Shown here: one piece after another, positions 1 through 64,000 of the stretch
Layout of the letters: each line of letters starts with the position of its first letter
Numbering within the stretch: the first letter of the stretch is position 1
Virus record (IMG/VR): IMGVR_UViG_3300009149_000025
Location: 1 to 64,000 of that record
Origin: a virus
Strand: one strand, 5' to 3'
Length of the DNA: 64,000 bases
Program-made: the position numbers and the translations under genes
Notes under the pieces: generated by a model
Databases searched by the model: none
What the model was told of the DNA's origin: nothing
Seen by the model: the letters and a program-made list of their open reading frames with translations, nothing else

Positions 1-959
1 CGGCAGGAACAAGTGGAACAGATGGTACAAGTGGTACAGATGGTGTAGATGGAACTTCAGGTACAGATGGTCAAGATGGAACTTCAGGCACAGATGGTCA
101 AGACGGATCGGGAACTTCAGAAACAGACGGCACATCAGGCACAGATGGTTCGGGAACTAGTGGAACAGATGGTACATCAGGAACTAGTGGAACAGACGGA
201 ACATCAGGAACAGATGGTACATCAGGGACTAGTGGAACAGATGGTACATCAGGGACTAGTGGAACAGATGGTACATCAGGGACTTCAGGAACAGACGGAA
301 CATCAGGAACAGACGGTACATCAGGAGTTGATGGTTCTAATTGGACAGATTGGTCGGTTTCGGCAAATTCATCAAATTCTTTTACATCTACAACAAATTT
401 AGCACCTGGGACACCAGTTAGATGGACAGATGGAACTGTAAAATATGGTATAGTAACATCATTGGGGTCAGATATTCACACAATAGCAGGTGTGTCTATA
501 TCATCACCAAGTAATTACGAATATGGTCCAGTTAATTCGGTGGTTGTTGAACATTTCCATGTTGATGGATCATTTGCTGATGCATTGACAACAGGTTCTA
601 CTGCTGGTGGATTATTATATGAAGATTTAAATATGTATAAACATTATAGATGGAGATATTCTAAGGCACTTTGTGTGATGATGGAAGTAGTCTGTTATAC
701 AGCAGACTCAACCTCAGTTCCAACAATTGATGCAGAAGTTAGTAGTGATAATTCTACATATAACGATATATTCAATACAGCTATAGATGTAGATAACACA
801 TCAAGAACAACATTAGTTACTGCAGATACAACTTATTATGATATTGATTATGATGATTATATAGATTTTAGTGTTACAGCTGGTGGAGCAGGTGATGCGA
901 AGGATATAGATATATCATTGGTATTTATAATAATTGGTGATGTGACTTTAAATATTTAA
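1..959 (+). CDS. Collagen-like tail fibre protein (C-terminal part, 5' end outside window)
   Basis: The reading frame is open from base 3 to the TAA at 957-959, so the start lies left of the window. The first ~110 codons are a collagen-like G-x-x series built from TSG, TDG and QDG triplets. A ~200-residue C-terminal domain follows from about base 340, rich in Ser, Thr, Asp and Tyr, ending in a hydrophobic strand (VFIIIGDVTLNI). Collagen-like stalks with a globular tip are common in phage tail fibres, so a host-contact role is inferred. The downstream LamG-like gene 15 nt away supports this. A 117-aa frame at 49-402 is an artefact of the repeat. Confidence 0.75.
   Translation, partial: AGTSGTDGTSGTDGVDGTSGTDGQDGTSGTDGQDGSGTSETDGTSGTDGSGTSGTDGTSGTSGTDGTSGTDGTSGTSGTDGTSGTSGTDGTSGTSGTDGTSGTDGTSGVDGSNWTDWSVSANSSNSFTSTTNLAPGTPVRWTDGTVKYGIVTSLGSDIHTIAGVSISSPSNYEYGPVNSVVVEHFHVDGSFADALTTGSTAGGLLYEDLNMYKHYRWRYSKALCVMMEVVCYTADSTSVPTIDAEVSSDNSTYNDIFNTAIDVDNTSRTTLVTADTTYYDIDYDDYIDFSVTAGGAGDAKDIDISLVFIIIGDVTLNI
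3..333 (+). repeat. Collagen-like G-x-x coding repeat
   Basis: Short DNA units such as ggaacagatggtacatca recur with small variation and encode GTSGTDG blocks. The repeat keeps the fibre frame throughout. It is a coding low-complexity repeat and not a CRISPR: there are no unique spacers. Confidence 0.85.
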
Positions 960-974
960 AATTAAAAATATAAA

Positions 975-1709
975 ATGATAACAAATAGAAATGGTTTTGG
1001 GAATGATTCACACTCCGTATTATATATAACTGGTGAAGAGGGATTGATAGGTGCTTACCCATCTAGTACTTTTACAGAATCATCTAAAAATGGATTGACG
1101 GGGGTTACTATTGATTATGTTGAACAATCAATAACCCCAACTCATGGTGATTTTGGTTCTAAAGTATTAAATTGGAATACAACAGAAAATGTTGAAAAGG
1201 GCGTAACAGCAACATCATCTGATTTTTTATTTGGTAAACAAGATTATTGTATAGATTTTTTTATTAGAGGTTCGGCTTGGGCTGCTGGTTCTACACATTT
1301 TATAACATCATTTGTGGATGCTAGTAACTATATGTCAATCGATGGTTACTTTAATTCTGGTGGATATATTCTATGGTATTGGCAAATAAAGGATGGTGGA
1401 ACAGATATTATAAATTTTATTAGACAGCAAAATGATGTTAGTCTCAATACTTGGTATCACGGTGCATTTGTTCGTAAAGTCACAGGAACTAGTAATGAAA
1501 GATATGATTTATATGGAAATGGGGTAATCATCACAGGTGTAACAAGAGAATCTGTTCACAATTACCAAATAGATGATACTATAAATATAGGTAAAGAATC
1601 AGCACTTGTATCAGGTAATATGAAAAATGTATATGTTGATAATTTTAGAGTTTCCAAAGGAAATAAAAGATGGGATAGGGGGTTTAATATACCCAAACGA
1701 TCATATTAA
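975..1709 (+). CDS. LamG/concanavalin-like fibre or adhesin protein
   Basis: The 244-aa product looks like a laminin-G/concanavalin jelly-roll domain. From residue ~90 it shows the usual run of strands: a CIDFFIRG strand, YMSIDGY, WYWQIKDGG, then NTWYHGAFVRK, RYDLYGNG and a terminal VYVDNFRVSKGNKRW strand. Such domains bind carbohydrate or form fibre tips in phages. It sits between the collagen-like fibre and the 1361-aa tail protein with gaps of about 15 nt, so it is probably co-transcribed with them. The fold is assigned by pattern only; no catalytic residues are apparent. Confidence 0.65.
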   Translation: MITNRNGFGNDSHSVLYITGEEGLIGAYPSSTFTESSKNGLTGVTIDYVEQSITPTHGDFGSKVLNWNTTENVEKGVTATSSDFLFGKQDYCIDFFIRGSAWAAGSTHFITSFVDASNYMSIDGYFNSGGYILWYWQIKDGGTDIINFIRQQNDVSLNTWYHGAFVRKVTGTSNERYDLYGNGVIITGVTRESVHNYQIDDTINIGKESALVSGNMKNVYVDNFRVSKGNKRWDRGFNIPKRSY

Positions 1710-1724
1710 AAAAAATAATAAAAA

Positions 1725-4700
1725 GTGGATAAATCAGATAAGTTGATGTTTTTTAATAAAGAGGGATACCCTTACAATTTCCAATATGATGAAATAAATC
1801 AAAGGTGGGATGGAAAATTATTATTTGACGAAAATAGTAGTGAAGTGTTTAAAACACTTGGTATGTATATTTTTGAAAAGGTATACCCTATTGACATATC
1901 ATTATATGTGGATTTTGAACCATCACAATTATTTAATTGGAGTGGTATGACATTTGCTGCAAAAACATATGAAGATCAATGGGTAACAAATATAGAAAAG
2001 GTAAATAATGATCCAAATTTTCATACTAAATGGATATATGGTACAGATTTTGATATTAGATTTAGACCTGGGACTATTGTAACATTTTCTGGATACACGA
2101 ATGAATTAGTTGGTTCATATTGGTCAGATTTTATTAATTATGCATATTTTAATGTTCTTGGGACAAAATCGAATGCAATATTAATTTCTACAATAACAGA
2201 TAATCAAACATTTGATGGTTTTGTATTTCAAACAGGTGCAACAATAACAAGTCATAATATAATAAAAGTTCCTGATTATGGTAATCAGTATTTAGTTGAT
2301 ATTAACAATTTAAATTACTATGATGGTAAGAAAATTAATGTGGTTAGTTCCATCAATAATGACGGAGTCTATACATATAAAGATTATAGTATTTTAAAAA
2401 ATAGAGTATTTGATTTTGAATTATCACCAGAAACAACAGGTACATTAGACATTGAATTAACACTATACACAGAAAGACCAAAATTATATTCAGGTCCAGT
2501 TGAAATAGAAATTTTGAGCATGGCTGAAAATGGTACAATAATTACATTTAAAAATGACATAAATAATGATATAGAATTTTTCAATACTGGACAGACAATG
2601 GTATTTGAAAGATTGGATGGTGGTGGTGTTTTTTCATCAAACCCAATATTTACAATAACTGGATATAAAGATAAAGAGTTAATTATAGAAGATAATATAG
2701 AATTTGTTGAAGAATATGATAGATATTTTATTGAAATACCAAGTTTATCTGGATTGACTGGATTGACATATATTAACCAAATATATTTAGAAGCCGACCC
2801 AATAATTACAGGTACTACTGGTTCAACAATACATAATGGTAGATTATTTGATGTTATATCTGTAAATTTATTATATCCAGGGGATTCGACTAAATCTGGT
2901 GTAAGAATTGAAGTGGATCAATATGTATCGGATGAAGTTTTGAATAATTATAAAATATATAAGAAATTTAAAAGATCTCAAATACAAGTGATTTATGCAC
3001 AAGTGTCTTATGCGTCAACAACATATAGTGGTGATGCTATTTGTTATACCACTAGTAACGTTATAAATTTATATCAAGATATTTTATTTTCTGGTGATAC
3101 AAGTTATTATTATGAAAATACGGTAGATGCATTAAACATAAGATATGAAACATACCTTAGAAGTTATGGTGTACAATTATATCACTATAATTATGATGGG
3201 AGTAATTATTTAATGATAGAAGGTATTCATGATTATAATTATAATCCATATTTTGATGTGACAGCATCGATAGATGGGACACCTTTAACAATAGGAAATA
3301 ATTTTACATTTACAACTGGATTTACAAATTCTGATGTTTATTATTTTGAATTAGAAGAACAATTGGTATATGAAAAAATAAATTTATATGAAACTAATAA
3401 GTTAAATAGAAATTTCAATTCTGAAATTTTATTAGATTTAAATAATGATTTAATAGATTATGGATTTAAAGTCATATTAAATAGTACTGAATATTTTATA
3501 AATTATGCAAGTACAAGTGGAACAACATCGTATACAAATGAAACAATTAATGATTTTATATTAAAATATGAAGACGTTTTTGATAGACAAGGGTTCAGTA
3601 TTTATAGTGGATATACTGATGGTTATACTTTACATATAGATGGTAAATATCCTAATGTTGGTGTTGTTGATATTGATGTTTTTGTAAATATATATTCAAC
3701 ATATTCGTTAACAACTAGTTTTAATGATGGTGTGGTATTATCAAGCAATCAATTAAAATCTACACCAATTCCAAGTACAAGTACTAGTGTGGATTTTTAT
3801 GATATGGAATTATCTACAGGAATGATAATATCTATTAATGGTAGTAAAAATTCTCTAAATAATAGAGAATATAATATAATTAGAGTAGATAGTGATACGA
3901 TACAATTATCATATCAAGGTTCATTTTTCTATGAATATAATGTTGTTGCAAATGTAACAACAAGAGAATTTTTAAGAAAACCAAGAAGTTACTATAATAA
4001 AATAGTAGATTATAAATTTTCATGGGAACCAGCACAACAAGGTGAAATATCTAAAGATATTTTCTTTTATGATTATTCTGGTGAACAGTTAACACCATAT
4101 AATGATATATCTGGATTGACATATACAGGTGTAAAACCATTGTATGATGAAAATAGTTCTACTAAAGTTTTCTTAAATGATAAACCAAATAAATTTGATT
4201 ATGGAGTAAATAACCCATCAGTTCAACAGACAATATTTGAATCAATCACACATAGATTAGATAATTTGAATGATAGTGATACATATGATTATGTTCCTGT
4301 TCCAATGGAAATATTTATTGGGTTTAATTCGCCATATGAAGGTGTATCAACAAATGAACTAAAATTAGAAAAAATAGAATATTGTGTATTTTCTGGAACA
4401 ACACAAGAAAGTGGAACAACACAATTTCAACAACAATTTATAATAACTGGAAATACAATATCTTATATTACAAATGATTATTTATTTGATATAACAGATT
4501 ATGGGTTTGAAGTAGATCAACTAATTACTGTAGATTTAATAGACACTAGTCTAACTGGTCAAACAGTTTATGAAGATTATACAACATATAGAATTAAAGA
4601 CATTACCCCTAAAAATATTTTTATTGATAGAAATTACTCTGATGATTTAGTTGCATTCGATACAGTAGATATGTTTAATCTAAGTGGTAAAACATTTACA

Positions 4701-5810
4701 TTTAAAATAGAAGTACAACCAAAAGAATTATTAAGATGTAAAGTATATGGTCAAACTGAAATTGAAGACGAAAGAATCGATATTAATCTTAGAAATTTAG
4801 GTATAGATATATTTAAAGAAGCTGAATTTATATTTAAAGAATCTGATATACAAGAACATTCTGTGGATTATTCTAGATTAAATAGAAAAAGAAAAGAAAT
4901 GTTATCTATGTATACTGAAATTTTTAATTATGTTGGTTCATATAAAGCTCTTATACATTCAATTGATTATTTTGGTTATAATGATTTAAAATTATATGAA
5001 TATTATAGAAATATAAAAGCAGATTCTCCATTGTATGGTAAATTACAGAAATTGCTAATACCTGATATATTTGATAATAGTGTAGATGGTTGGAATACAA
5101 GTGATTACATACAAAATAAATATGACAAAGGATATTATAAAAAGACAAATTTATTTAATCTAACATATAGGATAACAGATATTTACGGTAACTATAGTTT
5201 ACAATATTCTTTAGATGAAGTACAAACTAAATTGATGTCTTTGGTTAAATGGTTAAGAAAGAATGTTATACCATTATCATCTAATATAAGAGATATAACT
5301 GGTGTATCCGATGCTAACCACACAATAACATTAAGACATGATTCATCAATATGGTCAACAAAATCCGTAATGGATCAAGAGGTTGTTGGTGTTAATTTTT
5401 ATTATACTGCAACAAGAATCAATGATGGTAATTATTTATTTACTACTAGTTTTTATGTGACAAGTGGTAGCACTGAACCTGATTATTATACTGTAAGAAT
5501 AAAAACATTTAGCATAAATACTGAAAACAATGAATTGATACCTCAACAGAATATTTTACTAAATAAAACTGATTATGATTCATATTCATTTAATATTAAT
5601 TTTGATGTTGATCCATATATATCGATAGAAGTATCGACTTTTAATGGGTATGGTGTTGGGTATTCTAATTCTAAAATGTTTAAATATGATGAAAGTAGAA
5701 ATTATTATTTAGTAAATTCAAATTTTACTGATTTAACAGAATCTTATGTACACACTGAAGATGGTTATTATATCATTGATAATGGAAGATACTATATTAT
5801 AAAATATTAA
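1725..5810 (+). CDS. Large tail/baseplate structural protein
   Basis: A 1361-aa protein rich in beta strands, Tyr, Asn and Asp. It begins with FFNKEGYPYNF and LLFDENSSEVFKT, and its composition and strand spacing resemble the other very large tail protein at 51608. Position next to fibre genes and size suggest a baseplate-associated or tail-sheath-proximal component; the exact role is not recognised. The start used is GTG at 1725; an ATG at 1746 (before FFNKEG) is an equally good alternative. Residues ~1060-1100 hold a helical segment (RLNRKRKEMLSMYTEIFNY) within an otherwise strand-rich chain. Confidence 0.65.
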   Translation: MDKSDKLMFFNKEGYPYNFQYDEINQRWDGKLLFDENSSEVFKTLGMYIFEKVYPIDISLYVDFEPSQLFNWSGMTFAAKTYEDQWVTNIEKVNNDPNFHTKWIYGTDFDIRFRPGTIVTFSGYTNELVGSYWSDFINYAYFNVLGTKSNAILISTITDNQTFDGFVFQTGATITSHNIIKVPDYGNQYLVDINNLNYYDGKKINVVSSINNDGVYTYKDYSILKNRVFDFELSPETTGTLDIELTLYTERPKLYSGPVEIEILSMAENGTIITFKNDINNDIEFFNTGQTMVFERLDGGGVFSSNPIFTITGYKDKELIIEDNIEFVEEYDRYFIEIPSLSGLTGLTYINQIYLEADPIITGTTGSTIHNGRLFDVISVNLLYPGDSTKSGVRIEVDQYVSDEVLNNYKIYKKFKRSQIQVIYAQVSYASTTYSGDAICYTTSNVINLYQDILFSGDTSYYYENTVDALNIRYETYLRSYGVQLYHYNYDGSNYLMIEGIHDYNYNPYFDVTASIDGTPLTIGNNFTFTTGFTNSDVYYFELEEQLVYEKINLYETNKLNRNFNSEILLDLNNDLIDYGFKVILNSTEYFINYASTSGTTSYTNETINDFILKYEDVFDRQGFSIYSGYTDGYTLHIDGKYPNVGVVDIDVFVNIYSTYSLTTSFNDGVVLSSNQLKSTPIPSTSTSVDFYDMELSTGMIISINGSKNSLNNREYNIIRVDSDTIQLSYQGSFFYEYNVVANVTTREFLRKPRSYYNKIVDYKFSWEPAQQGEISKDIFFYDYSGEQLTPYNDISGLTYTGVKPLYDENSSTKVFLNDKPNKFDYGVNNPSVQQTIFESITHRLDNLNDSDTYDYVPVPMEIFIGFNSPYEGVSTNELKLEKIEYCVFSGTTQESGTTQFQQQFIITGNTISYITNDYLFDITDYGFEVDQLITVDLIDTSLTGQTVYEDYTTYRIKDITPKNIFIDRNYSDDLVAFDTVDMFNLSGKTFTFKIEVQPKELLRCKVYGQTEIEDERIDINLRNLGIDIFKEAEFIFKESDIQEHSVDYSRLNRKRKEMLSMYTEIFNYVGSYKALIHSIDYFGYNDLKLYEYYRNIKADSPLYGKLQKLLIPDIFDNSVDGWNTSDYIQNKYDKGYYKKTNLFNLTYRITDIYGNYSLQYSLDEVQTKLMSLVKWLRKNVIPLSSNIRDITGVSDANHTITLRHDSSIWSTKSVMDQEVVGVNFYYTATRINDGNYLFTTSFYVTSGSTEPDYYTVRIKTFSINTENNELIPQQNILLNKTDYDSYSFNINFDVDPYISIEVSTFNGYGVGYSNSKMFKYDESRNYYLVNSNFTDLTESYVHTEDGYYIIDNGRYYIIKY

Positions 5811-5819
5811 TAAAACGAA

Positions 5820-6137
5820 ATGGAAAAAGACATATTAATGGACGGCATAATTTTATATACTAAAGATGATGAATTAAAATGGGAAGTATATAACGAAAAA
5901 GATTTGATTAGTGAATATAAAACAAAAACGATGATTTCTAACTCTAAAGAACTTCAAATTAGGTTTTACTGTAATTATAAAGACATGAAAAAATCAGCTA
6001 TTGAAGTAAATATACAATCTGAACCAAATAGGATTACAACATACGCATATATGTTATCTACTGATTTTCATACAGGTAATAGATTTAAAGAATTATCAGA
6101 TTTAATTAACAATAAGTTGAAAAGAGTGATATCTTAA
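5820..6137 (+). CDS. Conserved-looking small phage protein, unknown
   Basis: 105 aa, ATG 9 nt after the stop of the large tail protein, so part of the same transcript. The sequence alternates short strands and a C-terminal helix (FKELSDLINNKLKRV). No known motif was recognised. Its position suggests an accessory tail or chaperone role, but that is only inference. Confidence 0.5.
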   Translation: MEKDILMDGIILYTKDDELKWEVYNEKDLISEYKTKTMISNSKELQIRFYCNYKDMKKSAIEVNIQSEPNRITTYAYMLSTDFHTGNRFKELSDLINNKLKRVIS

Positions 6138-6201
6138 TTTTTTTATAAACATTTTTGATTTATTAATAATTTTTATTATTTTTATTCAAAATAGAATAAA
6201 T

Positions 6202-6705
6202 ATGAAAAAGATTTTTATAGGACAAACAGATCAAAGGTTAAAATTTTTAGATTTAAAATTTTCATTTAAAATTTATAAAGTAGATAGAAATAGTAAAAAT
6301 ATTATACAAAAAATATCCAAAGGTATAAAAGACGATACATTTTTAGTATCTGAAGGATTACTTGGTTATTACACATACTTTGCAGCAGGATTGATGGATA
6401 ATTGTAAAATTTCCATAGTTATTAACCCAATTTTCTTTACTAAGAAAGGATTAATGGTAACTCCATCATATGATATTATCAGTGATAATATTAGTAAAAA
6501 TTTAGTTGTATTACATAAAGATTTACCTTACTTAAAGGAAACTATTAAATTATTAGAATCTAATGGTAATAAGTATGAAATTGTGGAAAATACTTCTAAT
6601 GGTGATATATCTGGTATAATTGAAAAATTTACAAATCCAGATACAAAAACTAAACCTTCTTCAAGTTCAGGTAAAAAAATATGGGGATTAGGTATAGATT
6701 GGTAA
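6202..6705 (+). CDS. Unknown protein, weak resemblance to YqiA-type alpha/beta hydrolases
   Basis: 167 aa. Residues ~52-80 (LLGYYTYFAAGLMDNC followed by ISIVINPIFF) resemble the strand-elbow-helix and N-P strand of the UPF0227/YqiA esterase family, but a canonical G-x-S-x-G nucleophile elbow is not clear, so activity is doubtful. The tail is a Ser/Lys linker ending KIWGLGIDW. The end meets the minus-strand gene at 6707 almost without a gap. The family assignment is tentative; the ORF itself is well supported by codon use and frame. Confidence 0.4.
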   Translation: MKKIFIGQTDQRLKFLDLKFSFKIYKVDRNSKNIIQKISKGIKDDTFLVSEGLLGYYTYFAAGLMDNCKISIVINPIFFTKKGLMVTPSYDIISDNISKNLVVLHKDLPYLKETIKLLESNGNKYEIVENTSNGDISGIIEKFTNPDTKTKPSSSSGKKIWGLGIDW

Positions 6706-6706
6706 A

Positions 6707-6964
6707 TTAACTTCTGTTTAAAAATCTTTCTATATTTTGACAAAGTGGAGATTTTCCAGATATTCTTTCGTTAGTATCTTGACAATTAAATCCTACACCT
6801 TGATAGTATCTTAGTACTATATTTTCATTTATTTTAAATCCAGAATTAGATAATAAGAACTCTAGTGATTCTTCATCATAATTTTCATTCATATAAATAA
6901 TGTTTTTACTAACATTTTTATCTAAATTTCTATCAACTAATTTTTGTAATTTATCTTTTATCAT
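6707..6964 (-). CDS. Small unknown protein
   Basis: 85 aa, starting inside the end of the upstream minus-strand gene (14-nt overlap), which indicates a two-gene operon read leftwards. It contains two Cys (FNCQDTNE and PLCQNIE) but no full zinc motif. Its function is not recognised. Confidence 0.5.
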   Translation of the reverse strand: MIKDKLQKLVDRNLDKNVSKNIIYMNENYDEESLEFLLSNSGFKINENIVLRYYQGVGFNCQDTNERISGKSPLCQNIERFLNRS

Positions 6965-7286
6965 TTGGTCCTACTTTTTTTATAAATATTCCACTTTCAG
7001 ATAACCATTGAAACTCATAGAATATACCTTCTACAACATCGTGAGCATCCGTATCTTCTATTATCTTAGTATCAACATTAATTAATAATTCATAATTTTC
7101 TTTATCAATTTCATTAATATCTATTAATGTTATAGTATCTGTCCAATTCAATTCGTTTTTAATAGCATCTTTGATATTACTCTGTCCAGATACTTCTAAT
7201 AAATAATCTTTATTTATTTTACACTTAACTGTGAATTTCATATTATTTATATTTTCATTTAGATAATTTTTATATTTCTGTAACAT
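6951..7286 (-). CDS. Small protein with possible N-terminal leader, unknown
   Basis: 111 aa. The N-terminus MLQKYKNYLNENINN resembles the short K-x-Y-x-x-Y-L-N-E leader seen on many proteins in this window. An internal ATG (MKFTVKCK) is an alternative start that would remove that leader. The body is an alternating strand pattern (TITLIDINEIDKENY). The function is unknown. Confidence 0.5.
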   Translation of the reverse strand: MLQKYKNYLNENINNMKFTVKCKINKDYLLEVSGQSNIKDAIKNELNWTDTITLIDINEIDKENYELLINVDTKIIEDTDAHDVVEGIFYEFQWLSESGIFIKKVGPNDKR

Positions 7287-7352
7287 TTGGTAGAATCATT
7301 TTTTATTTATATATTAAATATTATATATAGAATAAATTATAATGTTTTAAAA

Positions 7353-7565
7353 ATGGTAGATATTATAGAAGTACCATCAGGTGAAATAATAGAAGTGACT
7401 GAAAGACAGTTAAAAGGATTGATACATCAAGGGTTAGTAACGTATGCTAAAAGTTACAATAATTCTGAAATAAATGGGTATGTCTTTTATTTGCCATATA
7501 AACAAGACATTTTTAATTATATCGATAGAACAGGTATAGATAATTTTCAAAATTTTTTAAGATAA
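7353..7565 (+). CDS. Small protein, tandem paralogue of the next gene
   Basis: 70 aa from the ATG at 7353; an upstream in-frame ATG at 7287 adds an unlikely hydrophobic extension. Residues DIIEVPSGEIIEVTERQL align with DIVGLPSGQVISVTTGQL of the next gene, so the two are tandem paralogues. No function was recognised. Confidence 0.55.
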   Translation: MVDIIEVPSGEIIEVTERQLKGLIHQGLVTYAKSYNNSEINGYVFYLPYKQDIFNYIDRTGIDNFQNFLR

Positions 7566-7566
7566 G

Positions 7567-7818
7567 ATGGATAGAAATGACATTGTAGGATTACCATCAG
7601 GACAAGTGATAAGTGTCACTACAGGACAGTTAAACTATCTTAAAGGTTTATATTTAGTCTATTCCGTCCCCAAATATAATGGTAAAGATTTAGGTTATGA
7701 TTGCTTCTCAGATACACAATTTCAAGATGTTAAAGCTAAAGCTTTAGAACAAATACTAGATGAGATAACAAACGATGACGATGGTGATGATGGGGAGTAT
7801 GGTGAAATATATTATTAA
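7567..7818 (+). CDS. Small protein, tandem paralogue of the preceding gene
   Basis: 83 aa, starting 1 nt after the preceding stop. It shares the V-P-S-G-x-x-I-x-V-T core and a following G-Y-x-C/V-F segment with its neighbour, but adds an acidic C-terminal tail (NDDDGDDGEYGE). The unit looks like a local duplication followed by divergence. Confidence 0.55.
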   Translation: MDRNDIVGLPSGQVISVTTGQLNYLKGLYLVYSVPKYNGKDLGYDCFSDTQFQDVKAKALEQILDEITNDDDGDDGEYGEIYY

Positions 7819-7955
7819 CAATTTTAAATCTGTGACGACCAACATTATATAACCGATCATACAAGATCATGATATATATAAATATATTATAATATTATTA
7901 AATCCTGTTATACCCTAATTTTTAACTATATACTAGGTAAAATAACAAATTTGAT

Positions 7956-8636
7956 ATGGTATATGTTGGTATAGATATTTCGGTTAATTCGACTGCAGTT
8001 TCAATTTTTGATGGTGAATATAATTTTTATAATTATACAACAAAGAAATCCAATTACACTTGGATAAAAAAAACAATAGATATAATCAATTTTAGATTTT
8101 TCCATTTTGGTTATAAAGATATTGTTGAATTCTCAGATAAATTATTATCGAAAGTAAAAGATTACGATAGTTATTCAGATTTAATTATTAATGATATAAA
8201 AAGTCATGGATGTATTCCATGTGGTGATAAATTTGTAATAGGTATTGAAGGATATAACTATGGTCTGAAGACAACAGATTCTATTATAGATCTTGCTGAA
8301 TTAAGTAGTATTATAAAAATGAAATTGGTAAAGAACTTTCCTGACTCTCAAATTATTATAATGCCACCAAAGACTGTAAAGATAAAATCCTGTAAGATGG
8401 TATATAAGGTGATTGATGGTAAAAAGGTTGTTAGAAATGATAAAGGTGTTGCTGGTGGTAGTTTTGATAAGCATGATATGATGGTAGCTCTTTTGGATAG
8501 TAAAATGGAAAATAAATTAATAGAATTTTTAAAAGAAAATCAGGAAATTTTATTAAATATGAAAAATATCCCTAAGCCGTGGGACGATATAACTGATTCT
8601 CTATTCATTATGGAAATTGTTAAAAATGAAATTTAA
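7956..8636 (+). CDS. RuvC-like Holliday junction resolvase
   Basis: 226 aa with an RNase H-like/RuvC pattern. GIDISVNSTAV at residues 5-15 carries the first catalytic Asp, VIGIEGYNYG near residue 94 supplies the Glu, and SFDKHDMM plus WDDITDSLFI near the C-terminus supply the last acidic residues. A PPKTVK segment sits between them, as in phage RuvC-type resolvases. It would resolve branched DNA before packaging. A 138-nt non-coding leader precedes it; its 3' end overlaps the convergent nuclease fragment by 36 nt. Confidence 0.75.
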   Translation: MVYVGIDISVNSTAVSIFDGEYNFYNYTTKKSNYTWIKKTIDIINFRFFHFGYKDIVEFSDKLLSKVKDYDSYSDLIINDIKSHGCIPCGDKFVIGIEGYNYGLKTTDSIIDLAELSSIIKMKLVKNFPDSQIIIMPPKTVKIKSCKMVYKVIDGKKVVRNDKGVAGGSFDKHDMMVALLDSKMENKLIEFLKENQEILLNMKNIPKPWDDITDSLFIMEIVKNEI

Positions 8637-8825
8637 CTTTTCATTTATTTTTTCGTTGTATTTAATTCTAAATAATTTTATATTATGTTTTTTACAATAA
8701 TTATTTTTAATTTTATCATTTATTTTAGTATTCTTTAAATTATCATCACCACCAAAATAATCTATAGATTCAAAATGTTGAATTCCATCATATTCTATAC
8801 AATAATTAGTTGTTAATTTTTTCAT
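8601..8825 (-). pseudogene. Truncated Vsr/EDxHD-like homing endonuclease remnant
   Basis: 74 aa that match only the C-terminal part of the full-length nuclease at 15556-16455: CIEYDG-QHF, then DKIKNNYCKKHNIKLFRIKY in the same order. The upstream part of that nuclease, including the repeated binding modules and the FDFYLP strand bearing the first catalytic Asp, is missing. Its ATG overlaps the stop of the upstream RHH gene as ATGA, so it is still translationally coupled. It is most simply a decayed homing nuclease, but it could be a retained small protein. Confidence 0.65.
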
Positions 8826-8983
8826 ATAAACATATCTTTTTCTATTAGATTATTATCTTTCATATCTTTATATATTAAATATTCTACATATTTTGATTTA
8901 TTTTCAAAATTTTCAGACAAGAATTCTATGAGTTCTGGAATCAGAGTTATTGTTACTTTTTGTTTTGTTATTTTCTTTTTCAT
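8822..8983 (-). CDS. Ribbon-helix-helix protein, homing-nuclease-coupled type
   Basis: 53 aa, MKKKITKQKVTITLIPELIE followed by ENKSKYVEYLIYKDM. The short N-terminal strand, a helix, and an S-K-Y-V-E-Y-L-I helix fit Arc/MetJ/CopG-type RHH DNA-binding proteins. The closest relative in the window is the RHH at 62843: both have N-K/R-S-K-Y-x-E-Y-L-I-Y and L-I-E-K near the end. It is divergent from another RHH gene at 9082 and overlaps the nuclease remnant downstream by ATGA. Autoregulation of the locus is an inference. Confidence 0.75.
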   Translation of the reverse strand: MKKKITKQKVTITLIPELIEFLSENFENKSKYVEYLIYKDMKDNNLIEKDMFI

Positions 8984-9000
8984 TTTGTTTTCTTTTTATT

Positions 9001-9014
9001 AGTATATATAAAAT
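9001..9014 (-). promoter_or_regulatory. Phage-type promoter candidate for the minus RHH gene
   Basis: Read on the minus strand this is ATTTTATATATACT, a match to the recurrent T-rich TATATATA element, 18 nt upstream of the RHH start at 8983. It lies in the 98-nt divergent region between the two RHH genes. Confidence 0.5.
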
Positions 9015-9049
9015 AAAATATATCATATTTTTCCATTTTAGAACATGAT

Positions 9050-9063
9050 TTATAAATATATAA
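9050..9063 (+). promoter_or_regulatory. Phage-type promoter candidate for the plus RHH gene
   Basis: TTTATAAATATATAAG-type sequence about 19 nt upstream of the ATG at 9082. Together with the minus-strand element at 9001 it makes the region a divergent promoter. Confidence 0.45.
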
Positions 9064-9081
9064 GAATAAATTAGATAGAAT

Positions 9082-9258
9082 ATGATAGGAAGGCCTAAGA
9101 TTAAAAATAAGAAAAAGAATTTATCATTATCATTAAATATTGAATTAGTAAAGATATTAGATAAATATTTAGAAGATAAAGATATTAATAAATCTAAATA
9201 TGTAGAATACCTTATTAAAAAGGATATGAATAAATCAAATAAAGAATTTAATATATAG
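9082..9258 (+). CDS. Ribbon-helix-helix protein (RPK type)
   Basis: 58 aa from ATG 9082 to TAG 9256-9258. It starts MIGRPKIKNKKKNLSLSLN, then has a helix and INKSKYVEYLIKKDM. The G/A-R-P-K basic arm, the beta strand and the K-S-x-Y-x-E-x-L-I-K-K-D-M helix are shared with the RHH at 62554-62763, which also sits divergent from a nuclease-coupled RHH. It is therefore one half of a duplicated divergent RHH pair. It uses a UAG stop, showing that UAG terminates in this genome. The gap to the next gene is 4 nt. Confidence 0.75.
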   Translation: MIGRPKIKNKKKNLSLSLNIELVKILDKYLEDKDINKSKYVEYLIKKDMNKSNKEFNI

Positions 9259-9262
9259 ATAT

Positions 9263-9766
9263 ATGAAAAATTTTAAAGAATTCATGAACGAAAGTAATAT
9301 AGACAAAGATACATTAGTTATTTCTGGATTTCCAGGTATAGGTAAGTCACATTTCTATAGAAAGAATGAAAAAGAAGGTAAAATTGTATTAGATTCTGAT
9401 TCTAGTAAATTTAGTTGGATAAAAGATGAAAATGGTAATAACACTAAGGAAAGAGATCCAAATTTTCCTAATAATTATATTAAACACATAAAAGAAAATA
9501 TAGGAAAAGCTGATATAATTTTAGTATCATCACATAAAATTGTTAGAGATGTTCTTGTAGAAAACAATATAACATTCACACTTGTTTATCCATCAAGAGA
9601 AATAAAAGAAGAATATTTACAACGATATAAAGATAGAGGTAGTGATGGTCCTTTTGTGGAATTGTTAAATAATAATTGGGATAATTTTTTAGATGAATTA
9701 GAAGAACAAAAAGGTTGTGATAAAATAGAATTAGAAGAAGGTAAATATCTTAGTGATTATTTATAA
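9263..9766 (+). CDS. P-loop kinase-like protein with capsid-targeting-like leader
   Basis: 167 aa. The N-terminus MKNFKEFMNE closely resembles the T4 internal-protein leader (MKTYQEFIAE). A nucleotide-binding P-loop follows at residues ~21-32 (SGFPGIGKSHF), and a downstream VLDSDSSKF could be the Walker B/substrate region. It resembles small nucleoside- or polynucleotide-kinase-like phage proteins. The leader before a kinase fold suggests a protein packaged in the head, but cleavage and packaging are inferences. Confidence 0.6.
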   Translation: MKNFKEFMNESNIDKDTLVISGFPGIGKSHFYRKNEKEGKIVLDSDSSKFSWIKDENGNNTKERDPNFPNNYIKHIKENIGKADIILVSSHKIVRDVLVENNITFTLVYPSREIKEEYLQRYKDRGSDGPFVELLNNNWDNFLDELEEQKGCDKIELEEGKYLSDYL

Positions 9767-9782
9767 ACTCATTATTATATAT

Positions 9783-9792
9783 TTATATATAA
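9783..9792 (+). promoter_or_regulatory. Phage-type promoter candidate
   Basis: TTATATATAA ends 6 nt before the ATG at 9799 of the homing nuclease gene. It matches the recurrent motif. Such a short distance would give an almost leaderless mRNA if it acts as a -10 element. Confidence 0.45.
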
Positions 9793-9798
9793 GTAGTT

Positions 9799-11316
9799 AT
9801 GATTATAGATAATAAATGTAAGATTAAAATCACGAATAGGAATAAAAAATATTTTAAATCTAAAGGATATTTATGTGATAATGAATACGAAAATGTAAAT
9901 CCAAATGATTTGAGTAATGGGAGTAATATTAAAATTACGGTTAAATGTGATTATTGTGATAATATAAAAAATATTTCTGTAAAAAATTATAATTCTGTAA
10001 AAAGTAAAAATAATGATGAATATTATTGTTCTAAATGTTGGAATAAACGATTAAAAAAAATAATGATAGATAAATATGGAGTAGATATTCCATTAAGAAA
10101 TAAAAAAATACAAGAAAAACAGAAAAATACATTATATAATAATTATGGTGTTTATCATCCATCTGAAAGTAAATTATTGAAAGGTAATTTAAAAAATATA
10201 TTAATTGATAAATATGGTGTAGATAATGTGTCAAAAATTGATACTGTTAAAATAAAAAAAATAAAATCCTTAAAAAAATCTTCTTTATTTAGATTAAAAT
10301 CTAAATATAATGAAATAATAGATTTTGATTACGATACAAAGATATTGAAATGTGTATGTATTAATCATAATTATAATATATCATATGATTTATTTTACAA
10401 TAGAAAGGAATTAAATACTGTAATATGTACAATATGTAATCCTATTAATAAAAATATATCTGGTTTAGAAATCCAATTACAAGATTTTATTAAAGACAAT
10501 TACACTAATATTATATTAAATGATAGACATTTAGGTAAAGAACTTGACATTTATGTTCCTGATTTAAAACTTGCATTTGAATTTAATGGTTTATATTGGC
10601 ACAATGAAATTAATAAAGAAAATAATTATCATTTAAATAAAACTGAATTATGTGAAGAACAAGGAATTCAATTGATTCATATTTATGAAGATGATTGGTT
10701 ATATAAACAAGATATTGTTAAATCTGTGATATTAAATAAATTAGGTAAATCTGTAAATAAGATATATGCCAGAAAAACAGAAATCAGAGAAATAACTGAT
10801 AATAAAATAGTTAGAGAATTTTTAAATAAAAACCATCTTCAAGGATTTATTGGTGGTAAAGTAAAATTAGGTTTATATTATGATAATAAATTGACTAGTT
10901 TAATGACATTCGGAAAAAGAAGGGTTGTAATGGGTAAAAAGGGTTCAGAAGAAGGAGAATATGAGTTATTAAGATTTTGTTCCAAACTAAATACAAATGT
11001 AGTTGGCGGTGCAAATAAATTATTTAAACATTTTGTTAGGAATTTTCAACCAAAAGAAATAACAACATATGCTGATATGTCATGGAGTAATGGTAATTTA
11101 TATGAACAATTAGGGTTTGAATATCAGGGCAAAACAAAACCTAATTATTATTATATAATTGATGGAATTAGACATTATAGATTCAACTACAGAAAAGATA
11201 AATTAATGAAAGAAGGATATTCTAAAGAAAAAACTGAAAAACAAATAATGTTAGATAGAGGAATTTATAGAATATATGATTCTGGTAATCTAAAATTTAT
11301 ATATAATATAATATGA
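9799..11316 (+). CDS. Large free-standing homing endonuclease (Vsr/EDxHD-like)
   Basis: 505 aa. The N-terminal half has zinc-ribbon-like CDYCDN and CSKCW pairs (residues ~50-80) and two repeated DKYGVD modules of the kind used for DNA recognition by phage nucleases. The core from residue ~240 reads GKELDIYVPDLKLAFEF, NGLYWH, matching the PD-(D/E)xK/Vsr-like catalytic arrangement (D..E..H). A C-terminal domain (LQGFIGGKVKLGLYY, TTYADMSWSNGNLYEQLGF) resembles a GNAT-like region often fused to this nuclease type. Its TGA overlaps the next ATG. It is likely a mobile gene inserted between phage genes. Confidence 0.7.
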   Translation: MIIDNKCKIKITNRNKKYFKSKGYLCDNEYENVNPNDLSNGSNIKITVKCDYCDNIKNISVKNYNSVKSKNNDEYYCSKCWNKRLKKIMIDKYGVDIPLRNKKIQEKQKNTLYNNYGVYHPSESKLLKGNLKNILIDKYGVDNVSKIDTVKIKKIKSLKKSSLFRLKSKYNEIIDFDYDTKILKCVCINHNYNISYDLFYNRKELNTVICTICNPINKNISGLEIQLQDFIKDNYTNIILNDRHLGKELDIYVPDLKLAFEFNGLYWHNEINKENNYHLNKTELCEEQGIQLIHIYEDDWLYKQDIVKSVILNKLGKSVNKIYARKTEIREITDNKIVREFLNKNHLQGFIGGKVKLGLYYDNKLTSLMTFGKRRVVMGKKGSEEGEYELLRFCSKLNTNVVGGANKLFKHFVRNFQPKEITTYADMSWSNGNLYEQLGFEYQGKTKPNYYYIIDGIRHYRFNYRKDKLMKEGYSKEKTEKQIMLDRGIYRIYDSGNLKFIYNII

Positions 11317-12272
11317 AAAGAAGTGAAGATTATTTAAATTTTAATAAGCATAAACCTGAAAAGGTAAAGGGAGAATTCTATACAATAAGAAATACTGTCA
11401 ATGAAAAGAATATTCCTTTAAATAAAAGAAAATATAACAGTAGAGGTAATGTAATTAATGAAGCCCAAGATTTAGATGCGTCTTTGATACAAGGATTACC
11501 TGTAAACCAAAGAGTAAAATTTGATCAGGGATTAATGGTTAAAGCTATTCAAAATGGTTTAGTTATAATGATTAATTATAATGGCGATAAAGATAATTGG
11601 AAAGGTGGAAGAGAAAGAGTTATATATCCAATGGTTATTGGTGTTAATAGAAATACTGGTAATATGTTAATTAGAGGTTGGCATTTAACAGGTTGGTCTG
11701 TATCTAAAAAGAGAAATGTTGCAAAAGAATGGAGATTGTTTAAAGCTAAAAATATTAAATCAATGATGTTCACTGGTGACTTTTATAGATTAATACCAAA
11801 GGGATATAAGATGAATGATAGGGTAATGACCGAAAGATTAATTAAGTCTGCAGATTTTAATGAAATTAGAAGAAATCAAGATGCTTTGGTTAAATCAGGT
11901 AAGTTAGAAACTATGCAAAAACAAACAATAGGACAAGAAGAATTAGGTGGGATAGTAAAATTAGATGCAAGAACAACCGATACAATTTTTAATTTAGCAT
12001 TGCCATTTGATAATGAATACACTTCTGATTATGAAAAGAAACCAGAAGATATGAAGATGACTTTCATGAAAAATATAAATAAAAATGAACATGTTGCTAT
12101 TGTAGGTGCTTTAGGTACAGTTAATAGAACAGTTAAATTATATGATGGTAAAGAATTCATTGGAAATTTTAAAGTTAGAAAAAGTGTTAAAGGTAGAGAT
12201 ATAAAAACTACAAGAAATATAGATGGACAAACCGAATTTCCATTGTATACATTTAATGAAGTAATGAAATAA
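11313..12272 (+). CDS. WYL-like domain protein
   Basis: 319 aa. Residues ~85-165 resemble a WYL ligand-sensing domain: IMINYNGD, RERVIYPMVIGVN, a LIRGWHLTGWS strand and EWRLFKAKNIKSM. WYL domains usually bind nucleic acid or nucleotides and regulate bacterial or phage factors; here there is no helix-turn-helix in front. The ~60-residue N-terminal region holds NVINEAQ, a possible I-x-E cleavage site of the T4 prohead-protease type. It is coupled by ATGA to the preceding nuclease, suggesting the nuclease inserted upstream of it. The fold assignment is moderate. Confidence 0.5.
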   Translation: MKRSEDYLNFNKHKPEKVKGEFYTIRNTVNEKNIPLNKRKYNSRGNVINEAQDLDASLIQGLPVNQRVKFDQGLMVKAIQNGLVIMINYNGDKDNWKGGRERVIYPMVIGVNRNTGNMLIRGWHLTGWSVSKKRNVAKEWRLFKAKNIKSMMFTGDFYRLIPKGYKMNDRVMTERLIKSADFNEIRRNQDALVKSGKLETMQKQTIGQEELGGIVKLDARTTDTIFNLALPFDNEYTSDYEKKPEDMKMTFMKNINKNEHVAIVGALGTVNRTVKLYDGKEFIGNFKVRKSVKGRDIKTTRNIDGQTEFPLYTFNEVMK

Positions 12273-12282
12273 AATAATTATT

Positions 12283-13089
12283 ATGAAAAGGTTTAATAAA
12301 TTTATTAATGAAATTAATTTTGATGATTTCGAAGACGAATTTGATTTCGAAGACGAATTTGATTTCGAAGAAGAAGAATTTGATAGAGTTTATGGGTATA
12401 CCTGTCAATATAGTAAACGTGATATATTATCATCCAGAGTTACGAATAAAGAAATTAAATATAAAGAATTAAAAACTTTTGATTTAAGTTATGAAAATAT
12501 TCCATTTACAATAGAAATGAACACAAGTGGTTTTGCTGGTTCAGATGCTCCTATTATTTTAGTGAAATTTATAATAGATAGAGCAGTAGTTGATGCATTA
12601 GAAGATGATGAATGTATAGGATTTAATAGTACTTATGGTGGTAATAAAAATATAGATTTGAGAGCAGGTTCATATGTTAAAAAGTATGGAATGCATAAAT
12701 TAATACCTGTTTATAAGAAAGCATATGAATGGGTGTATGATGATGAATTTCCTTTTAAACATATAAAAGAGTCAAGACAAAGTGTTAGAGTTTATAGAGA
12801 AGATTGGAAAAAATTTGTAGATATGTTATCTAATGGAAAATGGGGACAAACTAAATTTGGTAAATATGTTAAAAGTAAAAAACCTTTATGGTGTGCTCAT
12901 CACGACTGGAATGAAGTCACATATGATGATTTTGAAAGATATTATCCCAATAAAGATTATATATATGTTTATGGATTTAGTGGATGTTTAATACCTCATT
13001 ATACCAAAAAATATAGACATCATTATGGAAAATATTATGTAGATTTTAAAGACATTTTAAGCCATGATGCTACTTATAAAAAATATTGA
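12283..13089 (+). CDS. Acidic-leader protein, unknown
   Basis: 268 aa starting MKRFNKFINEINFDDF, a T4-capsid-targeting-like leader followed by three repeats of the acidic-aromatic unit DFEDEF. After residue ~40 comes a globular domain with no motif I recognise; it has CAHHDWNEV and YVYGFSGCLIPHY segments near the C-terminus. Similar acidic-aromatic stretches follow the leader in at least six other proteins in this window. A head-packaged role is inferred from the leader only. Confidence 0.55.
   Translation: MKRFNKFINEINFDDFEDEFDFEDEFDFEEEEFDRVYGYTCQYSKRDILSSRVTNKEIKYKELKTFDLSYENIPFTIEMNTSGFAGSDAPIILVKFIIDRAVVDALEDDECIGFNSTYGGNKNIDLRAGSYVKKYGMHKLIPVYKKAYEWVYDDEFPFKHIKESRQSVRVYREDWKKFVDMLSNGKWGQTKFGKYVKSKKPLWCAHHDWNEVTYDDFERYYPNKDYIYVYGFSGCLIPHYTKKYRHHYGKYYVDFKDILSHDATYKKY
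12325..12378 (+). repeat. 18-bp tandem coding repeat
   Basis: gatttcgaagacgaattt occurs twice exactly (12325-12342, 12343-12360) and a third diverged copy follows. It encodes the DFEDEF acidic-aromatic units and suggests expansion by replication slippage. Confidence 0.85.
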
Positions 13090-13095
13090 TAAATA

Positions 13096-13524
13096 ATGTT
13101 TGAATTTCTAAGTGAAATGATAAATAAAAAAGGTAAAGTAAGAAAAGTCAAATTACATTTATCCGAAAATTTTCTTAAATTTGTATTGAATAACAGAATT
13201 AAAGCATCTGATCTATTAATGGATTTTAAGGAAGAATGTGAAATTTGTTATGTTGATATATCTAAAAATGCTGGATATGTTAAGATAATGACAACATCTA
13301 AATATTTACATATTCTTAAAAAGAATAAAATAGATGGGATGGAAAACGAATTTTTAAAATATTATAAAGATAAAGAAAACGATATCAAAGAAGTAGAACA
13401 AAGTATTCAAGAAATGAGAATAGGTAGATTTATAAATAATATTGTAGAAATCGAACCATATGATGTAGAAACTTTTGTGATAAGATATAAATATTTCCAA
13501 GAAAATGAAGTTAAAATAATGTGA
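13096..13524 (+). CDS. Unknown protein
   Basis: 142 aa, ATG 6 nt after the preceding stop, same operon. It has a helical N-terminus, a central CEICYVDISK strand and a charged helix (DKENDIKEVEQSIQEM). No known domain was recognised. It ends with TGA about 30 nt before the convergent gene at 13554. Confidence 0.5.
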   Translation: MFEFLSEMINKKGKVRKVKLHLSENFLKFVLNNRIKASDLLMDFKEECEICYVDISKNAGYVKIMTTSKYLHILKKNKIDGMENEFLKYYKDKENDIKEVEQSIQEMRIGRFINNIVEIEPYDVETFVIRYKYFQENEVKIM

Positions 13525-13553
13525 TAAGTTCTTGTTAAGAATAAGTTAAAATC

Positions 13554-14807
13554 TTAAACGACATACCAATCATCACATATATACCAGGGATAAAATTTTA
13601 TTATTTTCATTATTTTTACACCTTGTTTATCTTTATCAATCATTGATACTGTATGATCATATTTCCAAGTAGATGTTAATTTTCCTTCTGTATATATTCC
13701 ATCATTATTTTCATTGAATGTTCTACGGTATGTTTTATTTTTACATCTCACAATATCACCAACTTTAATTTCATTTGGTTGTTCTTCTTCGAAGTCAAAA
13801 TCTTCATCATTAAAGTCAAAACTCTCTATAATTATATCATCAACACAATCAAATGGTATAAACCAATCATTATCATCAAAGTCGAATGATTCATTAATTA
13901 TTTTATATAAATCAAATTTTTGTACATACCACCCATGTCCATATGGACAACCATATCCAGTTGCGTGATTCATTTCCCTATCATTCATTATACTATCTGG
14001 TAAATTTTTATCAAAATTTACATATATATTCCAACTACTACGGATATTTAAAATTGTTCCTTTACCATATTTTTTATGAAATACTCTTTCTCCAACTTTG
14101 AATTTAGTCCCATAAGGTGGTTTAATAATCTTTGGTTTTTTAAATTCTTCTTCATCCCAATCAAAGTCATCATCATCAAAATCAAATTGTTCATTAAATT
14201 TTATTATTCCATTTTCTTTTAGTGGAACATATTTATCAACTTTTCTTTTATATAATTTACCATCATATTTCATGAATTTATATTTCCCATCAAGATTATA
14301 AACGATATAATAACTATCAGGTTTCAATTCCGAAAAATATTTCATATTTTTAAATTGGTTTTCATATGCTAAATTTATAAAATCAATATCAACATTTCTT
14401 TCTCTTTTTTTATTTTGTTTTAAAGATAAATCTTTAGTGCCCATTAGATGAATGAATAAAATAGTATAATTATGTTCTTTTGATAAATTTGTAATATTGG
14501 TAATATTATCTTTTTGTGTTCCTGTTGTATCATATATGAATGATTTTCCATATTCTATAAATAGTTTCAATCTTCTAACATTTAATTCTGATGTACCTTC
14601 TTTATATCTATTAGGATCTTTTGTAAATACTAATGAAACATCATCAGTTGAAAATATTTTAATATTTTGATTTTTATTTAAAATATAGTTTTTAGCGAAT
14701 GTTGATTTACCAATACCAGGTGCCCCCAATAAAATTATACCTAATTTATCATTTCTTGTTATTTCAGGTATGGGATCATTTTTTGAATGTTCATATATTT
14801 GATGCAT
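13554..14807 (-). CDS. P-loop kinase fused to acidic-motif/SH3-like modules
   Basis: 417 aa. Residues 1-190 are a P-loop kinase: GAPGIGKSTFAKN near residue 28, a FSTDDVS site, YDTTGTQKD and an RER arginine patch, as in polynucleotide-kinase or zeta-toxin-type enzymes. The C-terminal half contains three copies of an acidic-aromatic motif (FNEQFDFDDDDFDW, INESFDFDDNDW, IIESFDFNDEDFDF), each followed by or next to a short VGERVFHKKYGKGTI or VGDIVRCKNKTY segment like an SH3-type barrel. The motif is the same as the N-terminal leader of other proteins, so this gene looks assembled from leader-bearing proteins. Confidence 0.6.
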   Translation of the reverse strand: MHQIYEHSKNDPIPEITRNDKLGIILLGAPGIGKSTFAKNYILNKNQNIKIFSTDDVSLVFTKDPNRYKEGTSELNVRRLKLFIEYGKSFIYDTTGTQKDNITNITNLSKEHNYTILFIHLMGTKDLSLKQNKKRERNVDIDFINLAYENQFKNMKYFSELKPDSYYIVYNLDGKYKFMKYDGKLYKRKVDKYVPLKENGIIKFNEQFDFDDDDFDWDEEEFKKPKIIKPPYGTKFKVGERVFHKKYGKGTILNIRSSWNIYVNFDKNLPDSIMNDREMNHATGYGCPYGHGWYVQKFDLYKIINESFDFDDNDWFIPFDCVDDIIIESFDFNDEDFDFEEEQPNEIKVGDIVRCKNKTYRRTFNENNDGIYTEGKLTSTWKYDHTVSMIDKDKQGVKIMKIIKFYPWYICDDWYVV

Positions 14808-14822
14808 TTTAATTGTTTAATT

Positions 14823-15569
14823 TTAAATTGGTTCGAACCAGTAATTAAAGAAGTAGTAGTCATTATTTTTCAAATAATACTTCTTATCATTTTGTTTCAT
14901 AATAATATATGGTGTTCCATCTTTTTCCATATCAACCCCTTTGATTTCAACTATACTACCTTCTTTTAATTTAACAACAGTACCCATATCATTTTTAACA
15001 CGACAATCTTGTTTCAGGTTGGTATATAATTCTTTTTTCGGTCTGAACCAATTATCTAATATGTTTTTCATATAAGCACTTAATTTAAGTCTATATTCAT
15101 AATCCATATAATTAAATCTACCATCTGTAAACATTTCAGATTGTAAAAAAGTTTCAGAGAAAAAATTGAAATTTTTAAATACACCAAAGAATTCTTCATC
15201 ATTGAAATTAAATGATATAAATATATCTAAATGGAGTGAATCATTTTTAAATATTCTTAAAATTTTATAGTCTGAATAATTTTCAATATCGTCTAAATAA
15301 TTATCTTGTTTTGATAATTCAATAGATGTTTGAATATCATTCATAGCTGAATTAGCTATTTGTTTTAATCTTGATATAGAACCACCAGTTCTTGAATAAT
15401 AATCAACATAAGGGCTAGCTGAATCTTGTCCATATATAGATAAATTTGGATCGGTGGCGAATCCATATGCTGGACCAAGTGGGTTTTGTGCTCCTATATC
15501 CATTTGATATTGGTTAAATTCAGAATATTCTAGAATTAATTTTATATTACTATATTTAAGATTTTTCAT
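14823..15569 (-). CDS. Unknown protein, possible head-associated leader
   Basis: 248 aa, starting MKNLKYSNIKLILEYSEFN. The L-E-Y-S-E-F segment is like the L-Y-E-E-F leaders elsewhere in the window. Residues ~20-60 are rich in Gly, Pro and Tyr. The C-terminal ~60 residues form a strand-rich region (VKLKEGSIVEIKGVD) like a small barrel. It overlaps the upstream nuclease gene by 14 nt. Confidence 0.5.
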   Translation of the reverse strand: MKNLKYSNIKLILEYSEFNQYQMDIGAQNPLGPAYGFATDPNLSIYGQDSASPYVDYYSRTGGSISRLKQIANSAMNDIQTSIELSKQDNYLDDIENYSDYKILRIFKNDSLHLDIFISFNFNDEEFFGVFKNFNFFSETFLQSEMFTDGRFNYMDYEYRLKLSAYMKNILDNWFRPKKELYTNLKQDCRVKNDMGTVVKLKEGSIVEIKGVDMEKDGTPYIIMKQNDKKYYLKNNDYYFFNYWFEPI

Positions 15570-16455
15570 TTAGAATTAACATATTTAATTTTTCAATAAT
15601 ATTTTCATCATATTTAATTCTATATAATTTAATATAATTGTTTTTGCAGTATATATTTTTAATTTGATCTCGTTTTTTTCGTATGTTTAATTTATCGTTA
15701 TTTTCTTCAAATCTATATTTTCTAAAATGTTGTTCTCCATCATATTCTATACAACAATTAAAAATTGGTAAATAGAAGTCAAATTTTAATAAAGATTTAT
15801 ATTTACATTTTTTAAATGTTTTTTGAGTTTCAAAATTTATTTTATTATTTAATAAATAGTTATTTATTTTCTTTTCACCTTTGGATTCATTACATCGTGG
15901 ACAACCTGAATTTGTGTGACTTTTTGGTATTTGTTTAAATATTCCATGAATTGGACAAATAATTTCAATTGGAGTTCTACTATTTTTATAATCGATTAAA
16001 GAATAATCATATTTATAATTATGAATGATATTAGATTTATCTATAAATTTTTTTAGTTGTAGTTTTTGTTTAGAAAGATTAGAACATTCTAAACATCCAT
16101 TTCCTCTTAAATGTGAATATGGGATTTGTTCAAAAATCCCATGTTCTGAACATATTATTTTAATTTTATTAACTCTATTTTTATAGTCGATTAAGGAATA
16201 ATCATATTTATCACCATGAATTTTTTTAGACTTTTTAATAAATATATCATTATTCATTTTTTCACAATTTACACATTTAGGACAACCTCTACCATTTAGG
16301 TGATTATTTGTAATTTGTTCAAAAATACCATGTTCAGGACAAATAATTTTAATTTTATTTCGTGTTCCATTATAAACGACTAAACTATAATCATATTTAT
16401 TACCATGTATTTTAATAGACTTTTCAATAAATTCATTTGTGTTGTATTTATCCAT
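15556..16455 (-). CDS. Homing endonuclease, repeated DNA-binding modules plus Vsr/EDxHD-like nuclease
   Basis: 299 aa. Three ~60-residue repeats share I-H-G-x-K-Y-D-Y-S-L-V/I and KIICPEHGIFEQI, each ending with a Cys pair (GCPKC, GCLEC, GCPRC); this is the DUF723-type recognition repeat of free-standing phage nucleases. The C-terminal ~100 residues carry KFDFYLPIFNCCIEYDGEQH, the catalytic strand pair of Vsr-like enzymes. It acts on DNA and is probably a selfish insertion between the 14823 gene and a divergent promoter region. Confidence 0.75.
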   Translation of the reverse strand: MDKYNTNEFIEKSIKIHGNKYDYSLVVYNGTRNKIKIICPEHGIFEQITNNHLNGRGCPKCVNCEKMNNDIFIKKSKKIHGDKYDYSLIDYKNRVNKIKIICSEHGIFEQIPYSHLRGNGCLECSNLSKQKLQLKKFIDKSNIIHNYKYDYSLIDYKNSRTPIEIICPIHGIFKQIPKSHTNSGCPRCNESKGEKKINNYLLNNKINFETQKTFKKCKYKSLLKFDFYLPIFNCCIEYDGEQHFRKYRFEENNDKLNIRKKRDQIKNIYCKNNYIKLYRIKYDENIIEKLNMLILNEKS

Positions 16456-16471
16456 ATTTTTGATTCCAATC

Positions 16472-16490
16472 TTTTTTATATATATTAAAA
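16472..16490 (-). promoter_or_regulatory. Phage-type promoter candidate
   Basis: On the minus strand TTTTAATATATATAAAAAA lies about 17 nt upstream of the nuclease start at 16455. It is a close match to the recurrent motif. Confidence 0.5.
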
Positions 16491-16507
16491 AATATTAATC
16501 AAAAAAT

Positions 16508-16720
16508 ATGTCTAAATTAAAGAAAACAGTATTAATAGAAAGACTTTCTAAATTAGGAGTAGAATATGATGATAGTATGAGTTATAATGATTTATATAAA
16601 TTATATAAGATTGTTAATTGGAATGACAATAAATTAAACGCTTCATATACGTATATTCCTGGTGAAGGTGAAGAACTATTAATGGATAGACCAAGTACAC
16701 CAGTTCAAAAATTGATTTAA
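16508..16720 (+). CDS. Small protein with SAP/HeH-like N-terminus
   Basis: 70 aa. KKTVLIERLSKLGVEYDDSM followed by YNDLYKLYKIV looks like a helix-extended-helix (SAP/HeH-like) motif, which usually binds nucleic acid. The tail is extended and Pro-rich. It is divergent from the nuclease on its left and precedes the head-type gene by 61 nt. Confidence 0.5.
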   Translation: MSKLKKTVLIERLSKLGVEYDDSMSYNDLYKLYKIVNWNDNKLNASYTYIPGEGEELLMDRPSTPVQKLI

Positions 16721-16781
16721 ATTCATTTCCTATATTTTGAATTATAATTTTTAATATATAATAAAAAATATACTATCTAAA

Positions 16782-18629
16782 ATGGATTTAAAAAACATTA
16801 CAACATTTAACGAATTCAAAGAATACAAAGAAATAGATATTCTATTGGAAGAAGCATTACCAAGAGATTACGCTTCAAATGCAACTAATTTTTCTACAAG
16901 TTTATTGGGAAGAGGAGTAAACACATTATTTAAGTTTTTAAATAAGGGTAAAAATTATGCTAAATTATATCTACATAATAAAAGATTTAGAAATGAATTG
17001 GCTATGGGTGTATTAAGAACATGGGAAAAGTTAGAACCAAAAATTAAAGATTGTTCAGAAGAACAAGGTGGTGGAGATGGTCAAGGACAAGGAAATTACC
17101 AAGGAGATGGTCAAGGAGATGGTCAAGGGCAAAATTCAAATGCTGTTTGGTTTCATTATAAAGTCAATCCAAATGCGAAAGTTAAAAATAAACAAAACCC
17201 TAATGGTCCACAGGTGATTTCTCCAAATGCGGGATTAATTTTTTTAGTTGAAAAGAAAATTTTAAAAAAAGATGGTAAAGATAAAACTATTTATCAACCA
17301 ACTTATAATATTGGGAGAAGTGGGGGATCGTGGATAGGTGTTGACAATATGACACCGATAACTAATTTGGATATAGTTAAGGCTAATAAAATATTATCAA
17401 AAGTATATGATTTTATAAGTAAAAATGAAGTAAATGAAGGTATAGTACAGGAAGTTAAAAATGGTATTGAATCTTTGAAAGGTTATAACGATTGTCCAGT
17501 TTTCAAAAGAAATAGAGAGTTATTATTAAATAAATTAGAAAGAACACCTGAAGATAGTCCTACAAATAATTTGATAGATTTTTTAGAATCTATAGAAGTA
17601 AATGAAAGTTATCATTTTTATGGTGATGTGTTAAATGAACGTAATGATATACCAAGTTTAAGACATAGTAAACAAACTGGATCTAAAGTAAAAAAAATGA
17701 CAAGGACATCTGGAAGATTCGCCCCAGTTGAAATATTAGGAGATGCTACCAAATTAGATTGGTCTGTATTTGAAGGTGAAAAACCAAATCAACTATGTGA
17801 ATATTTTAGTAATCATGTGTGCATAGAAGGTGAAGGTGGAAAAATAAAACGTATTGAAGGTAAAGACTTAAAAAAAGACGCAACATCTAATGTTAATATT
17901 GATGCTATTATCGCTATACAATATTCTATATTATCAGCAATACAACATACTGATAGTACAGATTCTACAAAAATGTTTGCGCAGAAAGGTGGTGGAATAT
18001 CTGGAAACAATACTACAACAGGATTAGATAGAGTTTGGCATCGTATGGTTAGTAAAACTTTGGCTGAATTTAAATGTTTCTTAAATGTAGAAAATTTAAA
18101 TCCATATGATTTAGCATCTAAAGGTGAAAATAAAGATACTCGTAAAAATGCTGAAGGAATAGGTAAAAAAATAGATGATGATTTAAAGGGTGCTGAACAT
18201 AAAAAATTAGTTTACGATGCTATACTTAATTCAAAAGCAAAATCTGCACCATTTAAAGATGTACAAGCTGTTTTAGTAGAAAGAAAAATGGATGAAGATA
18301 AATATAGATTCTATTACTTTACACATATAGAAAAAGAAGATGAAGACATAGTGGTTAATAAAATCTATAGATTGAATGGAAAAATAGAAACAGTAACTCA
18401 AATAACTAAAGCAGTTGATCAAAATAAAAAGGTTTATTTCCCAGATGGTGCAAGTAATAGAGATAGAACATATAAAGGATTATCTGAAAGAATGTATCCT
18501 GCTTTAGAAAAATTGATAGATGCTACTGACGATACAGGATATAATAATAATTTCAACATATCTCATGTATATCATATTTTTGATAAAACTGTAGCATATG
18601 ATATAGGAAAAATGAAAGTTAATATTTAA
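16782..18629 (+). CDS. Large head-associated candidate protein with leader
   Basis: 615 aa. The N-terminus (TTFNEFKEYKEIDILLEEAL) combines an F-N-E-F-K leader with an L-L-E-E-A site that fits L-x-E prohead-protease cleavage. A Gly/Gln-rich linker (GDGQGQGNYQGDGQGDGQGQ) lies at ~92-115. The remainder is a long globular region with no recognised catalytic motif; further L-N-E and V-N-E sites occur near residues 273-285. It precedes the small coiled-coil gene and the tape measure. An internal head or tail-assembly protein is inferred. Confidence 0.5.
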   Translation: MDLKNITTFNEFKEYKEIDILLEEALPRDYASNATNFSTSLLGRGVNTLFKFLNKGKNYAKLYLHNKRFRNELAMGVLRTWEKLEPKIKDCSEEQGGGDGQGQGNYQGDGQGDGQGQNSNAVWFHYKVNPNAKVKNKQNPNGPQVISPNAGLIFLVEKKILKKDGKDKTIYQPTYNIGRSGGSWIGVDNMTPITNLDIVKANKILSKVYDFISKNEVNEGIVQEVKNGIESLKGYNDCPVFKRNRELLLNKLERTPEDSPTNNLIDFLESIEVNESYHFYGDVLNERNDIPSLRHSKQTGSKVKKMTRTSGRFAPVEILGDATKLDWSVFEGEKPNQLCEYFSNHVCIEGEGGKIKRIEGKDLKKDATSNVNIDAIIAIQYSILSAIQHTDSTDSTKMFAQKGGGISGNNTTTGLDRVWHRMVSKTLAEFKCFLNVENLNPYDLASKGENKDTRKNAEGIGKKIDDDLKGAEHKKLVYDAILNSKAKSAPFKDVQAVLVERKMDEDKYRFYYFTHIEKEDEDIVVNKIYRLNGKIETVTQITKAVDQNKKVYFPDGASNRDRTYKGLSERMYPALEKLIDATDDTGYNNNFNISHVYHIFDKTVAYDIGKMKVNI

Positions 18630-18647
18630 AAAAAACAATTAAATAAA

Positions 18648-18842
18648 ATGGTTTTAAGATTTAAAGAATTCCTAAATGAACAAGAAGATAAATCTAAAGA
18701 AGAAATTCAAAAATTAGATAAAGATGTTAATGATACAACTATTGACCTGAAGAAAAAACAGATAGAAATCAACAATAGAAAAAAGGAATTACAAAAGAAA
18801 GAAGAAGAATTCCTAAAGAAAAAGGAATCTGAAACTAAGTAA
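18648..18842 (+). CDS. Small coiled-coil protein with capsid-targeting-like leader
   Basis: 64 aa. MVLRFKEFLNEQED is nearly the T4 MKTYQEFIAE pattern, followed by ~50 residues of unbroken charged heptads (KKKQIEINNRKKELQKKEEE). The form is that of a small scaffold-core or internal head protein. It lies 18 nt after the 615-aa gene and 62 nt before the tape measure. Confidence 0.55.
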   Translation: MVLRFKEFLNEQEDKSKEEIQKLDKDVNDTTIDLKKKQIEINNRKKELQKKEEEFLKKKESETK

Positions 18843-18904
18843 TATTTAAAAATAAGATCAGAATTTATCTATCTTACTATATAAATAAAAACGGATAATT
18901 TTCA

Positions 18905-21900
18905 ATGGCAGTAGATAGAGAATTTGTAGAAAAATTAGATGCTTTTACCGAAGCATTAGGTGATGTCGTAAAAATCCTTAAATCGGATATAGATAAAAAC
19001 AATACTGATACTATAGATAAGGCTATGGATAGTATGCCTGATAAAATTATTCAAATATCTGAAGATTTAACATCAATTAAGAAAGATATGAAAAGTTTAA
19101 TATCATCAACAGGTGATATTAAAAAATCTATTGATGAAATCAAAAAAAGTAAGGAAACTGGGGTTTTTGGTAAAATATCTAATTCAGATAATAAGAAAAA
19201 AATTGTAGATGGTATATCTGTTATTGGTATGATAGCTGGTGGGGTGTTAGCTATGGGGTTAGCATTTAAGTTGATAGGCAAAGTAGATTTTTTATCTGTA
19301 ATAGCTTTATCTGCTGGTATGGTAGCAATGTCATATTCTTTCGTTATGATAACTAAGTCAATGAAAGACAATAAGTTAAAATCTGGAGATATTATGATGA
19401 CTTCTGCTATTTTACCCATAATGGCATTGGGGTTATTGGGTTCTGGGATGATAATGTCAAAGATGCCAACAATTGGATTAATGGAAGGTATTTCTATATT
19501 GGTTGTATCAATTGCTATGGGTGCGTCATTGTTTTTTATGACTAAGGCGTTGAAAGAATCTAAAATGAAGGGTAAACACACTTCACAATTTTTATTATTA
19601 CCAATTATTTTACCAGCTATAGCTCTTGGTTTGTTGGGTTCTGGGATGATATTATCAAAGATGCCAGTAATTGGATTAATGCAAAGTGTTTCGATATTAG
19701 TAGTATCGATAGCTATGGGTGCTTCGTTGTTTTTTATGTCTAAGGCTTTAAAAGAATCCAAAATGGAAGGTAAACATACATCACAATTTTTGTTATTACC
19801 AATAATATTACCAGCGATAGCTTTGGGTATAGTTGCATCATCATGGGTATTGCAATTAGTAAATGGAAATATAGATTTATTGGATGTTTTAAAAGCATCT
19901 TTGGCTGTTGGGATATCTGTGTTGGTTATGATGCCTACTATTTTATTAATTAATAAGTTCAAAGTAAGTACAAAAGACATTATAAAGGGAGGATTTTCGA
20001 TACTTACTTTATCTGGTATTGTGGCATTATCATCTATGGTATTATCAAAAGGTGATTATAGTGGTAATGTACCAGATTATCAATGGAGTTTAAAAGTTGG
20101 GTTATCTATGGTGGTATTTGGTGGTTCAGCAGTTTTACTTGGATTATTATCTAAGAATGCTTTGATACAAGGTATGATAGCTATGGCATTACTTGTTCCT
20201 ACTATATGGTTAGCTGATTGGATAATAAGTAAGGGAGATTATAGTAAATATCCATCTACTGATTGGTCGTTGGGTGTTGGGTTAAGTATGTTGATATTTG
20301 GTGCGGCTACTGCGGCTTTAGGTTTTATTGCGATTAGTGGATTAGGTGCTGGTGCGTTAGCATTAGGTTTAATTGCGGTTATTGGGATAGCTGCATTGAT
20401 GGTGGAAGTAGATAAATTATTATCCCCTAGAGGTTGGAATAAATTTCCAAAACTTGATTGGTCAAAAGGTGTGGGTCAAGCGTTATTGGTTTTTGGTACT
20501 GCTACTGTGGTTTTAGGTGCATTTGCACTTGCTACATTTGGATTTGGTGTGTCCGCTGGATTATCCGCTGTTAATGATATTGCTCAAACAATGGTTGATG
20601 TTGATAAAAAATTATCAGAAGGTAATTGGGGATCATTTCCACCTATGAAGTGGAGTGAATCGGTTGGTTTATCACTTATGAGTTTTACAAAGGCGATTGC
20701 TAATAATTCACCTGGTTTGTTGGATAAATTTGGGGATTGGTTATTTGGAACAAGTCAAGGTGAAAATCCATTATTATCTGTTGCAAAATCAATGAAATCT
20801 GTTGCAGAAGAATTAAATTGGGAAGGTTGGGCAAATGCTAAGTATCCAGATGTTAAATGGGCAGCTGGCGTCGGTGCGTCGTTAATAGCTTTTTCAGCGA
20901 TGGAAGTTGGTGCTGGGGTAGGAAAAGCAATTAGTGGTTTATTGAGTAAAATAGGTGGTGGTTCAGGTAGTCCTTTAGAAGATTTAGCAGGAAGTATGGT
21001 AGCTATTGCTAAAAAAATGAATGACCCAATTTGGGATAAAGTCAATAAATCTGGTGGATACCCATCGGAAGAATGGGCAACTGGTGTTAGTATGGCATTG
21101 GGTGCTTTTTCAAATATAATGAACACATTAGATGATATTGGTGTTGATAATGATGAATTTGGAGAAGAAGCAATTTTGATTATATCTGGATTAAAACGAG
21201 TTGCTATTTATATGAATCAAGATTGGGGAAAACCTAATGACGATATAAATAAATGGGCTGAAGGGTTATATTTAGTTGTTGAAAATCTTGTAAAAACATT
21301 GAATTACATAGATGATGCGACATACGAAGCAGATGATAGAATAGGTTTAGTTAGTATGTTTAATAGTATGTCATTAGTAAATGAAAAATTAAATGTATCA
21401 TGGAATGATTTACCAAGTGACTGGTCTAAAAATTTATTCCCAATAGTTCAGAATCTTGTAAAATCTTTAGATTATATTGACGCGGCAACATACGATGCAG
21501 ATGATAGAATAGGTTTAGTTAGTATGTTTGAAAGTGTAAGATTAGTAAATGAAGAATTAAAGATATCAAAATGGAATAGTTTACCAATTGCTTGGTCTAA
21601 AGATATATTTCCAATAGTTAAAAATTTAGTAAAATCTTTAGATTTTATTGATATGGCGACTTATGATACATTTGATAGAACAAGTTTAGTTAATTTATTT
21701 TCTACTATAAATGATATTAATGAAACACTTGGTGAAAATAATAAATGGAACACAATTGATGGTGATTGGTTATCATCAATGAAATTGGTGGTAGACACTA
21801 TTCTATCTATATCTCCTGAATTATTATCTAATACAAATGATATAGTTAAATCATTTGAAAAATTATCAGAAATAAGTGATGCTTCGGATAATTTTAAAGT

Positions 21901-22315
21901 GTTGGCTGATTCAATCAAGTACGTTGCAGAAGCTTTAAAAGATGTTAATACAGATGTATTGGACAATTTATCTAAGTTTTCAGGGAGTATGTTGGTGTTG
22001 TCATTGGTTGATGAATCAAAATTAAACGAATTTATAGATGTTATTGATGATAGAAAAGATGTTTTAAAGGATATAATATCACTTGGTCAAATGGGTGAAG
22101 GTGGATATGAAAATATCAAGTCTACGACTACACAAATTATTACTAAAACAGATAAAGAAGAACAAAAACAAAGAGAAGAAAAATTTAATGAATTAATAAC
22201 AGAAATAAAATCATTAAAACAAGTATTATTATCAATTGATGGAAATACAGATTTATCTAAAACTATAAATTCACCAAATAGATTAAAAACATTTGTTCCA
22301 GATTCATTACAATAA
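18905..22315 (+). CDS. Tape measure protein
   Basis: 1136 aa. A helical, charged N-terminus (residues 1-105) is followed by ~250 residues of hydrophobic membrane-like helices and then by at least six ~70-residue repeats containing W-S/A-x-G-V-G/S. Three further repeats of the YDADDRIGLVSMFESVRLVN type follow, and the C-terminus is a coiled coil (KEEQKQREEKFNELITEIKS). Length, internal repeats, central hydrophobic segments and helical ends are typical of a tail-length ruler that is ejected into the envelope. The long minus-strand frames across it are shadows. Confidence 0.8.
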   Translation: MAVDREFVEKLDAFTEALGDVVKILKSDIDKNNTDTIDKAMDSMPDKIIQISEDLTSIKKDMKSLISSTGDIKKSIDEIKKSKETGVFGKISNSDNKKKIVDGISVIGMIAGGVLAMGLAFKLIGKVDFLSVIALSAGMVAMSYSFVMITKSMKDNKLKSGDIMMTSAILPIMALGLLGSGMIMSKMPTIGLMEGISILVVSIAMGASLFFMTKALKESKMKGKHTSQFLLLPIILPAIALGLLGSGMILSKMPVIGLMQSVSILVVSIAMGASLFFMSKALKESKMEGKHTSQFLLLPIILPAIALGIVASSWVLQLVNGNIDLLDVLKASLAVGISVLVMMPTILLINKFKVSTKDIIKGGFSILTLSGIVALSSMVLSKGDYSGNVPDYQWSLKVGLSMVVFGGSAVLLGLLSKNALIQGMIAMALLVPTIWLADWIISKGDYSKYPSTDWSLGVGLSMLIFGAATAALGFIAISGLGAGALALGLIAVIGIAALMVEVDKLLSPRGWNKFPKLDWSKGVGQALLVFGTATVVLGAFALATFGFGVSAGLSAVNDIAQTMVDVDKKLSEGNWGSFPPMKWSESVGLSLMSFTKAIANNSPGLLDKFGDWLFGTSQGENPLLSVAKSMKSVAEELNWEGWANAKYPDVKWAAGVGASLIAFSAMEVGAGVGKAISGLLSKIGGGSGSPLEDLAGSMVAIAKKMNDPIWDKVNKSGGYPSEEWATGVSMALGAFSNIMNTLDDIGVDNDEFGEEAILIISGLKRVAIYMNQDWGKPNDDINKWAEGLYLVVENLVKTLNYIDDATYEADDRIGLVSMFNSMSLVNEKLNVSWNDLPSDWSKNLFPIVQNLVKSLDYIDAATYDADDRIGLVSMFESVRLVNEELKISKWNSLPIAWSKDIFPIVKNLVKSLDFIDMATYDTFDRTSLVNLFSTINDINETLGENNKWNTIDGDWLSSMKLVVDTILSISPELLSNTNDIVKSFEKLSEISDASDNFKVLADSIKYVAEALKDVNTDVLDNLSKFSGSMLVLSLVDESKLNEFIDVIDDRKDVLKDIISLGQMGEGGYENIKSTTTQIITKTDKEEQKQREEKFNELITEIKSLKQVLLSIDGNTDLSKTINSPNRLKTFVPDSLQ
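19424..19819 (+). repeat. Tandem 198-bp coding repeat in tape measure gene
   Basis: Two adjacent 66-codon units (19424-19621 and 19622-19819) encode nearly identical chains beginning ALGLLGSGMI and ending LLLPIILPAI; a third copy starts at 19820 but diverges at once. This suggests a recent in-frame duplication that would lengthen the ruler. Confidence 0.85.
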
Positions 22316-22347
22316 ATTAGTCAATTTATTAAACAAATTTCTAATTC

Positions 22348-22366
22348 TTGATATATATTAAAAAAA
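22348..22366 (+). promoter_or_regulatory. Phage-type promoter candidate
   Basis: TTGATATATATTAAAAAAA ends 9 nt before the ATG at 22376 and fits the recurrent element. Confidence 0.45.
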
Positions 22367-22375
22367 GTATTTTTT

Positions 22376-22867
22376 ATGTTTAAGTCCATATTGAACTATA
22401 TTAGATATAGGAAGTTAATTGATCTTAATAGAGAAGAATTAGAAAAAGATTTTGATATTAAAGTAGATAAGATCTATCGTTTAGGAACAAGAGTATCATT
22501 ACCTGAAAATAAGTATACTGTTTTAAAGGAATATAAAAATTCCGAATTAGACATTTACAAAAATCTTGACGAAGAAGTTAAAAGAACAATTACTAGATTG
22601 GATAGATATTTCATGCAAAAGAATCTTGTTGAATATGTTGGAATATTTAATGTAGATAGAGTTGATGTGAATTTGGTAATTGTAATATTATCTTATAGGT
22701 TGTTTAATGTGGTTAAAGTGATAAATGGTAATAGGATATTTTCTATATTTTCTTTTTTAGGATTATCCATTGGTTTTTGGGATGTGTGGTATATGATTCC
22801 ATTTGGTGTTATGTTAATTTTATCATTATTATTAAATCTCGTATTATTTAAAAAACTTTTCGTATAA
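22376..22867 (+). CDS. Membrane protein, two C-terminal TM segments
   Basis: 163 aa. A charged ~95-residue N-terminal region is followed by hydrophobic stretches VNLVIVILSYRLFNVV, FSIFSFLGLSIGFW and YMIPFGVMLILSLLLNLVLF. No enzymatic motif was recognised. A membrane role during infection is inferred. It lies in the structural region but has its own upstream promoter-like element. Confidence 0.55.
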   Translation: MFKSILNYIRYRKLIDLNREELEKDFDIKVDKIYRLGTRVSLPENKYTVLKEYKNSELDIYKNLDEEVKRTITRLDRYFMQKNLVEYVGIFNVDRVDVNLVIVILSYRLFNVVKVINGNRIFSIFSFLGLSIGFWDVWYMIPFGVMLILSLLLNLVLFKKLFV

Positions 22868-22905
22868 GATATTGTATATAGTATAAATAAATAAAATTAA
22901 ATAAA

Positions 22906-23334
22906 ATGGCAAAAGAAGATTTTTTGGAATTAGAAGGAGATATTGTAGAATTTATAAAGGATGTAGAAAAAGATTTTAATCTACCACTTGATATAACATT
23001 TAAGTATGTTGCAAATGTTAAACAGAAACAATTAATCAAATTTACTAAAATTCCTGATATGTATGCTTGTGACACAGCATTAAATTCAGATATTATGGTA
23101 GTGGTGAATGATGAATATTATGATAATTTTGATGATGAAACAAAAAAGATATTAATTGAAAAGGAATATGATAGAATTGATTTTAATTATGAAAAAGGAA
23201 CAATTAAAGTCATTAATCCAAAGATTAATGTGAATAGTGGATTTGTTGATAAACACACTTGGGAAACAGTATCAGATGCTCTTAAATTAGAAGAAGAGTA
23301 TGAACAACAAAGAAAAGATAAAGAAAATAAATAA
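22906..23334 (+). CDS. Unknown protein, distant phage-metallopeptidase-like layout
   Basis: 142 aa. The arrangement of MVVVNDEYYDNFDDETKKIL, then IEKEYDRIDFNYEKGTI resembles small phage proteins annotated as putative metallopeptidases, but the zinc-binding H-E-x-x-H is replaced by I-E-K-E-Y, so activity is unlikely if the relationship is real. The C-terminus is a charged helix. The resemblance is weak. Confidence 0.4.
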   Translation: MAKEDFLELEGDIVEFIKDVEKDFNLPLDITFKYVANVKQKQLIKFTKIPDMYACDTALNSDIMVVVNDEYYDNFDDETKKILIEKEYDRIDFNYEKGTIKVINPKINVNSGFVDKHTWETVSDALKLEEEYEQQRKDKENK

Positions 23335-23340
23335 AAAACT

Positions 23341-23559
23341 ATGAGTATAGAAATATTGAATGAATATAACAATTACCGACTAGATGAGTTTGTGATGTGT
23401 AAGAAAAGTATTGGTAGCTGGAATGAAGGTTCTACCTATAAAATTACTGAAATCAAAAAATTGATAAATCGTGAACGACATGTGGAAGTAAGAATTTCAT
23501 TAGAAGGTGTCTATTGTGGTAATATGAATGAAGAATATTTTTATTCACTAAAAAAGTAA
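23341..23559 (+). CDS. Small unknown protein
   Basis: 72 aa, ATG 7 nt after the previous stop. VMCKKSIGSWNEGSTYKITEI looks like a small SH3-type beta barrel (a K-x-G-x-Y-x-I pattern often seen in phage accessory proteins). No function can be assigned. Confidence 0.5.
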   Translation: MSIEILNEYNNYRLDEFVMCKKSIGSWNEGSTYKITEIKKLINRERHVEVRISLEGVYCGNMNEEYFYSLKK

Positions 23560-23575
23560 AAAATAATAATTAATT

Positions 23576-24445
23576 ATGAATAAAGATGGAATTTCTGCAG
23601 AAGAAATGAAAGAATTGGTAATTGAGGATTCACAAGGCGAATTTGATATTGATAATACAGATTATGAAATTACAACATCTGATGATGTTTTTGATTTTGA
23701 TTTTGATTCTGATAAAGAATTCGATATCGAAACTGCATTCGATTTTGTTAAACATTCTTCTAAACCTAAAGAAACTAAGGAATTAGTAGAAAAAAAGGAA
23801 GCTGATAATGTTGTTAAATCAACGGCAGAAACATTTCTAAGTCCAGAATATGTAGAATTGATGGATAATGGATATGCTAAGTTACTTGCAATTTTGAAAA
23901 AATATGAGGTGAATTCAGATTATGTTAAAAGTATGTCAGAAGCTGATAAAGATAAAATCTATATCATTGCTGAACATCTTTTTAACGAATATCAAAAGAA
24001 TTTGAATAAAATGGATTTCAATTTTGAATTAACTCAAGATGAATGGAAATTCATGATAGATGTTCTAAAACATAAATTAGAATATGATCAGAATGAAATT
24101 TTTCAAATGGAAGAAGTTAGGAAAGAATATTTAGATGGAGCAGAAGAAATTCAAAAATCTATGCCGAAAGATGTAGAAGAAATTCCAACTATCATTAATG
24201 TTAATAACATAATCATTCTTTACCACTTAATTTCTAAGTATAAAGTGAAAGGTATAAATAAACAACATTATGCATTCCTAACACTTTTAACTAAAATTGG
24301 TGAAAGAATTAAACTATTTAATGCTTATACTGTATGGGTTCAACGTTTAAGTGAAGATTTCCAATTATGGGGTGGAAGCTTATCAGTTGATGATAGTGTG
24401 GTAAATGGTAGTGTAATTCAACCAGAAAATCCTACTGATGGATAA
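23576..24445 (+). CDS. Helical acidic protein, unknown
   Basis: 289 aa. The N-terminal ~60 residues are acidic-aromatic (DDVFDFDFDSDKEFDIETAF), like the acidic stretches after the leader in other proteins here. Residues ~90-270 are predominantly helical. The stop overlaps the next start by one base (TAATG). Its position upstream of portal-like and capsid-like fragments suggests an assembly role, but this is inference. Confidence 0.5.
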   Translation: MNKDGISAEEMKELVIEDSQGEFDIDNTDYEITTSDDVFDFDFDSDKEFDIETAFDFVKHSSKPKETKELVEKKEADNVVKSTAETFLSPEYVELMDNGYAKLLAILKKYEVNSDYVKSMSEADKDKIYIIAEHLFNEYQKNLNKMDFNFELTQDEWKFMIDVLKHKLEYDQNEIFQMEEVRKEYLDGAEEIQKSMPKDVEEIPTIINVNNIIILYHLISKYKVKGINKQHYAFLTLLTKIGERIKLFNAYTVWVQRLSEDFQLWGGSLSVDDSVVNGSVIQPENPTDG

Positions 24446-24633
24446 TGAACAATATTGATTCATATGTTTCAATAATTGATGAATTGAAAAGGGTGTATTG
24501 GAACGGAAGAACTCATACACCTTTTCTTTTACCAATTGAAATGAAAATTTGTGCTCAATCAATTGGATTAGAATTGGTAAGTGTAAAACCAATGAAATCA
24601 CCTAATTATAAAATAAATTACAACTATGGATAA
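24445..24633 (+). CDS. Small unknown protein
   Basis: 62 aa, overlapping the preceding gene by 1 nt and the next by 8 nt, so it is translationally coupled on both sides. It contains one helix (SYVSIIDELKRVYW) and a short strand pair. No motif was recognised. Confidence 0.5.
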   Translation: MNNIDSYVSIIDELKRVYWNGRTHTPFLLPIEMKICAQSIGLELVSVKPMKSPNYKINYNYG

Positions 24634-25138
24634 TGAAAAAGTAAAAGAAATTCCTTATATGGATAAATCATATAATGAAAAAAGAAAAATTTTAAGAAGA
24701 CAACATTTTATATCAAAAGATATTTTTGAATTAACAAACCAAGTGTTATACAAAGTTCTTAAAAAAATTAAACCTAATAAATTTGTAGATTATAAAGAAG
24801 TAATAAAACATATACTTGTTGATGGGTATGTTGCATATGAAAAAATTTACGATGATAATGATAAAGTAATAGCATTAAATCCAATTGATCCGATATCATT
24901 GGTATTATCAGTGGAAAAAGATGGACAAATTTTGTGGCATCAAAACAAAGGAACACCTTTTGCAAGAATTTTATACGATTCACAGGTATTGTATGTTAAA
25001 TCTGGATTAGAATCGTATACATCTTTAGTCGAATTATGTTATATAAAAATGATAGATAAGGATAGTAAATATTCTTTGAAATATTGTGTAGATAGTGTGG
25101 TTGATTCTTATAATGAAAGTTTTTTAAAAATAAAATAA
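24626..25138 (+). CDS. Portal-like short protein (gp20-type segment)
   Basis: 170 aa. VIKHILVDGYVAYEKIYDDN, then ALNPIDPISLVLSV and SQVLYVKSGLESYTSLVEL reproduce the order of the T4 gp20 region (DG-x-x-Y/F-x-K-I, x-D-P-x-x-I, I-x-Y-V-x-S-G-L). T4-type portals exceed 500 residues, so this is either a fragment, a split portal part or a diverged accessory protein. No frameshift remnants were noticed after it. The resemblance rests on pattern only. Confidence 0.45.
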   Translation: MDNEKVKEIPYMDKSYNEKRKILRRQHFISKDIFELTNQVLYKVLKKIKPNKFVDYKEVIKHILVDGYVAYEKIYDDNDKVIALNPIDPISLVLSVEKDGQILWHQNKGTPFARILYDSQVLYVKSGLESYTSLVELCYIKMIDKDSKYSLKYCVDSVVDSYNESFLKIK

Positions 25139-25146
25139 AATAAAAT

Positions 25147-25848
25147 ATGAAAGATGAAGACAATTTTCCATTTGATGAATGGGATGATGAAGAATTTGAA
25201 GAAACAAATGAAAATTTAGAATTTATTTGTAAGAGAGAAATACCTACACCAGTTTGTAGTATTATGTATGTGGATTTTCGTTATAATGAACCACAAGAAG
25301 AAACTATTGTAGATTTAGATAACCCTTTAACAAGAGAAAACGAAACTATGGGTCAAGTAATAGTACCTGAAGTTTTTAGTAAAAATGTTGAATTGAGTGA
25401 AGATTTTATTTCGGAAGATGATGTAAAAGAAAAAGCTATAGAAAAAATCATAGAATTATCTGAAAGGAATTTTAATGGTAATAATGCTGAATTATATGAA
25501 AAATTTAAATTTAAATTTTCAGATTTTCCAGAAAATACTAGTAGAAAGTTAATGTCAAAAATATTTACTGGTAGTAGTGCAATTGCAGTTAATGGTAGAA
25601 TTGGTCCTGCTCAATATATGATAATTTCTGAGGAAATTTATAACGAACATGGATTATCTGATATATCTGGAACAATTACACCGATTTTTTACGATACTAA
25701 AGATATATATCTTTTTAGAAAAAATACTATGGATCAACCAGGTTTAGTTTATATAACAAATAATGATAAATATTCCTTAGTGGATATTGGATTTTATCCA
25801 GAAAAACAATTTTTAAAAATAAAATTAGAAAGAGAAAATGAAGAGTAA
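25147..25848 (+). CDS. Unknown protein, C-terminus with faint gp23-like pattern
   Basis: 233 aa. The N-terminus is acidic (FPFDEWDDEEFEE). The C-terminal half reads NGRIGPAQYMIISEEIYNEH followed by TPIFYDTKDIYLFRK and GFYPEKQFLKIKL, which is faintly like the R-R-G-x-G-N-F-I-V-x-S-P and V-D-P-Y segments of T4-type major capsid proteins, but it is far shorter. It could be a capsid-derived accessory protein. It overlaps dut by 11 nt. Confidence 0.35.
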   Translation: MKDEDNFPFDEWDDEEFEETNENLEFICKREIPTPVCSIMYVDFRYNEPQEETIVDLDNPLTRENETMGQVIVPEVFSKNVELSEDFISEDDVKEKAIEKIIELSERNFNGNNAELYEKFKFKFSDFPENTSRKLMSKIFTGSSAIAVNGRIGPAQYMIISEEIYNEHGLSDISGTITPIFYDTKDIYLFRKNTMDQPGLVYITNNDKYSLVDIGFYPEKQFLKIKLERENEE

Positions 25849-26320
25849 AATTTATGTTAAATTACACAACAAAAATTGCGAATTGGTTTCATTCGGTAAT
25901 TGGATTGATTTAAGATCATCTGAAACAGTGTCGCTTAAAAAATTTGAATTTAAATTAATAGATTTAGGTGTTTCTATGAAATTACCAAAATATTTTCAAG
26001 GAAATATTGTACCAAGATCAGGTACTTATAAAAATTTCAAACTTATACAAACAAACCATTATGGTGTAGTCGATGGACTAACAAAAACTGAATCTGGGTA
26101 TTCTGGTAATGATGATAAATGGAAATTTGCAGCATTGTCAATGGATGATACTATTATCAATGAGGGTGATAGAATTTGTCAATTTGAAATTAAACCAACA
26201 ATGTTTGCACCATTTTTAGTAAAACTTAAATGGTTATTTTCAAATGGAATTAAAATTATTTATGTTGATGAATTAAATTCCAATAATAGGGGTGGTTTTG
26301 GAACTACAGGAAAAAAGTGA
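25838..26320 (+). CDS. dut: dUTP diphosphatase (trimeric dUTPase)
   Basis: 160 aa with the family motifs in order: IDLGVSMKLP (motif 1 region), VPRSGT (motif 2, usually PRSS/PRSG), GVVDGLTKTESGYSGN (motif 3 with the catalytic Asp and Tyr), EGDRICQFE (motif 4) and GGFGTTG at the C-terminus (motif 5). It hydrolyses dUTP to dUMP and pyrophosphate, keeping uracil out of phage DNA. A strong terminator follows immediately. Confidence 0.93.
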   Translation: MKSKIYVKLHNKNCELVSFGNWIDLRSSETVSLKKFEFKLIDLGVSMKLPKYFQGNIVPRSGTYKNFKLIQTNHYGVVDGLTKTESGYSGNDDKWKFAALSMDDTIINEGDRICQFEIKPTMFAPFLVKLKWLFSNGIKIIYVDELNSNNRGGFGTTGKK

Positions 26321-26321
26321 G

Positions 26322-26350
26322 AAAGGGTGGTTTTAACCACCTTTTTTGTT
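26322..26350 (+). terminator. Rho-independent terminator after dut
   Basis: Stem GGTGGTT / AACCACC with a 2-nt loop, extended by A/T pairs and followed by CTTTTTTG on the plus strand, directly after the dut stop at 26320. Confidence 0.85.
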
Positions 26351-26356
26351 TTAATA

Positions 26357-26370
26357 TTTTTATATATAAG
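26357..26370 (+). promoter_or_regulatory. Phage-type promoter candidate
   Basis: TTTTTATATATAAG ends 2 nt before the ATG at 26373. It is a good match to the recurrent motif and follows a terminator, marking the start of a new unit. Confidence 0.5.
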
Positions 26371-26372
26371 TT

Positions 26373-26876
26373 ATGGAATTTTTACCACATAAAGGTTATG
26401 ATATAAATGATATTACAAATATTGTCACACCAAATGCTAAATTTAAATCTATTTATATGGGTGTGGAAGGTGGTGATGTTAAAGATATATTAGATAAATT
26501 AAATCCTCAATTCGAAAAATCAAATCCATTTGATGGTGTATTCACATTATTTACAGAAAATTTACCCAAATCTTTTATTCAAAAAGGTATAAGATTTTTT
26601 CTATTTAATGAAAATTTAGTAGGCAATGGAAGACAGATTGTGAAAGCATATAGTAATAACGGTGAATATATCACTAAATATAAAGTGAAAATCAATAGTA
26701 TAGATTTGGATGAAAAACAAGAAATACCATATAAAACAACTTCAGGGATACCAATTGGTCCATCTTTACTCGAAACAGTTAAAACTGAAAAATTTCAAAG
26801 AATAATAAATTCTACAAGTAAATTTGTTAGATTTAATGAGTTTAACACAGATATTGACTTTCAAGAAATAATTTAA
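26373..26876 (+). CDS. Unknown protein
   Basis: 167 aa, single-gene unit between a terminator/promoter pair and a convergent operon (4-nt overlap with the minus gene at 26873). Strand-rich with a C-terminal RFNEFNTD segment. No motif I recognise. Confidence 0.5.
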   Translation: MEFLPHKGYDINDITNIVTPNAKFKSIYMGVEGGDVKDILDKLNPQFEKSNPFDGVFTLFTENLPKSFIQKGIRFFLFNENLVGNGRQIVKAYSNNGEYITKYKVKINSIDLDEKQEIPYKTTSGIPIGPSLLETVKTEKFQRIINSTSKFVRFNEFNTDIDFQEII

Positions 26877-27214
26877 CTTTTTTCCATCTCAAAGAATTTC
26901 TTCAATTTTTCTATGTGACGACAATCATTATCAGAATTGAATTTATCACAATCACAATATAGTTCGGTATGATTTATTATCTTCATTTTATGCATCTTAG
27001 TATCTTTAAAGATGATATTTTTAACAGAAGATCTATCATTGTTTTTAGTTTTTGATTTATACCAAACCATTATTAAATCTTTTTCGGTTATATCATTGTT
27101 TAAAACATGATACATTATATAATCAATGATAGCATATCTTTCATCATGATTATTAGTAGTTATTGTGGGTTTATGTCTTATCTTTTTTGGTAATTCTCTT
27201 AATATATTAATCAT
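26873..27214 (-). CDS. SWIM-type zinc-finger-like small protein
   Basis: 113 aa. The C-terminus, CDCDKFNSDNDCRHIEKL, fits C-x-C-x(n)-C-x-H, the SWIM zinc-finger spacing used in DNA- or protein-binding. The N-terminal ~70 residues are helical and basic. It overlaps the upstream SLOG gene by 8 nt and is therefore in the same leftward operon. Its partner is unknown. Confidence 0.55.
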   Translation of the reverse strand: MINILRELPKKIRHKPTITTNNHDERYAIIDYIMYHVLNNDITEKDLIMVWYKSKTKNNDRSSVKNIIFKDTKMHKMKIINHTELYCDCDKFNSDNDCRHIEKLKKFFEMEKS

Positions 27215-27785
27215 CGTTGAAAGTTTTCTTGTAAATTGATTTTATTGCGTTTATACCATTTTGATTTAATTCCCTTGTTCCAACACCTGCGAAATTTTTA
27301 GATAATGTAGGTTCTTCTATTTCAATAAATTCATTGTCCCATTTAAACCAATTGTTTTTATCTTGATCAAATACATAAACAGGTTTATCTGATTCAATTC
27401 CCATCATAACAGCATAACCAGTTCCACCATCAACTACATCAATATCAGATTTATTTACATATTTTTTACCTTTTTCACCAGGTTTTAATATATTACCAAT
27501 AGCAAATATAGCATCAGCGTTTTTAACCTGAAACCAATTTCTCGATAATAATCTTCTTACATATTGTGATGATTTTTCTACATATTTACCCATTTTGGCA
27601 GCAGAAATAAGAACCATTTCCCACCCTTCATGTAATTCTTCATCTGTTAATATTTCTCTATTGGGGGATAAACTTCTATGTTTATCAAATGAAAAAGCTA
27701 CGGTTTGAACATTATATTTTTTTCCAATTATTTCCCATCCCATATCGGCACCTCTTGCACCTCCACTAAAATTATAATAATTCAT
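27207..27785 (-). CDS. SLOG/LOG-family Rossmann-like protein
   Basis: 192 aa. FSGGARGADMGWEIIGKKY at the N-terminus, NADAIFAIG mid-protein and VVDGGTGYAVMMGIE later are the three glycine-rich loops of the SLOG (DprA/LOG-like) nucleotide-binding superfamily. SLOG proteins bind or process nucleotides and nucleotide-derived ligands, and occur in DNA uptake and immune signalling systems. The exact ligand here cannot be read from sequence. Neighbours are a zinc-finger-like gene and an NMP-kinase-like gene. Confidence 0.7.
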   Translation of the reverse strand: MNYYNFSGGARGADMGWEIIGKKYNVQTVAFSFDKHRSLSPNREILTDEELHEGWEMVLISAAKMGKYVEKSSQYVRRLLSRNWFQVKNADAIFAIGNILKPGEKGKKYVNKSDIDVVDGGTGYAVMMGIESDKPVYVFDQDKNNWFKWDNEFIEIEEPTLSKNFAGVGTRELNQNGINAIKSIYKKTFNDD

Positions 27786-27829
27786 ATTTTTTTATTTTAA
27801 ATATAATTAAAATTTGATTAATAAAAAAA

Positions 27830-28351
27830 TTATTTGATATCGTTTATAAATTGTTGAACCTTTTCATTGAGTTCTTCTAATCCATTGTTATTATCAATAG
27901 TATATTGATATTCAAAATTGTTAACATTTTTATCAGAAAAATTATCTGGGTGTATTTCGACATCTTTATTTACAATTAATGTGATACAATTATCACCATA
28001 TATTTTTTGGATTTTTGCAATTTCTTCTGGTTCTCTTATATGTACAAAATAAACATTGTTTTTGATATTTTTACCTTTTTCTATACAATATTTAGTATCA
28101 ATATCTATTCTATTTAAAATATCATTAGTTGGTCCATCGTTAAATTCTGACCAAGATCTTTTAACATCAGATAGAAATTTTCTTGATTTTTCATCTTTTT
28201 TACCATTCCAACCGAAACAAAGCTCGGCAACGTTTTTTACTCTATCTACAGATGAATAATTTTTAACTCTTAATCCACTTATATCTTTAAATATTTTTAC
28301 AAATCGATCTTTTCCAACACCTGCGCCTCCGTTTACGACTATTACTCTCAT
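27830..28351 (-). CDS. P-loop NMP-kinase-like protein
   Basis: 173 aa with the P-loop GGAGVGKDRF at residues 8-17, a hydrophobic YFVHIREPEEI strand-helix that fits the NMP-kinase LID/Arg region, and a C-terminal helix. The layout suggests a deoxynucleoside-monophosphate kinase of the phage type or a related P-loop kinase. It is in the same leftward run as the SLOG gene. Confidence 0.6.
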   Translation of the reverse strand: MRVIVVNGGAGVGKDRFVKIFKDISGLRVKNYSSVDRVKNVAELCFGWNGKKDEKSRKFLSDVKRSWSEFNDGPTNDILNRIDIDTKYCIEKGKNIKNNVYFVHIREPEEIAKIQKIYGDNCITLIVNKDVEIHPDNFSDKNVNNFEYQYTIDNNNGLEELNEKVQQFINDIK

Positions 28352-28361
28352 ATTCTTTTGA

Positions 28362-29147
28362 TTATTTTATTTTTTTATAACTCCAATAAAAACCACCAGA
28401 TGACTTTGTGGTTTGTCTAGCACAATTTCCAATTGCAATATTATTTAAACTCAATTTTCTACTTGCTTCAGAACAGCTTTTCCATTCTTTAATTAATTTA
28501 AAACTTTTTGTATATTGATAAACTTTTTTAGAATTTATATCATGTCCTTTACTAAAAGAAGTTTTATTGGGTTTTTTGATTTTATCATTAGCCCATTTTA
28601 TATGTTCTAATAATTCATCACTTGACATATTAGTATATTCTTCATAATATAACCATATATAACCTTTACAAGTTTTTCTGGATTTATTAAGAGTTCCTCC
28701 AAGATTACCACCATTTAAATCAAAATACAAGTTAGCATCTTTGATAGATGGAAAAATTTTAAATATATTACCATTTGTTTTTAATGATATAACTTTTTTA
28801 TTACCATCCCCTTTTTTAAATGAAGTTTGATTACCAAATGTTAAACCATATCCTCCTTCGGTATGATTAACTAATTTACAACCTTTATCTGTGTAATATT
28901 TAATCCAGTATTTTTCTCTTTCTTTCCAATTATCGTTGTTAGTTTCTTCTATCATTTCCATAATTGGTTTCAATCCATCTTTTATCAATTTGTTAATCCA
29001 ATTTCTTTTGTGGGTGTTTTTATCCCTACATTTATTTATATGATTTTTAAATCTTTGTTTTAAATTTCTAGATTTCCCGACATACCTTATCTTGTTATTG
29101 ATTGGGTTTTTTAAAACGTAAATAAAACATTTATTATCCATAATCAT
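28362..29147 (-). CDS. GIY-YIG homing endonuclease with NUMOD modules
   Basis: 261 aa. FIYVLKNPINNKIRYVGKS is a GIY-YIG catalytic core (the YVLK / YVGKS form), with R in LKQRFKNH and E in WKEREKYWI following. After residue ~100 come NUMOD-type recognition segments: NQTSFKKG and TSFSKGHD (NUMOD3-like), and KKVYQYTKSFKLIKEW followed by SCSEASRKLSLN (NUMOD1-like). It is a free-standing mobile endonuclease. It has its own promoter-like element upstream. Confidence 0.85.
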   Translation of the reverse strand: MIMDNKCFIYVLKNPINNKIRYVGKSRNLKQRFKNHINKCRDKNTHKRNWINKLIKDGLKPIMEMIEETNNDNWKEREKYWIKYYTDKGCKLVNHTEGGYGLTFGNQTSFKKGDGNKKVISLKTNGNIFKIFPSIKDANLYFDLNGGNLGGTLNKSRKTCKGYIWLYYEEYTNMSSDELLEHIKWANDKIKKPNKTSFSKGHDINSKKVYQYTKSFKLIKEWKSCSEASRKLSLNNIAIGNCARQTTKSSGGFYWSYKKIK

Positions 29148-29153
29148 TTTTTA

Positions 29154-29170
29154 TATTTATATATAAAAAA
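29154..29170 (-). promoter_or_regulatory. Phage-type promoter candidate
   Basis: Minus-strand TTTTTTATATATAAATA lies 7 nt upstream of the GIY-YIG gene start at 29147. It is the clearest match to the recurrent element. Confidence 0.55.
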
Positions 29171-29182
29171 TGAGCAGTCCCA

Positions 29183-29365
29183 TTAATTATTTTTTTCACA
29201 ACCATATCTAGTTCCTAACCAATTGAAACTTATTTCAATAAATGGTGTTATAAATATGGAATATTGCTTAACTTTATTGCCGTTCATGGTGTTACTACCA
29301 ATACCAATTATATAAGGTATGATCCACCAAAATTTTGTTTTTAATTTACAATTATATTCTTTCAT
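29183..29365 (-). CDS. Small hydrophobic protein, unknown
   Basis: 60 aa with hydrophobic stretches FWWIIPYIIGIG and FITPFIEISF. It could be membrane-associated. It lies 13 nt downstream of the zinc-ribbon gene. Low information content makes this a tentative gene. Confidence 0.4.
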   Translation of the reverse strand: MKEYNCKLKTKFWWIIPYIIGIGSNTMNGNKVKQYSIFITPFIEISFNWLGTRYGCEKNN

Positions 29366-29378
29366 TTTTCTTTTTTAT

Positions 29379-29534
29379 TTATTCATCTTCTTTAACTGAA
29401 TATTCATACCACATTTTTTCGGCAAGGACTCCAATTTTAGAACCACAATCATCACATATCGCAGTTGTTTTAGTTTTAGTTTTAATTTTATCACTATCAC
29501 ATACTGGGCAAATTTTTATATCTTTTATTTCCAT
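29379..29534 (-). CDS. Zinc-ribbon protein, 51 aa
   Basis: The start at 29534 gives MEIKDIKICPVCDSDKIK followed by a second CDDC pair, so C-x2-C-x16-C-x2-C is a classical zinc ribbon. The C-terminal tail is acidic. It lies 7 nt downstream of the IF3 gene, so it is probably co-expressed. It may assist translation or transcription, but this is inference. Confidence 0.7.
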   Translation of the reverse strand: MEIKDIKICPVCDSDKIKTKTKTTAICDDCGSKIGVLAEKMWYEYSVKEDE

Positions 29535-29541
29535 ATTCAAT

Positions 29542-30060
29542 TTATTTTTTAGGGTTAATCGTAACCGACATTCTTTTATTTTCTAATTTTGGCATAGATT
29601 CTATCTTACCATATTCTTTTAATGCGTCTACAAAACGAAGAATAAGTAATTCACCTTGATCTGCAAATTGTATTTCTCTTCCATGAAACCACACAGTAGT
29701 TTTCACTTTATCGCCTTTTTCTAAAAAATTAATAGCGTGTTTCAATTTGAAATTAAAATCATGATCACCCGTATTATAAGTAAAACGAATTTCTTTTACT
29801 TTAGTTTTCTTTTGACTTTTCTTATTTTCTCTTTCCTTTTGTTTCTTTTCATAAATGAATTTTTGAAATTCAATTATTTTACAAACAGGTGGATTTGCAT
29901 TTGGTACAATTTCCACGAGGTCTAATTTCATATCAGTGGCAATTTTCAAAGCTTCTGATATGTCAACAATTTGACTTTCGATATCTTTACCAGTTATTCT
30001 AACTTTTGGTGATTTGATTTTTTCATTGACTCTGAAAAAATTCTTATTTGTTTTTATCAT
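29542..30060 (-). CDS. infC: Translation initiation factor IF-3
   Basis: 172 aa, full bacterial length. FFRVNEKIKSPKVRI opens the N-domain; LVEIVPNANPPVCKIIEFQK is the family's signature before the lysine-rich linker (YEKKQKERENKKSQKK). The C-domain follows with VKEIRF, HDFNFKLKHAINFLEKGDKV and GREIQF. IF3 splits ribosomes and checks start-codon pairing at the 30S subunit. A complete phage IF3 is uncommon and implies control of host initiation. No obvious AUU-type start is used; the start is ATG. Confidence 0.93.
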   Translation of the reverse strand: MIKTNKNFFRVNEKIKSPKVRITGKDIESQIVDISEALKIATDMKLDLVEIVPNANPPVCKIIEFQKFIYEKKQKERENKKSQKKTKVKEIRFTYNTGDHDFNFKLKHAINFLEKGDKVKTTVWFHGREIQFADQGELLILRFVDALKEYGKIESMPKLENKRMSVTINPKK

Positions 30061-30092
30061 ATAAACATTATATTTTTCTTTTTCTCTTTTGT

Positions 30093-30509
30093 TTATTTTA
30101 ATTCAGGGTAGTGTTTGATGAAGTTTTTATAATATGTAGACATATTCTTAAACCCAATGTAATTAGCTGTGTGAAATCTCATTTCAGGCAATGATATATT
30201 TTTATCTAAAGCATAGTCACATAACCATTTTACTGAATCATATCCTGTTTTTTCTTCAAAGTCTTTACTAATATCAAACCCATTTCTTATGGCGGCAACT
30301 GTTACTTGATAATGTTCATCAGCTAAATCGTGATCGAAACTAGCAAGTTTTGGCATACCATTTTCAGATACGTAATTTATGAATTCATCGTGTGATCTAA
30401 CTACAATCCATTTCAATTTATTGTATGTAGGATCGTTTTTATATAGTGTCACCCAATCGGGTTCACGAACATCATCTAAAAATATATTATATGTTGATTT
30501 GTTTTTCAT
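30093..30509 (-). CDS. cREC-type cyclic-phosphate-processing receiver-like protein
   Basis: 138 aa. IFLDDVREPDW at residues 9-19, KWIVVRSHDEF, LASFDHDLADEH near residue 56 and a C-terminal FHTANYIG match the cREC (cyclic phosphate processing receiver) family, which keeps a receiver-like metal site of acidic residues. The family is predicted to handle cyclic phosphate ends on RNA or nucleotides. Here it lies next to IF3 and in a genome with RtcB, so an RNA-repair role is plausible. The activity is an inference. Confidence 0.7.
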   Translation of the reverse strand: MKNKSTYNIFLDDVREPDWVTLYKNDPTYNKLKWIVVRSHDEFINYVSENGMPKLASFDHDLADEHYQVTVAAIRNGFDISKDFEEKTGYDSVKWLCDYALDKNISLPEMRFHTANYIGFKNMSTYYKNFIKHYPELK

Positions 30510-30577
30510 AGTATAAATATATGAAAAAAATAATAGAATAAGAAAATATTCTACAAATTTTATATAGGGTATGAAAA

Positions 30578-30739
30578 TTATTTGTCTTTGGGATAACCAA
30601 AGGACATAACTTTAACATCTTGTTTTACTTTTTCTTTAAGGTACTGAATTTTTTCATCGCTTATATTGTATTCGTTTTCAATAGATGCGAAATAATTATC
30701 GAACAATTCAATAACTTTTTCTTTGATGTCGTCACTCAT
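30578..30739 (-). CDS. Small helical protein, 53 aa
   Basis: MSDDIKEKVIELFDNYFASI begins at 30739 and the frame ends TAA at 30578. Two amphipathic helices and a basic tail (SFGYPKDK). It fills the otherwise empty 30510-30845 gap. No function recognised. Confidence 0.55.
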   Translation of the reverse strand: MSDDIKEKVIELFDNYFASIENEYNISDEKIQYLKEKVKQDVKVMSFGYPKDK

Positions 30740-30845
30740 TAACTTTGAATAAAAATTCTTTTTTTTAATTTGTAGGATTTTAAGGATTTTTAAGTAATTA
30801 AATTAACTAATATGTTTGTATATATATAATTTTAAAATTCGTTTT

Positions 30846-31583
30846 TTATTTATTAATCCATGAACTAATAGAATGAACTTGTCTTTTTATTCTTCTTTTT
30901 CTATATACACCATCTCCTTCTCTTGAACCTTGTTCATTTGTGTTACCTTCGACAGTGAAATAATATTTGTCATTTTCGCCATCATAAAAACCAATATGAG
31001 CTAATCGTTCTTTTTTAGGAAACCATATACCAATAAGATCACCAAACATCGGTTTTCTTAATTGAAATTGTCCTCTAACCATAATGAGTTTATTTTCAGG
31101 GAAATAAGATGGCACCCACGCTGGGTATTTTAAGTTTAATTTTATATCACATTCTAAAAGTGACCAATTTATATAAGCTGCACACCAAGCATAACCTTTA
31201 CCTAATCCTGCAGATTTTAGATATTTTTCGACATCGAAACCATCATTGTTACCTGTTAATTCTCTTATACCAATTTGACTATAATAGACATTTTTAACAC
31301 ATATTCTATTGTATACATCTAAATTGTTTAAATCTCCAATTTCAATATTAAAATTAGAATCATCTTTATTAGGTATACTAATAATTTGATTGATAAATAT
31401 CATATTAGATGTTAATCCATTTAATTCTTTTATATCATCAATAGATACATCATACTTCATTGAAATTTTAGAAAGACTTTCTCCTGATTTTACTATATGT
31501 TCTGTTATATTACTCTGGCTAAAAGAACAATTAATAGAAAAAATAAGGAAAATAGCCACAATACAACTTTTGATTTTTCCCAT
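30846..31583 (-). CDS. Secreted LysM-CHAP-type endolysin
   Basis: 245 aa. Residues 1-23 form a signal peptide (IVAIFLIFSINCSFS). A LysM peptidoglycan-binding module follows (HIVKSGESLSKISMKY at ~28-44, then NGLTSNMIFINQIISIP). The catalytic part has YAWCAAYINWSL with the candidate Cys, then RLAHIGFYDGEN with His and FTVEGNTNEQG, as in CHAP/NlpC-P60-like peptidases. It would cut peptidoglycan during lysis. The N-terminal 79 nt overlap the membrane gene 31505-31879 in another frame, a typical holin-lysin arrangement. Confidence 0.75.
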   Translation of the reverse strand: MGKIKSCIVAIFLIFSINCSFSQSNITEHIVKSGESLSKISMKYDVSIDDIKELNGLTSNMIFINQIISIPNKDDSNFNIEIGDLNNLDVYNRICVKNVYYSQIGIRELTGNNDGFDVEKYLKSAGLGKGYAWCAAYINWSLLECDIKLNLKYPAWVPSYFPENKLIMVRGQFQLRKPMFGDLIGIWFPKKERLAHIGFYDGENDKYYFTVEGNTNEQGSREGDGVYRKRRIKRQVHSISSWINK

Positions 31584-31879
31584 TGTGTCATTTGATTATT
31601 TTCTACTTTTAGATTATCCCCTAAGGCATCATCTAAATATTTATATACTTCTGGAAATGTTATTTTCATAAATATCCATATTACTCCAGAATATATGAAA
31701 AACTGAATAATTGAAAACAATATAATTTGAAATATACCAGCATCATATGTAGCTGAAGTTGGGTCTAACCATCTTAAAAAAGTATCACTGAAGTACCATA
31801 AAATTAATGCCAATGGTATTGTAACCAATTCACTCCAACTTGCTAAAAATTTAAAAATTTTTTTAATTGTTTTTTTCAT
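31505..31879 (-). CDS. Holin candidate, three TM segments
   Basis: 124 aa with hydrophobic segments LVTIPLALILWYFS, IFQIILFSIIQFFIYSGVIWIF and WLFSLFFLLIVLLARVI, and positively charged ends. Size, topology and the 79-nt overlap with the lysin gene suggest a holin, but the fold is not unique. It has a promoter-like element about 32 nt upstream. Confidence 0.55.
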   Translation of the reverse strand: MKKTIKKIFKFLASWSELVTIPLALILWYFSDTFLRWLDPTSATYDAGIFQIILFSIIQFFIYSGVIWIFMKITFPEVYKYLDDALGDNLKVENNQMTQWEKSKVVLWLFSLFFLLIVLLARVI

Positions 31880-31910
31880 AGTGGTTTATTATTTTTATAA
31901 GTATCTTTTA

Positions 31911-31928
31911 GTATATATAAATAAAAAA
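31911..31928 (-). promoter_or_regulatory. Phage-type promoter candidate for lysis genes
   Basis: Minus-strand TTTTTTATTTATATATAC, 32 nt upstream of the holin start. It faces a plus-strand copy at 31953, making a divergent promoter region. Confidence 0.5.
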
Positions 31929-31952
31929 TTATGATAAAATTTTCAATTATTA

Positions 31953-31966
31953 TTTTTTATATATAC
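31953..31966 (+). promoter_or_regulatory. Phage-type promoter candidate
   Basis: TTTTTTATATATAC is 42 nt upstream of the ATG at 32008 of the head-associated candidate gene. Confidence 0.5.
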
Positions 31967-32007
31967 TAAAAAATGAAGTATTTTTATAAAAATAAAATGT
32001 GGTAGAT

Positions 32008-33075
32008 ATGAAGATAATGAAAAAGTTTGGCAACTATATAAAAGAGGATGTGGAAACATGGGACGATGCTATCGATGATATTCCAGATTTCGATGATGAA
32101 GAAACTGGAACAGAAAAGAAAGCAGAAAGACCAAAACCTAGAAAGAGACAAAAGCCACCTTCAGTTTCTATGAGAAATCCTAAAAAGGAAGAAGAAGTTG
32201 TAGAAGATGAAGTCAAAACTGATGAAGATGGTAATGTAATAAAACCAAAGAAGAAACTTGTAAGAAGTGAAGAAGGTAATGTTAAGGTGAGATTCACTAC
32301 AAAACTTAAAAAAATTTTTAAGACTCTACAGGCACGAAAGGATAGTAAAGATATTGCCGATGCATTTATAGCTAGTTATAGAAAACTTGGAAGTGATATA
32401 TCATTTTTGAATATGGTTGATGACGTAAATGACCAATTATCTTATTTGCCAAGAAATAGAATTGTTGGGATGGAAAGAACTAAGAGTGAAAAAACTGGTA
32501 AAATGGTTCTTAATTCTTATGGTAGTGATCAAAGACAACAAATGAGATTAGGTAGAATCATTAATAGATTATGGCCTGATAAATTTAATGCAAGACAAGT
32601 TGAATTGTTTGTTAATGAATATAAAGGTGAACATGATATGATGACTGGTAATATCGATATTGAATTGATTCATGGGAAAGATATTTATGAATGGTATCAA
32701 CAAAAAAAATATGCAGGTGGAGGCACATTGGGAAATTCTTGTATGAGAGGAGCTGGTAAACAACAAATGGCCATGTATACCGATAATCCACAACAAATAA
32801 GAATGGCAGTATACAGAAGAGCTGGAAAATTGGAAGCAAGAGCACTTGTTTGGACAACAGATCATGGTATTTTTATGGATAGGATTTATTATACAAAAGA
32901 TCATTTGCAGAATGCGTTTAGAAGATATGCGGATAGAAATGGTTGGATGTATAGGGAACAAAATCCTAGACCACCACATTTGACAGTTAGATTACAAAAT
33001 CAAGTTAGAGGACAACACCCATATTTAGATACATTTAGATTGACTCACAATGGTGCAAGAGCAGAAGCTTTTTAA
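32008..33075 (+). CDS. Leader-bearing protein, SCM family paralogue A
   Basis: 355 aa from ATG 32008 (GTG 31999 and ATG 32017 are alternatives). The N-terminus MKIMKKFGNYIKEDVETWDD resembles the capsid-targeting-like leaders, followed by a charged linker rich in K, R, E and P. The C-terminal ~200 residues are related to the protein at 54839: G-G-T-L-G-N-S-C-M-R, M-Y-T-D-N-P, R-A-L-V-W, F-M-D-R-I-Y-Y and Y-L-D-T in the same order. The conserved Cys could be catalytic. The fold is not recognised. A packaged enzyme is inferred. Confidence 0.55.
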   Translation: MKIMKKFGNYIKEDVETWDDAIDDIPDFDDEETGTEKKAERPKPRKRQKPPSVSMRNPKKEEEVVEDEVKTDEDGNVIKPKKKLVRSEEGNVKVRFTTKLKKIFKTLQARKDSKDIADAFIASYRKLGSDISFLNMVDDVNDQLSYLPRNRIVGMERTKSEKTGKMVLNSYGSDQRQQMRLGRIINRLWPDKFNARQVELFVNEYKGEHDMMTGNIDIELIHGKDIYEWYQQKKYAGGGTLGNSCMRGAGKQQMAMYTDNPQQIRMAVYRRAGKLEARALVWTTDHGIFMDRIYYTKDHLQNAFRRYADRNGWMYREQNPRPPHLTVRLQNQVRGQHPYLDTFRLTHNGARAEAF

Positions 33076-33089
33076 AATAATATTTTTAA

Positions 33090-33827
33090 ATGAAGTCTTA
33101 TATTAATTTTGTTAATGAACAAAAGTATACCCATAAAGAATTAAATAAAAAATTTTGGACAGATTTTGAATTTGATGAAGGTGTTAAAGAAAAATTGGTA
33201 GAAATTGCTAATGATTTCTATGATACTCTTGATAAATTTGATTTAGATATAGATGATATACATTTAACAGGTTCAATATCTAATTATAATTATCATCCAG
33301 ATTCAGATTTAGATGTTCATATATTGGTGGATTTTGATGAATATGATGGTGATAAAGATATTTTGGTTAGTATGATACAATCAAAGTCTTTTATTTGGAA
33401 TTTAAAACACGACATTAATATTAGAGGAGCTGATGTTGAATTATATGTTCAAGATAAAAATGAAGAACATATATCATCAGGTATATATTCGTTACAAAAT
33501 GATGAATGGATTAAAAAACCATCATATAGTGATCCAGATGTGGATGATGATGACATTAATCTAAAATATAAAAGATGGGTATTTGAAATAGATGAAATTG
33601 CTAAATCTGAAGACGATGAAAATTTATCTGAAGAAGATAAAAGAGAACGTTTTGAAAGATCTGAAAAACTTAAAAAGAAATTGAAAAAGTTTAGAAAAGA
33701 AGGATTAGAAGGTGTAGGTGAATATTCAATTGAAAATTTAACTTTTAAGAAATTAAGAAATGATGGGCATATAGAAAAATTATACAAATCAAGTGTTGAA
33801 TTTTATGATTCAATCTTTAGTCAGTAA
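33090..33827 (+). CDS. Nucleotidyltransferase-fold protein with capsid-targeting-like leader
   Basis: 245 aa. The leader is MKSYINFVNEQ. Then LTGSISNYNYHPDSDLDVHI at ~59-78 gives the G-S and D-x-D of a minimal nucleotidyltransferase, and GADVELYVQD supplies a third acidic residue. Such enzymes transfer nucleotides to RNA, protein or small molecules. The C-terminal ~70 residues are a charged helix. Its leader suggests entry with the DNA. Substrate unknown. It overlaps the convergent protease gene by 18 nt. Confidence 0.65.
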   Translation: MKSYINFVNEQKYTHKELNKKFWTDFEFDEGVKEKLVEIANDFYDTLDKFDLDIDDIHLTGSISNYNYHPDSDLDVHILVDFDEYDGDKDILVSMIQSKSFIWNLKHDINIRGADVELYVQDKNEEHISSGIYSLQNDEWIKKPSYSDPDVDDDDINLKYKRWVFEIDEIAKSEDDENLSEEDKRERFERSEKLKKKLKKFRKEGLEGVGEYSIENLTFKKLRNDGHIEKLYKSSVEFYDSIFSQ

Positions 33828-34244
33828 CGTTTTATTTTCAATATCAATTTTAGAAACCAATTCAAAAATTACGTCATTCCCCAATATACCATCAATAACA
33901 TTTAAGTGATTAGTTGATAGTGTATTATTTAAATTGATCAAATCTATAACATTAAATTCTTTATTTGTTAATATAGATTCCCCTATACTAAATTCATTAA
34001 TTTTAACCTGATAAGTATCTATTTCTTTATTTATACTTGATGTATCTAAAGACTTCAGGGGCTTAACTGAAGTGAATTTATCAATTTTTCTCAAATCGAT
34101 AACACTAGTCGATGCCCCTGTGTCTAATAAAAAGATGGCACTTATTTTATTGATATTAACATTTATTGTTAATATTTTACCATCATTGAAATTGTTTATA
34201 TTAATCGGTATTTCCAATTTTTGAATCCTTTTCTGCGTTTTCAA
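33810..34244 (-). CDS. Retropepsin-like aspartic protease
   Basis: 144 aa. IFLLDTGASTSVIDL around residue 39 is a D-T-G-A active-site loop, and VIDGILGNDVI near residue 116 is the hydrophobic-G flap partner of clan AA aspartic proteases. The size suits a single-domain enzyme that dimerises, as in retroviral-type proteases. No signal peptide or TM segment is evident. It overlaps the upstream vWA gene by 44 nt, so the two are translated together. Confidence 0.75.
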   Translation of the reverse strand: MKTQKRIQKLEIPININNFNDGKILTINVNINKISAIFLLDTGASTSVIDLRKIDKFTSVKPLKSLDTSSINKEIDTYQVKINEFSIGESILTNKEFNVIDLINLNNTLSTNHLNVIDGILGNDVIFELVSKIDIENKTLLTKD

Positions 34245-34866
34245 AATTTATATCTTTTGAAGCTTTCACTGATCTAGATTTTCTAAACGAAGAAGTGTAG
34301 TTACTAATATTTGCGTATGCAAAGTTCATACCAGCATCAGTTGCTGCGTAATCCAAAGTTTTACCTCTTTTCACACCCATTTTACTACCTTCGCCGAAAG
34401 CATCTTGATTTGCCCCTAAATAGATAAATGACCAGTCATTTTTTTCTTCTCTTTTATTAATCATTTTGAAAACTTCGTCTTTACCAAAAGTACGACTTGA
34501 ATTTTCTTCACCATCAGTGATAATTACAAAAAGAACCTTTTCAGGTCTTTCATCTTTATCTAGGTTTTTAATTCTTTTCTTTAAAGCTTTAATTGTTTTA
34601 CCAATACAATCGTAAAGAGCTGTTGCACCACCAGGTCTGTAATTTTCAGTTGTAAGTTCAGATATTTCTTGTATATCTACACTATCAAAAACTATTTCTT
34701 CTTTACCTGGGGAACTAAATAGAACAAGAGAAAAATTTGCATCTCCGTCTAATTGTTTTTGTTCGTTGAGGAATTCGTTGTATCCCTCGATTGTTCTTGA
34801 TTGTAAACTCGACATTGAACCAGATTTGTCAATGATCGTAACGATTTCTGTTAATCCTTTTTTCAT
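34201..34866 (-). CDS. TerY-like von Willebrand factor A protein
   Basis: 221 aa from the ATG at 34866; a start at 34920 would add an Asn/Lys-rich extension not typical of the family. MKKGLTEIVTIIDKSGSMSS is the classical start plus MIDAS D-x-S-x-S, followed by GGATALYDCI (the MIDAS Thr) and VLFVIITDGEENSS (the MIDAS Asp). Metal-dependent ligand binding is expected. Co-transcribed with the aspartic protease. A second, different vWA protein lies at 57375. Confidence 0.85.
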   Translation of the reverse strand: MKKGLTEIVTIIDKSGSMSSLQSRTIEGYNEFLNEQKQLDGDANFSLVLFSSPGKEEIVFDSVDIQEISELTTENYRPGGATALYDCIGKTIKALKKRIKNLDKDERPEKVLFVIITDGEENSSRTFGKDEVFKMINKREEKNDWSFIYLGANQDAFGEGSKMGVKRGKTLDYAATDAGMNFAYANISNYTSSFRKSRSVKASKDINFENAEKDSKIGNTD

Positions 34867-34975
34867 AATACATTTTTTATTTTTGTTTGTGTTGTCGTCA
34901 GTCTTATTATTGTTCTTCACAATTCAAAAGCAGGTCAATCCTACTCAAAACCATCGAAACCCAAAATGTCTCTAA

Positions 34976-34992
34976 TGTATATATTAAAAAAG
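34976..34992 (-). promoter_or_regulatory. Phage-type promoter candidate for vWA-protease operon
   Basis: Minus-strand TTTTTTAATATATACAT, 110 nt upstream of the vWA start. With the plus element at 35022 it forms a divergent region. Confidence 0.4.
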
Positions 34993-35021
34993 GTGGGTTG
35001 TTTGAAATTATTGATATATTA

Positions 35022-35038
35022 TTTTTAATATATAAAAG
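35022..35038 (+). promoter_or_regulatory. Phage-type promoter candidate
   Basis: TTTTTAATATATAAAAG lies 14 nt upstream of the ATG at 35053. Confidence 0.5.
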
Positions 35039-35052
35039 AAAACACTTTTAAT

Positions 35053-35487
35053 ATGAAAAAAATATTTTTATTTTTAGTTATTCTATTTTCTTCATTTTTA
35101 ATGTTTTCTCAATCGGATGATAATTTTGCAATAAACATACCATTTGATTGGTTACAAGTTGATAGAGTTGGTAATAATTATGAATATGGTTATGATATTC
35201 ACAATGTACATAGTCCATCTTTTATAATAACAAAAACAGTAGAAAATACTAAAAATGGGTATTTATATAAAATATGGGTTGCATCTAATACAGTTCAAAA
35301 TGGTGCTTATCGAAATATTCAAATAGATGATATTTCTGTTTTATATTATGGTGGTTATAATTGGATAAGTGTTTTTGATATTAACTTTACTATTATAGGT
35401 GGAGAATCCACACTTGTGACTTATTTTTATAATAATGATCCAAATTTACAAATATCATTTCAATGGTATAATATAAAAATTAATTAA
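35053..35487 (+). CDS. Secreted protein with signal peptide
   Basis: 144 aa. Residues 1-20 (KKIFLFLVILFSSFLMFS followed by QSDD) are a Flavobacteria-style Sec signal with cleavage near FSQ. The mature part is all-beta, with no Cys. Together with the neighbouring single-TM protein it could act in the envelope, for example in lysis or superinfection exclusion. Not a recognised family. Confidence 0.55.
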   Translation: MKKIFLFLVILFSSFLMFSQSDDNFAINIPFDWLQVDRVGNNYEYGYDIHNVHSPSFIITKTVENTKNGYLYKIWVASNTVQNGAYRNIQIDDISVLYYGGYNWISVFDINFTIIGGESTLVTYFYNNDPNLQISFQWYNIKIN

Positions 35488-35493
35488 ATAATT

Positions 35494-35850
35494 ATGACTG
35501 TTCTATCAGAAGACAATGTTGTTCAAATTAAGATGAGTTTTTTAATTTGGTTTTGTGTTATTATTTTTAGTGTGTTTTCGGCTTTATTTGGTTGGCAACA
35601 AATTCAATTATCAAATATGAAAGATAATATAAAAGATTTTGAAGATAATCAAATTGCAAAAATATATGAAAGTATAGGAGAAAATGGTGATAAAATATAT
35701 GTAATACAAACTACAGATTTACCAAATATTACTACTTTAACATCTGTCCAACAGTCACAGTTAAATACTATATTTACAGTTCTTTTTGGAAAACCAGTTG
35801 AAAGTAATTTCAATACAAATTCACCGACTTTACCAACGAGAGGTAATTAA
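35494..35850 (+). CDS. Single-TM membrane protein, possible spanin-like partner
   Basis: 118 aa. Residues ~15-33 (FLIWFCVIIFSVFSALFGW) form one TM helix with a charged short N-terminus, followed by a short coiled coil (NMKDNIKDFEDNQIAKIYES) and a Pro/Thr tail. The topology is that of an inner-membrane spanin or an envelope anchor. It starts 6 nt after the secreted protein gene. The functional idea is weak. Confidence 0.45.
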   Translation: MTVLSEDNVVQIKMSFLIWFCVIIFSVFSALFGWQQIQLSNMKDNIKDFEDNQIAKIYESIGENGDKIYVIQTTDLPNITTLTSVQQSQLNTIFTVLFGKPVESNFNTNSPTLPTRGN

Positions 35851-35905
35851 ATAAAACCAATTTTGAAAATTACTATATAATAATTGACGTATTAAATTTG
35901 ACTTT

Positions 35906-35926
35906 TGAGGGTATAAGATGCCCTTA
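35906..35926 (+). promoter_or_regulatory. Leader hairpin before the aaRS-like gene
   Basis: AGGGTAT-AAG-ATGCCCT forms a 7-bp stem with a 3-nt loop, followed by a run of A and then TTTTT right before the ATG at 35940. It lacks the T-tract of a terminator on this strand, so a leader RNA structure controlling translation is more plausible. Confidence 0.45.
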
Positions 35927-35939
35927 AAAAAAAATTTTT

Positions 35940-36854
35940 ATGAAGAAAGTAAATTACAGAACGAATTACATTGAACCTCAGGATTTTAACGATACAATAT
36001 CGAAATTAAGAGGTTTTTTTATGCAAAAAGGATTTATTGAAACATTCCCACAACCTAAGTTAACAATCCTAGCAGCATGTGAAGATCCAAAAACAGTGAA
36101 GACATTTAATTTTGATAATAATGTTTGGCCTTTACCACAAACTAACCAAATGAATTTAGAAGAAGAATTAATGGTTTCTAAAGATGTAGATGGGTTATTT
36201 TGTATGACGGCATCATATAGAGATGAACCAAATCCAGTAGAAGGAAGACATATGAAAACATTCCCAATGTTTGAAGCAGAACACAAGGGGGATTTTGAAC
36301 ATTTAATAAAAACAATTAGTGAATGTTGTGTTTATTTGGAATTAGTGGATAGTGTAGAAGATATACCAATTTTTACTTATGATGAATTATGTGAACATTA
36401 CAAAACAGATGAATTAACATCAGAACACGAAACTAAAATGTGGGAAGAATATGGTAATGTTGTTGCTATAACATATTTTCCAGAAAGAACAAGTCCATTT
36501 TTCAATATGAAACAAGGTGGGTATAATAAACAAGGTGAAAAGATTTCTAAAAAAGTGGATTTTATAGTATGTGGTCAAGAAACTTTTGGTTGTGCTGAAA
36601 GGGAATGTGATGTAGATGTCATGAGAGAAAATTTCCACACAATTAGTGATGGTGAGTATTCTGGACTATTATATGATAAATTTGGAAAAGAAAGAGTATC
36701 TGAAGAACTTGAACAATTTCTTAAATTACCTATGATAGATAGATGGGGATTTGGTATGGGAATTACTAGGTTGGTTAGAGCTCTTAAAATAGTTAAAGAA
36801 CAAAAAAAGGTGAAATCGGCTCACGAAATATTCTTTAGTCAAGAACATGTGTAA
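35940..36854 (+). CDS. Class II aaRS core, asparagine-synthetase-like
   Basis: 304 aa consisting only of a class II aminoacyl-tRNA synthetase catalytic core. Motif 1 region is FFMQKGFIETFPQP, motif 2 is CMTASYRDEPNPVEGRHMKT plus FPMFEAEH, and motif 3 is GFGMGITRLVRAL. No anticodon-binding OB domain is present. The size and layout match the AsnRS-related asparagine synthetase type described in archaea, so synthesis of asparagine or another amino-acyl adenylate is possible; AsnRS-like aminoacylation is the alternative. A bidirectional terminator follows. Confidence 0.7.
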   Translation: MKKVNYRTNYIEPQDFNDTISKLRGFFMQKGFIETFPQPKLTILAACEDPKTVKTFNFDNNVWPLPQTNQMNLEEELMVSKDVDGLFCMTASYRDEPNPVEGRHMKTFPMFEAEHKGDFEHLIKTISECCVYLELVDSVEDIPIFTYDELCEHYKTDELTSEHETKMWEEYGNVVAITYFPERTSPFFNMKQGGYNKQGEKISKKVDFIVCGQETFGCAERECDVDVMRENFHTISDGEYSGLLYDKFGKERVSEELEQFLKLPMIDRWGFGMGITRLVRALKIVKEQKKVKSAHEIFFSQEHV

Positions 36855-36859
36855 ATAAA

Positions 36860-36891
36860 AAAAGGGGTGAATTTTCACCCCTTTTTTTTAT
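36860..36891. terminator. Bidirectional terminator
   Basis: Stem AAAGGGGTGAA / TTCACCCCTTT with flanking A and T runs lies between the convergent aaRS-like gene (ends 36854) and the minus gene (ends 36892). Confidence 0.85.
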
Positions 36892-37815
36892 TTAATTTAA
36901 ATAATCTTCTTCATCATTTTCTAACCATCCTCTAAAACCAGGATCATTTCTGAAACCTTCATCTATCAATCCTTGAACAATATCTTCTTTGGTCAAATCA
37001 CGATTTCTAACTCCGAATACTGCTTCCATATCTTCAGTTGTTGATACACCTACTCTACGTAGTGCTCTTTTAACATCTGTTGATAAGTTATGTCCACCTA
37101 GTCTATCATCAAGACAATTCTCTCTTCTATAATAAGAATATGCTGTTAAATATACACATATATCACCATCACCCATACCTGCTTCATAATTATCACTAAC
37201 TGCGAAAAGATAATCATTAGGAACATTATCTACTTTATTATCTCTATCCCAAATATCATCATTGTTATTATTAAATCCACCACCATTTCCAACTAATCCA
37301 TCATCGAAATCACTATCTATTTGAGTAGATGGATCGATAGTTGTAAATCTATTTGTTGAATAGTAAAATACTTTCTTTTTACCTTCATCAGTGTGTCTAT
37401 GACAACCAATGTCAATTTTACCACTTGAATTAATTTTTAAAACTGTAAATTTATCTTTTGTATTTAAGAATTGGGTTGCATATGATGGTAAATTATCTCC
37501 TGATTTGGTTAATGGGTAAACTTCGTCACCAATATCAAATTTTTTGGGTGGTCTTGGTATTTTACCAAGTGGTTGTCCATCACCATCAACCAAATTAAAT
37601 CCACCAAATTTTTTGGGTGTGGATTGCCTTGTTTCAGATGGGGTTGATGGTTGGTTTTTAAGTTTTTCTAAATTTATATCTTCTCCATTGGATATTTTAT
37701 TTAGTAAATCTTTTTCTTCATCTGTTAATTTATCGAACCCATCATTTGAAATTTTATCTAATAATGCATTCATTAAATCATTAATATCATTAAAATCGTT
37801 GTAGTTTATAATCAT
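36892..37815 (-). CDS. Unknown acidic, Pro-linker protein
   Basis: 307 aa. The helical N-terminus has GFDKLTDEEKDLLNKIS, a pattern often found in Bacteroidota proteins. A Pro/Ser/Thr linker lies at ~57-90, then a KKFDIGDEVYPLTKS small-barrel start, an Asn/Gly-rich loop and a C-terminal helical region (TDVKRALRRVGVSTTEDMEA). No catalytic motif was recognised. First gene of the leftward stretch that leads to no obvious operon partner. Confidence 0.5.
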   Translation of the reverse strand: MIINYNDFNDINDLMNALLDKISNDGFDKLTDEEKDLLNKISNGEDINLEKLKNQPSTPSETRQSTPKKFGGFNLVDGDGQPLGKIPRPPKKFDIGDEVYPLTKSGDNLPSYATQFLNTKDKFTVLKINSSGKIDIGCHRHTDEGKKKVFYYSTNRFTTIDPSTQIDSDFDDGLVGNGGGFNNNNDDIWDRDNKVDNVPNDYLFAVSDNYEAGMGDGDICVYLTAYSYYRRENCLDDRLGGHNLSTDVKRALRRVGVSTTEDMEAVFGVRNRDLTKEDIVQGLIDEGFRNDPGFRGWLENDEEDYLN

Positions 37816-37847
37816 CTTTATTATTTTTTTGTAAAGATAATAATTTT

Positions 37848-38258
37848 TTATTTATTTAGGAAACTTATTGGTAATTTTTTTCTAATTGAAATCCAATCAG
37901 AAATTTTTCTAGTTAAATATTGGAATGATTGTTCAAGGTTTAATTTTCCATTATCTGTTAATTTTCCATCATTCCATTCGTATCCTCTTATATCCAATTG
38001 GTGAAGTTGCCAAGGTTTGCCTTTAATTTCGTGACATTTAAATTCATGGATATTATTATCGTTAGTTGGGTTTATAAATATGACTTTATCACAACTGTTT
38101 AAGTCATCGTCTGTGAATGAATTGAAATCTTTTTTGGTTTTTATATGCGATAATTTATTTTCTTTTATCCAATTATTAATCATATCAATCATTTTAACAC
38201 CTATTCCATTATCTTGATTGGTGTTGTTTTCTGTGCAATAAATAAGAATGTTTTTCAT
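37848..38258 (-). CDS. Unknown alpha/beta protein
   Basis: 136 aa. Starts with a Rossmann-like strand (NILIYCTEN) then a helix, and DKVIFINPTNDNNI as a second strand-loop. The layout is faintly flavodoxin/TIR-like but no signature residues support either. Function unknown. Confidence 0.45.
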   Translation of the reverse strand: MKNILIYCTENNTNQDNGIGVKMIDMINNWIKENKLSHIKTKKDFNSFTDDDLNSCDKVIFINPTNDNNIHEFKCHEIKGKPWQLHQLDIRGYEWNDGKLTDNGKLNLEQSFQYLTRKISDWISIRKKLPISFLNK

Positions 38259-38306
38259 AATAACTATTTGTTTTTATAAATATAATAAAAATTATTAAAA
38301 GTTTAT

Positions 38307-38588
38307 CTAGTTCTTCTTAATTTGTTCTTTAAATAATCTATATTGTTCTTTGAACCAGGGATGTTCTAATTCTTCATCCCAAGATGTAAATGTTAAATTA
38401 ACTCCACGATCATCATCATCATGTGAATAATAATCAGTTAATACTATAACAGCACAACCACCATCTTCTACACTTAATTCATCATCTGGATCAATCATAT
38501 CATTGAATTTATTAAAAATATCTTGTTTTGTTGGTTCTTCATTGTCCCAATCGTCATCATAACCTTCATTAAATTTTCTTATTTTCAT
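38307..38588 (-). CDS. Small acidic protein with leader-like N-terminus
   Basis: 93 aa beginning MKIRKFNEGYDDDWDNE, a short form of the K-x-F-N-E leader followed by acidic-aromatic residues. Then DGGCAVIVLTDYYS and a C-terminal helix. It ends 8 nt upstream... of the position where terminase reads out, on the same strand, so it is translated from the same mRNA after terminase. Unknown function. Confidence 0.45.
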   Translation of the reverse strand: MKIRKFNEGYDDDWDNEEPTKQDIFNKFNDMIDPDDELSVEDGGCAVIVLTDYYSHDDDDRGVNLTFTSWDEELEHPWFKEQYRLFKEQIKKN

Positions 38589-38595
38589 TTTCTTA

Positions 38596-40794
38596 TTATT
38601 GTTTTTTGTACCAATTATCTATATTTTTTATACCTAAGTTATAAGTTCTACTATTAGATAATTTTAAATTTCCATCATCATCAATTTTAGCTCCTTTGTT
38701 ATAAATTCTTTTGTAAGAATCACTTAATATGCTTATTGTTCCATTATCTCTTTTATCTGAATAATCAAAAATTAATGGTTTATAATCATCTGGTAATCCA
38801 TTTTCGATATAGTCTTCAATCGATTCTTTGTAATGTGGGTGTCCAAATACCGATGTTAGGTTTACTAAGCTCATCACCATATCATCATGTCCTGATTGTG
38901 ATTTATATGTTACATCCCCAGATGGTGTTTCTTTTTTGGCAAATGATTTTAATTCTATTATATTGGAATCATTACTAAGAGATAAATTATCTTTTATCAT
39001 ATTATCTTGAAACTCTTTTATGTTATATTTTTTATCTCTACCTATTAATAGTCCTTTTTTAACTATTTTATCTTTTTGATTGTGTTTAAATCTCAAGAAA
39101 ACATAATCACCATAATCGTTTTCGCCTTCAAAAACATATGGCATAGATTGGAAAAGTAGATTTCCTAAATTTTTATTCATTTCAACTACACATTTAACTT
39201 TTTCAGGATCAAAGAATTCAAATACCAACATGTAAAGAATATGGGCAAGTTCACTTATTTTATAAATATTTGATCTCCATAAACCTATTTGTTCCAATTT
39301 AAAGAAATCGTAAAGATTGTGTATGGATTCTTTGTTATTTTCAATCCATTCTTTATCTTTTGGTAATAATCTAAATATATTTATAACACTATAATCTAAT
39401 CCTAATCCTTCTGCTAAATCTATACCAATAAAGATATGATAATTTTTTTGATTACCCATTTCAAATATTTCTGGACTATCGTTTACAAAATGTAAATTGT
39501 TATAAGGGATTGGTAATTTTCTGCTAAAATTATCGATTTCGATATGTTCATATTTTTTAATATTTTTAGTCATTTGTTGGAATTTAACAGTGTCAAATAG
39601 TGTTTTATCGTCTGTTAAAAATTCTAATCCAAATTCCTGTTTGAAGAAACTTTCACCACCAATAAGTTTTGTTTGTTCTTCTTCCCATGTGCTGATTTTA
39701 CACAATTCTGCTAATGGAATTTTTTTACCATCATTCATAGGAATCATAAGTTTTCTAATATCGGTAACTCCTGCTTTTGGATATGGTATAGTTTCTTTTT
39801 CGTCTTTATAAAATTTGATGAATATTGTAACATCACTATTTACAGTTTCTTCATATAATTTATACCCTAAAGATTTTAAATAATTTTTAATAAATGTTCC
39901 TGTTATTCCATATTGTGAATATTTTCTAATTTTGGTTTTATTTAATAATATTTTAGTATCTCTTCGTCCATTTTTTTCATACCAATATACTCTCATAGGT
40001 TTATATCCATTGTTATCATCATCATCTTCTGGTTTTTCGGCACCTGTTATTAATTCCCAAAATAAGTTAAATCCATCAGGTGTTGATGATATAATAATTT
40101 TAGAATCGTTAATGGACGACACAACAGGAACAACTTCAGCATAATATTTCCTTATTATTGTATCAGGTACTTTGGCAAATTCATCAAGATATAGTAAATC
40201 AATTGTAAAACCGATAGCTGGTTCAGCTGTTCTTGCTTCTGTTTGAATTCTTGAACCATTTTCAAGTGCAATTGCACTTTCATTCCAGTTCGTAACTCCC
40301 TCTTTTAAGAAAAATGGTAAAAGCTTGTAAATCCCTTTTATTTTGTTTATAATTTCCTTTGTGGTTTTAGATTTATTTGCAACAATCATTACACCCTTAT
40401 TACTATGAAATAAAACAAACCATAAAATATAGATGGCTGCCGATACAGTTTTACCAGTTTGACGACTTGCCATTAAAATGGAATATCTATTATCGTTAAA
40501 TAATTTTATTATTTCTTTTTGATATCTTCTTAATTTTATTTCACCAATTGTACCATCTTCTCTTTTAATTTTACAATATTTTTGGGCGAAATAAAAAACA
40601 CTTAATTTACATTTAATATATTCTTCTCTTTCAGCCTTAGTCATAGCAAATGAAATTCCACCTTTTCTAACTCCCCTATTTCTACTGTGCCATAGAATTT
40701 CGGTTCTTTTTAATTTAAGAGCATATTTTTCTTTCTGTTGGATTTCATCTACCTTTTTGGTAGTCATTACATTACTTTCTTGGTTATCAGCCAT
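38596..40794 (-). CDS. Terminase large subunit (T4 gp17-like)
   Basis: 732 aa. ATPase: Walker A MASRQTGKTVSAA (~108-120), Walker B IDLLYLDEFAK (~198-208) with catalytic Glu, and ISSTPDGFN coupling motif. Nuclease: FIGIDLAEGLGLDYSVINIF (~455) with the first Asp, and SGHDDMVMSLVNL near the C-terminus with the last acidic residues. It packages DNA into the prohead and cuts it. Length is larger than T4 gp17 (610 aa). Its ATG overlaps the stop of the receiver gene by 1 nt. Confidence 0.93.
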   Translation of the reverse strand: MADNQESNVMTTKKVDEIQQKEKYALKLKRTEILWHSRNRGVRKGGISFAMTKAEREEYIKCKLSVFYFAQKYCKIKREDGTIGEIKLRRYQKEIIKLFNDNRYSILMASRQTGKTVSAAIYILWFVLFHSNKGVMIVANKSKTTKEIINKIKGIYKLLPFFLKEGVTNWNESAIALENGSRIQTEARTAEPAIGFTIDLLYLDEFAKVPDTIIRKYYAEVVPVVSSINDSKIIISSTPDGFNLFWELITGAEKPEDDDDNNGYKPMRVYWYEKNGRRDTKILLNKTKIRKYSQYGITGTFIKNYLKSLGYKLYEETVNSDVTIFIKFYKDEKETIPYPKAGVTDIRKLMIPMNDGKKIPLAELCKISTWEEEQTKLIGGESFFKQEFGLEFLTDDKTLFDTVKFQQMTKNIKKYEHIEIDNFSRKLPIPYNNLHFVNDSPEIFEMGNQKNYHIFIGIDLAEGLGLDYSVINIFRLLPKDKEWIENNKESIHNLYDFFKLEQIGLWRSNIYKISELAHILYMLVFEFFDPEKVKCVVEMNKNLGNLLFQSMPYVFEGENDYGDYVFLRFKHNQKDKIVKKGLLIGRDKKYNIKEFQDNMIKDNLSLSNDSNIIELKSFAKKETPSGDVTYKSQSGHDDMVMSLVNLTSVFGHPHYKESIEDYIENGLPDDYKPLIFDYSDKRDNGTISILSDSYKRIYNKGAKIDDDGNLKLSNSRTYNLGIKNIDNWYKKQ

Positions 40795-41258
40795 TACATG
40801 TTAATTGATTTTTTAATATTATCAAATTTTTTATTTGATATAATTTTTTTGGAACTATATAAATAGTCTTCTACTTTCTTTTTTATGTTATTATCAATGG
40901 GTTTTATGATATAATCAATTGAACCAATGTTGTATCCTTTTATTTTATCTTCATTTGTTTCATATATTGCTGTTATAAATACAATAGGAGTATCTATGTT
41001 TTTACCATATTTACCATATTTTATCTTGGTAGCTAATTCATACCCATCCATTCCATTCATTTGGATATCTAACAGTAGTAGAGAAAAGTCTATTTCTTTA
41101 AGTAATTTTTCAGCACCAAATGGATTATAAGATTTATATATTTTTACATCTTTGATTTTTTCAATGTACCCTTCTAATAAAGTAACATTATCTACTGTGT
41201 CATCAACGATGAGTATATTATGTGTTTTTTTGTTAAATATTTTTGATAAACATTTCAT
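40794..41258 (-). CDS. Response-regulator receiver domain protein
   Basis: 154 aa, a complete stand-alone receiver domain: ILIVDDTVDN (acidic pair), FSLLLLDIQMNGMDGYELA (phospho-acceptor Asp), IVFITAIYE (Thr) and DYIIKPIDNN (Lys). No output domain follows. It would be phosphorylated by a histidine kinase, either of the host or an unseen phage one. Its stop overlaps the terminase start by 1 nt, so it is coupled to packaging-gene translation. A phage receiver of this kind is unusual. Confidence 0.88.
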   Translation of the reverse strand: MKCLSKIFNKKTHNILIVDDTVDNVTLLEGYIEKIKDVKIYKSYNPFGAEKLLKEIDFSLLLLDIQMNGMDGYELATKIKYGKYGKNIDTPIVFITAIYETNEDKIKGYNIGSIDYIIKPIDNNIKKKVEDYLYSSKKIISNKKFDNIKKSINM

Positions 41259-41273
41259 GATTTTATATTTTTT

Positions 41274-41648
41274 TTAGTCAATAATAAAATTTATATTATA
41301 GTTATTAATACCAAATCTAAGATACATTATATCCCTCAAAGTACCTTCGTATATGTCTACATTAAGTGAATACCCAATTGTGGATAATTCTGGTATATAT
41401 GTATTGATTTGATTATTCATTCTTTTCTTTATTTCATATGATGGTATAGAAGTTGACCATAAATAATATTCTAAATTTGAACCAATATTAAAGTCACCAT
41501 ATAAATCTCCTTGATTTGTAAAAATTAACATTTCTAATTTTTGTATAAGAACGTTAATTAGTTCTTCTTCAACTAATTTACCTTCTTCGTAATTTGGGTG
41601 TGATTTTCCTTTTATGTAAAAATCAGTATGATCACTATTCTTTGCCAT
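41274..41648 (-). CDS. Baseplate wedge protein, gp25-like
   Basis: 124 aa. LIQKLEMLIFTNQGDLYGDF followed by NIGSNLEYYLWSTSIPSYEI fits the gp25/GPW-type pattern (I-x-x-I-L-T-x-x-G-x-x-x-x-x-P-x-F-G-x-x-L). gp25 links baseplate and sheath in contractile tails. It supports a myovirus-like particle. The promoter-like element lies 20 nt upstream. Confidence 0.8.
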   Translation of the reverse strand: MAKNSDHTDFYIKGKSHPNYEEGKLVEEELINVLIQKLEMLIFTNQGDLYGDFNIGSNLEYYLWSTSIPSYEIKKRMNNQINTYIPELSTIGYSLNVDIYEGTLRDIMYLRFGINNYNINFIID

Positions 41649-41667
41649 ATCTAAAGACCTTTTTCTT

Positions 41668-41684
41668 TTTATATATAAAAAATA
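41668..41684 (-). promoter_or_regulatory. Phage-type promoter candidate
   Basis: Minus-strand TATTTTTTATATATAAA precedes the gp25-receiver-terminase run (start 41648). Confidence 0.5.
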
Positions 41685-41698
41685 AACAATCTTATTTT

Positions 41699-41962
41699 AT
41701 GAATATATCGGTTATTGATTACATTGGTGAATTACATGGTGGTGTAGCTATCTTATTATCGTGGATAATAGATGATGAATATTTTGAATTTGTATTCTGG
41801 TTTGATAGGAATGACGAATATAAAGTTTATTCCGATGAAAAATTAAACAATAAGTTAGGTATAGATGATATTATGAAATGGGATAAGTTACAATATTTGA
41901 TAATATATGTTAATTTGATTTTACCATCAAAAGATGATATATTTAATGAATTTAATATTTAA
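41699..41962 (+). CDS. Small unknown protein
   Basis: 87 aa from ATG 41699; upstream in-frame codons overlap the promoter region and are unlikely. Strand-rich start (ISVIDYIGELHGGVAILLSW) then FEFVFWFDRNDEYKVY. Function unknown. It is divergent from gp25 and 11 nt upstream of the next gene. Confidence 0.5.
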   Translation: MNISVIDYIGELHGGVAILLSWIIDDEYFEFVFWFDRNDEYKVYSDEKLNNKLGIDDIMKWDKLQYLIIYVNLILPSKDDIFNEFNI

Positions 41963-41973
41963 TATATAAGGAT

Positions 41974-42633
41974 ATGAGCTCGGAAAATGAATCAATGAAA
42001 AGCAACACTATCATTGAAAGGATGATGAATGAAACCTCTACCGATGGAATGGATTGGATATTCTTAGGTGTGGGTATGGATGAAGGTGGCAAGAAAAATA
42101 TATTCATGTCTTTTGTAAATTTATATGGTGCTAAAAATTTGATAATTGAAGTATTGATGTATAAAGATAAACATAAGAATAAGATATTAATTTATATGGA
42201 AAATGCAAAAACAAATGATCAAATACCATTAAAGGATATTAAATTTAATAAAAATATTACAAAACTGTGTTTAAAGGTTTTAGATTCAGTAAAAGGTTAT
42301 CTTGATGATGAGGAATTTTTGGATATTTATAAAGAGTTGAAACCTTTGTATAAAGTAGAAGATAATTTTAACGATTTTTTAGCTTTTGAAGAAGAAGAAT
42401 TTGAAGATGAAGAAGAAATAAGTAACAAACTTGTAGATACAGATGCTTCTGAAACTAGTTATTTGGATTATGAGGATGAAATAAAAAAATTGTTATATAA
42501 AAAGGGAGATAAAAAATATTGGGATAATTATGTAAAAGGTTTTATATTTAGTCAGTATGTATTGGATGGTTGGGAAGATAGAATCACACCAGAAGAAGTA
42601 TCTAGTGATATTCACACAGATCACAAATTATAA
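41974..42633 (+). CDS. Acidic unknown protein
   Basis: 219 aa. N-terminal ~110 residues alternate strands and helices (WIFLGVGMDEGGKKNIFMSF). A strongly acidic loop (FEEEEFEDEEE) at ~140 is similar to the acidic-aromatic segments elsewhere. The C-terminal part is helical. It ends 1 nt before the convergent gene. No known family. Confidence 0.45.
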   Translation: MSSENESMKSNTIIERMMNETSTDGMDWIFLGVGMDEGGKKNIFMSFVNLYGAKNLIIEVLMYKDKHKNKILIYMENAKTNDQIPLKDIKFNKNITKLCLKVLDSVKGYLDDEEFLDIYKELKPLYKVEDNFNDFLAFEEEEFEDEEEISNKLVDTDASETSYLDYEDEIKKLLYKKGDKKYWDNYVKGFIFSQYVLDGWEDRITPEEVSSDIHTDHKL

Positions 42634-42634
42634 G

Positions 42635-43300
42635 TTAAGATACAATAGTAATAGTTATACCATTTTCTTTTAAGATAACCTTTATATCATCATTAGATAG
42701 TATGTCTTTAAATACTTCATCTTTATTTTCAATGTTTTTCAGTATCCAATTTTGTCCATTACTAACATAGATATATTTTTTATCGCCTTTAACAAGTTCA
42801 ATTGTTTTTGAACTTAGTTTTTCATAGAAATTGCTAAAATTACCGTTTATTTTATAGATTTTAATTTTATCCCTATTCCATTCACCATTTATATCTTTTG
42901 TTTGGAATATAACATATAAAGGATCATCCAATTTTTCTAACTTATCCATTTTTCTATTTTCTCTCTTATGAATTAATAAATATTTAATATCATCAATTAT
43001 GTAAGTATCATAATCTTTAGTATTTTGTAATTCACTTATGAATAGTTCTTTCTTTGATAAATTATCATTGAAATCTGGATTGTCTCTTAATTGTTCTAAT
43101 GTGTAATTGTCATCATATTTTTTTATATCAAAATTGAAAGGTTCTCCTACAAAATCAACTGGTTCTGCATTTACTGTATTCATTAACATATCAGAATCAA
43201 CAACAATACTTTCGAGTATTTCTGCATCAGCTACTAATGGTATGTTTTCAATTTCTTCTAAGAAATTTTCAAATAAAAATATATTGTAATTTTTTAACAT
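42635..43300 (-). CDS. Leader-bearing protein, unknown
   Basis: 221 aa, MLKNYNIFLFENFLEEIENI at the N-terminus, with L-F-E-N-F and L-E-E sites like the leader plus protease-site pattern. The body is alpha/beta with DYDTYIIDDIKYLLIHKREN and KYIYVSNGQNWILKN. No recognised motif. Confidence 0.45.
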   Translation of the reverse strand: MLKNYNIFLFENFLEEIENIPLVADAEILESIVVDSDMLMNTVNAEPVDFVGEPFNFDIKKYDDNYTLEQLRDNPDFNDNLSKKELFISELQNTKDYDTYIIDDIKYLLIHKRENRKMDKLEKLDDPLYVIFQTKDINGEWNRDKIKIYKINGNFSNFYEKLSSKTIELVKGDKKYIYVSNGQNWILKNIENKDEVFKDILSNDDIKVILKENGITITIVS

Positions 43301-43314
43301 TTTGGTTTTTTGTT

Positions 43315-43746
43315 TTATAGATTATTTATAATATTATCATGATCTCTATCACGGATAAAATTTTTCTTTTTTTTATAAAGTTTTTTAATCATTTTTAATA
43401 TTTTTGATGAATATGGTATTTTCGGTGTAATGATTTCATTGTCATCAACAACATCATCCCATTCTTCATCCTCTAAATCTTCATTGTCTTTTATTAAAAT
43501 TTTAACATTTGTGTATCCGTGTCCCATTGTTATATTATCACTCATTGTTACTATATATAAATATAAATCATCATTATCTATTTTGAAATCCCATGTATGG
43601 TTTGGGTTGTGATGCACGTTATAATCTATATTATCACTTTCGTAAATATCTGTCAGTTTTTTATGTATTAAATCTATAACTTTATTAGTTTTCTTACTAT
43701 TAAATATTCTAATACCCCATTCTTCATATAATTTTAAATGTTTCAT
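43315..43746 (-). CDS. MKHLKLYEE-leader protein 1
   Basis: 143 aa starting MKHLKLYEEWGIRIFNSKKT. The first nine residues are identical to four other proteins in this window. The body has a DIYESDNIDYNVHHNPNHTW segment, strands and an acidic stretch (EDLEDEEWDDVVDDNE), ending in a basic helix. Unknown function. Part of a leftward group. Confidence 0.5.
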   Translation of the reverse strand: MKHLKLYEEWGIRIFNSKKTNKVIDLIHKKLTDIYESDNIDYNVHHNPNHTWDFKIDNDDLYLYIVTMSDNITMGHGYTNVKILIKDNEDLEDEEWDDVVDDNEIITPKIPYSSKILKMIKKLYKKKKNFIRDRDHDNIINNL

Positions 43747-43776
43747 AATGTTTTTATCATTTTTTTAATATTTTAT

Positions 43777-44112
43777 TTATAATACTTTTCTAATTCCTTT
43801 ACTGTGTTCTCCATGTATAACACAGACATCAATTGGTAATATTATTTCTTTATTATCATGATCTTTAATAACAGCAAACATCATTCCTGATTTACTTCTT
43901 GATCCAATCATTTTTTGTATTTTGAATTTATAACCGATTAATTTATATAATTGTATTTTTCTATTTGGATCTGTTATATTGTACATATAATCCACTAAAT
44001 TTGGTTTAATAACTATAGTATCACCTTTTTTAAATGGTATGTATTTTTCTTCTTCATCAAAGTCATCTTCATCCCATTCATCGAAATTTTCATATAATTT
44101 TAAATGTTTCAT
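43777..44112 (-). CDS. MKHLKLYEN-leader protein 2
   Basis: 111 aa. MKHLKLYENFDEWDEDDFDE carries leader plus acidic-aromatic motif, then a small beta-barrel-like domain beginning FKKGDTIVIKPN. Such leader-plus-barrel architecture is repeated at 13554-14807. A phage-type promoter element abuts the start. Confidence 0.5.
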   Translation of the reverse strand: MKHLKLYENFDEWDEDDFDEEEKYIPFKKGDTIVIKPNLVDYMYNITDPNRKIQLYKLIGYKFKIQKMIGSRSKSGMMFAVIKDHDNKEIILPIDVCVIHGEHSKGIRKVL

Positions 44113-44115
44113 GAT

Positions 44116-44132
44116 GTTATATATTAAAAAAC
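44116..44132 (-). promoter_or_regulatory. Phage-type promoter candidate
   Basis: Minus-strand GTTTTTTAATATATAAC lies only a few nt upstream of the ATG at 44112, suggesting a nearly leaderless transcript. Confidence 0.45.
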
Positions 44133-44175
44133 AAAATCTAAAAATTGTAATATAAATAAAAAATAAACTATAATT

Positions 44176-44814
44176 ATGGAAAGTGCGTTTGATTTTTTCG
44201 ATAAAATGTTTTGTATCAATTTAGATGAAAGAACAGATAGGTGGGAAATTTGTAAAAAGGAATTTGAAAAGGTTGGTATATTGGATAAGGTGGAAAGATT
44301 TTCTGCTGTTAAAGATGTTGATGGAAGAATAGGTATTATTAAATCTAATTTGGAAATTGTTAAATATGCCAAGGAAAATAAATTAAATAATGTTCTTGTA
44401 TTTGAAGATGATGTGGAATTTATAACTGATGATACAGAAGGTAATTTGAAAAAATCTTTATCACAAGTTGGGACATTAAAATGGTCACTTTTTTATCTTG
44501 GAGCAAATACACATAATAAACTTCTTAAAATAAAACCAAATTTAATTTTAATTAAAAATTCATATGCTGTTCATGCAATGGCTTATAATAAAGTGGTTTA
44601 TGATAATTTTATAAGAAAGTATGAAGGAATGGATAGAATAACAAAGCATTCTGATATTTTAGATGTTTATTTGGCTGAACAAATTCAATCTAAATATGTT
44701 TGTTTGATGACTAATCCAATGTTGGCAACACAACGAAACGATTATAGTGATATAGAAAAAAGAGAAGTTAATCAGAATTACATTGAAGAAAGATTTAAAA
44801 AGAACATAAAATGA
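44176..44814 (+). CDS. Glycosyltransferase family 25-like protein
   Basis: 212 aa. MFCINLDERTDRWEICKKEF at residues 10-30 and VLVFEDDVEFI at ~74 match the GT25/LPS-glycosyltransferase pattern (I-N-L-x-x-R-x-x-R and E-D-D). These transfer sugars such as galactose; in a phage the acceptor could be DNA, a virion protein or host surface. A second glycosyltransferase-like gene lies at 45820. Confidence 0.75.
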   Translation: MESAFDFFDKMFCINLDERTDRWEICKKEFEKVGILDKVERFSAVKDVDGRIGIIKSNLEIVKYAKENKLNNVLVFEDDVEFITDDTEGNLKKSLSQVGTLKWSLFYLGANTHNKLLKIKPNLILIKNSYAVHAMAYNKVVYDNFIRKYEGMDRITKHSDILDVYLAEQIQSKYVCLMTNPMLATQRNDYSDIEKREVNQNYIEERFKKNIK

Positions 44815-45037
44815 TTTTAGAAAGAGTGTATTTTTTTATGATTTAAAAGATTATGATGAATTATTAAATAGTATTAAATTTAATGATAAAATGAACAATA
44901 TAGATAGGGATTATATTTTATATAAAGTAAAATTATCAGATAGAAATATTATTCATACTGATCCAAATTATATAAATGGTTTTTACACAACTGATAATAT
45001 TAGTCCATTCGATATTGAAATAATAAAAATAAATTAG
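44811..45037 (+). CDS. Small protein requiring a -1 frameshift (or broken by one)
   Basis: An ATG at 44811 overlaps the previous TGA as ATGA. The frame MILERVYFF closes at TAA 44844-44846. In the -1 frame a long open continuation runs from 44837 to the TAG at 45035-45037 (YDLKDYDELLNSIKFND and so on to FDIEIIKIN). The junction is a T7 run, T-TTT-TTT at 44831-44837, exactly in register for -1 slippage. Either programmed frameshifting produces a ~75-aa protein, or a 1-base deletion broke the gene. Function unknown. Confidence 0.5.
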
Positions 45038-45047
45038 AAAATCGTTG

Positions 45048-45419
45048 TTATTTACTATTTACAAATTCATCTCCATTAATTATTTCATACCCGTCACTAT
45101 TTAATTCCTTGAATCCGTTGACACGATCTACACTATATTGATTATCTGACCATATTATAACTGAGTCACCACCACCATCTAATAAATCATATCCATCGTT
45201 ATCTAATAAATCGGTAAATTTATGGAGATTATTTAATCTTAAAAATTTAATATAATAAATTTTACCTGTTACATATCCACCACCAGGTTTATTTATATCA
45301 TCAATGTATTCAGTAATATAATCTGTATATATTTTTCTATTTATAGTTTCATCTTCTTCTTCAAAGTCGAAGTCATCGTCATTAAAATCGAATTCTTCAT
45401 ATAGTTTTAAGTGTTTCAT
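45048..45419 (-). CDS. MKHLKLYEE-leader protein 3
   Basis: 123 aa. The first 24 residues (MKHLKLYEEFDFNDDDFDFE and more) are almost identical to the next gene upstream, while the bodies differ, so only the leader was duplicated or conserved. The body holds YIDDINKPGGGYVTGKI and LLDGGGDSVIIW. Unknown function. Confidence 0.5.
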   Translation of the reverse strand: MKHLKLYEEFDFNDDDFDFEEEDETINRKIYTDYITEYIDDINKPGGGYVTGKIYYIKFLRLNNLHKFTDLLDNDGYDLLDGGGDSVIIWSDNQYSVDRVNGFKELNSDGYEIINGDEFVNSK

Positions 45420-45421
45420 AG

Positions 45422-45763
45422 TTATTTTATTATATCCATATTCATAAATTCATCATATTTAATATTACTATTATGATTTTTTCCAAATCCTCTTGTCCAA
45501 GATGTGTGTGTCCATGAAGGTAAAAAACAATTCCATTTTTCTCCATCATAATTAGTAGAATTTTCATCATTTAAAATATCACTCTCACCAAGAATTCTAA
45601 ACCCTAATCCTTTTAATTTATTAACAATATCAATAGCTTCTTCATTTGTATTGAAAAAGATTATTCGTTTTAACAATTCATCTTTAGTTAAAGTATCTTT
45701 TTCTTCAAAATCAAAATCATCATCATTAAAGTCGAATTCTTCGTATAGTTTTAAGTGTTTCAT
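45422..45763 (-). CDS. MKHLKLYEE-leader protein 4
   Basis: 113 aa from the ATG at 45763; the upstream in-frame ATG at 45787 would place a promoter element inside the gene. It starts MKHLKLYEEFDFNDDDFDFE like its neighbour. The rest is a small alpha/beta domain with IDIVNKLKGLGFRILG and a Trp-rich loop (WNCFLPSWTHTSW). Unknown function. Confidence 0.5.
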   Translation of the reverse strand: MKHLKLYEEFDFNDDDFDFEEKDTLTKDELLKRIIFFNTNEEAIDIVNKLKGLGFRILGESDILNDENSTNYDGEKWNCFLPSWTHTSWTRGFGKNHNSNIKYDEFMNMDIIK

Positions 45764-45768
45764 ATATT

Positions 45769-45780
45769 GTATATATAAAC
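45769..45780 (-). promoter_or_regulatory. Phage-type promoter candidate
   Basis: Minus-strand GTTTATATATAC, 5 nt upstream of the ATG at 45763. Confidence 0.4.
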
Positions 45781-45819
45781 TTTTCATTTTTATTTTAATA
45801 TATTTTAAAAAATTGAATT

Positions 45820-46605
45820 ATGATAAATATTATTATATTTAGCCGCGATAGAGGTTCACAATTAGAACTTCTATTAAGAAGTATGAAATTACATTTTAAA
45901 GAATGGGATAAACAAAAAATATATATATTATATACATTCTCTAATTATTTATTTGGTAAAGGATATGATATAACAAGAGAATTACATCCTGAGTTTAACT
46001 ATGTTAAAGAAAAGAATTTTAAACAAGATTTATTATCTTTAATGGATAAAAGTAAGAAATTTAGTACATTTTTAGTTGATGATATAATTTTTAAAGAAGA
46101 TTTTTCGATTGAAGATGAAAAAATGAAAATGTTAGAAACAGATAGTAACATTTTATGCTTATCTTTAAGATTACACCCAAGATTATCTTATTGCTATCCC
46201 GCTCGTTGTAAAATGGTTAGTCCATCACCAGATAAGAATAATAAATTTAATTGGATAGGGAAAACTGGTGATTATGGTTATGCGATGTCTTTGGATTTTC
46301 ATGTTTTTAGAACAAATGAAATACTTTATAGATTACAACATTTAAATTATTCTAATCCAAATACATTAGAATCAAATTTGGCAGCCATGCCAATTAAAAA
46401 ACCTTTTATGTTAATGTATGACAAATCTATCATAGTTAATAATCCAGCTAATAAAGTTCAAAATTTTAATCAAAATGTTCATGGAAATATATCAGCGGAA
46501 TATATCAACGAAGAATACTTAAAAGGTAAAAAAATATCATTAGAAAATTCAAAAGGATTAGAAAATATATCCTGTCATCAAGAAATCGACATAATATTTG
46601 AATAA
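45820..46605 (+). CDS. GT-A-like glycosyltransferase
   Basis: 261 aa. NIIIFSRDRGSQLELLLRS at the N-terminus is a nucleotide-sugar-binding start, FSTFLVDDIIFKEDF near residue 85 contains the D-x-D-like acidic site, and CLSLRLHPRLSYCYP follows. The pattern suits bacterial GT-A enzymes. With the GT25-like gene it may decorate the virion or modify bases. The acceptor is unknown. Confidence 0.6.
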   Translation: MINIIIFSRDRGSQLELLLRSMKLHFKEWDKQKIYILYTFSNYLFGKGYDITRELHPEFNYVKEKNFKQDLLSLMDKSKKFSTFLVDDIIFKEDFSIEDEKMKMLETDSNILCLSLRLHPRLSYCYPARCKMVSPSPDKNNKFNWIGKTGDYGYAMSLDFHVFRTNEILYRLQHLNYSNPNTLESNLAAMPIKKPFMLMYDKSIIVNNPANKVQNFNQNVHGNISAEYINEEYLKGKKISLENSKGLENISCHQEIDIIFE

Positions 46606-46609
46606 ATAA

Positions 46610-46624
46610 TTTTTATATATAAAG
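46610..46624 (+). promoter_or_regulatory. Phage-type promoter candidate
   Basis: TTTTTATATATAAAG, 15 nt upstream of the gene starting at 46640. Confidence 0.5.
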
Positions 46625-46639
46625 AAAAATAATATAAAT

Positions 46640-46933
46640 TTGATGTTATTAGATTATAAAAAATTCAAAGAAAAAAGTATATTGGTTGAAAGTGTTATTG
46701 AAGATGTTGGTGAAGATAATATTGATAATTTAATAGATGATGCATATAAACATTTTAAAGAAATTCAAAAACCAGTTAATACTTTGAATATAATAAATTA
46801 TGTAGAACAAAGTATAGGTAAAGAGTTAGATGATGAAGATTATTACGATCTTTATTATAAGATAACGGGTGAAGAGTATGATGGGGATGAGATTGATGAT
46901 CTAGATGATGAAGAAAAATATATTATAAAATAA
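46640..46933 (+). CDS. Small acidic protein with leader-like N-terminus
   Basis: 97 aa, starting with TTG (or ATG 46643). MLLDYKKFKEKSILVESVIE has K-K-F-K-E then L-V-E, compatible with the leader/protease site. The rest is acidic and helical, ending DDLDDEEKYIIK. First gene of a three-gene rightward unit with the UVR-like and Nudix genes. Confidence 0.45.
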   Translation: MMLLDYKKFKEKSILVESVIEDVGEDNIDNLIDDAYKHFKEIQKPVNTLNIINYVEQSIGKELDDEDYYDLYYKITGEEYDGDEIDDLDDEEKYIIK

Positions 46934-46942
46934 AGAATAATA

Positions 46943-47128
46943 ATGAAAGTTTGTTTCGAAAAGAAAGATTTAGATAAATTCAGTGTAGAAGAACTGAGAA
47001 AAATGTTAGAGATACAAATCAGTATTGAAAGATTTGAAGGAGCTAGTGTCATAAGGGATGTTATTGAAGAACGTAAAAAATCTTACGGTATTGGTGAAAG
47101 TAACGATGATGATGGAGAATTACAATAG
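46943..47128 (+). CDS. UVR-motif-like small protein
   Basis: 61 aa. FSVEELRKMLEIQISIERFE then GASVIRDVIEERKKS matches the UVR helical-hairpin motif of UvrB, McsA and ClpC (E-x-F-E-x-A-x-x-I-R-D). The UVR hairpin mediates protein contacts. It ends in TAG at 47126-47128, and overlaps the Nudix start by 17 nt. Confidence 0.6.
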   Translation: MKVCFEKKDLDKFSVEELRKMLEIQISIERFEGASVIRDVIEERKKSYGIGESNDDDGELQ

Positions 47129-47594
47129 AGATATTTTGAAGTATAGAGATTTTGAGAAAATGAATGTCAGAGTTACATCTGGTATTGTTTTCATTTATAG
47201 GAATAAAATTATGTTGGTACACCCATCAGATAGAAAATGGGATAATTCTTTTTCATACCCTAAAGGAAAAATCGATAATGGTGAATCTATAAAGGATGCT
47301 GCTGTTAGGGAAACAGAAGAAGAAATAGGTGTCAAGTTTCCAAGAAAATTCTTATCTAATAAAAATTTATATAGAATAGTAAATAGGGATGAAGAATTCG
47401 GTGGACTTATCAAAATAGATTATTATTATTTAGTAAAGTTAGATGACAATATGTTTAGAAAGTATTTTAAACAAGATATAATAAAAAGAAAAAAACTTCC
47501 ACATGGTGAATTAGATTGGGGTGGATTTATGTCTAGTAAACAATCTAAGGGTAGAGTGAAGGATAGATTAAAAACAATATTAAGACACGTATAA
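47112..47594 (+). CDS. Nudix hydrolase
   Basis: 160 aa. The Nudix box GKIDNGESIKDAAVRETEEE followed by IGV fits G-x5-E-x7-R-E-U-x-E-E-x-G-U exactly, near residues 54-76. SFSYPKGK precedes it. Substrate is not readable; small-nucleotide housecleaning, Ap4A or RNA-cap hydrolysis are family options. ATGs at 47106, 47109 and 47112 are all possible starts. A bidirectional terminator follows. Confidence 0.85.
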   Translation: MENYNRDILKYRDFEKMNVRVTSGIVFIYRNKIMLVHPSDRKWDNSFSYPKGKIDNGESIKDAAVRETEEEIGVKFPRKFLSNKNLYRIVNRDEEFGGLIKIDYYYLVKLDDNMFRKYFKQDIIKRKKLPHGELDWGGFMSSKQSKGRVKDRLKTILRHV

Positions 47595-47628
47595 AAAAAG
47601 TCAGTAATTTCTTACTGACTTTTTTTTA
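47593..47628. terminator. Bidirectional terminator
   Basis: Stem AAAAAGTCAGTAA / TTACTGACTTTTT with a 4-nt loop between convergent genes (Nudix, ending 47594, and the minus gene ending at 47649). Confidence 0.85.
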
Positions 47629-47648
47629 TAAACGGGGCTTTTTTAATC

Positions 47649-48134
47649 TTAAAATGGTAAGTTTTCTTCATCGTCAAAGTCATCATCATCCATATCTTCT
47701 TCTTGTGATATATTGTCCAATTCATCTTTGTATCCTTTTTGAGAATCTAGATATACAATATACAAGTCTTCTGGTATGTGGAATACAATTTCATCACCTT
47801 CTTCTTTCATAGAAGCTGTTGTTGTGTCATCATCGCTGATTTCTTCCATAAACCATTCTTGAAATGATTCAAAGTCAGTTGGTAAATCTAATTCACCAAT
47901 ATCGTCCCATGAATCAGTTTTTTGATTATATACTATTTCTAATAAATCATCGATTTCTTCATCTTCTGAATCGGTTTCTATTTCACTTTTGAATTCTGTT
48001 TTATCATCATCACCATCAAAAAATACATCTTCTGTATCAATATCCGAATCTGGTTGAATAGTTTCAAATTCGTCTATTTCTATGTTTTCGTTTATAAAGT
48101 CTTTAAAATTTTTAATTTTTTTCATAATTTTCAT
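47649..48134 (-). CDS. Acidic protein with capsid-targeting-like leader
   Basis: 161 aa. KKIKNFKDFINENIEIDEFE opens the protein; F-K-D-F-I-N-E closely follows T4 Y-Q-E-F-I-A-E. Nearly the whole chain is acidic, including a C-terminal DDDDFDDEENLPF. A strongly acidic, leader-bearing protein could be a DNA mimic or internal head component, but this is inferred. Starts at 48134 or at the internal ATG of MKKIKNF. Confidence 0.55.
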   Translation of the reverse strand: MKIMKKIKNFKDFINENIEIDEFETIQPDSDIDTEDVFFDGDDDKTEFKSEIETDSEDEEIDDLLEIVYNQKTDSWDDIGELDLPTDFESFQEWFMEEISDDDTTTASMKEEGDEIVFHIPEDLYIVYLDSQKGYKDELDNISQEEDMDDDDFDDEENLPF

Positions 48135-48151
48135 AATTAGTTTTTAGTTAT

Positions 48152-48167
48152 TTATATATATAAAAAT
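48152..48167 (-). promoter_or_regulatory. Phage-type promoter candidate
   Basis: Minus-strand ATTTTTATATATATAA, 17 nt upstream of the gene starting at 48134. Confidence 0.5.
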
Positions 48168-48225
48168 AAAAGTCCAGTTTTTTAAACTTTTGATCTTTTT
48201 TTTAATAAAAAAACAAAATAAAGAA

Positions 48226-48501
48226 ATGAATGTGGAATTAGATATTAAGGAGAAAATTACATATAAAAGTTTCAAAACTCAATCGGAACTTAATGAAACT
48301 ATTTTAAATATGATATTTGAATCAAAAACAGATAAAATTATATTTAAAGGAGATCCTTATGATATTAATTATAAGATGATGAAAAAGTTGATATCTCTTG
48401 ATAATCCATTAGTTATGGAAGGTGATATTAGAGGAGCATTTAGAAAAGTTATTCAATTAAGCAATAACGAGCCTTACTGTATGGTATATAAAAAATCATA
48501 A
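48226..48501 (+). CDS. Small unknown protein
   Basis: 91 aa from ATG 48226; an upstream in-frame start would read through the T-rich promoter region. TQSELNETILNMIFESKTDK then IIFKGDPYDINYKMM. No motif recognised. It abuts the convergent 48502 gene. Confidence 0.5.
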   Translation: MNVELDIKEKITYKSFKTQSELNETILNMIFESKTDKIIFKGDPYDINYKMMKKLISLDNPLVMEGDIRGAFRKVIQLSNNEPYCMVYKKS

Positions 48502-48678
48502 TTAATTAATAATAATTTTACCATTTTTATCGATATTCCAAATATCACAATAATGCCACCTGTCACCATATTGTTCCATTATAAGATTATCAATTTCTTC
48601 TTTAGTTGGATTTCCATTTAATGTGAAAGTATCAGATATTTTATAATTTTCCGATAAATAAACTACTACTTTAATCAT
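48502..48678 (-). CDS. Small unknown protein, 58 aa
   Basis: MIKVVVYLSENYKISDTFTL begins at 48678, overlapping the Nudix (ADPRase-like) stop by 8 nt. The last gene of a leftward run of five tightly coupled genes. Contains a RWHYCDIWNIDKNGK strand pair like small ferredoxin-like domains. Function unknown. Confidence 0.5.
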   Translation of the reverse strand: MIKVVVYLSENYKISDTFTLNGNPTKEEIDNLIMEQYGDRWHYCDIWNIDKNGKIIIN

Positions 48679-49354
48679 CTTTTTTAATTTTTTCTGTGTA
48701 TTCGATGAATACTTTTTTCATTAATAAGGAAGCTTCATCTCTATCACATTTGCTTTTCCAATCTAATTTAGAAAATACTCTTATTAATCTATAAATATAT
48801 TTATCATATTCTTCAAATACTTTTTCTTTGTCTATTTTTATTATTCCTAATAATCCAAAACATAAATAACACTTACTATCTTGGAAATCATAATCTAATA
48901 CTTCAGTATAATTCATTTCCACTGTCTCAATGAATTCGTTTTCACTATCTAAACCTCCACCACTATTTATTTTCTTGCTAACTTCAGCATAATAATAATG
49001 AATAATTTCATCGGTGTATCCAGCTGCGGTATATGATTTTGATAAAAATTTTACAAAATCAGTTTTATATCCCAATTCTTCAGATATTTCTTTTTTAATA
49101 GTTTCCAATGGTGTTAAATTTTCATCATCAATCATCCCAGCTACTAATTCAACTATTTCATTTTTTGAACCAGGTCTGAATTGTTTAACGAATAAATACT
49201 TATTGGTTGATGTGTTGTATACTACAGCCGATACAGCTGGTAATCTTACAATGTAATCTCTATGGTATTCAACATCACCATCTTTAACATATATTCTATT
49301 TGTTGGTGAAAAGGATTCATCACATAATCTTTCGGTGTGTAAAATTTCTGTCAT
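48671..49354 (-). CDS. Nudix hydrolase, ADP-ribose pyrophosphatase-like
   Basis: 227 aa. The box GMIDDENLTPLETIKKEISE then ELGY near residue 85 fits a Nudix motif (with K-E for R-E). LFVKQFRPGSKNEIVELVAG before it and SKSYTAAGYTDEIIHYY after it are typical of ADP-ribose/nucleoside-diphosphate-sugar hydrolases. It may remove ADP-ribose generated in host NAD metabolism or defence. Coupled at both ends by 4-nt and 8-nt overlaps. Confidence 0.8.
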   Translation of the reverse strand: MTEILHTERLCDESFSPTNRIYVKDGDVEYHRDYIVRLPAVSAVVYNTSTNKYLFVKQFRPGSKNEIVELVAGMIDDENLTPLETIKKEISEELGYKTDFVKFLSKSYTAAGYTDEIIHYYYAEVSKKINSGGGLDSENEFIETVEMNYTEVLDYDFQDSKCYLCFGLLGIIKIDKEKVFEEYDKYIYRLIRVFSKLDWKSKCDRDEASLLMKKVFIEYTEKIKKDD

Positions 49355-49479
49355 ATTATTTTCTTTACTTCAGCGTTTTTTCCAATGAAAAATGATTTAT
49401 CAGTATACAATTTGGATAATTCTAAGAATCTATCTATATCTTTAAGTTCTATCAATTTTTTATCTTTTAATTCAATCAT
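49351..49479 (-). CDS. Small protein, 42 aa
   Basis: MIELKDKKLIELKDIDRFLE starts at 49479; its TGA overlaps the Nudix ATG as ATGA. Charged helices. Kept as real because the frame is tightly coupled to both neighbours. Confidence 0.45.
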   Translation of the reverse strand: MIELKDKKLIELKDIDRFLELSKLYTDKSFFIGKNAEVKKII

Positions 49480-49480
49480 T

Positions 49481-49726
49481 TTATATTTGTTTAATTTTTT
49501 CAGATTTATTAATTAATTTAAATTCTGATTCGGATAGTTTCTTTCCTTGAAAATAATATAAATCTGTAGTTTCACTAGAAAAATATTCAATAGCTGGACC
49601 ATCAATTCTACTTAATTGATTATCTTCTTTATATTCAATTCTATCTTTAAATCTTATAATTTGAAATTTATCATTGGTCATCCAATCGAGAATACCAATG
49701 TCATTTAGGTAAAATTCTTTATCCAT
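49481..49726 (-). CDS. Small protein with DGPA-type segment
   Basis: 81 aa. SRIDGPAIEYFSSETTDLYY followed by FQGKKLSESEF is a single copy of the common D-G-P-A-x-x-Y ... Y-x-x-G-K-x-x-x-x-x-x-F repeat of phage and giant-virus proteins (MORN-like). Function unknown. Confidence 0.5.
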   Translation of the reverse strand: MDKEFYLNDIGILDWMTNDKFQIIRFKDRIEYKEDNQLSRIDGPAIEYFSSETTDLYYFQGKKLSESEFKLINKSEKIKQI

Positions 49727-49904
49727 TTTTAATAATATCTATAATTGTTACAAAAAAATCAGAAATCCAAGTACCTATAAATGTACCTGATTGTTCTGGA
49801 AATAAAATAATAATAGCAATTAATAGATATATTAGATGTATCCATTTCAGTTTTTTCAAAAAACTTACTTTTTTAATCGTTTTTCCATCTCTTAAGTCGT
49901 ACAT
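49719..49904 (-). CDS. Small single-TM protein
   Basis: 61 aa with one clear TM helix (WIHLIYLLIAIIILFP) and a basic N-terminus. Overlaps the next gene by 8 nt. Possibly a membrane anchor; no more can be said. Confidence 0.5.
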   Translation of the reverse strand: MYDLRDGKTIKKVSFLKKLKWIHLIYLLIAIIILFPEQSGTFIGTWISDFFVTIIDIIKNG

Positions 49905-49942
49905 TATTAGAATACTTTTTTTATTATATTAGAAATGAATGA

Positions 49943-50461
49943 TTAAGTTTTAATAAAATTAATATTGATATCAAAATCTACCCAAGGCTCGATTTTGTAT
50001 GCCCATTCTTTAAGAATGTTTATTTCACTATCTCTATCTTCCCATATTTCAATTTCTTCTAAATTTGGGAATTGTGGAATATATTCATCTAAATCATCAG
50101 CTTTTGTTAAAAAATATGATCTTCTATATAATTTATCATCGAATTTAATTTTAAATTTATCTAATATTTTAGATACTTCTTTATCCAATGTTGGTAATCT
50201 GTGAGTTAACATGATAACCCATGTATCGTTTATGTTTGCGTATCGTCTAAAATCAAATAACACATGTGGTTTTGGTGTTATTTCATCTTTAAAAACTTCT
50301 ATATCTAAAGAATATGGTTCTGTCCACCACGCTTTTGATGGGTATTTTTCACCGTAGTGTTCTACCCATTTCTTTATACCATCTTTTCTAAATGGTGTAT
50401 TCATTAATGTGTTGTCGAAGTCAAAAACACATAATTTTTTTATATCTCTTTTATTTTTCAT
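49943..50461 (-). CDS. HAD phosphatase, Swiss-Army-Knife RNA-repair type
   Basis: 172 aa. CVFDFDNTLMNTP at 11-24 is the HAD D-x-D-x-T motif. YPSKAWWTEPYSLD follows, as in the HAD_SAK_1 group, then MLTHRLPTLDK (motif II region) and EIEIWEDRDSEI with the motif IV acidic residues. Related domains are proposed in RNA end repair. It overlaps the PAS-TPR gene by 4 nt. Specific substrate unknown. Confidence 0.7.
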   Translation of the reverse strand: MKNKRDIKKLCVFDFDNTLMNTPFRKDGIKKWVEHYGEKYPSKAWWTEPYSLDIEVFKDEITPKPHVLFDFRRYANINDTWVIMLTHRLPTLDKEVSKILDKFKIKFDDKLYRRSYFLTKADDLDEYIPQFPNLEEIEIWEDRDSEINILKEWAYKIEPWVDFDININFIKT

Positions 50462-51486
50462 AATTCTTCTAATAATTGTAATGATTCATTGTATTTGTAA
50501 TGGTTTTTATCATTTGCTATTTTTGATAAAATTAATATAGCATCTACTTTTTTATTTAGTTTAATATAACAAAGAGATAATAACCAATCGGATTGATCAA
50601 CAAATATGCTATCTTCTTTTATTATTACACTGAAATTTTTAACACTTTCTTCATAATTACCAAGTTCCATATTTGTTATACCTAAATAAAAATTAGTATT
50701 TATATTATTATCTTTTTTAAAGGTTTCTAATGCTTTTTCATATTTACCATCTTCATATAATATTGTTCCATTATAAATAATGTTTTCATTATTTGATAAA
50801 CTTCTGGTTGTTCCGACTATTGTGATGTCTGATTTTTTATAGTAATTATCATAATAATTACTATAATTATGTTCGTTGAAATGAGAATGTAGATGTATAC
50901 TAATGGATAGTATTAATAATATCAAACATAAAGTTATAAAAATTTGATATCTTTTCATTTTCTTTATTATCTTATTAGTTTTTTCTAATTTTTTTACGTG
51001 TGTAACATCATCATACATAGATACTAATTCATATTTACCATTAGTTTCTATTCTATATATGTAACTATCTCTATAACTATTTATATTACTATCTTTGTAA
51101 TAACCTTGATGTTTTATTGGTGTGCCGTTAAGTAAAACATCGTCAAACAAATCAATAATTCCAAATTTTTCTATACTATTATAAATGTTTTTTAATTTTT
51201 CACCTTTTTGTTCACAAGATAATTTATCAATTATTTGTGATTTTTTATTAAAATCAACTAATATATAATCACCTTCACCATCTTTTTTAATAATAACAGT
51301 GGCTAAATGTAAATTGTTGAAAGTATCACTTAATCTACTATTTTGAATTTCTAAGGAATTTTTAATTCTTTTTAATTCTTTTGATTGTTCTAAAAGATCA
51401 TGTTCTCCAATTACCTTACTTTGTAATAACGTATTACCTTGAAAATCAATACTTGTCTGGTCATATTCTTTTTGAAAAATCTTCAT
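50458..51486 (-). CDS. PAS-TM-TPR sensor-like membrane protein
   Basis: 342 aa. N-terminal coiled coil (LEQSKELKRIKNSLEIQNSR) leads into a PAS domain (~60-165; NNLHLATVIIKKDG, YDDVTHVKKLEK end as in histidine-kinase PAS). One TM helix follows at ~181-199 (FITLCLILLILSISIHLHS). C-terminally there are at least two TPR units (NIIYNGTILYEDGKYEKALE, FYLGITNMELGNYEESVKNF). There is no kinase or output domain. It might influence host two-component signalling. Related in theme to the receiver at 40794. Confidence 0.7.
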   Translation of the reverse strand: MKIFQKEYDQTSIDFQGNTLLQSKVIGEHDLLEQSKELKRIKNSLEIQNSRLSDTFNNLHLATVIIKKDGEGDYILVDFNKKSQIIDKLSCEQKGEKLKNIYNSIEKFGIIDLFDDVLLNGTPIKHQGYYKDSNINSYRDSYIYRIETNGKYELVSMYDDVTHVKKLEKTNKIIKKMKRYQIFITLCLILLILSISIHLHSHFNEHNYSNYYDNYYKKSDITIVGTTRSLSNNENIIYNGTILYEDGKYEKALETFKKDNNINTNFYLGITNMELGNYEESVKNFSVIIKEDSIFVDQSDWLLSLCYIKLNKKVDAILILSKIANDKNHYKYNESLQLLEEL

Positions 51487-51501
51487 ATGAATTGTTAATT
51501 T

Positions 51502-51516
51502 GCTTATATATAAAAA
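51502..51516 (-). promoter_or_regulatory. Phage-type promoter candidate
   Basis: Minus-strand TTTTTATATATAAGC, 15 nt upstream of the PAS-TM-TPR start. Confidence 0.5.
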
Positions 51517-51536
51517 TTTACTTCTGTATTTTTTAT

Positions 51537-51548
51537 TTTATATATAAG
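51537..51548 (+). promoter_or_regulatory. Phage-type promoter candidate
   Basis: TTTATATATAAG, 60 nt upstream of the 51608 tail gene; divergent from the minus copy at 51502. Confidence 0.45.
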
Positions 51549-51607
51549 AATAGTATTATTTTCTATCGGTGTTAAAATAATATATAAAATAAAAATATAA
51601 CCATTTT

Positions 51608-53929
51608 ATGGATTTATGGAATGTAAAATTTGATTGGGAATTTAATAGTGGAGTAACAGTATTTCCTAGTCAGATAATTATGACTTATGGAGTTTGGGAA
51701 AAAGTTAATAGATTAAATGAATATGTTAATGATAATACTATAGATAATTTAGATGAAGTTTATTTTAAATTTCAAAAGTGTATATCAGGATTGACATATC
51801 AATATGTATTAGATCTATATGATATATATGAAAGAAATATAATGGTTGGTGATGTGGAATATACTGAATTGTTTTATAATGAATATGATGTTATAAATGA
51901 ATATATGGGTAATTTCAATTATGTTGATTTTTATATAGATGAACAAATTGATATAAACCAAAGAATAACTAAAATTGATGGACATTATTTAAAATCAGCA
52001 CATAAAATATTAGTTGCTGGACAAACAGGTAAAACTGAAAATGGTATTTATTCATTTGACGTAGATGGATATTTACAGAAAACTACAGATTTAGATACAA
52101 CAGGTAATACATATAGATATGGGTGTCATGTAAAAATGGATAATAGTAATAACATAGAATTCTTTTTACAAAATAGTGGTAATACATTTCCAATAACAGA
52201 TGAAGAAATGGATTTTATGACAGGGCACACTTATATATTGAAGAATGGGTTTGAATATAATATAAATAATACGGGAACAACATATGATAGTATACCAAAA
52301 TTGTGGTTTACAGATTATAATTTTGCTAGAAAATTAAATAAATTAAATTATAGTTTATATAATACAATAGAAGTACCGACAATACCAACAACTACTTTTT
52401 CAATACAATATAGAAATAACCCACCAGTTGTTTTTGATGTATCTCTTGGAAATTCTCAGACATATGGAGGAGATTTTGAATATTCCATATATTCTGGTAA
52501 AACTATTTTAACATTATTAGATACAGTATCTTCTACATTTTGTAAACCAGGTGATTATTTATATATCGATACAAGGTCCAATATTACATCTACTGATAAT
52601 ATTGCATTATTTAATACAATAGTAGATAGTTTCGATGGTACTAATATTATATTGAATGAATATGTTCCAAATTATGTTCTATCTGGTGATACATCACAGA
52701 CTTTGGTTATTGATAATCTTAATAATATTAGACCGAGTCTTGGAGATATCAATTTGATATATTTAAATGGTCATTATTATAGTGAGTTTTTTACATTTAG
52801 TGGAGAAACTCTTGATCAATGGTCTGGAACAGTGAATTTAAAAATCATTCCAAAGGAAAATGAATATAGTAAATATATTGATTATGACGCATTTACTTTT
52901 ACATTCGATTCAACTGATTATACGTTCACATCAGATAACCATTACATAGATTATAAGTTATATGAACATTTGAGTGGTATTACTAGTGATGTATTTAATA
53001 GTTCATTTGATTTGGGTTCAGGGTATACTATGAGTGAATTTTCATCACAATATACATATTTGATAGATGATACATCTTATCCCCAACAGATAGTAGAACA
53101 AGACAGTCCAATAAAAATAACACCAGCATCAGAAGGTAGTTTAGATAATTTCTATAAATATACAAGTGTTTATATTAATGAAAATTATGATGATAAAGTT
53201 TTTGTTTTAGATAAGGATAATACATCAATAACAATTGAAAAACCATTTTCTATATCAGTAAAAGGCGACATAACGGGGATTACTTCATTTTATTCATTAA
53301 CAGGTATTTCTGAAACGTTGTATGATGTTTATTTAAATACAGGTGTAACATATTACACTAAAGATGATGAATTTAGAGCAAGAATTTATAGGACTTATAA
53401 TGAATTATTATCAGTAGATAGTAGAATAAAAGAATATACAACAGGTACAATTACCGCAAATGATAAAAATAATTATATTCTTAAACTTTATAATTATAGA
53501 AATGGATATATTACCGATTTAACTGGTAATACAATAGGTGATGTTTATTATGAAAATGATAATAACCTATTATTTAAACCATTAGAAATAGTTGATATTG
53601 GTATTGATAAACAATCAAAAATGCCTCTTTTAATTTATAATGACGATTTACGAATATCAGATACTATATCCAGTGGTCATACTGTAAGTATAATTAAAGA
53701 TTCAGTTGAAAGTAATATTACATTGATTGATGGGATGACTATTGAAAAATTAAAAGTTAAGTATATTTGGATTTTTAATGCAATAATTGAAGATGCCTTA
53801 ATTGGTGAAGATGAATATGGTTTGGTATGGTATAAAGGAACATGGGTATGTGGAGATTGGACAGATGGTACATGGTATTCGGGGACTTGGTTAAATGGGA
53901 CATGGAAAAATGGTAAATGGTTAAGTTGA
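51608..53929 (+). CDS. Large tail/fibre protein, first part (ends at in-frame UGA)
   Basis: 773 aa before a TGA at 53927-53929. The N-terminus (WNVKFDWEFNSGVTVFPSQI) and strand-rich, Tyr/Asn/Asp-rich body resemble the 1361-aa tail protein. The last ~30 residues start a W-x-x-G-x-W repeat (YKGTWVCGDWTDGTWYSGTW). The same repeat continues in the same frame after the stop. Either the two parts are one readthrough protein of 1063 residues or two polypeptides. The role is inferred as a fibre or baseplate component. Confidence 0.6.
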   Translation: MDLWNVKFDWEFNSGVTVFPSQIIMTYGVWEKVNRLNEYVNDNTIDNLDEVYFKFQKCISGLTYQYVLDLYDIYERNIMVGDVEYTELFYNEYDVINEYMGNFNYVDFYIDEQIDINQRITKIDGHYLKSAHKILVAGQTGKTENGIYSFDVDGYLQKTTDLDTTGNTYRYGCHVKMDNSNNIEFFLQNSGNTFPITDEEMDFMTGHTYILKNGFEYNINNTGTTYDSIPKLWFTDYNFARKLNKLNYSLYNTIEVPTIPTTTFSIQYRNNPPVVFDVSLGNSQTYGGDFEYSIYSGKTILTLLDTVSSTFCKPGDYLYIDTRSNITSTDNIALFNTIVDSFDGTNIILNEYVPNYVLSGDTSQTLVIDNLNNIRPSLGDINLIYLNGHYYSEFFTFSGETLDQWSGTVNLKIIPKENEYSKYIDYDAFTFTFDSTDYTFTSDNHYIDYKLYEHLSGITSDVFNSSFDLGSGYTMSEFSSQYTYLIDDTSYPQQIVEQDSPIKITPASEGSLDNFYKYTSVYINENYDDKVFVLDKDNTSITIEKPFSISVKGDITGITSFYSLTGISETLYDVYLNTGVTYYTKDDEFRARIYRTYNELLSVDSRIKEYTTGTITANDKNNYILKLYNYRNGYITDLTGNTIGDVYYENDNNLLFKPLEIVDIGIDKQSKMPLLIYNDDLRISDTISSGHTVSIIKDSVESNITLIDGMTIEKLKVKYIWIFNAIIEDALIGEDEYGLVWYKGTWVCGDWTDGTWYSGTWLNGTWKNGKWLS

Positions 53930-54720
53930 TTGATAGATGAATTTAAATTCTTATCAACTGGTGTACTAAAAAAATTGGATGATAATAAAAAATATTCTAT
54001 ATTTGTAAATGGAACATGGAGAAATGGTTTATGGTATAATGGCATATTCGGTGACGAAATTTCTATAAGTGGATATACATCCGAAGCGTTCTTAAACCAT
54101 ACTGATGTTTTACCCAATTTAAATGTTGCGACATGGAAGAATGGTAATTTTTATGATGGGGTATTTAAAAATTCCATATGGGAAAATGGTAATTTTATAA
54201 GTGGTAAAATGTATGGGGGTTATTGGAAAAATGGTGTATTTAATAATGGAACATTTGATGGAAATTGGTGGAATGGATCATTTAGTAATTCAGATTTTGT
54301 TAGTGGGGTATGGGAAAATGGTGTATTTTCATATTCGAGACTTGGATACAACACTGGAACCACATCTGCAACAACTACAGAATGGTGGAATGGTAATATG
54401 AATTTATCTGAAGTTTATTCTGGTACATATGAACCAACTAACTACAATAGAACCCATTGGTATAGTGGTGTATTTAGAAGTAGTAAATGGTATGGTGGGC
54501 ATTTTTTTACTGGAAATTTCATAGATAGTACGTTTTACGATGGTGTATTTGGAACTAATGATACAGATGTATTAAGTGATAAGAGATATAGTGGTATAAC
54601 ATTTACTAGTGGTGATTTTATAAATGGATTATGGGTAAATGGGATATTTGTGGATGGTAATTTTAGAAATGGTGTATGGTTGAATGGGGTATTTATAGAT
54701 GGAAATTTAAGAACATTAAA
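53820..54720 (+). repeat. W-N-G coding repeats across the UGA
   Basis: Units of the form W-x-N-G-x-F/W recur about every 5-15 codons on both sides of the UGA at 53927 (for example GTWKNGKW before it and GTWRNGLWYNG after it). The pattern shows that the two frames encode one repeat domain. Confidence 0.75.
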
Positions 54721-54799
54721 TCCAAATATTACTCAGGGTAAAAATGTACCAACCCTATATGTTGGAAACAAAAATATTAAAAATCGTAAAATATTATAA
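53930..54799 (+). CDS. Large tail/fibre protein, second part (W-N-G repeat domain)
   Basis: 289 aa in the same frame as the preceding part. The first codon is TTG right after TGA; there is no in-frame ATG until residue ~90, so readthrough or TTG re-initiation is needed. It is dominated by W-K-N-G, W-E-N-G and N-G-V-F repeats, which resemble beta-solenoid or MORN-type repeats. The end is KNIKNRKIL. Probable receptor-binding or shaft region. If the stop is a nonsense mutation, this half would be lost. Confidence 0.55.
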   Translation: MIDEFKFLSTGVLKKLDDNKKYSIFVNGTWRNGLWYNGIFGDEISISGYTSEAFLNHTDVLPNLNVATWKNGNFYDGVFKNSIWENGNFISGKMYGGYWKNGVFNNGTFDGNWWNGSFSNSDFVSGVWENGVFSYSRLGYNTGTTSATTTEWWNGNMNLSEVYSGTYEPTNYNRTHWYSGVFRSSKWYGGHFFTGNFIDSTFYDGVFGTNDTDVLSDKRYSGITFTSGDFINGLWVNGIFVDGNFRNGVWLNGVFIDGNLRTLNPNITQGKNVPTLYVGNKNIKNRKIL

Positions 54800-54807
54800 A
54801 AATAAAA

Positions 54808-54822
54808 TTTAATATATAAATA
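54808..54822 (+). promoter_or_regulatory. Phage-type promoter candidate
   Basis: TTTAATATATAAATA, 17 nt upstream of the ATG at 54839. Confidence 0.45.
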
Positions 54823-54838
54823 AAATTAAAATACAATT

Positions 54839-55870
54839 ATGAGTCTTGGTAATTACAGTGATTATATAGTGAAGGAAGCTTTGACTCCTGAACAAATACA
54901 GAAAAAGAAAGAATTAGCCTTATCTTCTCAGATGAGAATGTATTTATCTAAGGGACTATCTGATATCTTAAAAACAATGAGTAGCCCGATTGCTAAGGAT
55001 TTATTATCATTATCATCTCAAGATATTAAATTTGATATATCATATATGGATGTATCTGGTAATGAAGGTATGGTTACATTTATTTCAACAATTAAAGCGT
55101 TGAAGATTAATCCAGATTTAAAAAGTGATAAAATGTCACCTGAAGGAACTGATGTGTGGTCATCTCCACAAAGAGTTCAACCAACTAAAATTGGTAAAAT
55201 AATAGTTAAACTTTTTAAAGGAAAATACACACCATCACAAATTGAACAATTTGGTAATGAATTTAGAGCTAAATGTAGTAAAGATGATAGTAAAATGAAA
55301 GTTGTTTATGGTGAAGATATTAGAAAATATTATAACGAAAATACTTATAGTAGGGAAATATATGGTGGAACTTTAAAAGGTTCATGTATGAGATATAAAG
55401 AAAAACAGGGTTATTTCGATATTTACTGCGATAATAGTCCTGGTAGTGGTTCTTTTTCACATGTTGGGTTATTGATTCTTTTGGATGATGATGAAAAATT
55501 AATTGGTAGAGCATTAGTTTGGTTTAATAGTGTTAGACCTGAACCAGGTAGAATTTTTATGGATAGAATTTATTATATGAGGGATTCAGACCAAACAGTA
55601 TTTATTGATTACGCTAAAGAAAGAGGTTGGTTGTATAAACAATCTCAAACTTTCAATAATGCAAATTATATTGATCCAAAAGATGGTAAAAAACATGGTC
55701 TTACATTAACTTTCAGATTAAAAAATAAAGATTATAGAAGATATCCTTTCTTGGACACTTTATTATTTTACACACCAGAAACAGGTAGAATATCATCTAA
55801 ACAAAATAAAAATCCAAAATATAAGTCGTATAGAATACAAAATCAAGATGGTGGTGCGGCAGGTGTCTAA
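54839..55870 (+). CDS. Leader-bearing protein, SCM family paralogue B
   Basis: 343 aa. MSLGNYSDYIVKEALTPEQI shows a Y-I-V-K-E-A site like V/L-x-E cleavage. The C-terminal ~200 residues align with the 32008 gene: VVYGEDIRKYY, GGTLKGSCMRYK, IYCDNS, RALVWF, FMDRIYYMRDSD, YPFLDTLL. Conserved Cys, Arg and Asp suggest an enzyme, but I cannot name the fold. The paralogues are 23 kb apart. It sits just after the fibre genes and ends with a terminator. Confidence 0.55.
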   Translation: MSLGNYSDYIVKEALTPEQIQKKKELALSSQMRMYLSKGLSDILKTMSSPIAKDLLSLSSQDIKFDISYMDVSGNEGMVTFISTIKALKINPDLKSDKMSPEGTDVWSSPQRVQPTKIGKIIVKLFKGKYTPSQIEQFGNEFRAKCSKDDSKMKVVYGEDIRKYYNENTYSREIYGGTLKGSCMRYKEKQGYFDIYCDNSPGSGSFSHVGLLILLDDDEKLIGRALVWFNSVRPEPGRIFMDRIYYMRDSDQTVFIDYAKERGWLYKQSQTFNNANYIDPKDGKKHGLTLTFRLKNKDYRRYPFLDTLLFYTPETGRISSKQNKNPKYKSYRIQNQDGGAAGV

Positions 55871-55881
55871 CCAATAAAAAT

Positions 55882-55914
55882 AAAACCTTGTAATTTTTAC
55901 AAGGTTTTTTTTAT
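55882..55914 (+). terminator. Rho-independent terminator
   Basis: Stem AAAACCTTGTAA / TTACAAGGTTTT with short loop and a T tract, 12 nt after the stop of the 54839 gene. Confidence 0.85.
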
Positions 55915-55933
55915 TTTATATTATAAATTGTGT

Positions 55934-55941
55934 TATATTTG
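55934..55941 (+). promoter_or_regulatory. Bacteroidota-type -7 box
   Basis: TATATTTG matches the Bacteroidota housekeeping -7 consensus TAnnTTTG, 25 nt upstream of the ATG at 55966 and just after a terminator. A clear -33 box was not seen. Confidence 0.55.
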
Positions 55942-55965
55942 ATGTATAATTAAAAATATATTATT

Positions 55966-56526
55966 ATGGCTCTAACTATATCAGAATTTAAGAAGTTTTC
56001 AATAGACAAACACAATTTACCATCAGATTCACAGAGATACGGAAGTGCACCGTACGCGGTTCACTTAGATGGTGTAGATAAAGTATTTGAAGAATATGAA
56101 TATTTACTTGTTGGTGAAGATAAGATAAATGCAAGATATGCGATTTGGGGACATGATTTGATAGAAGATACAGATGTTAATGTTAGGGTAATTGCCAAAT
56201 TAACTAATCACATCGTTGCTGATATCGTATATAGAGTAACTAATGAAAGAGGGTACTGTAGAAAAGAAAAGAATTTCAAAACTTATCCAAAAATTTGGTC
56301 AAGTGATTTAGCAATTTTTGTTAAGTTATGTGATAGAATTTCTAATACAAGAAACAGTAAAATCTATGGACAAAAATCAGGTGTTGAAGAAGATGTTGAA
56401 AAGGCAGTTGAAATGTATAAGGTATATAAAGAAGAATATCCTATATTCAGATATGCTTTAAAGGTGAGAGGGTTATATAAAGTAATGTGGGATGAATTAG
56501 ATAGATTATATGACTATGAAGCTTAA
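55966..56526 (+). CDS. HD-domain protein, (p)ppGpp-hydrolase (Mesh1/SpoT-HD) like
   Basis: 186 aa. QRYGSAPYAVHLDGVDKVF carries the first His, YAIWGHDLIEDTDVN the central H-D-x-x-E-D-T, and LAIFVKLCDRISNTRN the last Asp-containing helix, all as in the HD hydrolase of SpoT/RelA and Mesh1. It could remove the alarmone ppGpp and keep host growth permissive. No synthetase domain is present. Host-like promoter upstream. Confidence 0.75.
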   Translation: MALTISEFKKFSIDKHNLPSDSQRYGSAPYAVHLDGVDKVFEEYEYLLVGEDKINARYAIWGHDLIEDTDVNVRVIAKLTNHIVADIVYRVTNERGYCRKEKNFKTYPKIWSSDLAIFVKLCDRISNTRNSKIYGQKSGVEEDVEKAVEMYKVYKEEYPIFRYALKVRGLYKVMWDELDRLYDYEA

Positions 56527-56905
56527 AATCCTTACATATTTATCGGAATATTCAGTATATATACTATATGTTCTTAGTTGTGTAATATTATCAATTCTAA
56601 TATCTTTGTTATTTTATAAAACCTTTACATTTATATTATACATATTTATTTGTAGTATTACCGCTTTTGTAATGACAGTATTATATCAATTTATATTACA
56701 GGAATGGTTGGTTGAATTGAATTATAAACTTGGGTATAAGATGTATAAGAAATTCAAAATAGAAGAAAAAATAGTTTCTAATAGAATAGAAAAACAAAAA
56801 CAAGAAAGAAAAAATTCTTTTTTGAAAATTGAAATAAATAAAAAACAAATGGATGAAATAAGTCCTATAAGAGGAATAATAATTAAAAGATTAGAAGATG
56901 AATAA
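56510..56905 (+). CDS. Membrane protein, two TM segments
   Basis: 131 aa overlapping the HD gene by 17 nt (ATG 56510 or 56516). Hydrophobic segments YILYVLSCVILSILISLLFY and FTFILYIFICSITAFVMTVL are followed by a basic cytoplasmic tail (NRIEKQKQERKNSFLK). Function unknown. Confidence 0.5.
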   Translation: MTMKLKILTYLSEYSVYILYVLSCVILSILISLLFYKTFTFILYIFICSITAFVMTVLYQFILQEWLVELNYKLGYKMYKKFKIEEKIVSNRIEKQKQERKNSFLKIEINKKQMDEISPIRGIIIKRLEDE

Positions 56906-57104
56906 TGTATTTGAGATTGGTATGAAAATAGAAATTTATGAAAATCGACTTCTATTTATTAAGAAAGATTTACAGAAAGAATTAAGTAAACATGAAATTA
57001 ATTGGGAGCAAGTTCATAAACTATCTACGAAGGCTGTAGATTATAATGAAAAAATAAAAGAACATTTTAATTTGAAATTAAAATGTATTCATGAAAGTGT
57101 ATGA
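56898..57104 (+). CDS. Small helical protein
   Basis: 68 aa, overlapping both neighbours by 8 and 4 nt. Coiled-coil-like (MKIEIYENRLLFIKKDLQKE). No function recognised. Confidence 0.45.
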   Translation: MNNVFEIGMKIEIYENRLLFIKKDLQKELSKHEINWEQVHKLSTKAVDYNEKIKEHFNLKLKCIHESV

Positions 57105-57286
57105 AAAAATTTAAAATTATAAAAATTAATGATGGATATATCATAAAGAAAAGAAATTTTCTTTTCTTTTATGAAACATTACATGGTTCTGTTTTATATA
57201 AAACTGAAAACGAAGCAATGACATATATACATACGTTATATTACCCAGATGAATGTGATATTAAGTATGTTGACTTATTAAAATAG
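57101..57286 (+). CDS. Small protein
   Basis: 61 aa, ATGA overlap with the preceding gene. Basic strand-rich N-terminus (FKIIKINDGYIIKKRNFLFF). Ends in TAG at 57284-57286, another normal UAG stop. Unknown. Confidence 0.45.
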   Translation: MKKFKIIKINDGYIIKKRNFLFFYETLHGSVLYKTENEAMTYIHTLYYPDECDIKYVDLLK

Positions 57287-57334
57287 TATTGTTAATTTAT
57301 AACAGTTCTATTCATTTTATGTTGATATTTGTCG

Positions 57335-57342
57335 TATATTTG
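57335..57342 (+). promoter_or_regulatory. Bacteroidota-type -7 box and strong SD
   Basis: TATATTTG at 57335-57342 matches TAnnTTTG. Downstream, AAAGGAG at 57362-57368 lies 6 nt before the ATG at 57375, one of the few clear Shine-Dalgarno sequences in the window. Confidence 0.6.
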
Positions 57343-57374
57343 TAGTGTAAACAAAAAAAAGAAAGGAGTAAATT

Positions 57375-58256
57375 ATGGGACATGGAAGTTATTCATTTAG
57401 TGATAGAACTACTAGATCGACCAAGTTGGGTTATAATACAAAATCCGCTAAAGATATTTTTGTAGAAAAAAACTTAAACAAAGAAATGAACCCCAAAGGG
57501 GTTGCAATAAGAGAATCCAGAGATTCAGATGAACATCCAGAATCAGTGGCAATTATGTTAGGATTGGATGTAACTGGTACAATGGGAACAGTTCCACATT
57601 ATTTGGTAAAAAATGGTTTACCAACTATTATGGATAAAATAATCGAAAGTGGTGTAAAAGATCCACAAATTTTATTTATGGGTGTTGGAGATCATAGATG
57701 TGATAGAGCACCATTACAAATTTCACAATTTGAATCAAGTGATGAATTGATGGACAAATGGTTAACATCTGTTTATTTAGAAGGTGGTGGTGGTAGAAAT
57801 GGTGGAGAAAGTTATTTTCTACCCTGGTATTTTGCATCAAGACACACATCTATAGATTGTTTTGAAAAAAGAGGTAAAAAAGGAATTCTAATAACAATTG
57901 GTGATGAACCAACTCACGGTAGTATAACTAAAAATGAATTGAAAAGAATCGTTGGTAAAACTTTTGTTGAACAACCAATTGTAGTTGATGATACATTTGA
58001 ACAATGGGATGATGATTTCGTAGAAATCGATGAACAAGAATATGAAGATAAAGATAATTTTACTGCTGAAGAATTGTTGATTGATGCACAAAAAATGTAT
58101 GATGTTTATCATATACATATCGCTCAAACAAAAAGTGGAAAAATTGAAAGTACTGTAAACAAATGGGATGATTTATTAGGTGATAATTTACGTGTTGCTG
58201 AAACAAGAGAAGATGTCCCAGATATTATTTCAAAAATTATAAACTCTAAAAATTAA
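57375..58256 (+). CDS. von Willebrand factor A-like protein
   Basis: 293 aa. IMLGLDVTGTMGTVPHY (~59-75) is the MIDAS D-x-T-G-T, GGGGRNGGESY likely holds the second MIDAS residue region, and GILITIGDEPTHG the third Asp. It differs from the TerY-like vWA at 34201. Five nt upstream of the PurA-like gene, so expressed with it. Likely a metal-dependent adaptor; partner unknown. Confidence 0.7.
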   Translation: MGHGSYSFSDRTTRSTKLGYNTKSAKDIFVEKNLNKEMNPKGVAIRESRDSDEHPESVAIMLGLDVTGTMGTVPHYLVKNGLPTIMDKIIESGVKDPQILFMGVGDHRCDRAPLQISQFESSDELMDKWLTSVYLEGGGGRNGGESYFLPWYFASRHTSIDCFEKRGKKGILITIGDEPTHGSITKNELKRIVGKTFVEQPIVVDDTFEQWDDDFVEIDEQEYEDKDNFTAEELLIDAQKMYDVYHIHIAQTKSGKIESTVNKWDDLLGDNLRVAETREDVPDIISKIINSKN

Positions 58257-58261
58257 AAGAT

Positions 58262-59365
58262 ATGAAGGCGGTAATTGGATTAGGATTCGGTGATGAAGGT
58301 AAAGGTTTAGTTACTAATTATTTAGAAGGATCATTGGTGATTAGATATTCAGGTGGACAACAAGCTGGACACAATGTTGTTTTGAAAGATGGTAAAAGCC
58401 ATATCTTTTCAAACTTCGGTTCAGGTACTTTGAAAGGTATACCAACATATTGGTCAAAATTTTGTACAGTTGATCCAGTTGGTATGATGAATGAACTAAA
58501 TGATTTATTGGAAAATGGGTTCAATCCCGTTTTGTATATCGATGGTGATTCTCCAATTACCACTCCATATGATAAGTATCACAATAGTAATAATGTAGCT
58601 GATTTAAATCATGGTACATGTGGTGTCGGTGTCGGTTCTACATTTAATAGAGAAGAACATTTTTACCATTTAACATTCAGTGATATCTTTAATTCGTGGA
58701 TATTAGATACTAAATTAAATAATATTGCTAAATATTATGGATATTTGTCTCATGAATTAATAGAACAAGTTGAAGAATTTTTAATTATGTGTGATGAAAT
58801 GGTCAAAAGTGGAAATTTTCATTTAGTTTATGGTATTCCAGATGGTTTTGATGAAGATGGATATGTTTTTGAAGGTTCACAAGGGTTGTTATTAGACCAA
58901 CACTATGGATTTTTCCCACATGTTACAAGATGTAATGTAGGAACAACAAATATTTTAGAAATGGTTACTGATAAATCTTTCGAATTATTCTTGGTGACAA
59001 GAGCTTATCAAACAAGACATGGTAATGGTCCAATGACTAATGATAATATAGATTTTGATGTAAATAACCCAAATGAAACAAATGTAGATAATGAATATCA
59101 AGGTAAATTTAGAAAATCAATTCTTGATGTATCATTGTTAGAATATGGTATAAATAAAGATAAGTATATTAGAGAAAATCCTAAAAATTTAGTAATTACT
59201 TGTCTGGATCAAGTTGATGAATATACATTTACATATGATGGGTTGATGGTTTTATGTGATGATGAAGATGAATTTGTTAAAAGAATTTCAGATATTCTAA
59301 ATATAGATAGTGTGTATATAAGTAAATCAAACGTTAGTGAAAATATAAAAAAATGGAATAAATAA
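58262..59365 (+). CDS. Adenylosuccinate synthetase-like enzyme (PurA/PurZ family)
   Basis: 367 aa. VIGLGFGDEGKGLV at 3-16 is the P-loop with the catalytic Asp; YSGGQQAGHNVV replaces the canonical G-G-N-N-A-G-H; HGTCGVGVGSTFN, FEGSQGLLLDQHYG and TRHGNGPMTNDN follow in family order. It is shorter than bacterial PurA (~430), as in archaeal and phage forms. PurA joins IMP and Asp; PurZ acts on dGMP in 2-aminoadenine DNA synthesis. The retained Asp in GDEGKG argues for PurA-like chemistry. A terminator follows. Confidence 0.8.
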   Translation: MKAVIGLGFGDEGKGLVTNYLEGSLVIRYSGGQQAGHNVVLKDGKSHIFSNFGSGTLKGIPTYWSKFCTVDPVGMMNELNDLLENGFNPVLYIDGDSPITTPYDKYHNSNNVADLNHGTCGVGVGSTFNREEHFYHLTFSDIFNSWILDTKLNNIAKYYGYLSHELIEQVEEFLIMCDEMVKSGNFHLVYGIPDGFDEDGYVFEGSQGLLLDQHYGFFPHVTRCNVGTTNILEMVTDKSFELFLVTRAYQTRHGNGPMTNDNIDFDVNNPNETNVDNEYQGKFRKSILDVSLLEYGINKDKYIRENPKNLVITCLDQVDEYTFTYDGLMVLCDDEDEFVKRISDILNIDSVYISKSNVSENIKKWNK

Positions 59366-59398
59366 AAAAAGGGAGACTAAATTGTCTCCCCTTTTTCT
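59366..59398. terminator. Terminator after the PurA-like gene
   Basis: AAAGGGAGAC / GTCTCCCCTTT stem with flanking A and T runs, between the convergent purA-like gene and the H1-like gene. Confidence 0.85.
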
Positions 59399-59399
59399 T

Positions 59400-59594
59400 T
59401 TATTTCTTCAAACTTTTCGTGATTTCTACAGAAGCTTTTCTGTATGGTGTGACTAGTTTTTTAATTTCACCAAGAGCAACTCTAACGTCAGCTTCAGCAG
59501 ATTTATTGCCTTTTTCAATGAATTTTTCATGTCTAGCTTTGACTATTTCAAATTGTTCTAAAATTGCATCGTAAATTGATTCTAATTCTTTCAT
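59400..59594 (-). CDS. Histone H1/Hc1-like protein
   Basis: 64 aa. HEKFIEKGNKSAEADVRVAL then GEIKKLVTPYRKASVEITKS aligns with the Hc1/H1-like proteins of Bacteroidota (F-x-E-K-G-N-K-A-A-x-x-R-V-R-x-x-L). These small Lys/Ala-rich proteins bind DNA; a phage copy may help condense phage DNA or compete with the host nucleoid protein. The longer Lys/Pro/Ala tail of chlamydial Hc1 is absent. Confidence 0.65.
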   Translation of the reverse strand: MKELESIYDAILEQFEIVKARHEKFIEKGNKSAEADVRVALGEIKKLVTPYRKASVEITKSLKK

Positions 59595-59715
59595 ATATTT
59601 TTGTTTAATTTTTTGTATCCCTTACTTCATAAAGGATTTATGGGTATATATTCAAATGTGACGGTTCAAAAATAATATATAAACAAAAAAGTAATATTTA
59701 TATAAGAATTTATAT

Positions 59716-59723
59716 TATCTTTG
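59716..59723 (+). promoter_or_regulatory. Bacteroidota-type -7 box
   Basis: TATCTTTG matches TAnnTTTG, 20 nt upstream of a short leader ORF and 69 nt upstream of the ATG at 59792. Confidence 0.6.
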
Positions 59724-59742
59724 TAAAAAATAAATACAAAAA

Positions 59743-59769
59743 ATGAAGAAGAAAGGATATGGTCTATAA
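59743..59769 (+). CDS. Possible 8-codon leader peptide
   Basis: ATG at 59743 reads MKKKGYGL then TAA at 59767-59769. Its last codons and stop lie inside the left arm of a perfect 10-bp hairpin, the classic geometry for translation-coupled leader control. No expression evidence; treat as a regulatory candidate. Confidence 0.35.
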   Translation: MKKKGYGL

Positions 59770-59791
59770 GTAAAAAATAAAACTTATAGAC
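59762..59791 (+). promoter_or_regulatory. Perfect 10-bp hairpin directly before a start codon
   Basis: GTCTATAAGT (59762-59771) and ACTTATAGAC (59782-59791) are exact inverted repeats around a 10-nt A-rich loop. The right arm ends on the base before the ATG at 59792, so folding would hide the start region. No T tract follows, so it is not a terminator. Confidence 0.7.
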
Positions 59792-60094
59792 ATGAAAAAA
59801 ATAGAACAATACGGTTGGACAAACAATCGTTCAGTTTACAACAAACTTCGTAAATATCATTTACAAGGAGTTGGGAAAATCCGTTGTGCTTGGTGTGGTT
59901 ACAACAAAAACGAAAATAGTAACAAACACTGGTATGGTGGATTTGAAGAAGATTCCGTAAAATATCCTAGTTGGAAAATTGTTTCTAAAAATAGAAAACA
60001 ATGGATGGATAAACCAAAAGGATATAAAGTAACAAAAAAAGTAATTAAAAGAAGTTGGAGAGATCCATATACCTTATATGAAGTTATTTGGTAA
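59792..60094 (+). CDS. Basic Cys-pair protein, unknown
   Basis: 100 aa, very basic, with one CAWC pair (CAWCGYNKNEN). The pattern Q-Y-G-W-T-N-N-R-S and a Trp-rich C-terminus suggest nucleic-acid binding, but no family was recognised. It follows a leader hairpin and precedes the RF1-like gene by 30 nt, so the two could share one mRNA. Confidence 0.55.
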   Translation: MKKIEQYGWTNNRSVYNKLRKYHLQGVGKIRCAWCGYNKNENSNKHWYGGFEEDSVKYPSWKIVSKNRKQWMDKPKGYKVTKKVIKRSWRDPYTLYEVIW

Positions 60095-60124
60095 AAAATT
60101 AACTAATAAAAAAATAAAACAGTC

Positions 60125-60802
60125 ATGAAAACAGTACTAATAGAAATTAGGGACATGGAAGGTGGTGATGATGCTAAGCTTTTAGTCCAAGAAATGAAAA
60201 ATATTTATCTAAAATCAATAAGAATAAATGATTTTAGAATTACATCTATGGATGAAAAATATGGTTAGTTAACCATTGAAGTCTGTGGTGATAATGTAAA
60301 AAAATTCTTCTCAAAAGAAATAGGTGGACACAGATTTCAAAGAGTTCCACCAACCGAATCAAAAGGTAGAGTACACACTTCTACAATTTCCGTATCAGTT
60401 TTAGATAGTAAGTCAGAAGTATCTGATAATCTAAATATGGATGATATTAATGTTTTTTATACAAAAGGAACAGGACCTGGTGGACAACATAAGAATAAAA
60501 CACAATCATGTGTTAATATGGTACATATACCTACAGGTATAAAGGTAATGGTAGATGGGAGAAATCAACACCACAATTACGATGGAGCTTTAAAAGAATT
60601 AAAAAAAAGATTGAAAGATAAGAATCAATCGGATTATGATAAAGGATATTTTGATGAAAAAAGAAATTAAATCGGTATTCAAAATAGAAGTAATCGTAGA
60701 AGAACTTACAATTTTAGAAATGGAATAGTAACAGATCATTTAACTAATAAGAGTACAACAGTGAAGAATGTATTAAAAGGAAAAATTGATTTATTACATT
60801 AA
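60125..60802 (+). pseudogene. prfA-like: RF1-like release factor gene with in-frame UAG and UAA
   Basis: One frame of 226 codons from ATG 60125 to TAA 60800-60802, interrupted only by TAG 60266-60268 and TAA 60668-60670. Part 1 (VLIEIRDMEGGDDAKLL) is the start of RF domain 2. Part 2 has the RF1 stop-recognition tripeptide PPT (RFQRVPPTESKGRVHTS) and the catalytic G-G-Q (GTGPGGQHKNKTQSCVNM). Part 3 is the C-terminal RSNRRRTYNF and GIVTDH. RF domain 1 is absent. GGQ and P-x-T are intact. It is either recoded (autoregulated) or recently inactivated. Confidence 0.8.
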
Positions 60803-60810
60803 TGGATAAA

Positions 60811-60843
60811 AAAAACCTCAAATAATTTATTTGAGGTTTTTTT
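60811..60843 (+). terminator. Terminator after the RF1-like gene
   Basis: AAAACCTCAAATAA / TATTTGAGGTTTT stem followed by T run, 8 nt after the last RF1 stop. Its place after the full 226-codon frame, and not after the first or second stop, supports a single gene. Confidence 0.85.
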
Positions 60844-60872
60844 GAAAATTTAAAAAAATATGAGTTTGAAAT

Positions 60873-60884
60873 CTTTATATATAC
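60873..60884 (+). promoter_or_regulatory. Phage-type promoter candidate
   Basis: CTTTATATATAC, about 20 nt upstream of the RHH start at 60904. Confidence 0.45.
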
Positions 60885-60903
60885 TATAAAATATAAAGAA
60901 GAT

Positions 60904-61059
60904 ATGAAGAAATCAGATAAAAAGTTGTGTAATTTTTGGCTACCCAATGAAATTTATGAACATTTAAAATTAAATTCAAAAGATAATTATATGTCAATGA
61001 CAGATTATGTTATTCAAATGTTATTAAGAGATAAAAAAAAATTAGATAAAGGTGTATAA
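60904..61059 (+). CDS. Ribbon-helix-helix-like protein, HNH-coupled
   Basis: 51 aa: MKKSDKKLCNFWLPNEIYEH and MSMTDYVIQMLLRDKKK. Short strand, helix and an S-M-T-D-Y-V-I helix are RHH-like, although less clear than the other copies. Its TAA at 61057-61059 overlaps the GTG start of the HNH gene at 61052 by 8 nt, so the two are coupled. Confidence 0.6.
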   Translation: MKKSDKKLCNFWLPNEIYEHLKLNSKDNYMSMTDYVIQMLLRDKKKLDKGV

Positions 61060-61678
61060 TCATAAAGAATATCAGAAAAATTATTATGAAAATAATAAAG
61101 AAGAATTGAATAAGAAATCAAAAGAATGGGGATTAAAAAATAAAGAAAAGGTTAAAGAATATCGGAAAGAATATAATTTAAAAAATAACAATGTAAATAA
61201 AGAAAGAAGCAAAAAATGGGCATTAGATAACAAAGATAAATCAAAAGAATGGGTATTAAAAAATAAAGAGAAGATTAAAAAATATAAAAAAGAATATAGA
61301 TTAAAAAATAAAGAAAAAATAAAAGAAGATTATAAAAAATGGCGTTTAGAAAACAAACAATGTAGAATTCGTAGATTAATTGGTAATTCTTTTAAAAATT
61401 GTGGGTATAAGAAAAACACAAAAACTGAAAAAATATTAGGTTGTACATTTGAACAATTTAAAACACATATTGAAAACCAATTTGAAAATTGGATGTCGTT
61501 TGACAATCATGGTAAATATAATGGAGAATACTTCTTTGGGTGGGATATAGATCATATAGTTGAATTAAAAAGTGCTAAGACAGAAGAAGATATATTGATA
61601 TTAAATCATTATTCAAATTTAAGACCATTGGATAGTAAAATCAATAGAGTTGATAGAAACAAAAAAAGAGAAAGTTAA
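61052..61678 (+). CDS. HNH homing endonuclease
   Basis: 208 aa from GTG 61052. The N-terminal ~100 residues are repeats of K-E-W-x-L-K-N-K-E-K and K-x-Y-R-x-E/K-Y, a lysine-rich recognition tail. The core is TFEQFKTHIENQFENWMSFD, then FFGWDIDHIVELKSA (HNH D-H) and LNHYSNLRPLDSKINRVDRN (N..N). This is the family of phage HNH endonucleases that cut at homing sites. Its stop lies within a terminator stem. Confidence 0.85.
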   Translation: MYNHKEYQKNYYENNKEELNKKSKEWGLKNKEKVKEYRKEYNLKNNNVNKERSKKWALDNKDKSKEWVLKNKEKIKKYKKEYRLKNKEKIKEDYKKWRLENKQCRIRRLIGNSFKNCGYKKNTKTEKILGCTFEQFKTHIENQFENWMSFDNHGKYNGEYFFGWDIDHIVELKSAKTEEDILILNHYSNLRPLDSKINRVDRNKKRES

Positions 61679-61697
61679 TAACCTTCTCTTTTTTATT
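61661..61697 (+). terminator. Terminator overlapping the HNH stop
   Basis: AAAAAGAGAA...TTCTCTTTTT stem with the HNH TAA (61676-61678) in the loop region and a following T run. Confidence 0.7.
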
Positions 61698-61712
61698 TGA
61701 ATTTGATAAAAT

Positions 61713-61910
61713 TTATATGATTTCTACATTTGTAGCAATTTTGCCTTTTTTACCATCTGTTAGTTCAAAACTAACTTCATCATTTTCTTTGATTGTGTCT
61801 ACTAAACCTGTGACATGCACAAAGTACTCATCTTCTGTTTCAGATTCTTTAATAAATCCAAATCCTTTTGCATCGTTAAAAAATTTTACGATACCTTTTA
61901 ATTCACTCAT
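61713..61910 (-). CDS. csp: Cold-shock domain protein
   Basis: 65 aa. GIVKFFNDAKGFGFIKE has the RNP1 motif (K-G-F-G-F-I) and EYFVHVTGL the RNP2 motif. It binds single-stranded RNA and DNA and may act as an RNA chaperone. Full length for the family. The leader contains two palindromes at 61934-61963. Confidence 0.92.
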   Translation of the reverse strand: MSELKGIVKFFNDAKGFGFIKESETEDEYFVHVTGLVDTIKENDEVSFELTDGKKGKIATNVEII

Positions 61911-61933
61911 TATTTATTTATTTATTTTTTATA

Positions 61934-61963
61934 CGGAAATATTCCGCACATCTATATATAGAT
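61934..61963 (-). promoter_or_regulatory. Two palindromes in the csp leader
   Basis: CGGAA-ATA-TTCCG (61934-61946) and ATCTATATATAGAT (61950-61963) lie 24-53 nt upstream of the csp start. They may be operator and promoter or a leader structure. Confidence 0.45.
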
Positions 61964-61988
61964 ATGATAATGTTGGAAAAAGTTGTTT

Positions 61989-62279
61989 TTAATTTTTAAA
62001 ATGGTTTTTAAGTAGGGATAATCTCTCTTTTAGAACAAATATCATTTTTTCTTTAGTAACTTCTAAAGTTGGGTGAACTTCTTCATTTTCCCAATAACGA
62101 ATAGCCTTATTTATTAGTTTTAATTCTGATTCATAATTTTCTTTTTCGAAGTTTCTAAACCATGTTTTGTTTGATTTGTATTTAATTCCTTCTGGTATAT
62201 CAAATTCCTCTTCATCAAAATCATCATCGTCCCATTCACCGAAATCTTCAAATTCTTCGTATAGTTTTAAATGTTTCAT
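61989..62279 (-). CDS. MKHLKLYEE-leader protein 5
   Basis: 96 aa. MKHLKLYEEFEDFGEWDDDD is leader plus acidic-aromatic motif, then a short helical body (ESELKLINKAIRYWENEEVH). It lies far (16 kb) from the 43-46 kb group with the same leader, so the tag is not explained by local duplication alone. A phage-type promoter abuts it. Confidence 0.55.
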   Translation of the reverse strand: MKHLKLYEEFEDFGEWDDDDFDEEEFDIPEGIKYKSNKTWFRNFEKENYESELKLINKAIRYWENEEVHPTLEVTKEKMIFVLKERLSLLKNHFKN

Positions 62280-62281
62280 GT

Positions 62282-62298
62282 ATTATATATTAAAAAAA
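62282..62298 (-). promoter_or_regulatory. Phage-type promoter candidate
   Basis: Minus-strand TTTTTTTAATATATAAT, about 3 nt upstream of the ATG at 62279. Confidence 0.45.
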
Positions 62299-62325
62299 TA
62301 ATTTGGAAATTAAATAAATTGGAAA

Positions 62326-62544
62326 TTAAATAATTTCCCATAATTCCTTTTCAACATCCATGTTAATTATGTCAGATTCATTGTCGTTTAATAATTTTAT
62401 GGTTTTATCTAATTTTTCTTTCAATAATTTATAATCAGAATCATCTTTATAAGATTCTAATAATTTATTCCAATAATTCCATCCATTATCAGTTTTATTT
62501 ATTGTGTGACATATTACACAATATTTGTCTTTTGTTGTTGTCAT
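62326..62544 (-). CDS. Small Cys-pair protein
   Basis: 72 aa. A C-x2-C pair (YCVICHTINK) at the N-terminus with no second pair, then charged helices. It lies 9 nt downstream of the RPK-type RHH gene on the same strand. Unknown. Confidence 0.45.
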   Translation of the reverse strand: MTTTKDKYCVICHTINKTDNGWNYWNKLLESYKDDSDYKLLKEKLDKTIKLLNDNESDIINMDVEKELWEII

Positions 62545-62553
62545 AATGATATA

Positions 62554-62763
62554 TTAAATCTTTCTATTCCATTCATTACGAAGATTTTGGAGTTGATCAT
62601 CAATCTTATTTCCCATATCTTTTTTAATCAAATGTTCAATATACTCCGATTTAGATAAGTTATTTTCATCTACAAAATTATTCAAAATTTCATTCAATTC
62701 CTTTTTTATTGTGATGGACATAGTTCTCTTTTTGTCTTTTTCTTCTTTTTTTGGTCGTGCCAT
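62554..62763 (-). CDS. Ribbon-helix-helix protein (RPK type)
   Basis: 69 aa: MARPKKEEKDKKRTMSITIK, a helix, then LSKSEYIEHLIKKDM. It shares the R-P-K arm, strand and K-S-x-Y-x-E-x-L-I-K-K-D-M helix with the RHH at 9082, and is divergent from the LAGLIDADG-coupled RHH at 62843, as the 9082 gene is from the one at 8822. Longer C-terminal helix than its paralogue. Confidence 0.8.
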   Translation of the reverse strand: MARPKKEEKDKKRTMSITIKKELNEILNNFVDENNLSKSEYIEHLIKKDMGNKIDDQLQNLRNEWNRKI

Positions 62764-62812
62764 ATTAAAATCTTTTTTCTTTATATCATTTTGGAAAAAA
62801 ATGGTTTTATTT

Positions 62813-62825
62813 ATTTTATATATAG
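62813..62825 (+). promoter_or_regulatory. Phage-type promoter candidate
   Basis: ATTTTATATATAG, 18 nt upstream of the RHH start at 62843, inside the 79-nt divergent region. Confidence 0.45.
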
Positions 62826-62842
62826 TAATAAAACAACAACAA

Positions 62843-63007
62843 ATGAAAAAGGTAAAAACTAAAGTTAGTATATCAATTGCTATTAATAATGAATTATATG
62901 ATTATTTAAAAGAAAATATAAATAATAGATCAAAATATATTGAATATCTTATTTATCAAGATACTAAATCTAAAGGATTAATTGAAAAAGAATTGTATAT
63001 AATATGA
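62843..63007 (+). CDS. Ribbon-helix-helix protein, LAGLIDADG-coupled
   Basis: 54 aa from ATG 62843: KVKTKVSISIAINNELYDYL, then NNRSKYIEYLIYQDTKSKGL and IEKELYII. Paralogue of the RHH at 8822 (S-K-Y-x-E-Y-L-I-Y, L-I-E-K). Its TGA overlaps the ATG of the LAGLIDADG gene as ATGA, so the nuclease depends on translation of this gene. The strand-helix-helix pattern is clear. Confidence 0.8.
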   Translation: MKKVKTKVSISIAINNELYDYLKENINNRSKYIEYLIYQDTKSKGLIEKELYII

Positions 63008-63804
63008 AAATAGATAAAGAAACATCTTATATGATTGGTTTTTTCCAAACTGATGGAAATTTATATCAACAGAAAAATACTAAATATGATAAAGGAAAGG
63101 CATCTATAGAAATATCTGAAAAAGATATAGATATATTAGAAAAATTGAGTAATATAATACCATATTATTCAAGTATTAGAAAAAGGAATAGGGATATTAT
63201 AATGAAAGGTAAAAATTACAATTTTAATAGTGTAAATTTAACTATTTGTAATAAAGAATTTAGAAAATTTCTAAATGAAAATGGTGTTCCTTATGGTAAA
63301 AAATCAAAGATTATTAAACCACCACATAATATAATAAGAGAAGATTATATAAGGGGACTTATAGATGGGGATGGTTCATTGGGATTTATTAAAAATGGAA
63401 ATCCATTTGTTACATTTGTTTCGGAAAGTGATGATGTTATTGGTTATTTATTAGATTATATTTCCGATATAACTGGAAACGAAAAGAAAACTATGAATAG
63501 AAACAATAGGGATGGTATATACAATGTTATGATAAAAAACGAAGATGCAATGGTGTTTTGTGATAATATTTATTATAATAATTGTTTATCTTTGGATAGA
63601 AAATATAAAATATCACAGGATATTAAAAAATGGAAAAGACCTGAAGGTGAATTCAAAGTCACTTGGCAACGAAGAAGATGGACGGATGGTGATGATGATT
63701 TTATATTAAATCATGATATTTATGAATCGATGGAAAAATTAGATAGAACTGAAAAAAGTATTAAAATGAGATTAATTAGATTAGAAAATAATCATAAGTA
63801 TTAA
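63004..63804 (+). CDS. LAGLIDADG homing endonuclease
   Basis: 266 aa. The two LAGLIDADG-type helices are YMIGFFQTDGN (~9-19) and YIRGLIDGDGSLGF (~118-131), with acidic catalytic residues at their ends. The C-terminal ~60 residues (WQRRRWTDGDDDFILNHDIY, then SMEKLDRTEKSIKMRLIRLE) form a Myb/SANT-like helix-turn-helix for added DNA binding. Probably a selfish insertion, coupled to the upstream RHH gene. Confidence 0.88.
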   Translation: MKIDKETSYMIGFFQTDGNLYQQKNTKYDKGKASIEISEKDIDILEKLSNIIPYYSSIRKRNRDIIMKGKNYNFNSVNLTICNKEFRKFLNENGVPYGKKSKIIKPPHNIIREDYIRGLIDGDGSLGFIKNGNPFVTFVSESDDVIGYLLDYISDITGNEKKTMNRNNRDGIYNVMIKNEDAMVFCDNIYYNNCLSLDRKYKISQDIKKWKRPEGEFKVTWQRRRWTDGDDDFILNHDIYESMEKLDRTEKSIKMRLIRLENNHKY

Positions 63805-63813
63805 AAAATTTTG

Positions 63814-63821
63814 TATCTTTG
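63814..63821 (+). promoter_or_regulatory. Bacteroidota-type -7 box
   Basis: TATCTTTG, 27 nt upstream of the rtcB ATG at 63848. It matches TAnnTTTG. Confidence 0.6.
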
Positions 63822-63847
63822 TAAAAAATTAGTAAAGAATAGAAATT

Positions 63848-64000
63848 ATGTTAGAAATAAAAGGAAAATATACAGACGCACTAATCACAATTGATGATAT
63901 CGAAGAATCATGTTTACGTCAAGTTTACGCTATGGCTAATCATGTTGCTTTTGATGGTAAAATTGTTATGATGCCAGATTGCCATGCTGGAAAATCAGCT
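63848..64000 (+). CDS. rtcB: RtcB-type RNA ligase (5' part, continues beyond window)
   Basis: 51 codons are visible: MLEIKGKYTDALITIDDIEE at the start and KIVMMPDCHAGKSA at the window end. The M-P-D-C-H-x-G motif holds the metal-binding Asp, Cys and His of RtcB, which joins 2',3'-cyclic-phosphate or 3'-phosphate RNA ends to 5'-OH ends. In phages it is thought to repair tRNA cut by host nucleases. Has a host-like promoter. Confidence 0.88.
   Translation, partial: MLEIKGKYTDALITIDDIEESCLRQVYAMANHVAFDGKIVMMPDCHAGKSA

Follow-up and report, generated by a model that had tools for sequence, protein, structure and literature searches.

Exchangeable homing-type nucleases behind a conserved divergent pair of predicted RHH genes in giant phages

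Homing nucleases are generally regarded as selfish genes that are complete in themselves; regulated homing nucleases are known, as are operons that join RHH and nuclease genes. In phage T4, intron nucleases use the middle and late promoters of the phage and I-TevI represses its own, and several of the free-standing enzymes (seg/mob) lack a dedicated promoter (PMC2988022). The open-access literature that we searched describes no RHH-controlled homing-nuclease cassette, in agreement with the initial annotation of the DNA analysed here, which knew of none. This DNA, hereafter the window, is the whole stretch of 64,000 nucleotides at the start of the 69.8-kb viral fragment IMGVR_UViG_3300009149_000025 from IMG/VR (69,824 bases). 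A cassette at 62554-63804 is situated just 5' of rtcB and has the following features.

62554 to 62763, minus strand: R, 69 aa (MARPKKEE..), predicted RPK-type RHH protein, divergent partner
62780 to 62831, plus strand: predicted phage-type promoter of Y and the nuclease, GGAAAAAAATGGTTTTATTTATTTTATATATAGTA, weight-matrix score 35.8
62843 to 63007, plus strand: Y, 54 aa (MKKVKTKV..SKYIEYLIY..), predicted Arc-like RHH protein, first gene of the putative nuclease operon
63004 to 63804, plus strand: LAGLIDADG endonuclease, 266 aa, free-standing, basic/SANT-like C-terminus, ATGA-coupled to Y
63848 to 64000 and on to record position 65263, plus strand: rtcB, intact ORF, likely homing target

All three ORFs of the cassette had been proposed in the initial annotation and were found where it had placed them, and the coupling that it claimed is present as a 4-nt overlap (ATGA) of the Y stop and the nuclease start. 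Its assignment of the nuclease to LAGLIDADG also holds: the protein matches Pfam LAGLIDADG_3 above the cut-off (E = 2.8e-8) and phrog_4645 (endonuclease, 1.4e-26), and contains two LAGLIDADG-type motifs with the catalytic acids, GFFQTDGNL and GLIDGDGSL. The SANT-like C-terminus proposed for the same protein is plausible, given a full-length alignment to phage proteins, one of them labelled "HTH homing endonuclease", but it has no Pfam match.

Both small proteins agree with RHH proteins in size and fold (about 45-55 aa, an N-terminal strand and two helices). The AlphaFold model of Y (23 sequences, pLDDT 83) shows strand-helix-helix geometry with helices at residues 16-25 and 29-43, and its best solved match is the Arc repressor (VIA-align Z = 5.1 over 45 residues, 1.9 Å). 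The Foldseek match to Arc (E = 1.1) is weak on its own, and a PDB sequence search with the Y profile gave no match. For R, aligned in sets of 16 and 27 rows and modelled with helices at 15-33 and 38-68, the matches listed by Foldseek are all weak. The PDB sequence matches of its profile, also weak (E 0.02-0.08), are exclusively RHH proteins (CopG, NikR, Rv0298 and 2kel), and R matches phrogs annotated as "transcriptional repressor" (2e-6) and "Arc-like repressor" (6e-5). The strand of an RHH protein pairs only in the dimer and is therefore invisible in a single-chain model. By these features R and Y classify as RHH-type proteins, as had been claimed for both, and they are predicted to bind DNA as dimers through a β-ribbon.

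Two further cassettes lie in the same record.

8601 to 8825, minus strand: copy 1 nuclease, truncated treble-clef/Vsr-type, 74 aa, C-terminal catalytic half only
8822 to 8983, minus strand: copy 1 Y, 51% identical to Y at 62843
8996 to 9047, minus strand: predicted promoter of copy 1 Y, weight-matrix score 45.5
9082 to 9258, plus strand: copy 1 R, 44% identical to R at 62554
60839 to 60890, plus strand: predicted promoter of the third cassette, weight-matrix score 27.7, same promoter class as that of Y
60904 to 61059, plus strand: RHH gene of the third cassette, second RHH lineage, no divergent R seen
61052 to 61678, plus strand: HNH nuclease of the third cassette, W-DIDH..N..NL motif, aligns with the HNH genes of other cassettes

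The region 8601-9258 had been described as sharing the design of the cassette at 62554. This stands for R and Y, which are homologous between the two copies (44% and 51%), but not fully for the nuclease, of which only a C-terminal fragment is left. The third cassette (60904-61678) was located through the promoter matrix, without sequence similarity to Y; like the link to rtcB, it was absent from the initial annotation. Its RHH gene overlaps the HNH gene, encodes a protein 44% identical to the RHH protein preceding an HNH gene in the 735-kb Mahaphage LR756501 (at ~69.9 kb), and matches the NikA-like family of Pfam weakly (E = 0.023). Three more nuclease genes of the record, at 9799-11316, 15556-16455 and 28362-29147, have no RHH partners.

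Scanning IMG/VR with a Y profile built from the two window copies identified 19 loci, and enlarged profiles raised this to 30 loci for Y and 40 for R; because some of the contigs are redundant, the loci outnumber the independent events. Profiles were required, as single-protein scans with the LAGLIDADG protein or Y found nothing. Against named phages, tblastn gave no match for Y and two weak matches only for R. After duplicate removal, the IMG/VR profile scans left 34 distinct Y genes. A nuclease-like ORF lies directly after Y in 33 of the 33 cases with readable 3' DNA, a set seeded with nuclease-linked RHH genes, and R-seeded and motif-seeded searches gave the same pattern. Relative to the Y stop, the ORF starts at -23 to +7 nt, and about half of the 33 junctions are 4-nt overlaps. 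Additional Y genes found through the promoter motif alone likewise precede nucleases. Because nucleases follow all 33 Y genes but make up 6 of the ~100 genes in the window (own count), chance adjacency is excluded.

The nucleases behind Y are of the GIY-YIG, HNH, PD-(D/E)XK/Vsr, LAGLIDADG and TnpB types, assigned by Pfam where a family matched (GIY-YIG, LEM-3 GIY-YIG and NUMOD; LAGLIDADG; Cas12f1-like/OrfB for TnpB; DUF7487; DUF4379/DUF723 treble clefs) and otherwise by conserved motifs, with the HNH and PD-(D/E)XK/Vsr calls made partly by eye. A TnpB-like protein is the cargo behind Y at L053:4147-5466. R and Y are separated by a median of 106 bp (70-150 bp in 28 of 32); R is missing in two cases (L048 and L095) and distant in four. 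The converse arrangement occurs at L060:3950-4162, where a solitary R stands beside half a Y promoter, Y and the nuclease are gone, and a flanking gene is related to one in L053; this R may have an independent function.

The terminase of the window phage best matches those of LR756501/LR756503 (735 kb, 53% identity), followed by LR745206, LR756502 and LR756504 (634-642-kb genomes). The study PMC7162821 assigned its largest genomes (634, 636, 642 and 735 kb) to the Mahaphage clade, whose predicted hosts are Bacteroidetes. By terminase similarity, the window phage is classed as Mahaphage-like, with Bacteroidota as the predicted hosts. A complete cassette is present in the 735-kb LR756501, with the promoter, Y at 91.9 kb, a divergent R and a treble-clef/Vsr nuclease right after Y; Y was not detected in the three remaining complete genomes (634-642 kb). 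Bacterial and archaeal genome contigs, scanned once with the Y profile, yielded no relative at that sensitivity. Two features of the window's other proteins may be recorded here. Many unrelated proteins encoded within 12283-62279 start with MKHLKLYEEF (DFNDDDFDFEEE) or MKxFxxFxNE, a repeated N-terminal leader, and positions 1-959 encode a collagen-like GTSGTDG repeat protein, related repeats of which lie beside the rtcB locus of a sister phage (L105, 1000-1520).

The two RHH genes and the nuclease have different histories. Pairwise distances among Y proteins follow those among R proteins (Mantel r = 0.741, with 0 of 5000 permutations as high) and are barely predictive of nuclease type (r = 0.125, 62 of 5000). 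On the combined Y and R tree, nuclease type changes at least 14 times, and supported clades with mixed nucleases include the window with L056 (98/95), L062 with L064 (99/97), L041 with L042 (100/100), L054 with L071 (100/98) and L051 with L092 (100/94). Y genes that are 74-85% identical precede unrelated folds, namely HNH and LAGLIDADG, HNH and PD-(D/E)XK, PD-(D/E)XK and TnpB, or GIY-YIG and LAGLIDADG. At two loci the swap can be seen directly. L015 and L016 share high DNA similarity over R, the intergenic region and Y; it breaks exactly after GACTAATG, where the Y stop meets the nuclease ATG, and returns near the nuclease 3' end, ahead of dam, the cargo being HNH in one and LAGLIDADG in the other. 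The sister contig 3300024262_000026 matches the window at the rtcB locus (86% nt identity over 1.37 kb of rtcB, 76% over R and Y), but a GIY-YIG/NUMOD3 nuclease starting at GTGA replaces the LAGLIDADG gene, and 114 bp of the LAGLIDADG 3' end survive as a remnant on the far side of R.

Module swapping behind a conserved RHH unit, as the initial annotation had suggested, agrees with the concordant R and Y distances, the varying nuclease and these two direct swaps, and the check for separate origins of the two window pairs came out in favour of their common descent. At the level of sequence comparison, we conclude that R and Y stay together and co-diverge, and that the nuclease has been exchanged among at least five catalytic types; nuclease swapping behind the pair is well supported.

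A 52-nt weight matrix derived from Y promoters and run on the 69,824-base record exceeds a score of 20 at only three sites, before the two Y genes and in the third cassette. The element before Y, ATRGAAAAATATGACTTTATTTTATTTATATATA, ends in TATATATA, which starts ~26 nt before the ATG. In an IMG/VR-wide pattern scan, 24 of 93 sites (own count) precede Y genes; others lie upstream of tail-sheath genes (phrog tail sheath, 1.2e-87), TnpB genes, further homing nucleases, IS607-type transposases and a conserved gene of 427 aa. Because the element also precedes these genes without RHH partners, it is better read as a general phage promoter than as an RHH-specific operator, a role for which it was considered and rejected. 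The class, AATAGAAAAAAATGACTTTTTT-N4-TTAATATATA, recurs before the tail-sheath and 427-aa genes of Mahaphage-like contigs (L106, L107, L116, L160, L187 and others) and before TnpB and IS607 genes. Identification of the 427-aa gene as a capsid gene was dropped, as PHROGs and Pfam give no support. Judged from its distribution, the element is a promoter class of these phages common to mobile nucleases, and its use at the tail-sheath gene suggests that the class is late.

No clear RHH operator was found in the R-Y intergenic regions, where the shared promoter is the strongest conserved element, and no promoter common to the R genes emerged. In an exploratory comparison, two words were enriched at Y promoters, GTTTAA (12/32 versus 0/44 at others) and ATATACTA (12/32 versus 1/44), which we regard as candidate Y-specific words. 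The GIY-YIG sister at rtcB is without the upstream half of the promoter element. L015 and L016 both keep a perfect inverted repeat, TAGATTTTTATTATTTATAATAAAAATCTA, immediately before the R start codon, a candidate operator or mRNA hairpin.

The nearest relatives of the window LAGLIDADG protein (39-43% identity) all lie in or beside rtcB. In Bacillus phages the relative is encoded by an rtcB group I intron; L096 has it head-to-head with rtcB, L097 within a split rtcB, and L098/LR745208 as a 5'-truncated copy directly 3' of the gene. The Bacillus introns match Rfam RF00028; Rfam detected no intron in the window or at the other non-Bacillus rtcB loci, and with an intact rtcB ORF the window enzyme is not encoded in a group I intron. 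Window rtcB carries an uninterrupted, conserved GGTGGAGGT|AATCATTA at the Bacillus intron position; the exon ends of Goe17 that flank the intron there read GGGGGAGGT|AATCATTT. From the rtcB-linked relatives and this uninterrupted intron-site sequence, homing of the LAGLIDADG gene into rtcB is likely, and from the neighbourhood in the relatives we infer that rtcB is the cleavage target. Other features of the region concern rtcB itself. A sequence resembling a host-type TANNTTTG promoter (TATCTTTG) appears to precede the gene, and a 77-aa GGQ protein (60437-60670; RF-1 domain, E = 9e-17, PrfH/RF1-like) is encoded nearby, with two nuclease cassettes in between; this protein and rtcB are possibly a phage RNA-repair pair of the PrfH-RtcB type.

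We propose, with somewhat better than even confidence, that R and Y form a modular cassette for free-standing homing-type nucleases, which they repress, and that the present cargo homes at rtcB. The sequences establish gene order, coupling, R-Y co-divergence, nuclease exchange and the promoter class; we infer that R and/or Y represses the nuclease. R and Y are two related small genes that point away from each other on either side of an intergenic region of ~100 bp, and Y and the nuclease are likely an operon under the phage-class promoter. R and Y would bind the intergenic region and repress this promoter, Y as an autorepressor whose level is tied to that of the nuclease and R as the product of a separate promoter, such that the nuclease would be made only briefly or at a low level. 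The same control would pass to whatever nuclease ORF recombines into the place after Y; a newly arrived cutter would then do the phage no harm and be more likely to persist. The present LAGLIDADG enzyme would cut rtcB alleles lacking the LAGLIDADG gene, near the sequence that is the intron site in Bacillus phages, and, sited immediately 5' of this gene, spread by intronless homing. A further proposal, which we hold only tentatively, is that the module is a universal "nuclease socket": its two repressors would have evolved together to bring mobile nucleases of whatever fold, TnpB among them, under a phage promoter and domesticate them, and new selfish nucleases would enter giant phages through exact substitution of the ORF behind Y.

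A toxin-antitoxin-like reading, in which Y is an RHH antitoxin that neutralises the nuclease protein by binding and also autoregulates, would account for the gene order, the small upstream RHH gene and the 4-nt overlap, and both small proteins have faint antitoxin resemblances (Y to MazE in NCBIfam, 6e-5 and below the cut-off; the R model to DinJ, weakly, Z = 3.0). A type II antitoxin, however, is specific for its cognate toxin, and here near-identical Y proteins go with different folds. Neutralisation of so many unrelated enzymes by Y genes 74-85% identical is hard to envisage, and the cargo consists of homing-type nucleases; we consider this reading improbable. Because the same Y accompanies unrelated folds, control at the DNA level is favoured over protein neutralisation.

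RHH relaxase accessory proteins act at oriT, and the RHH proteins might likewise assist the nuclease in locating, bending or occupying the DNA that it targets, or shield the copy carried by the cassette itself. Translational coupling and the weak NikA-like match of the third-cassette RHH (E 0.023) would fit such a role, but many of the nucleases have DNA-binding parts of their own (NUMOD1/3, treble-clef repeats, SANT-like), and a single Y type accompanies enzymes at rtcB, dam and helicase loci, so that Y is unlikely to confer target specificity; an accessory role is equally doubtful. A role of R and Y in trans at many promoters of the phage, either to time late expression or to interfere with phages that co-infect, is also unlikely, if marginally easier to credit. 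The motif is shared with the tail-sheath, 427-aa, TnpB and IS607 genes and one R persists alone after loss of Y and the nuclease (L060), but the 634-642-kb relatives have no Y match, cassettes vary in number and place like cargo rather than a core regulator, and GTTTAA and ATATACTA are rare at the other promoters. Local repression of the cassette by R and Y is the reading that we retain.

If it is correct, the repressor pair endures while unrelated nucleases replace one another behind it; regulation would then be under selection separately from the cutter, and R/Y control would explain how giant phages carry many nucleases harmlessly. The natural swap pairs make tight regulation of homing nucleases a testable question, and the rtcB-linked LAGLIDADG family, with members in an intron of, inside, 5' and 3' of rtcB, provides a natural series for the joining of intron and endonuclease. 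Together, the data point to the R/Y pair as a reusable control unit for selfish nuclease genes in giant phages.

Compared with known systems, the conserved divergent RHH pair with exchangeable nucleases points to an arrangement so far undescribed in the open-access literature. As in type II toxin-antitoxin operons with RHH antitoxins, a short RHH gene lies upstream of and overlaps the nuclease gene; unlike there, the same RHH goes with unrelated nucleases and the unit includes a second, divergent RHH gene. The rtcB intron endonuclease of Bacillus Herelleviridae (Goe17, OM728300; 278BB001, MZ501265) is a ~41% identical LAGLIDADG protein, aligned over nearly its full length, with the same target gene, but it resides in a group I intron within rtcB (RF00028, 68-71 bits), whereas the window enzyme is free-standing, 5' of an intact rtcB and behind an RHH pair. 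As in the intronless homing of T4 seg/mob, the nuclease gene adjoins its likely target gene without an intron; in contrast to seg/mob, it has its own predicted promoter and a conserved divergent RHH pair behind which the nuclease is exchangeable. Like I-TevI of T4, which is transcriptionally repressed on top of translational control (PMC2988022), the window enzyme is a homing nuclease under its own putative phage promoter. The T4 repressor is the nuclease itself, whereas in the present cassettes nucleases of many folds come with two separate RHH genes.
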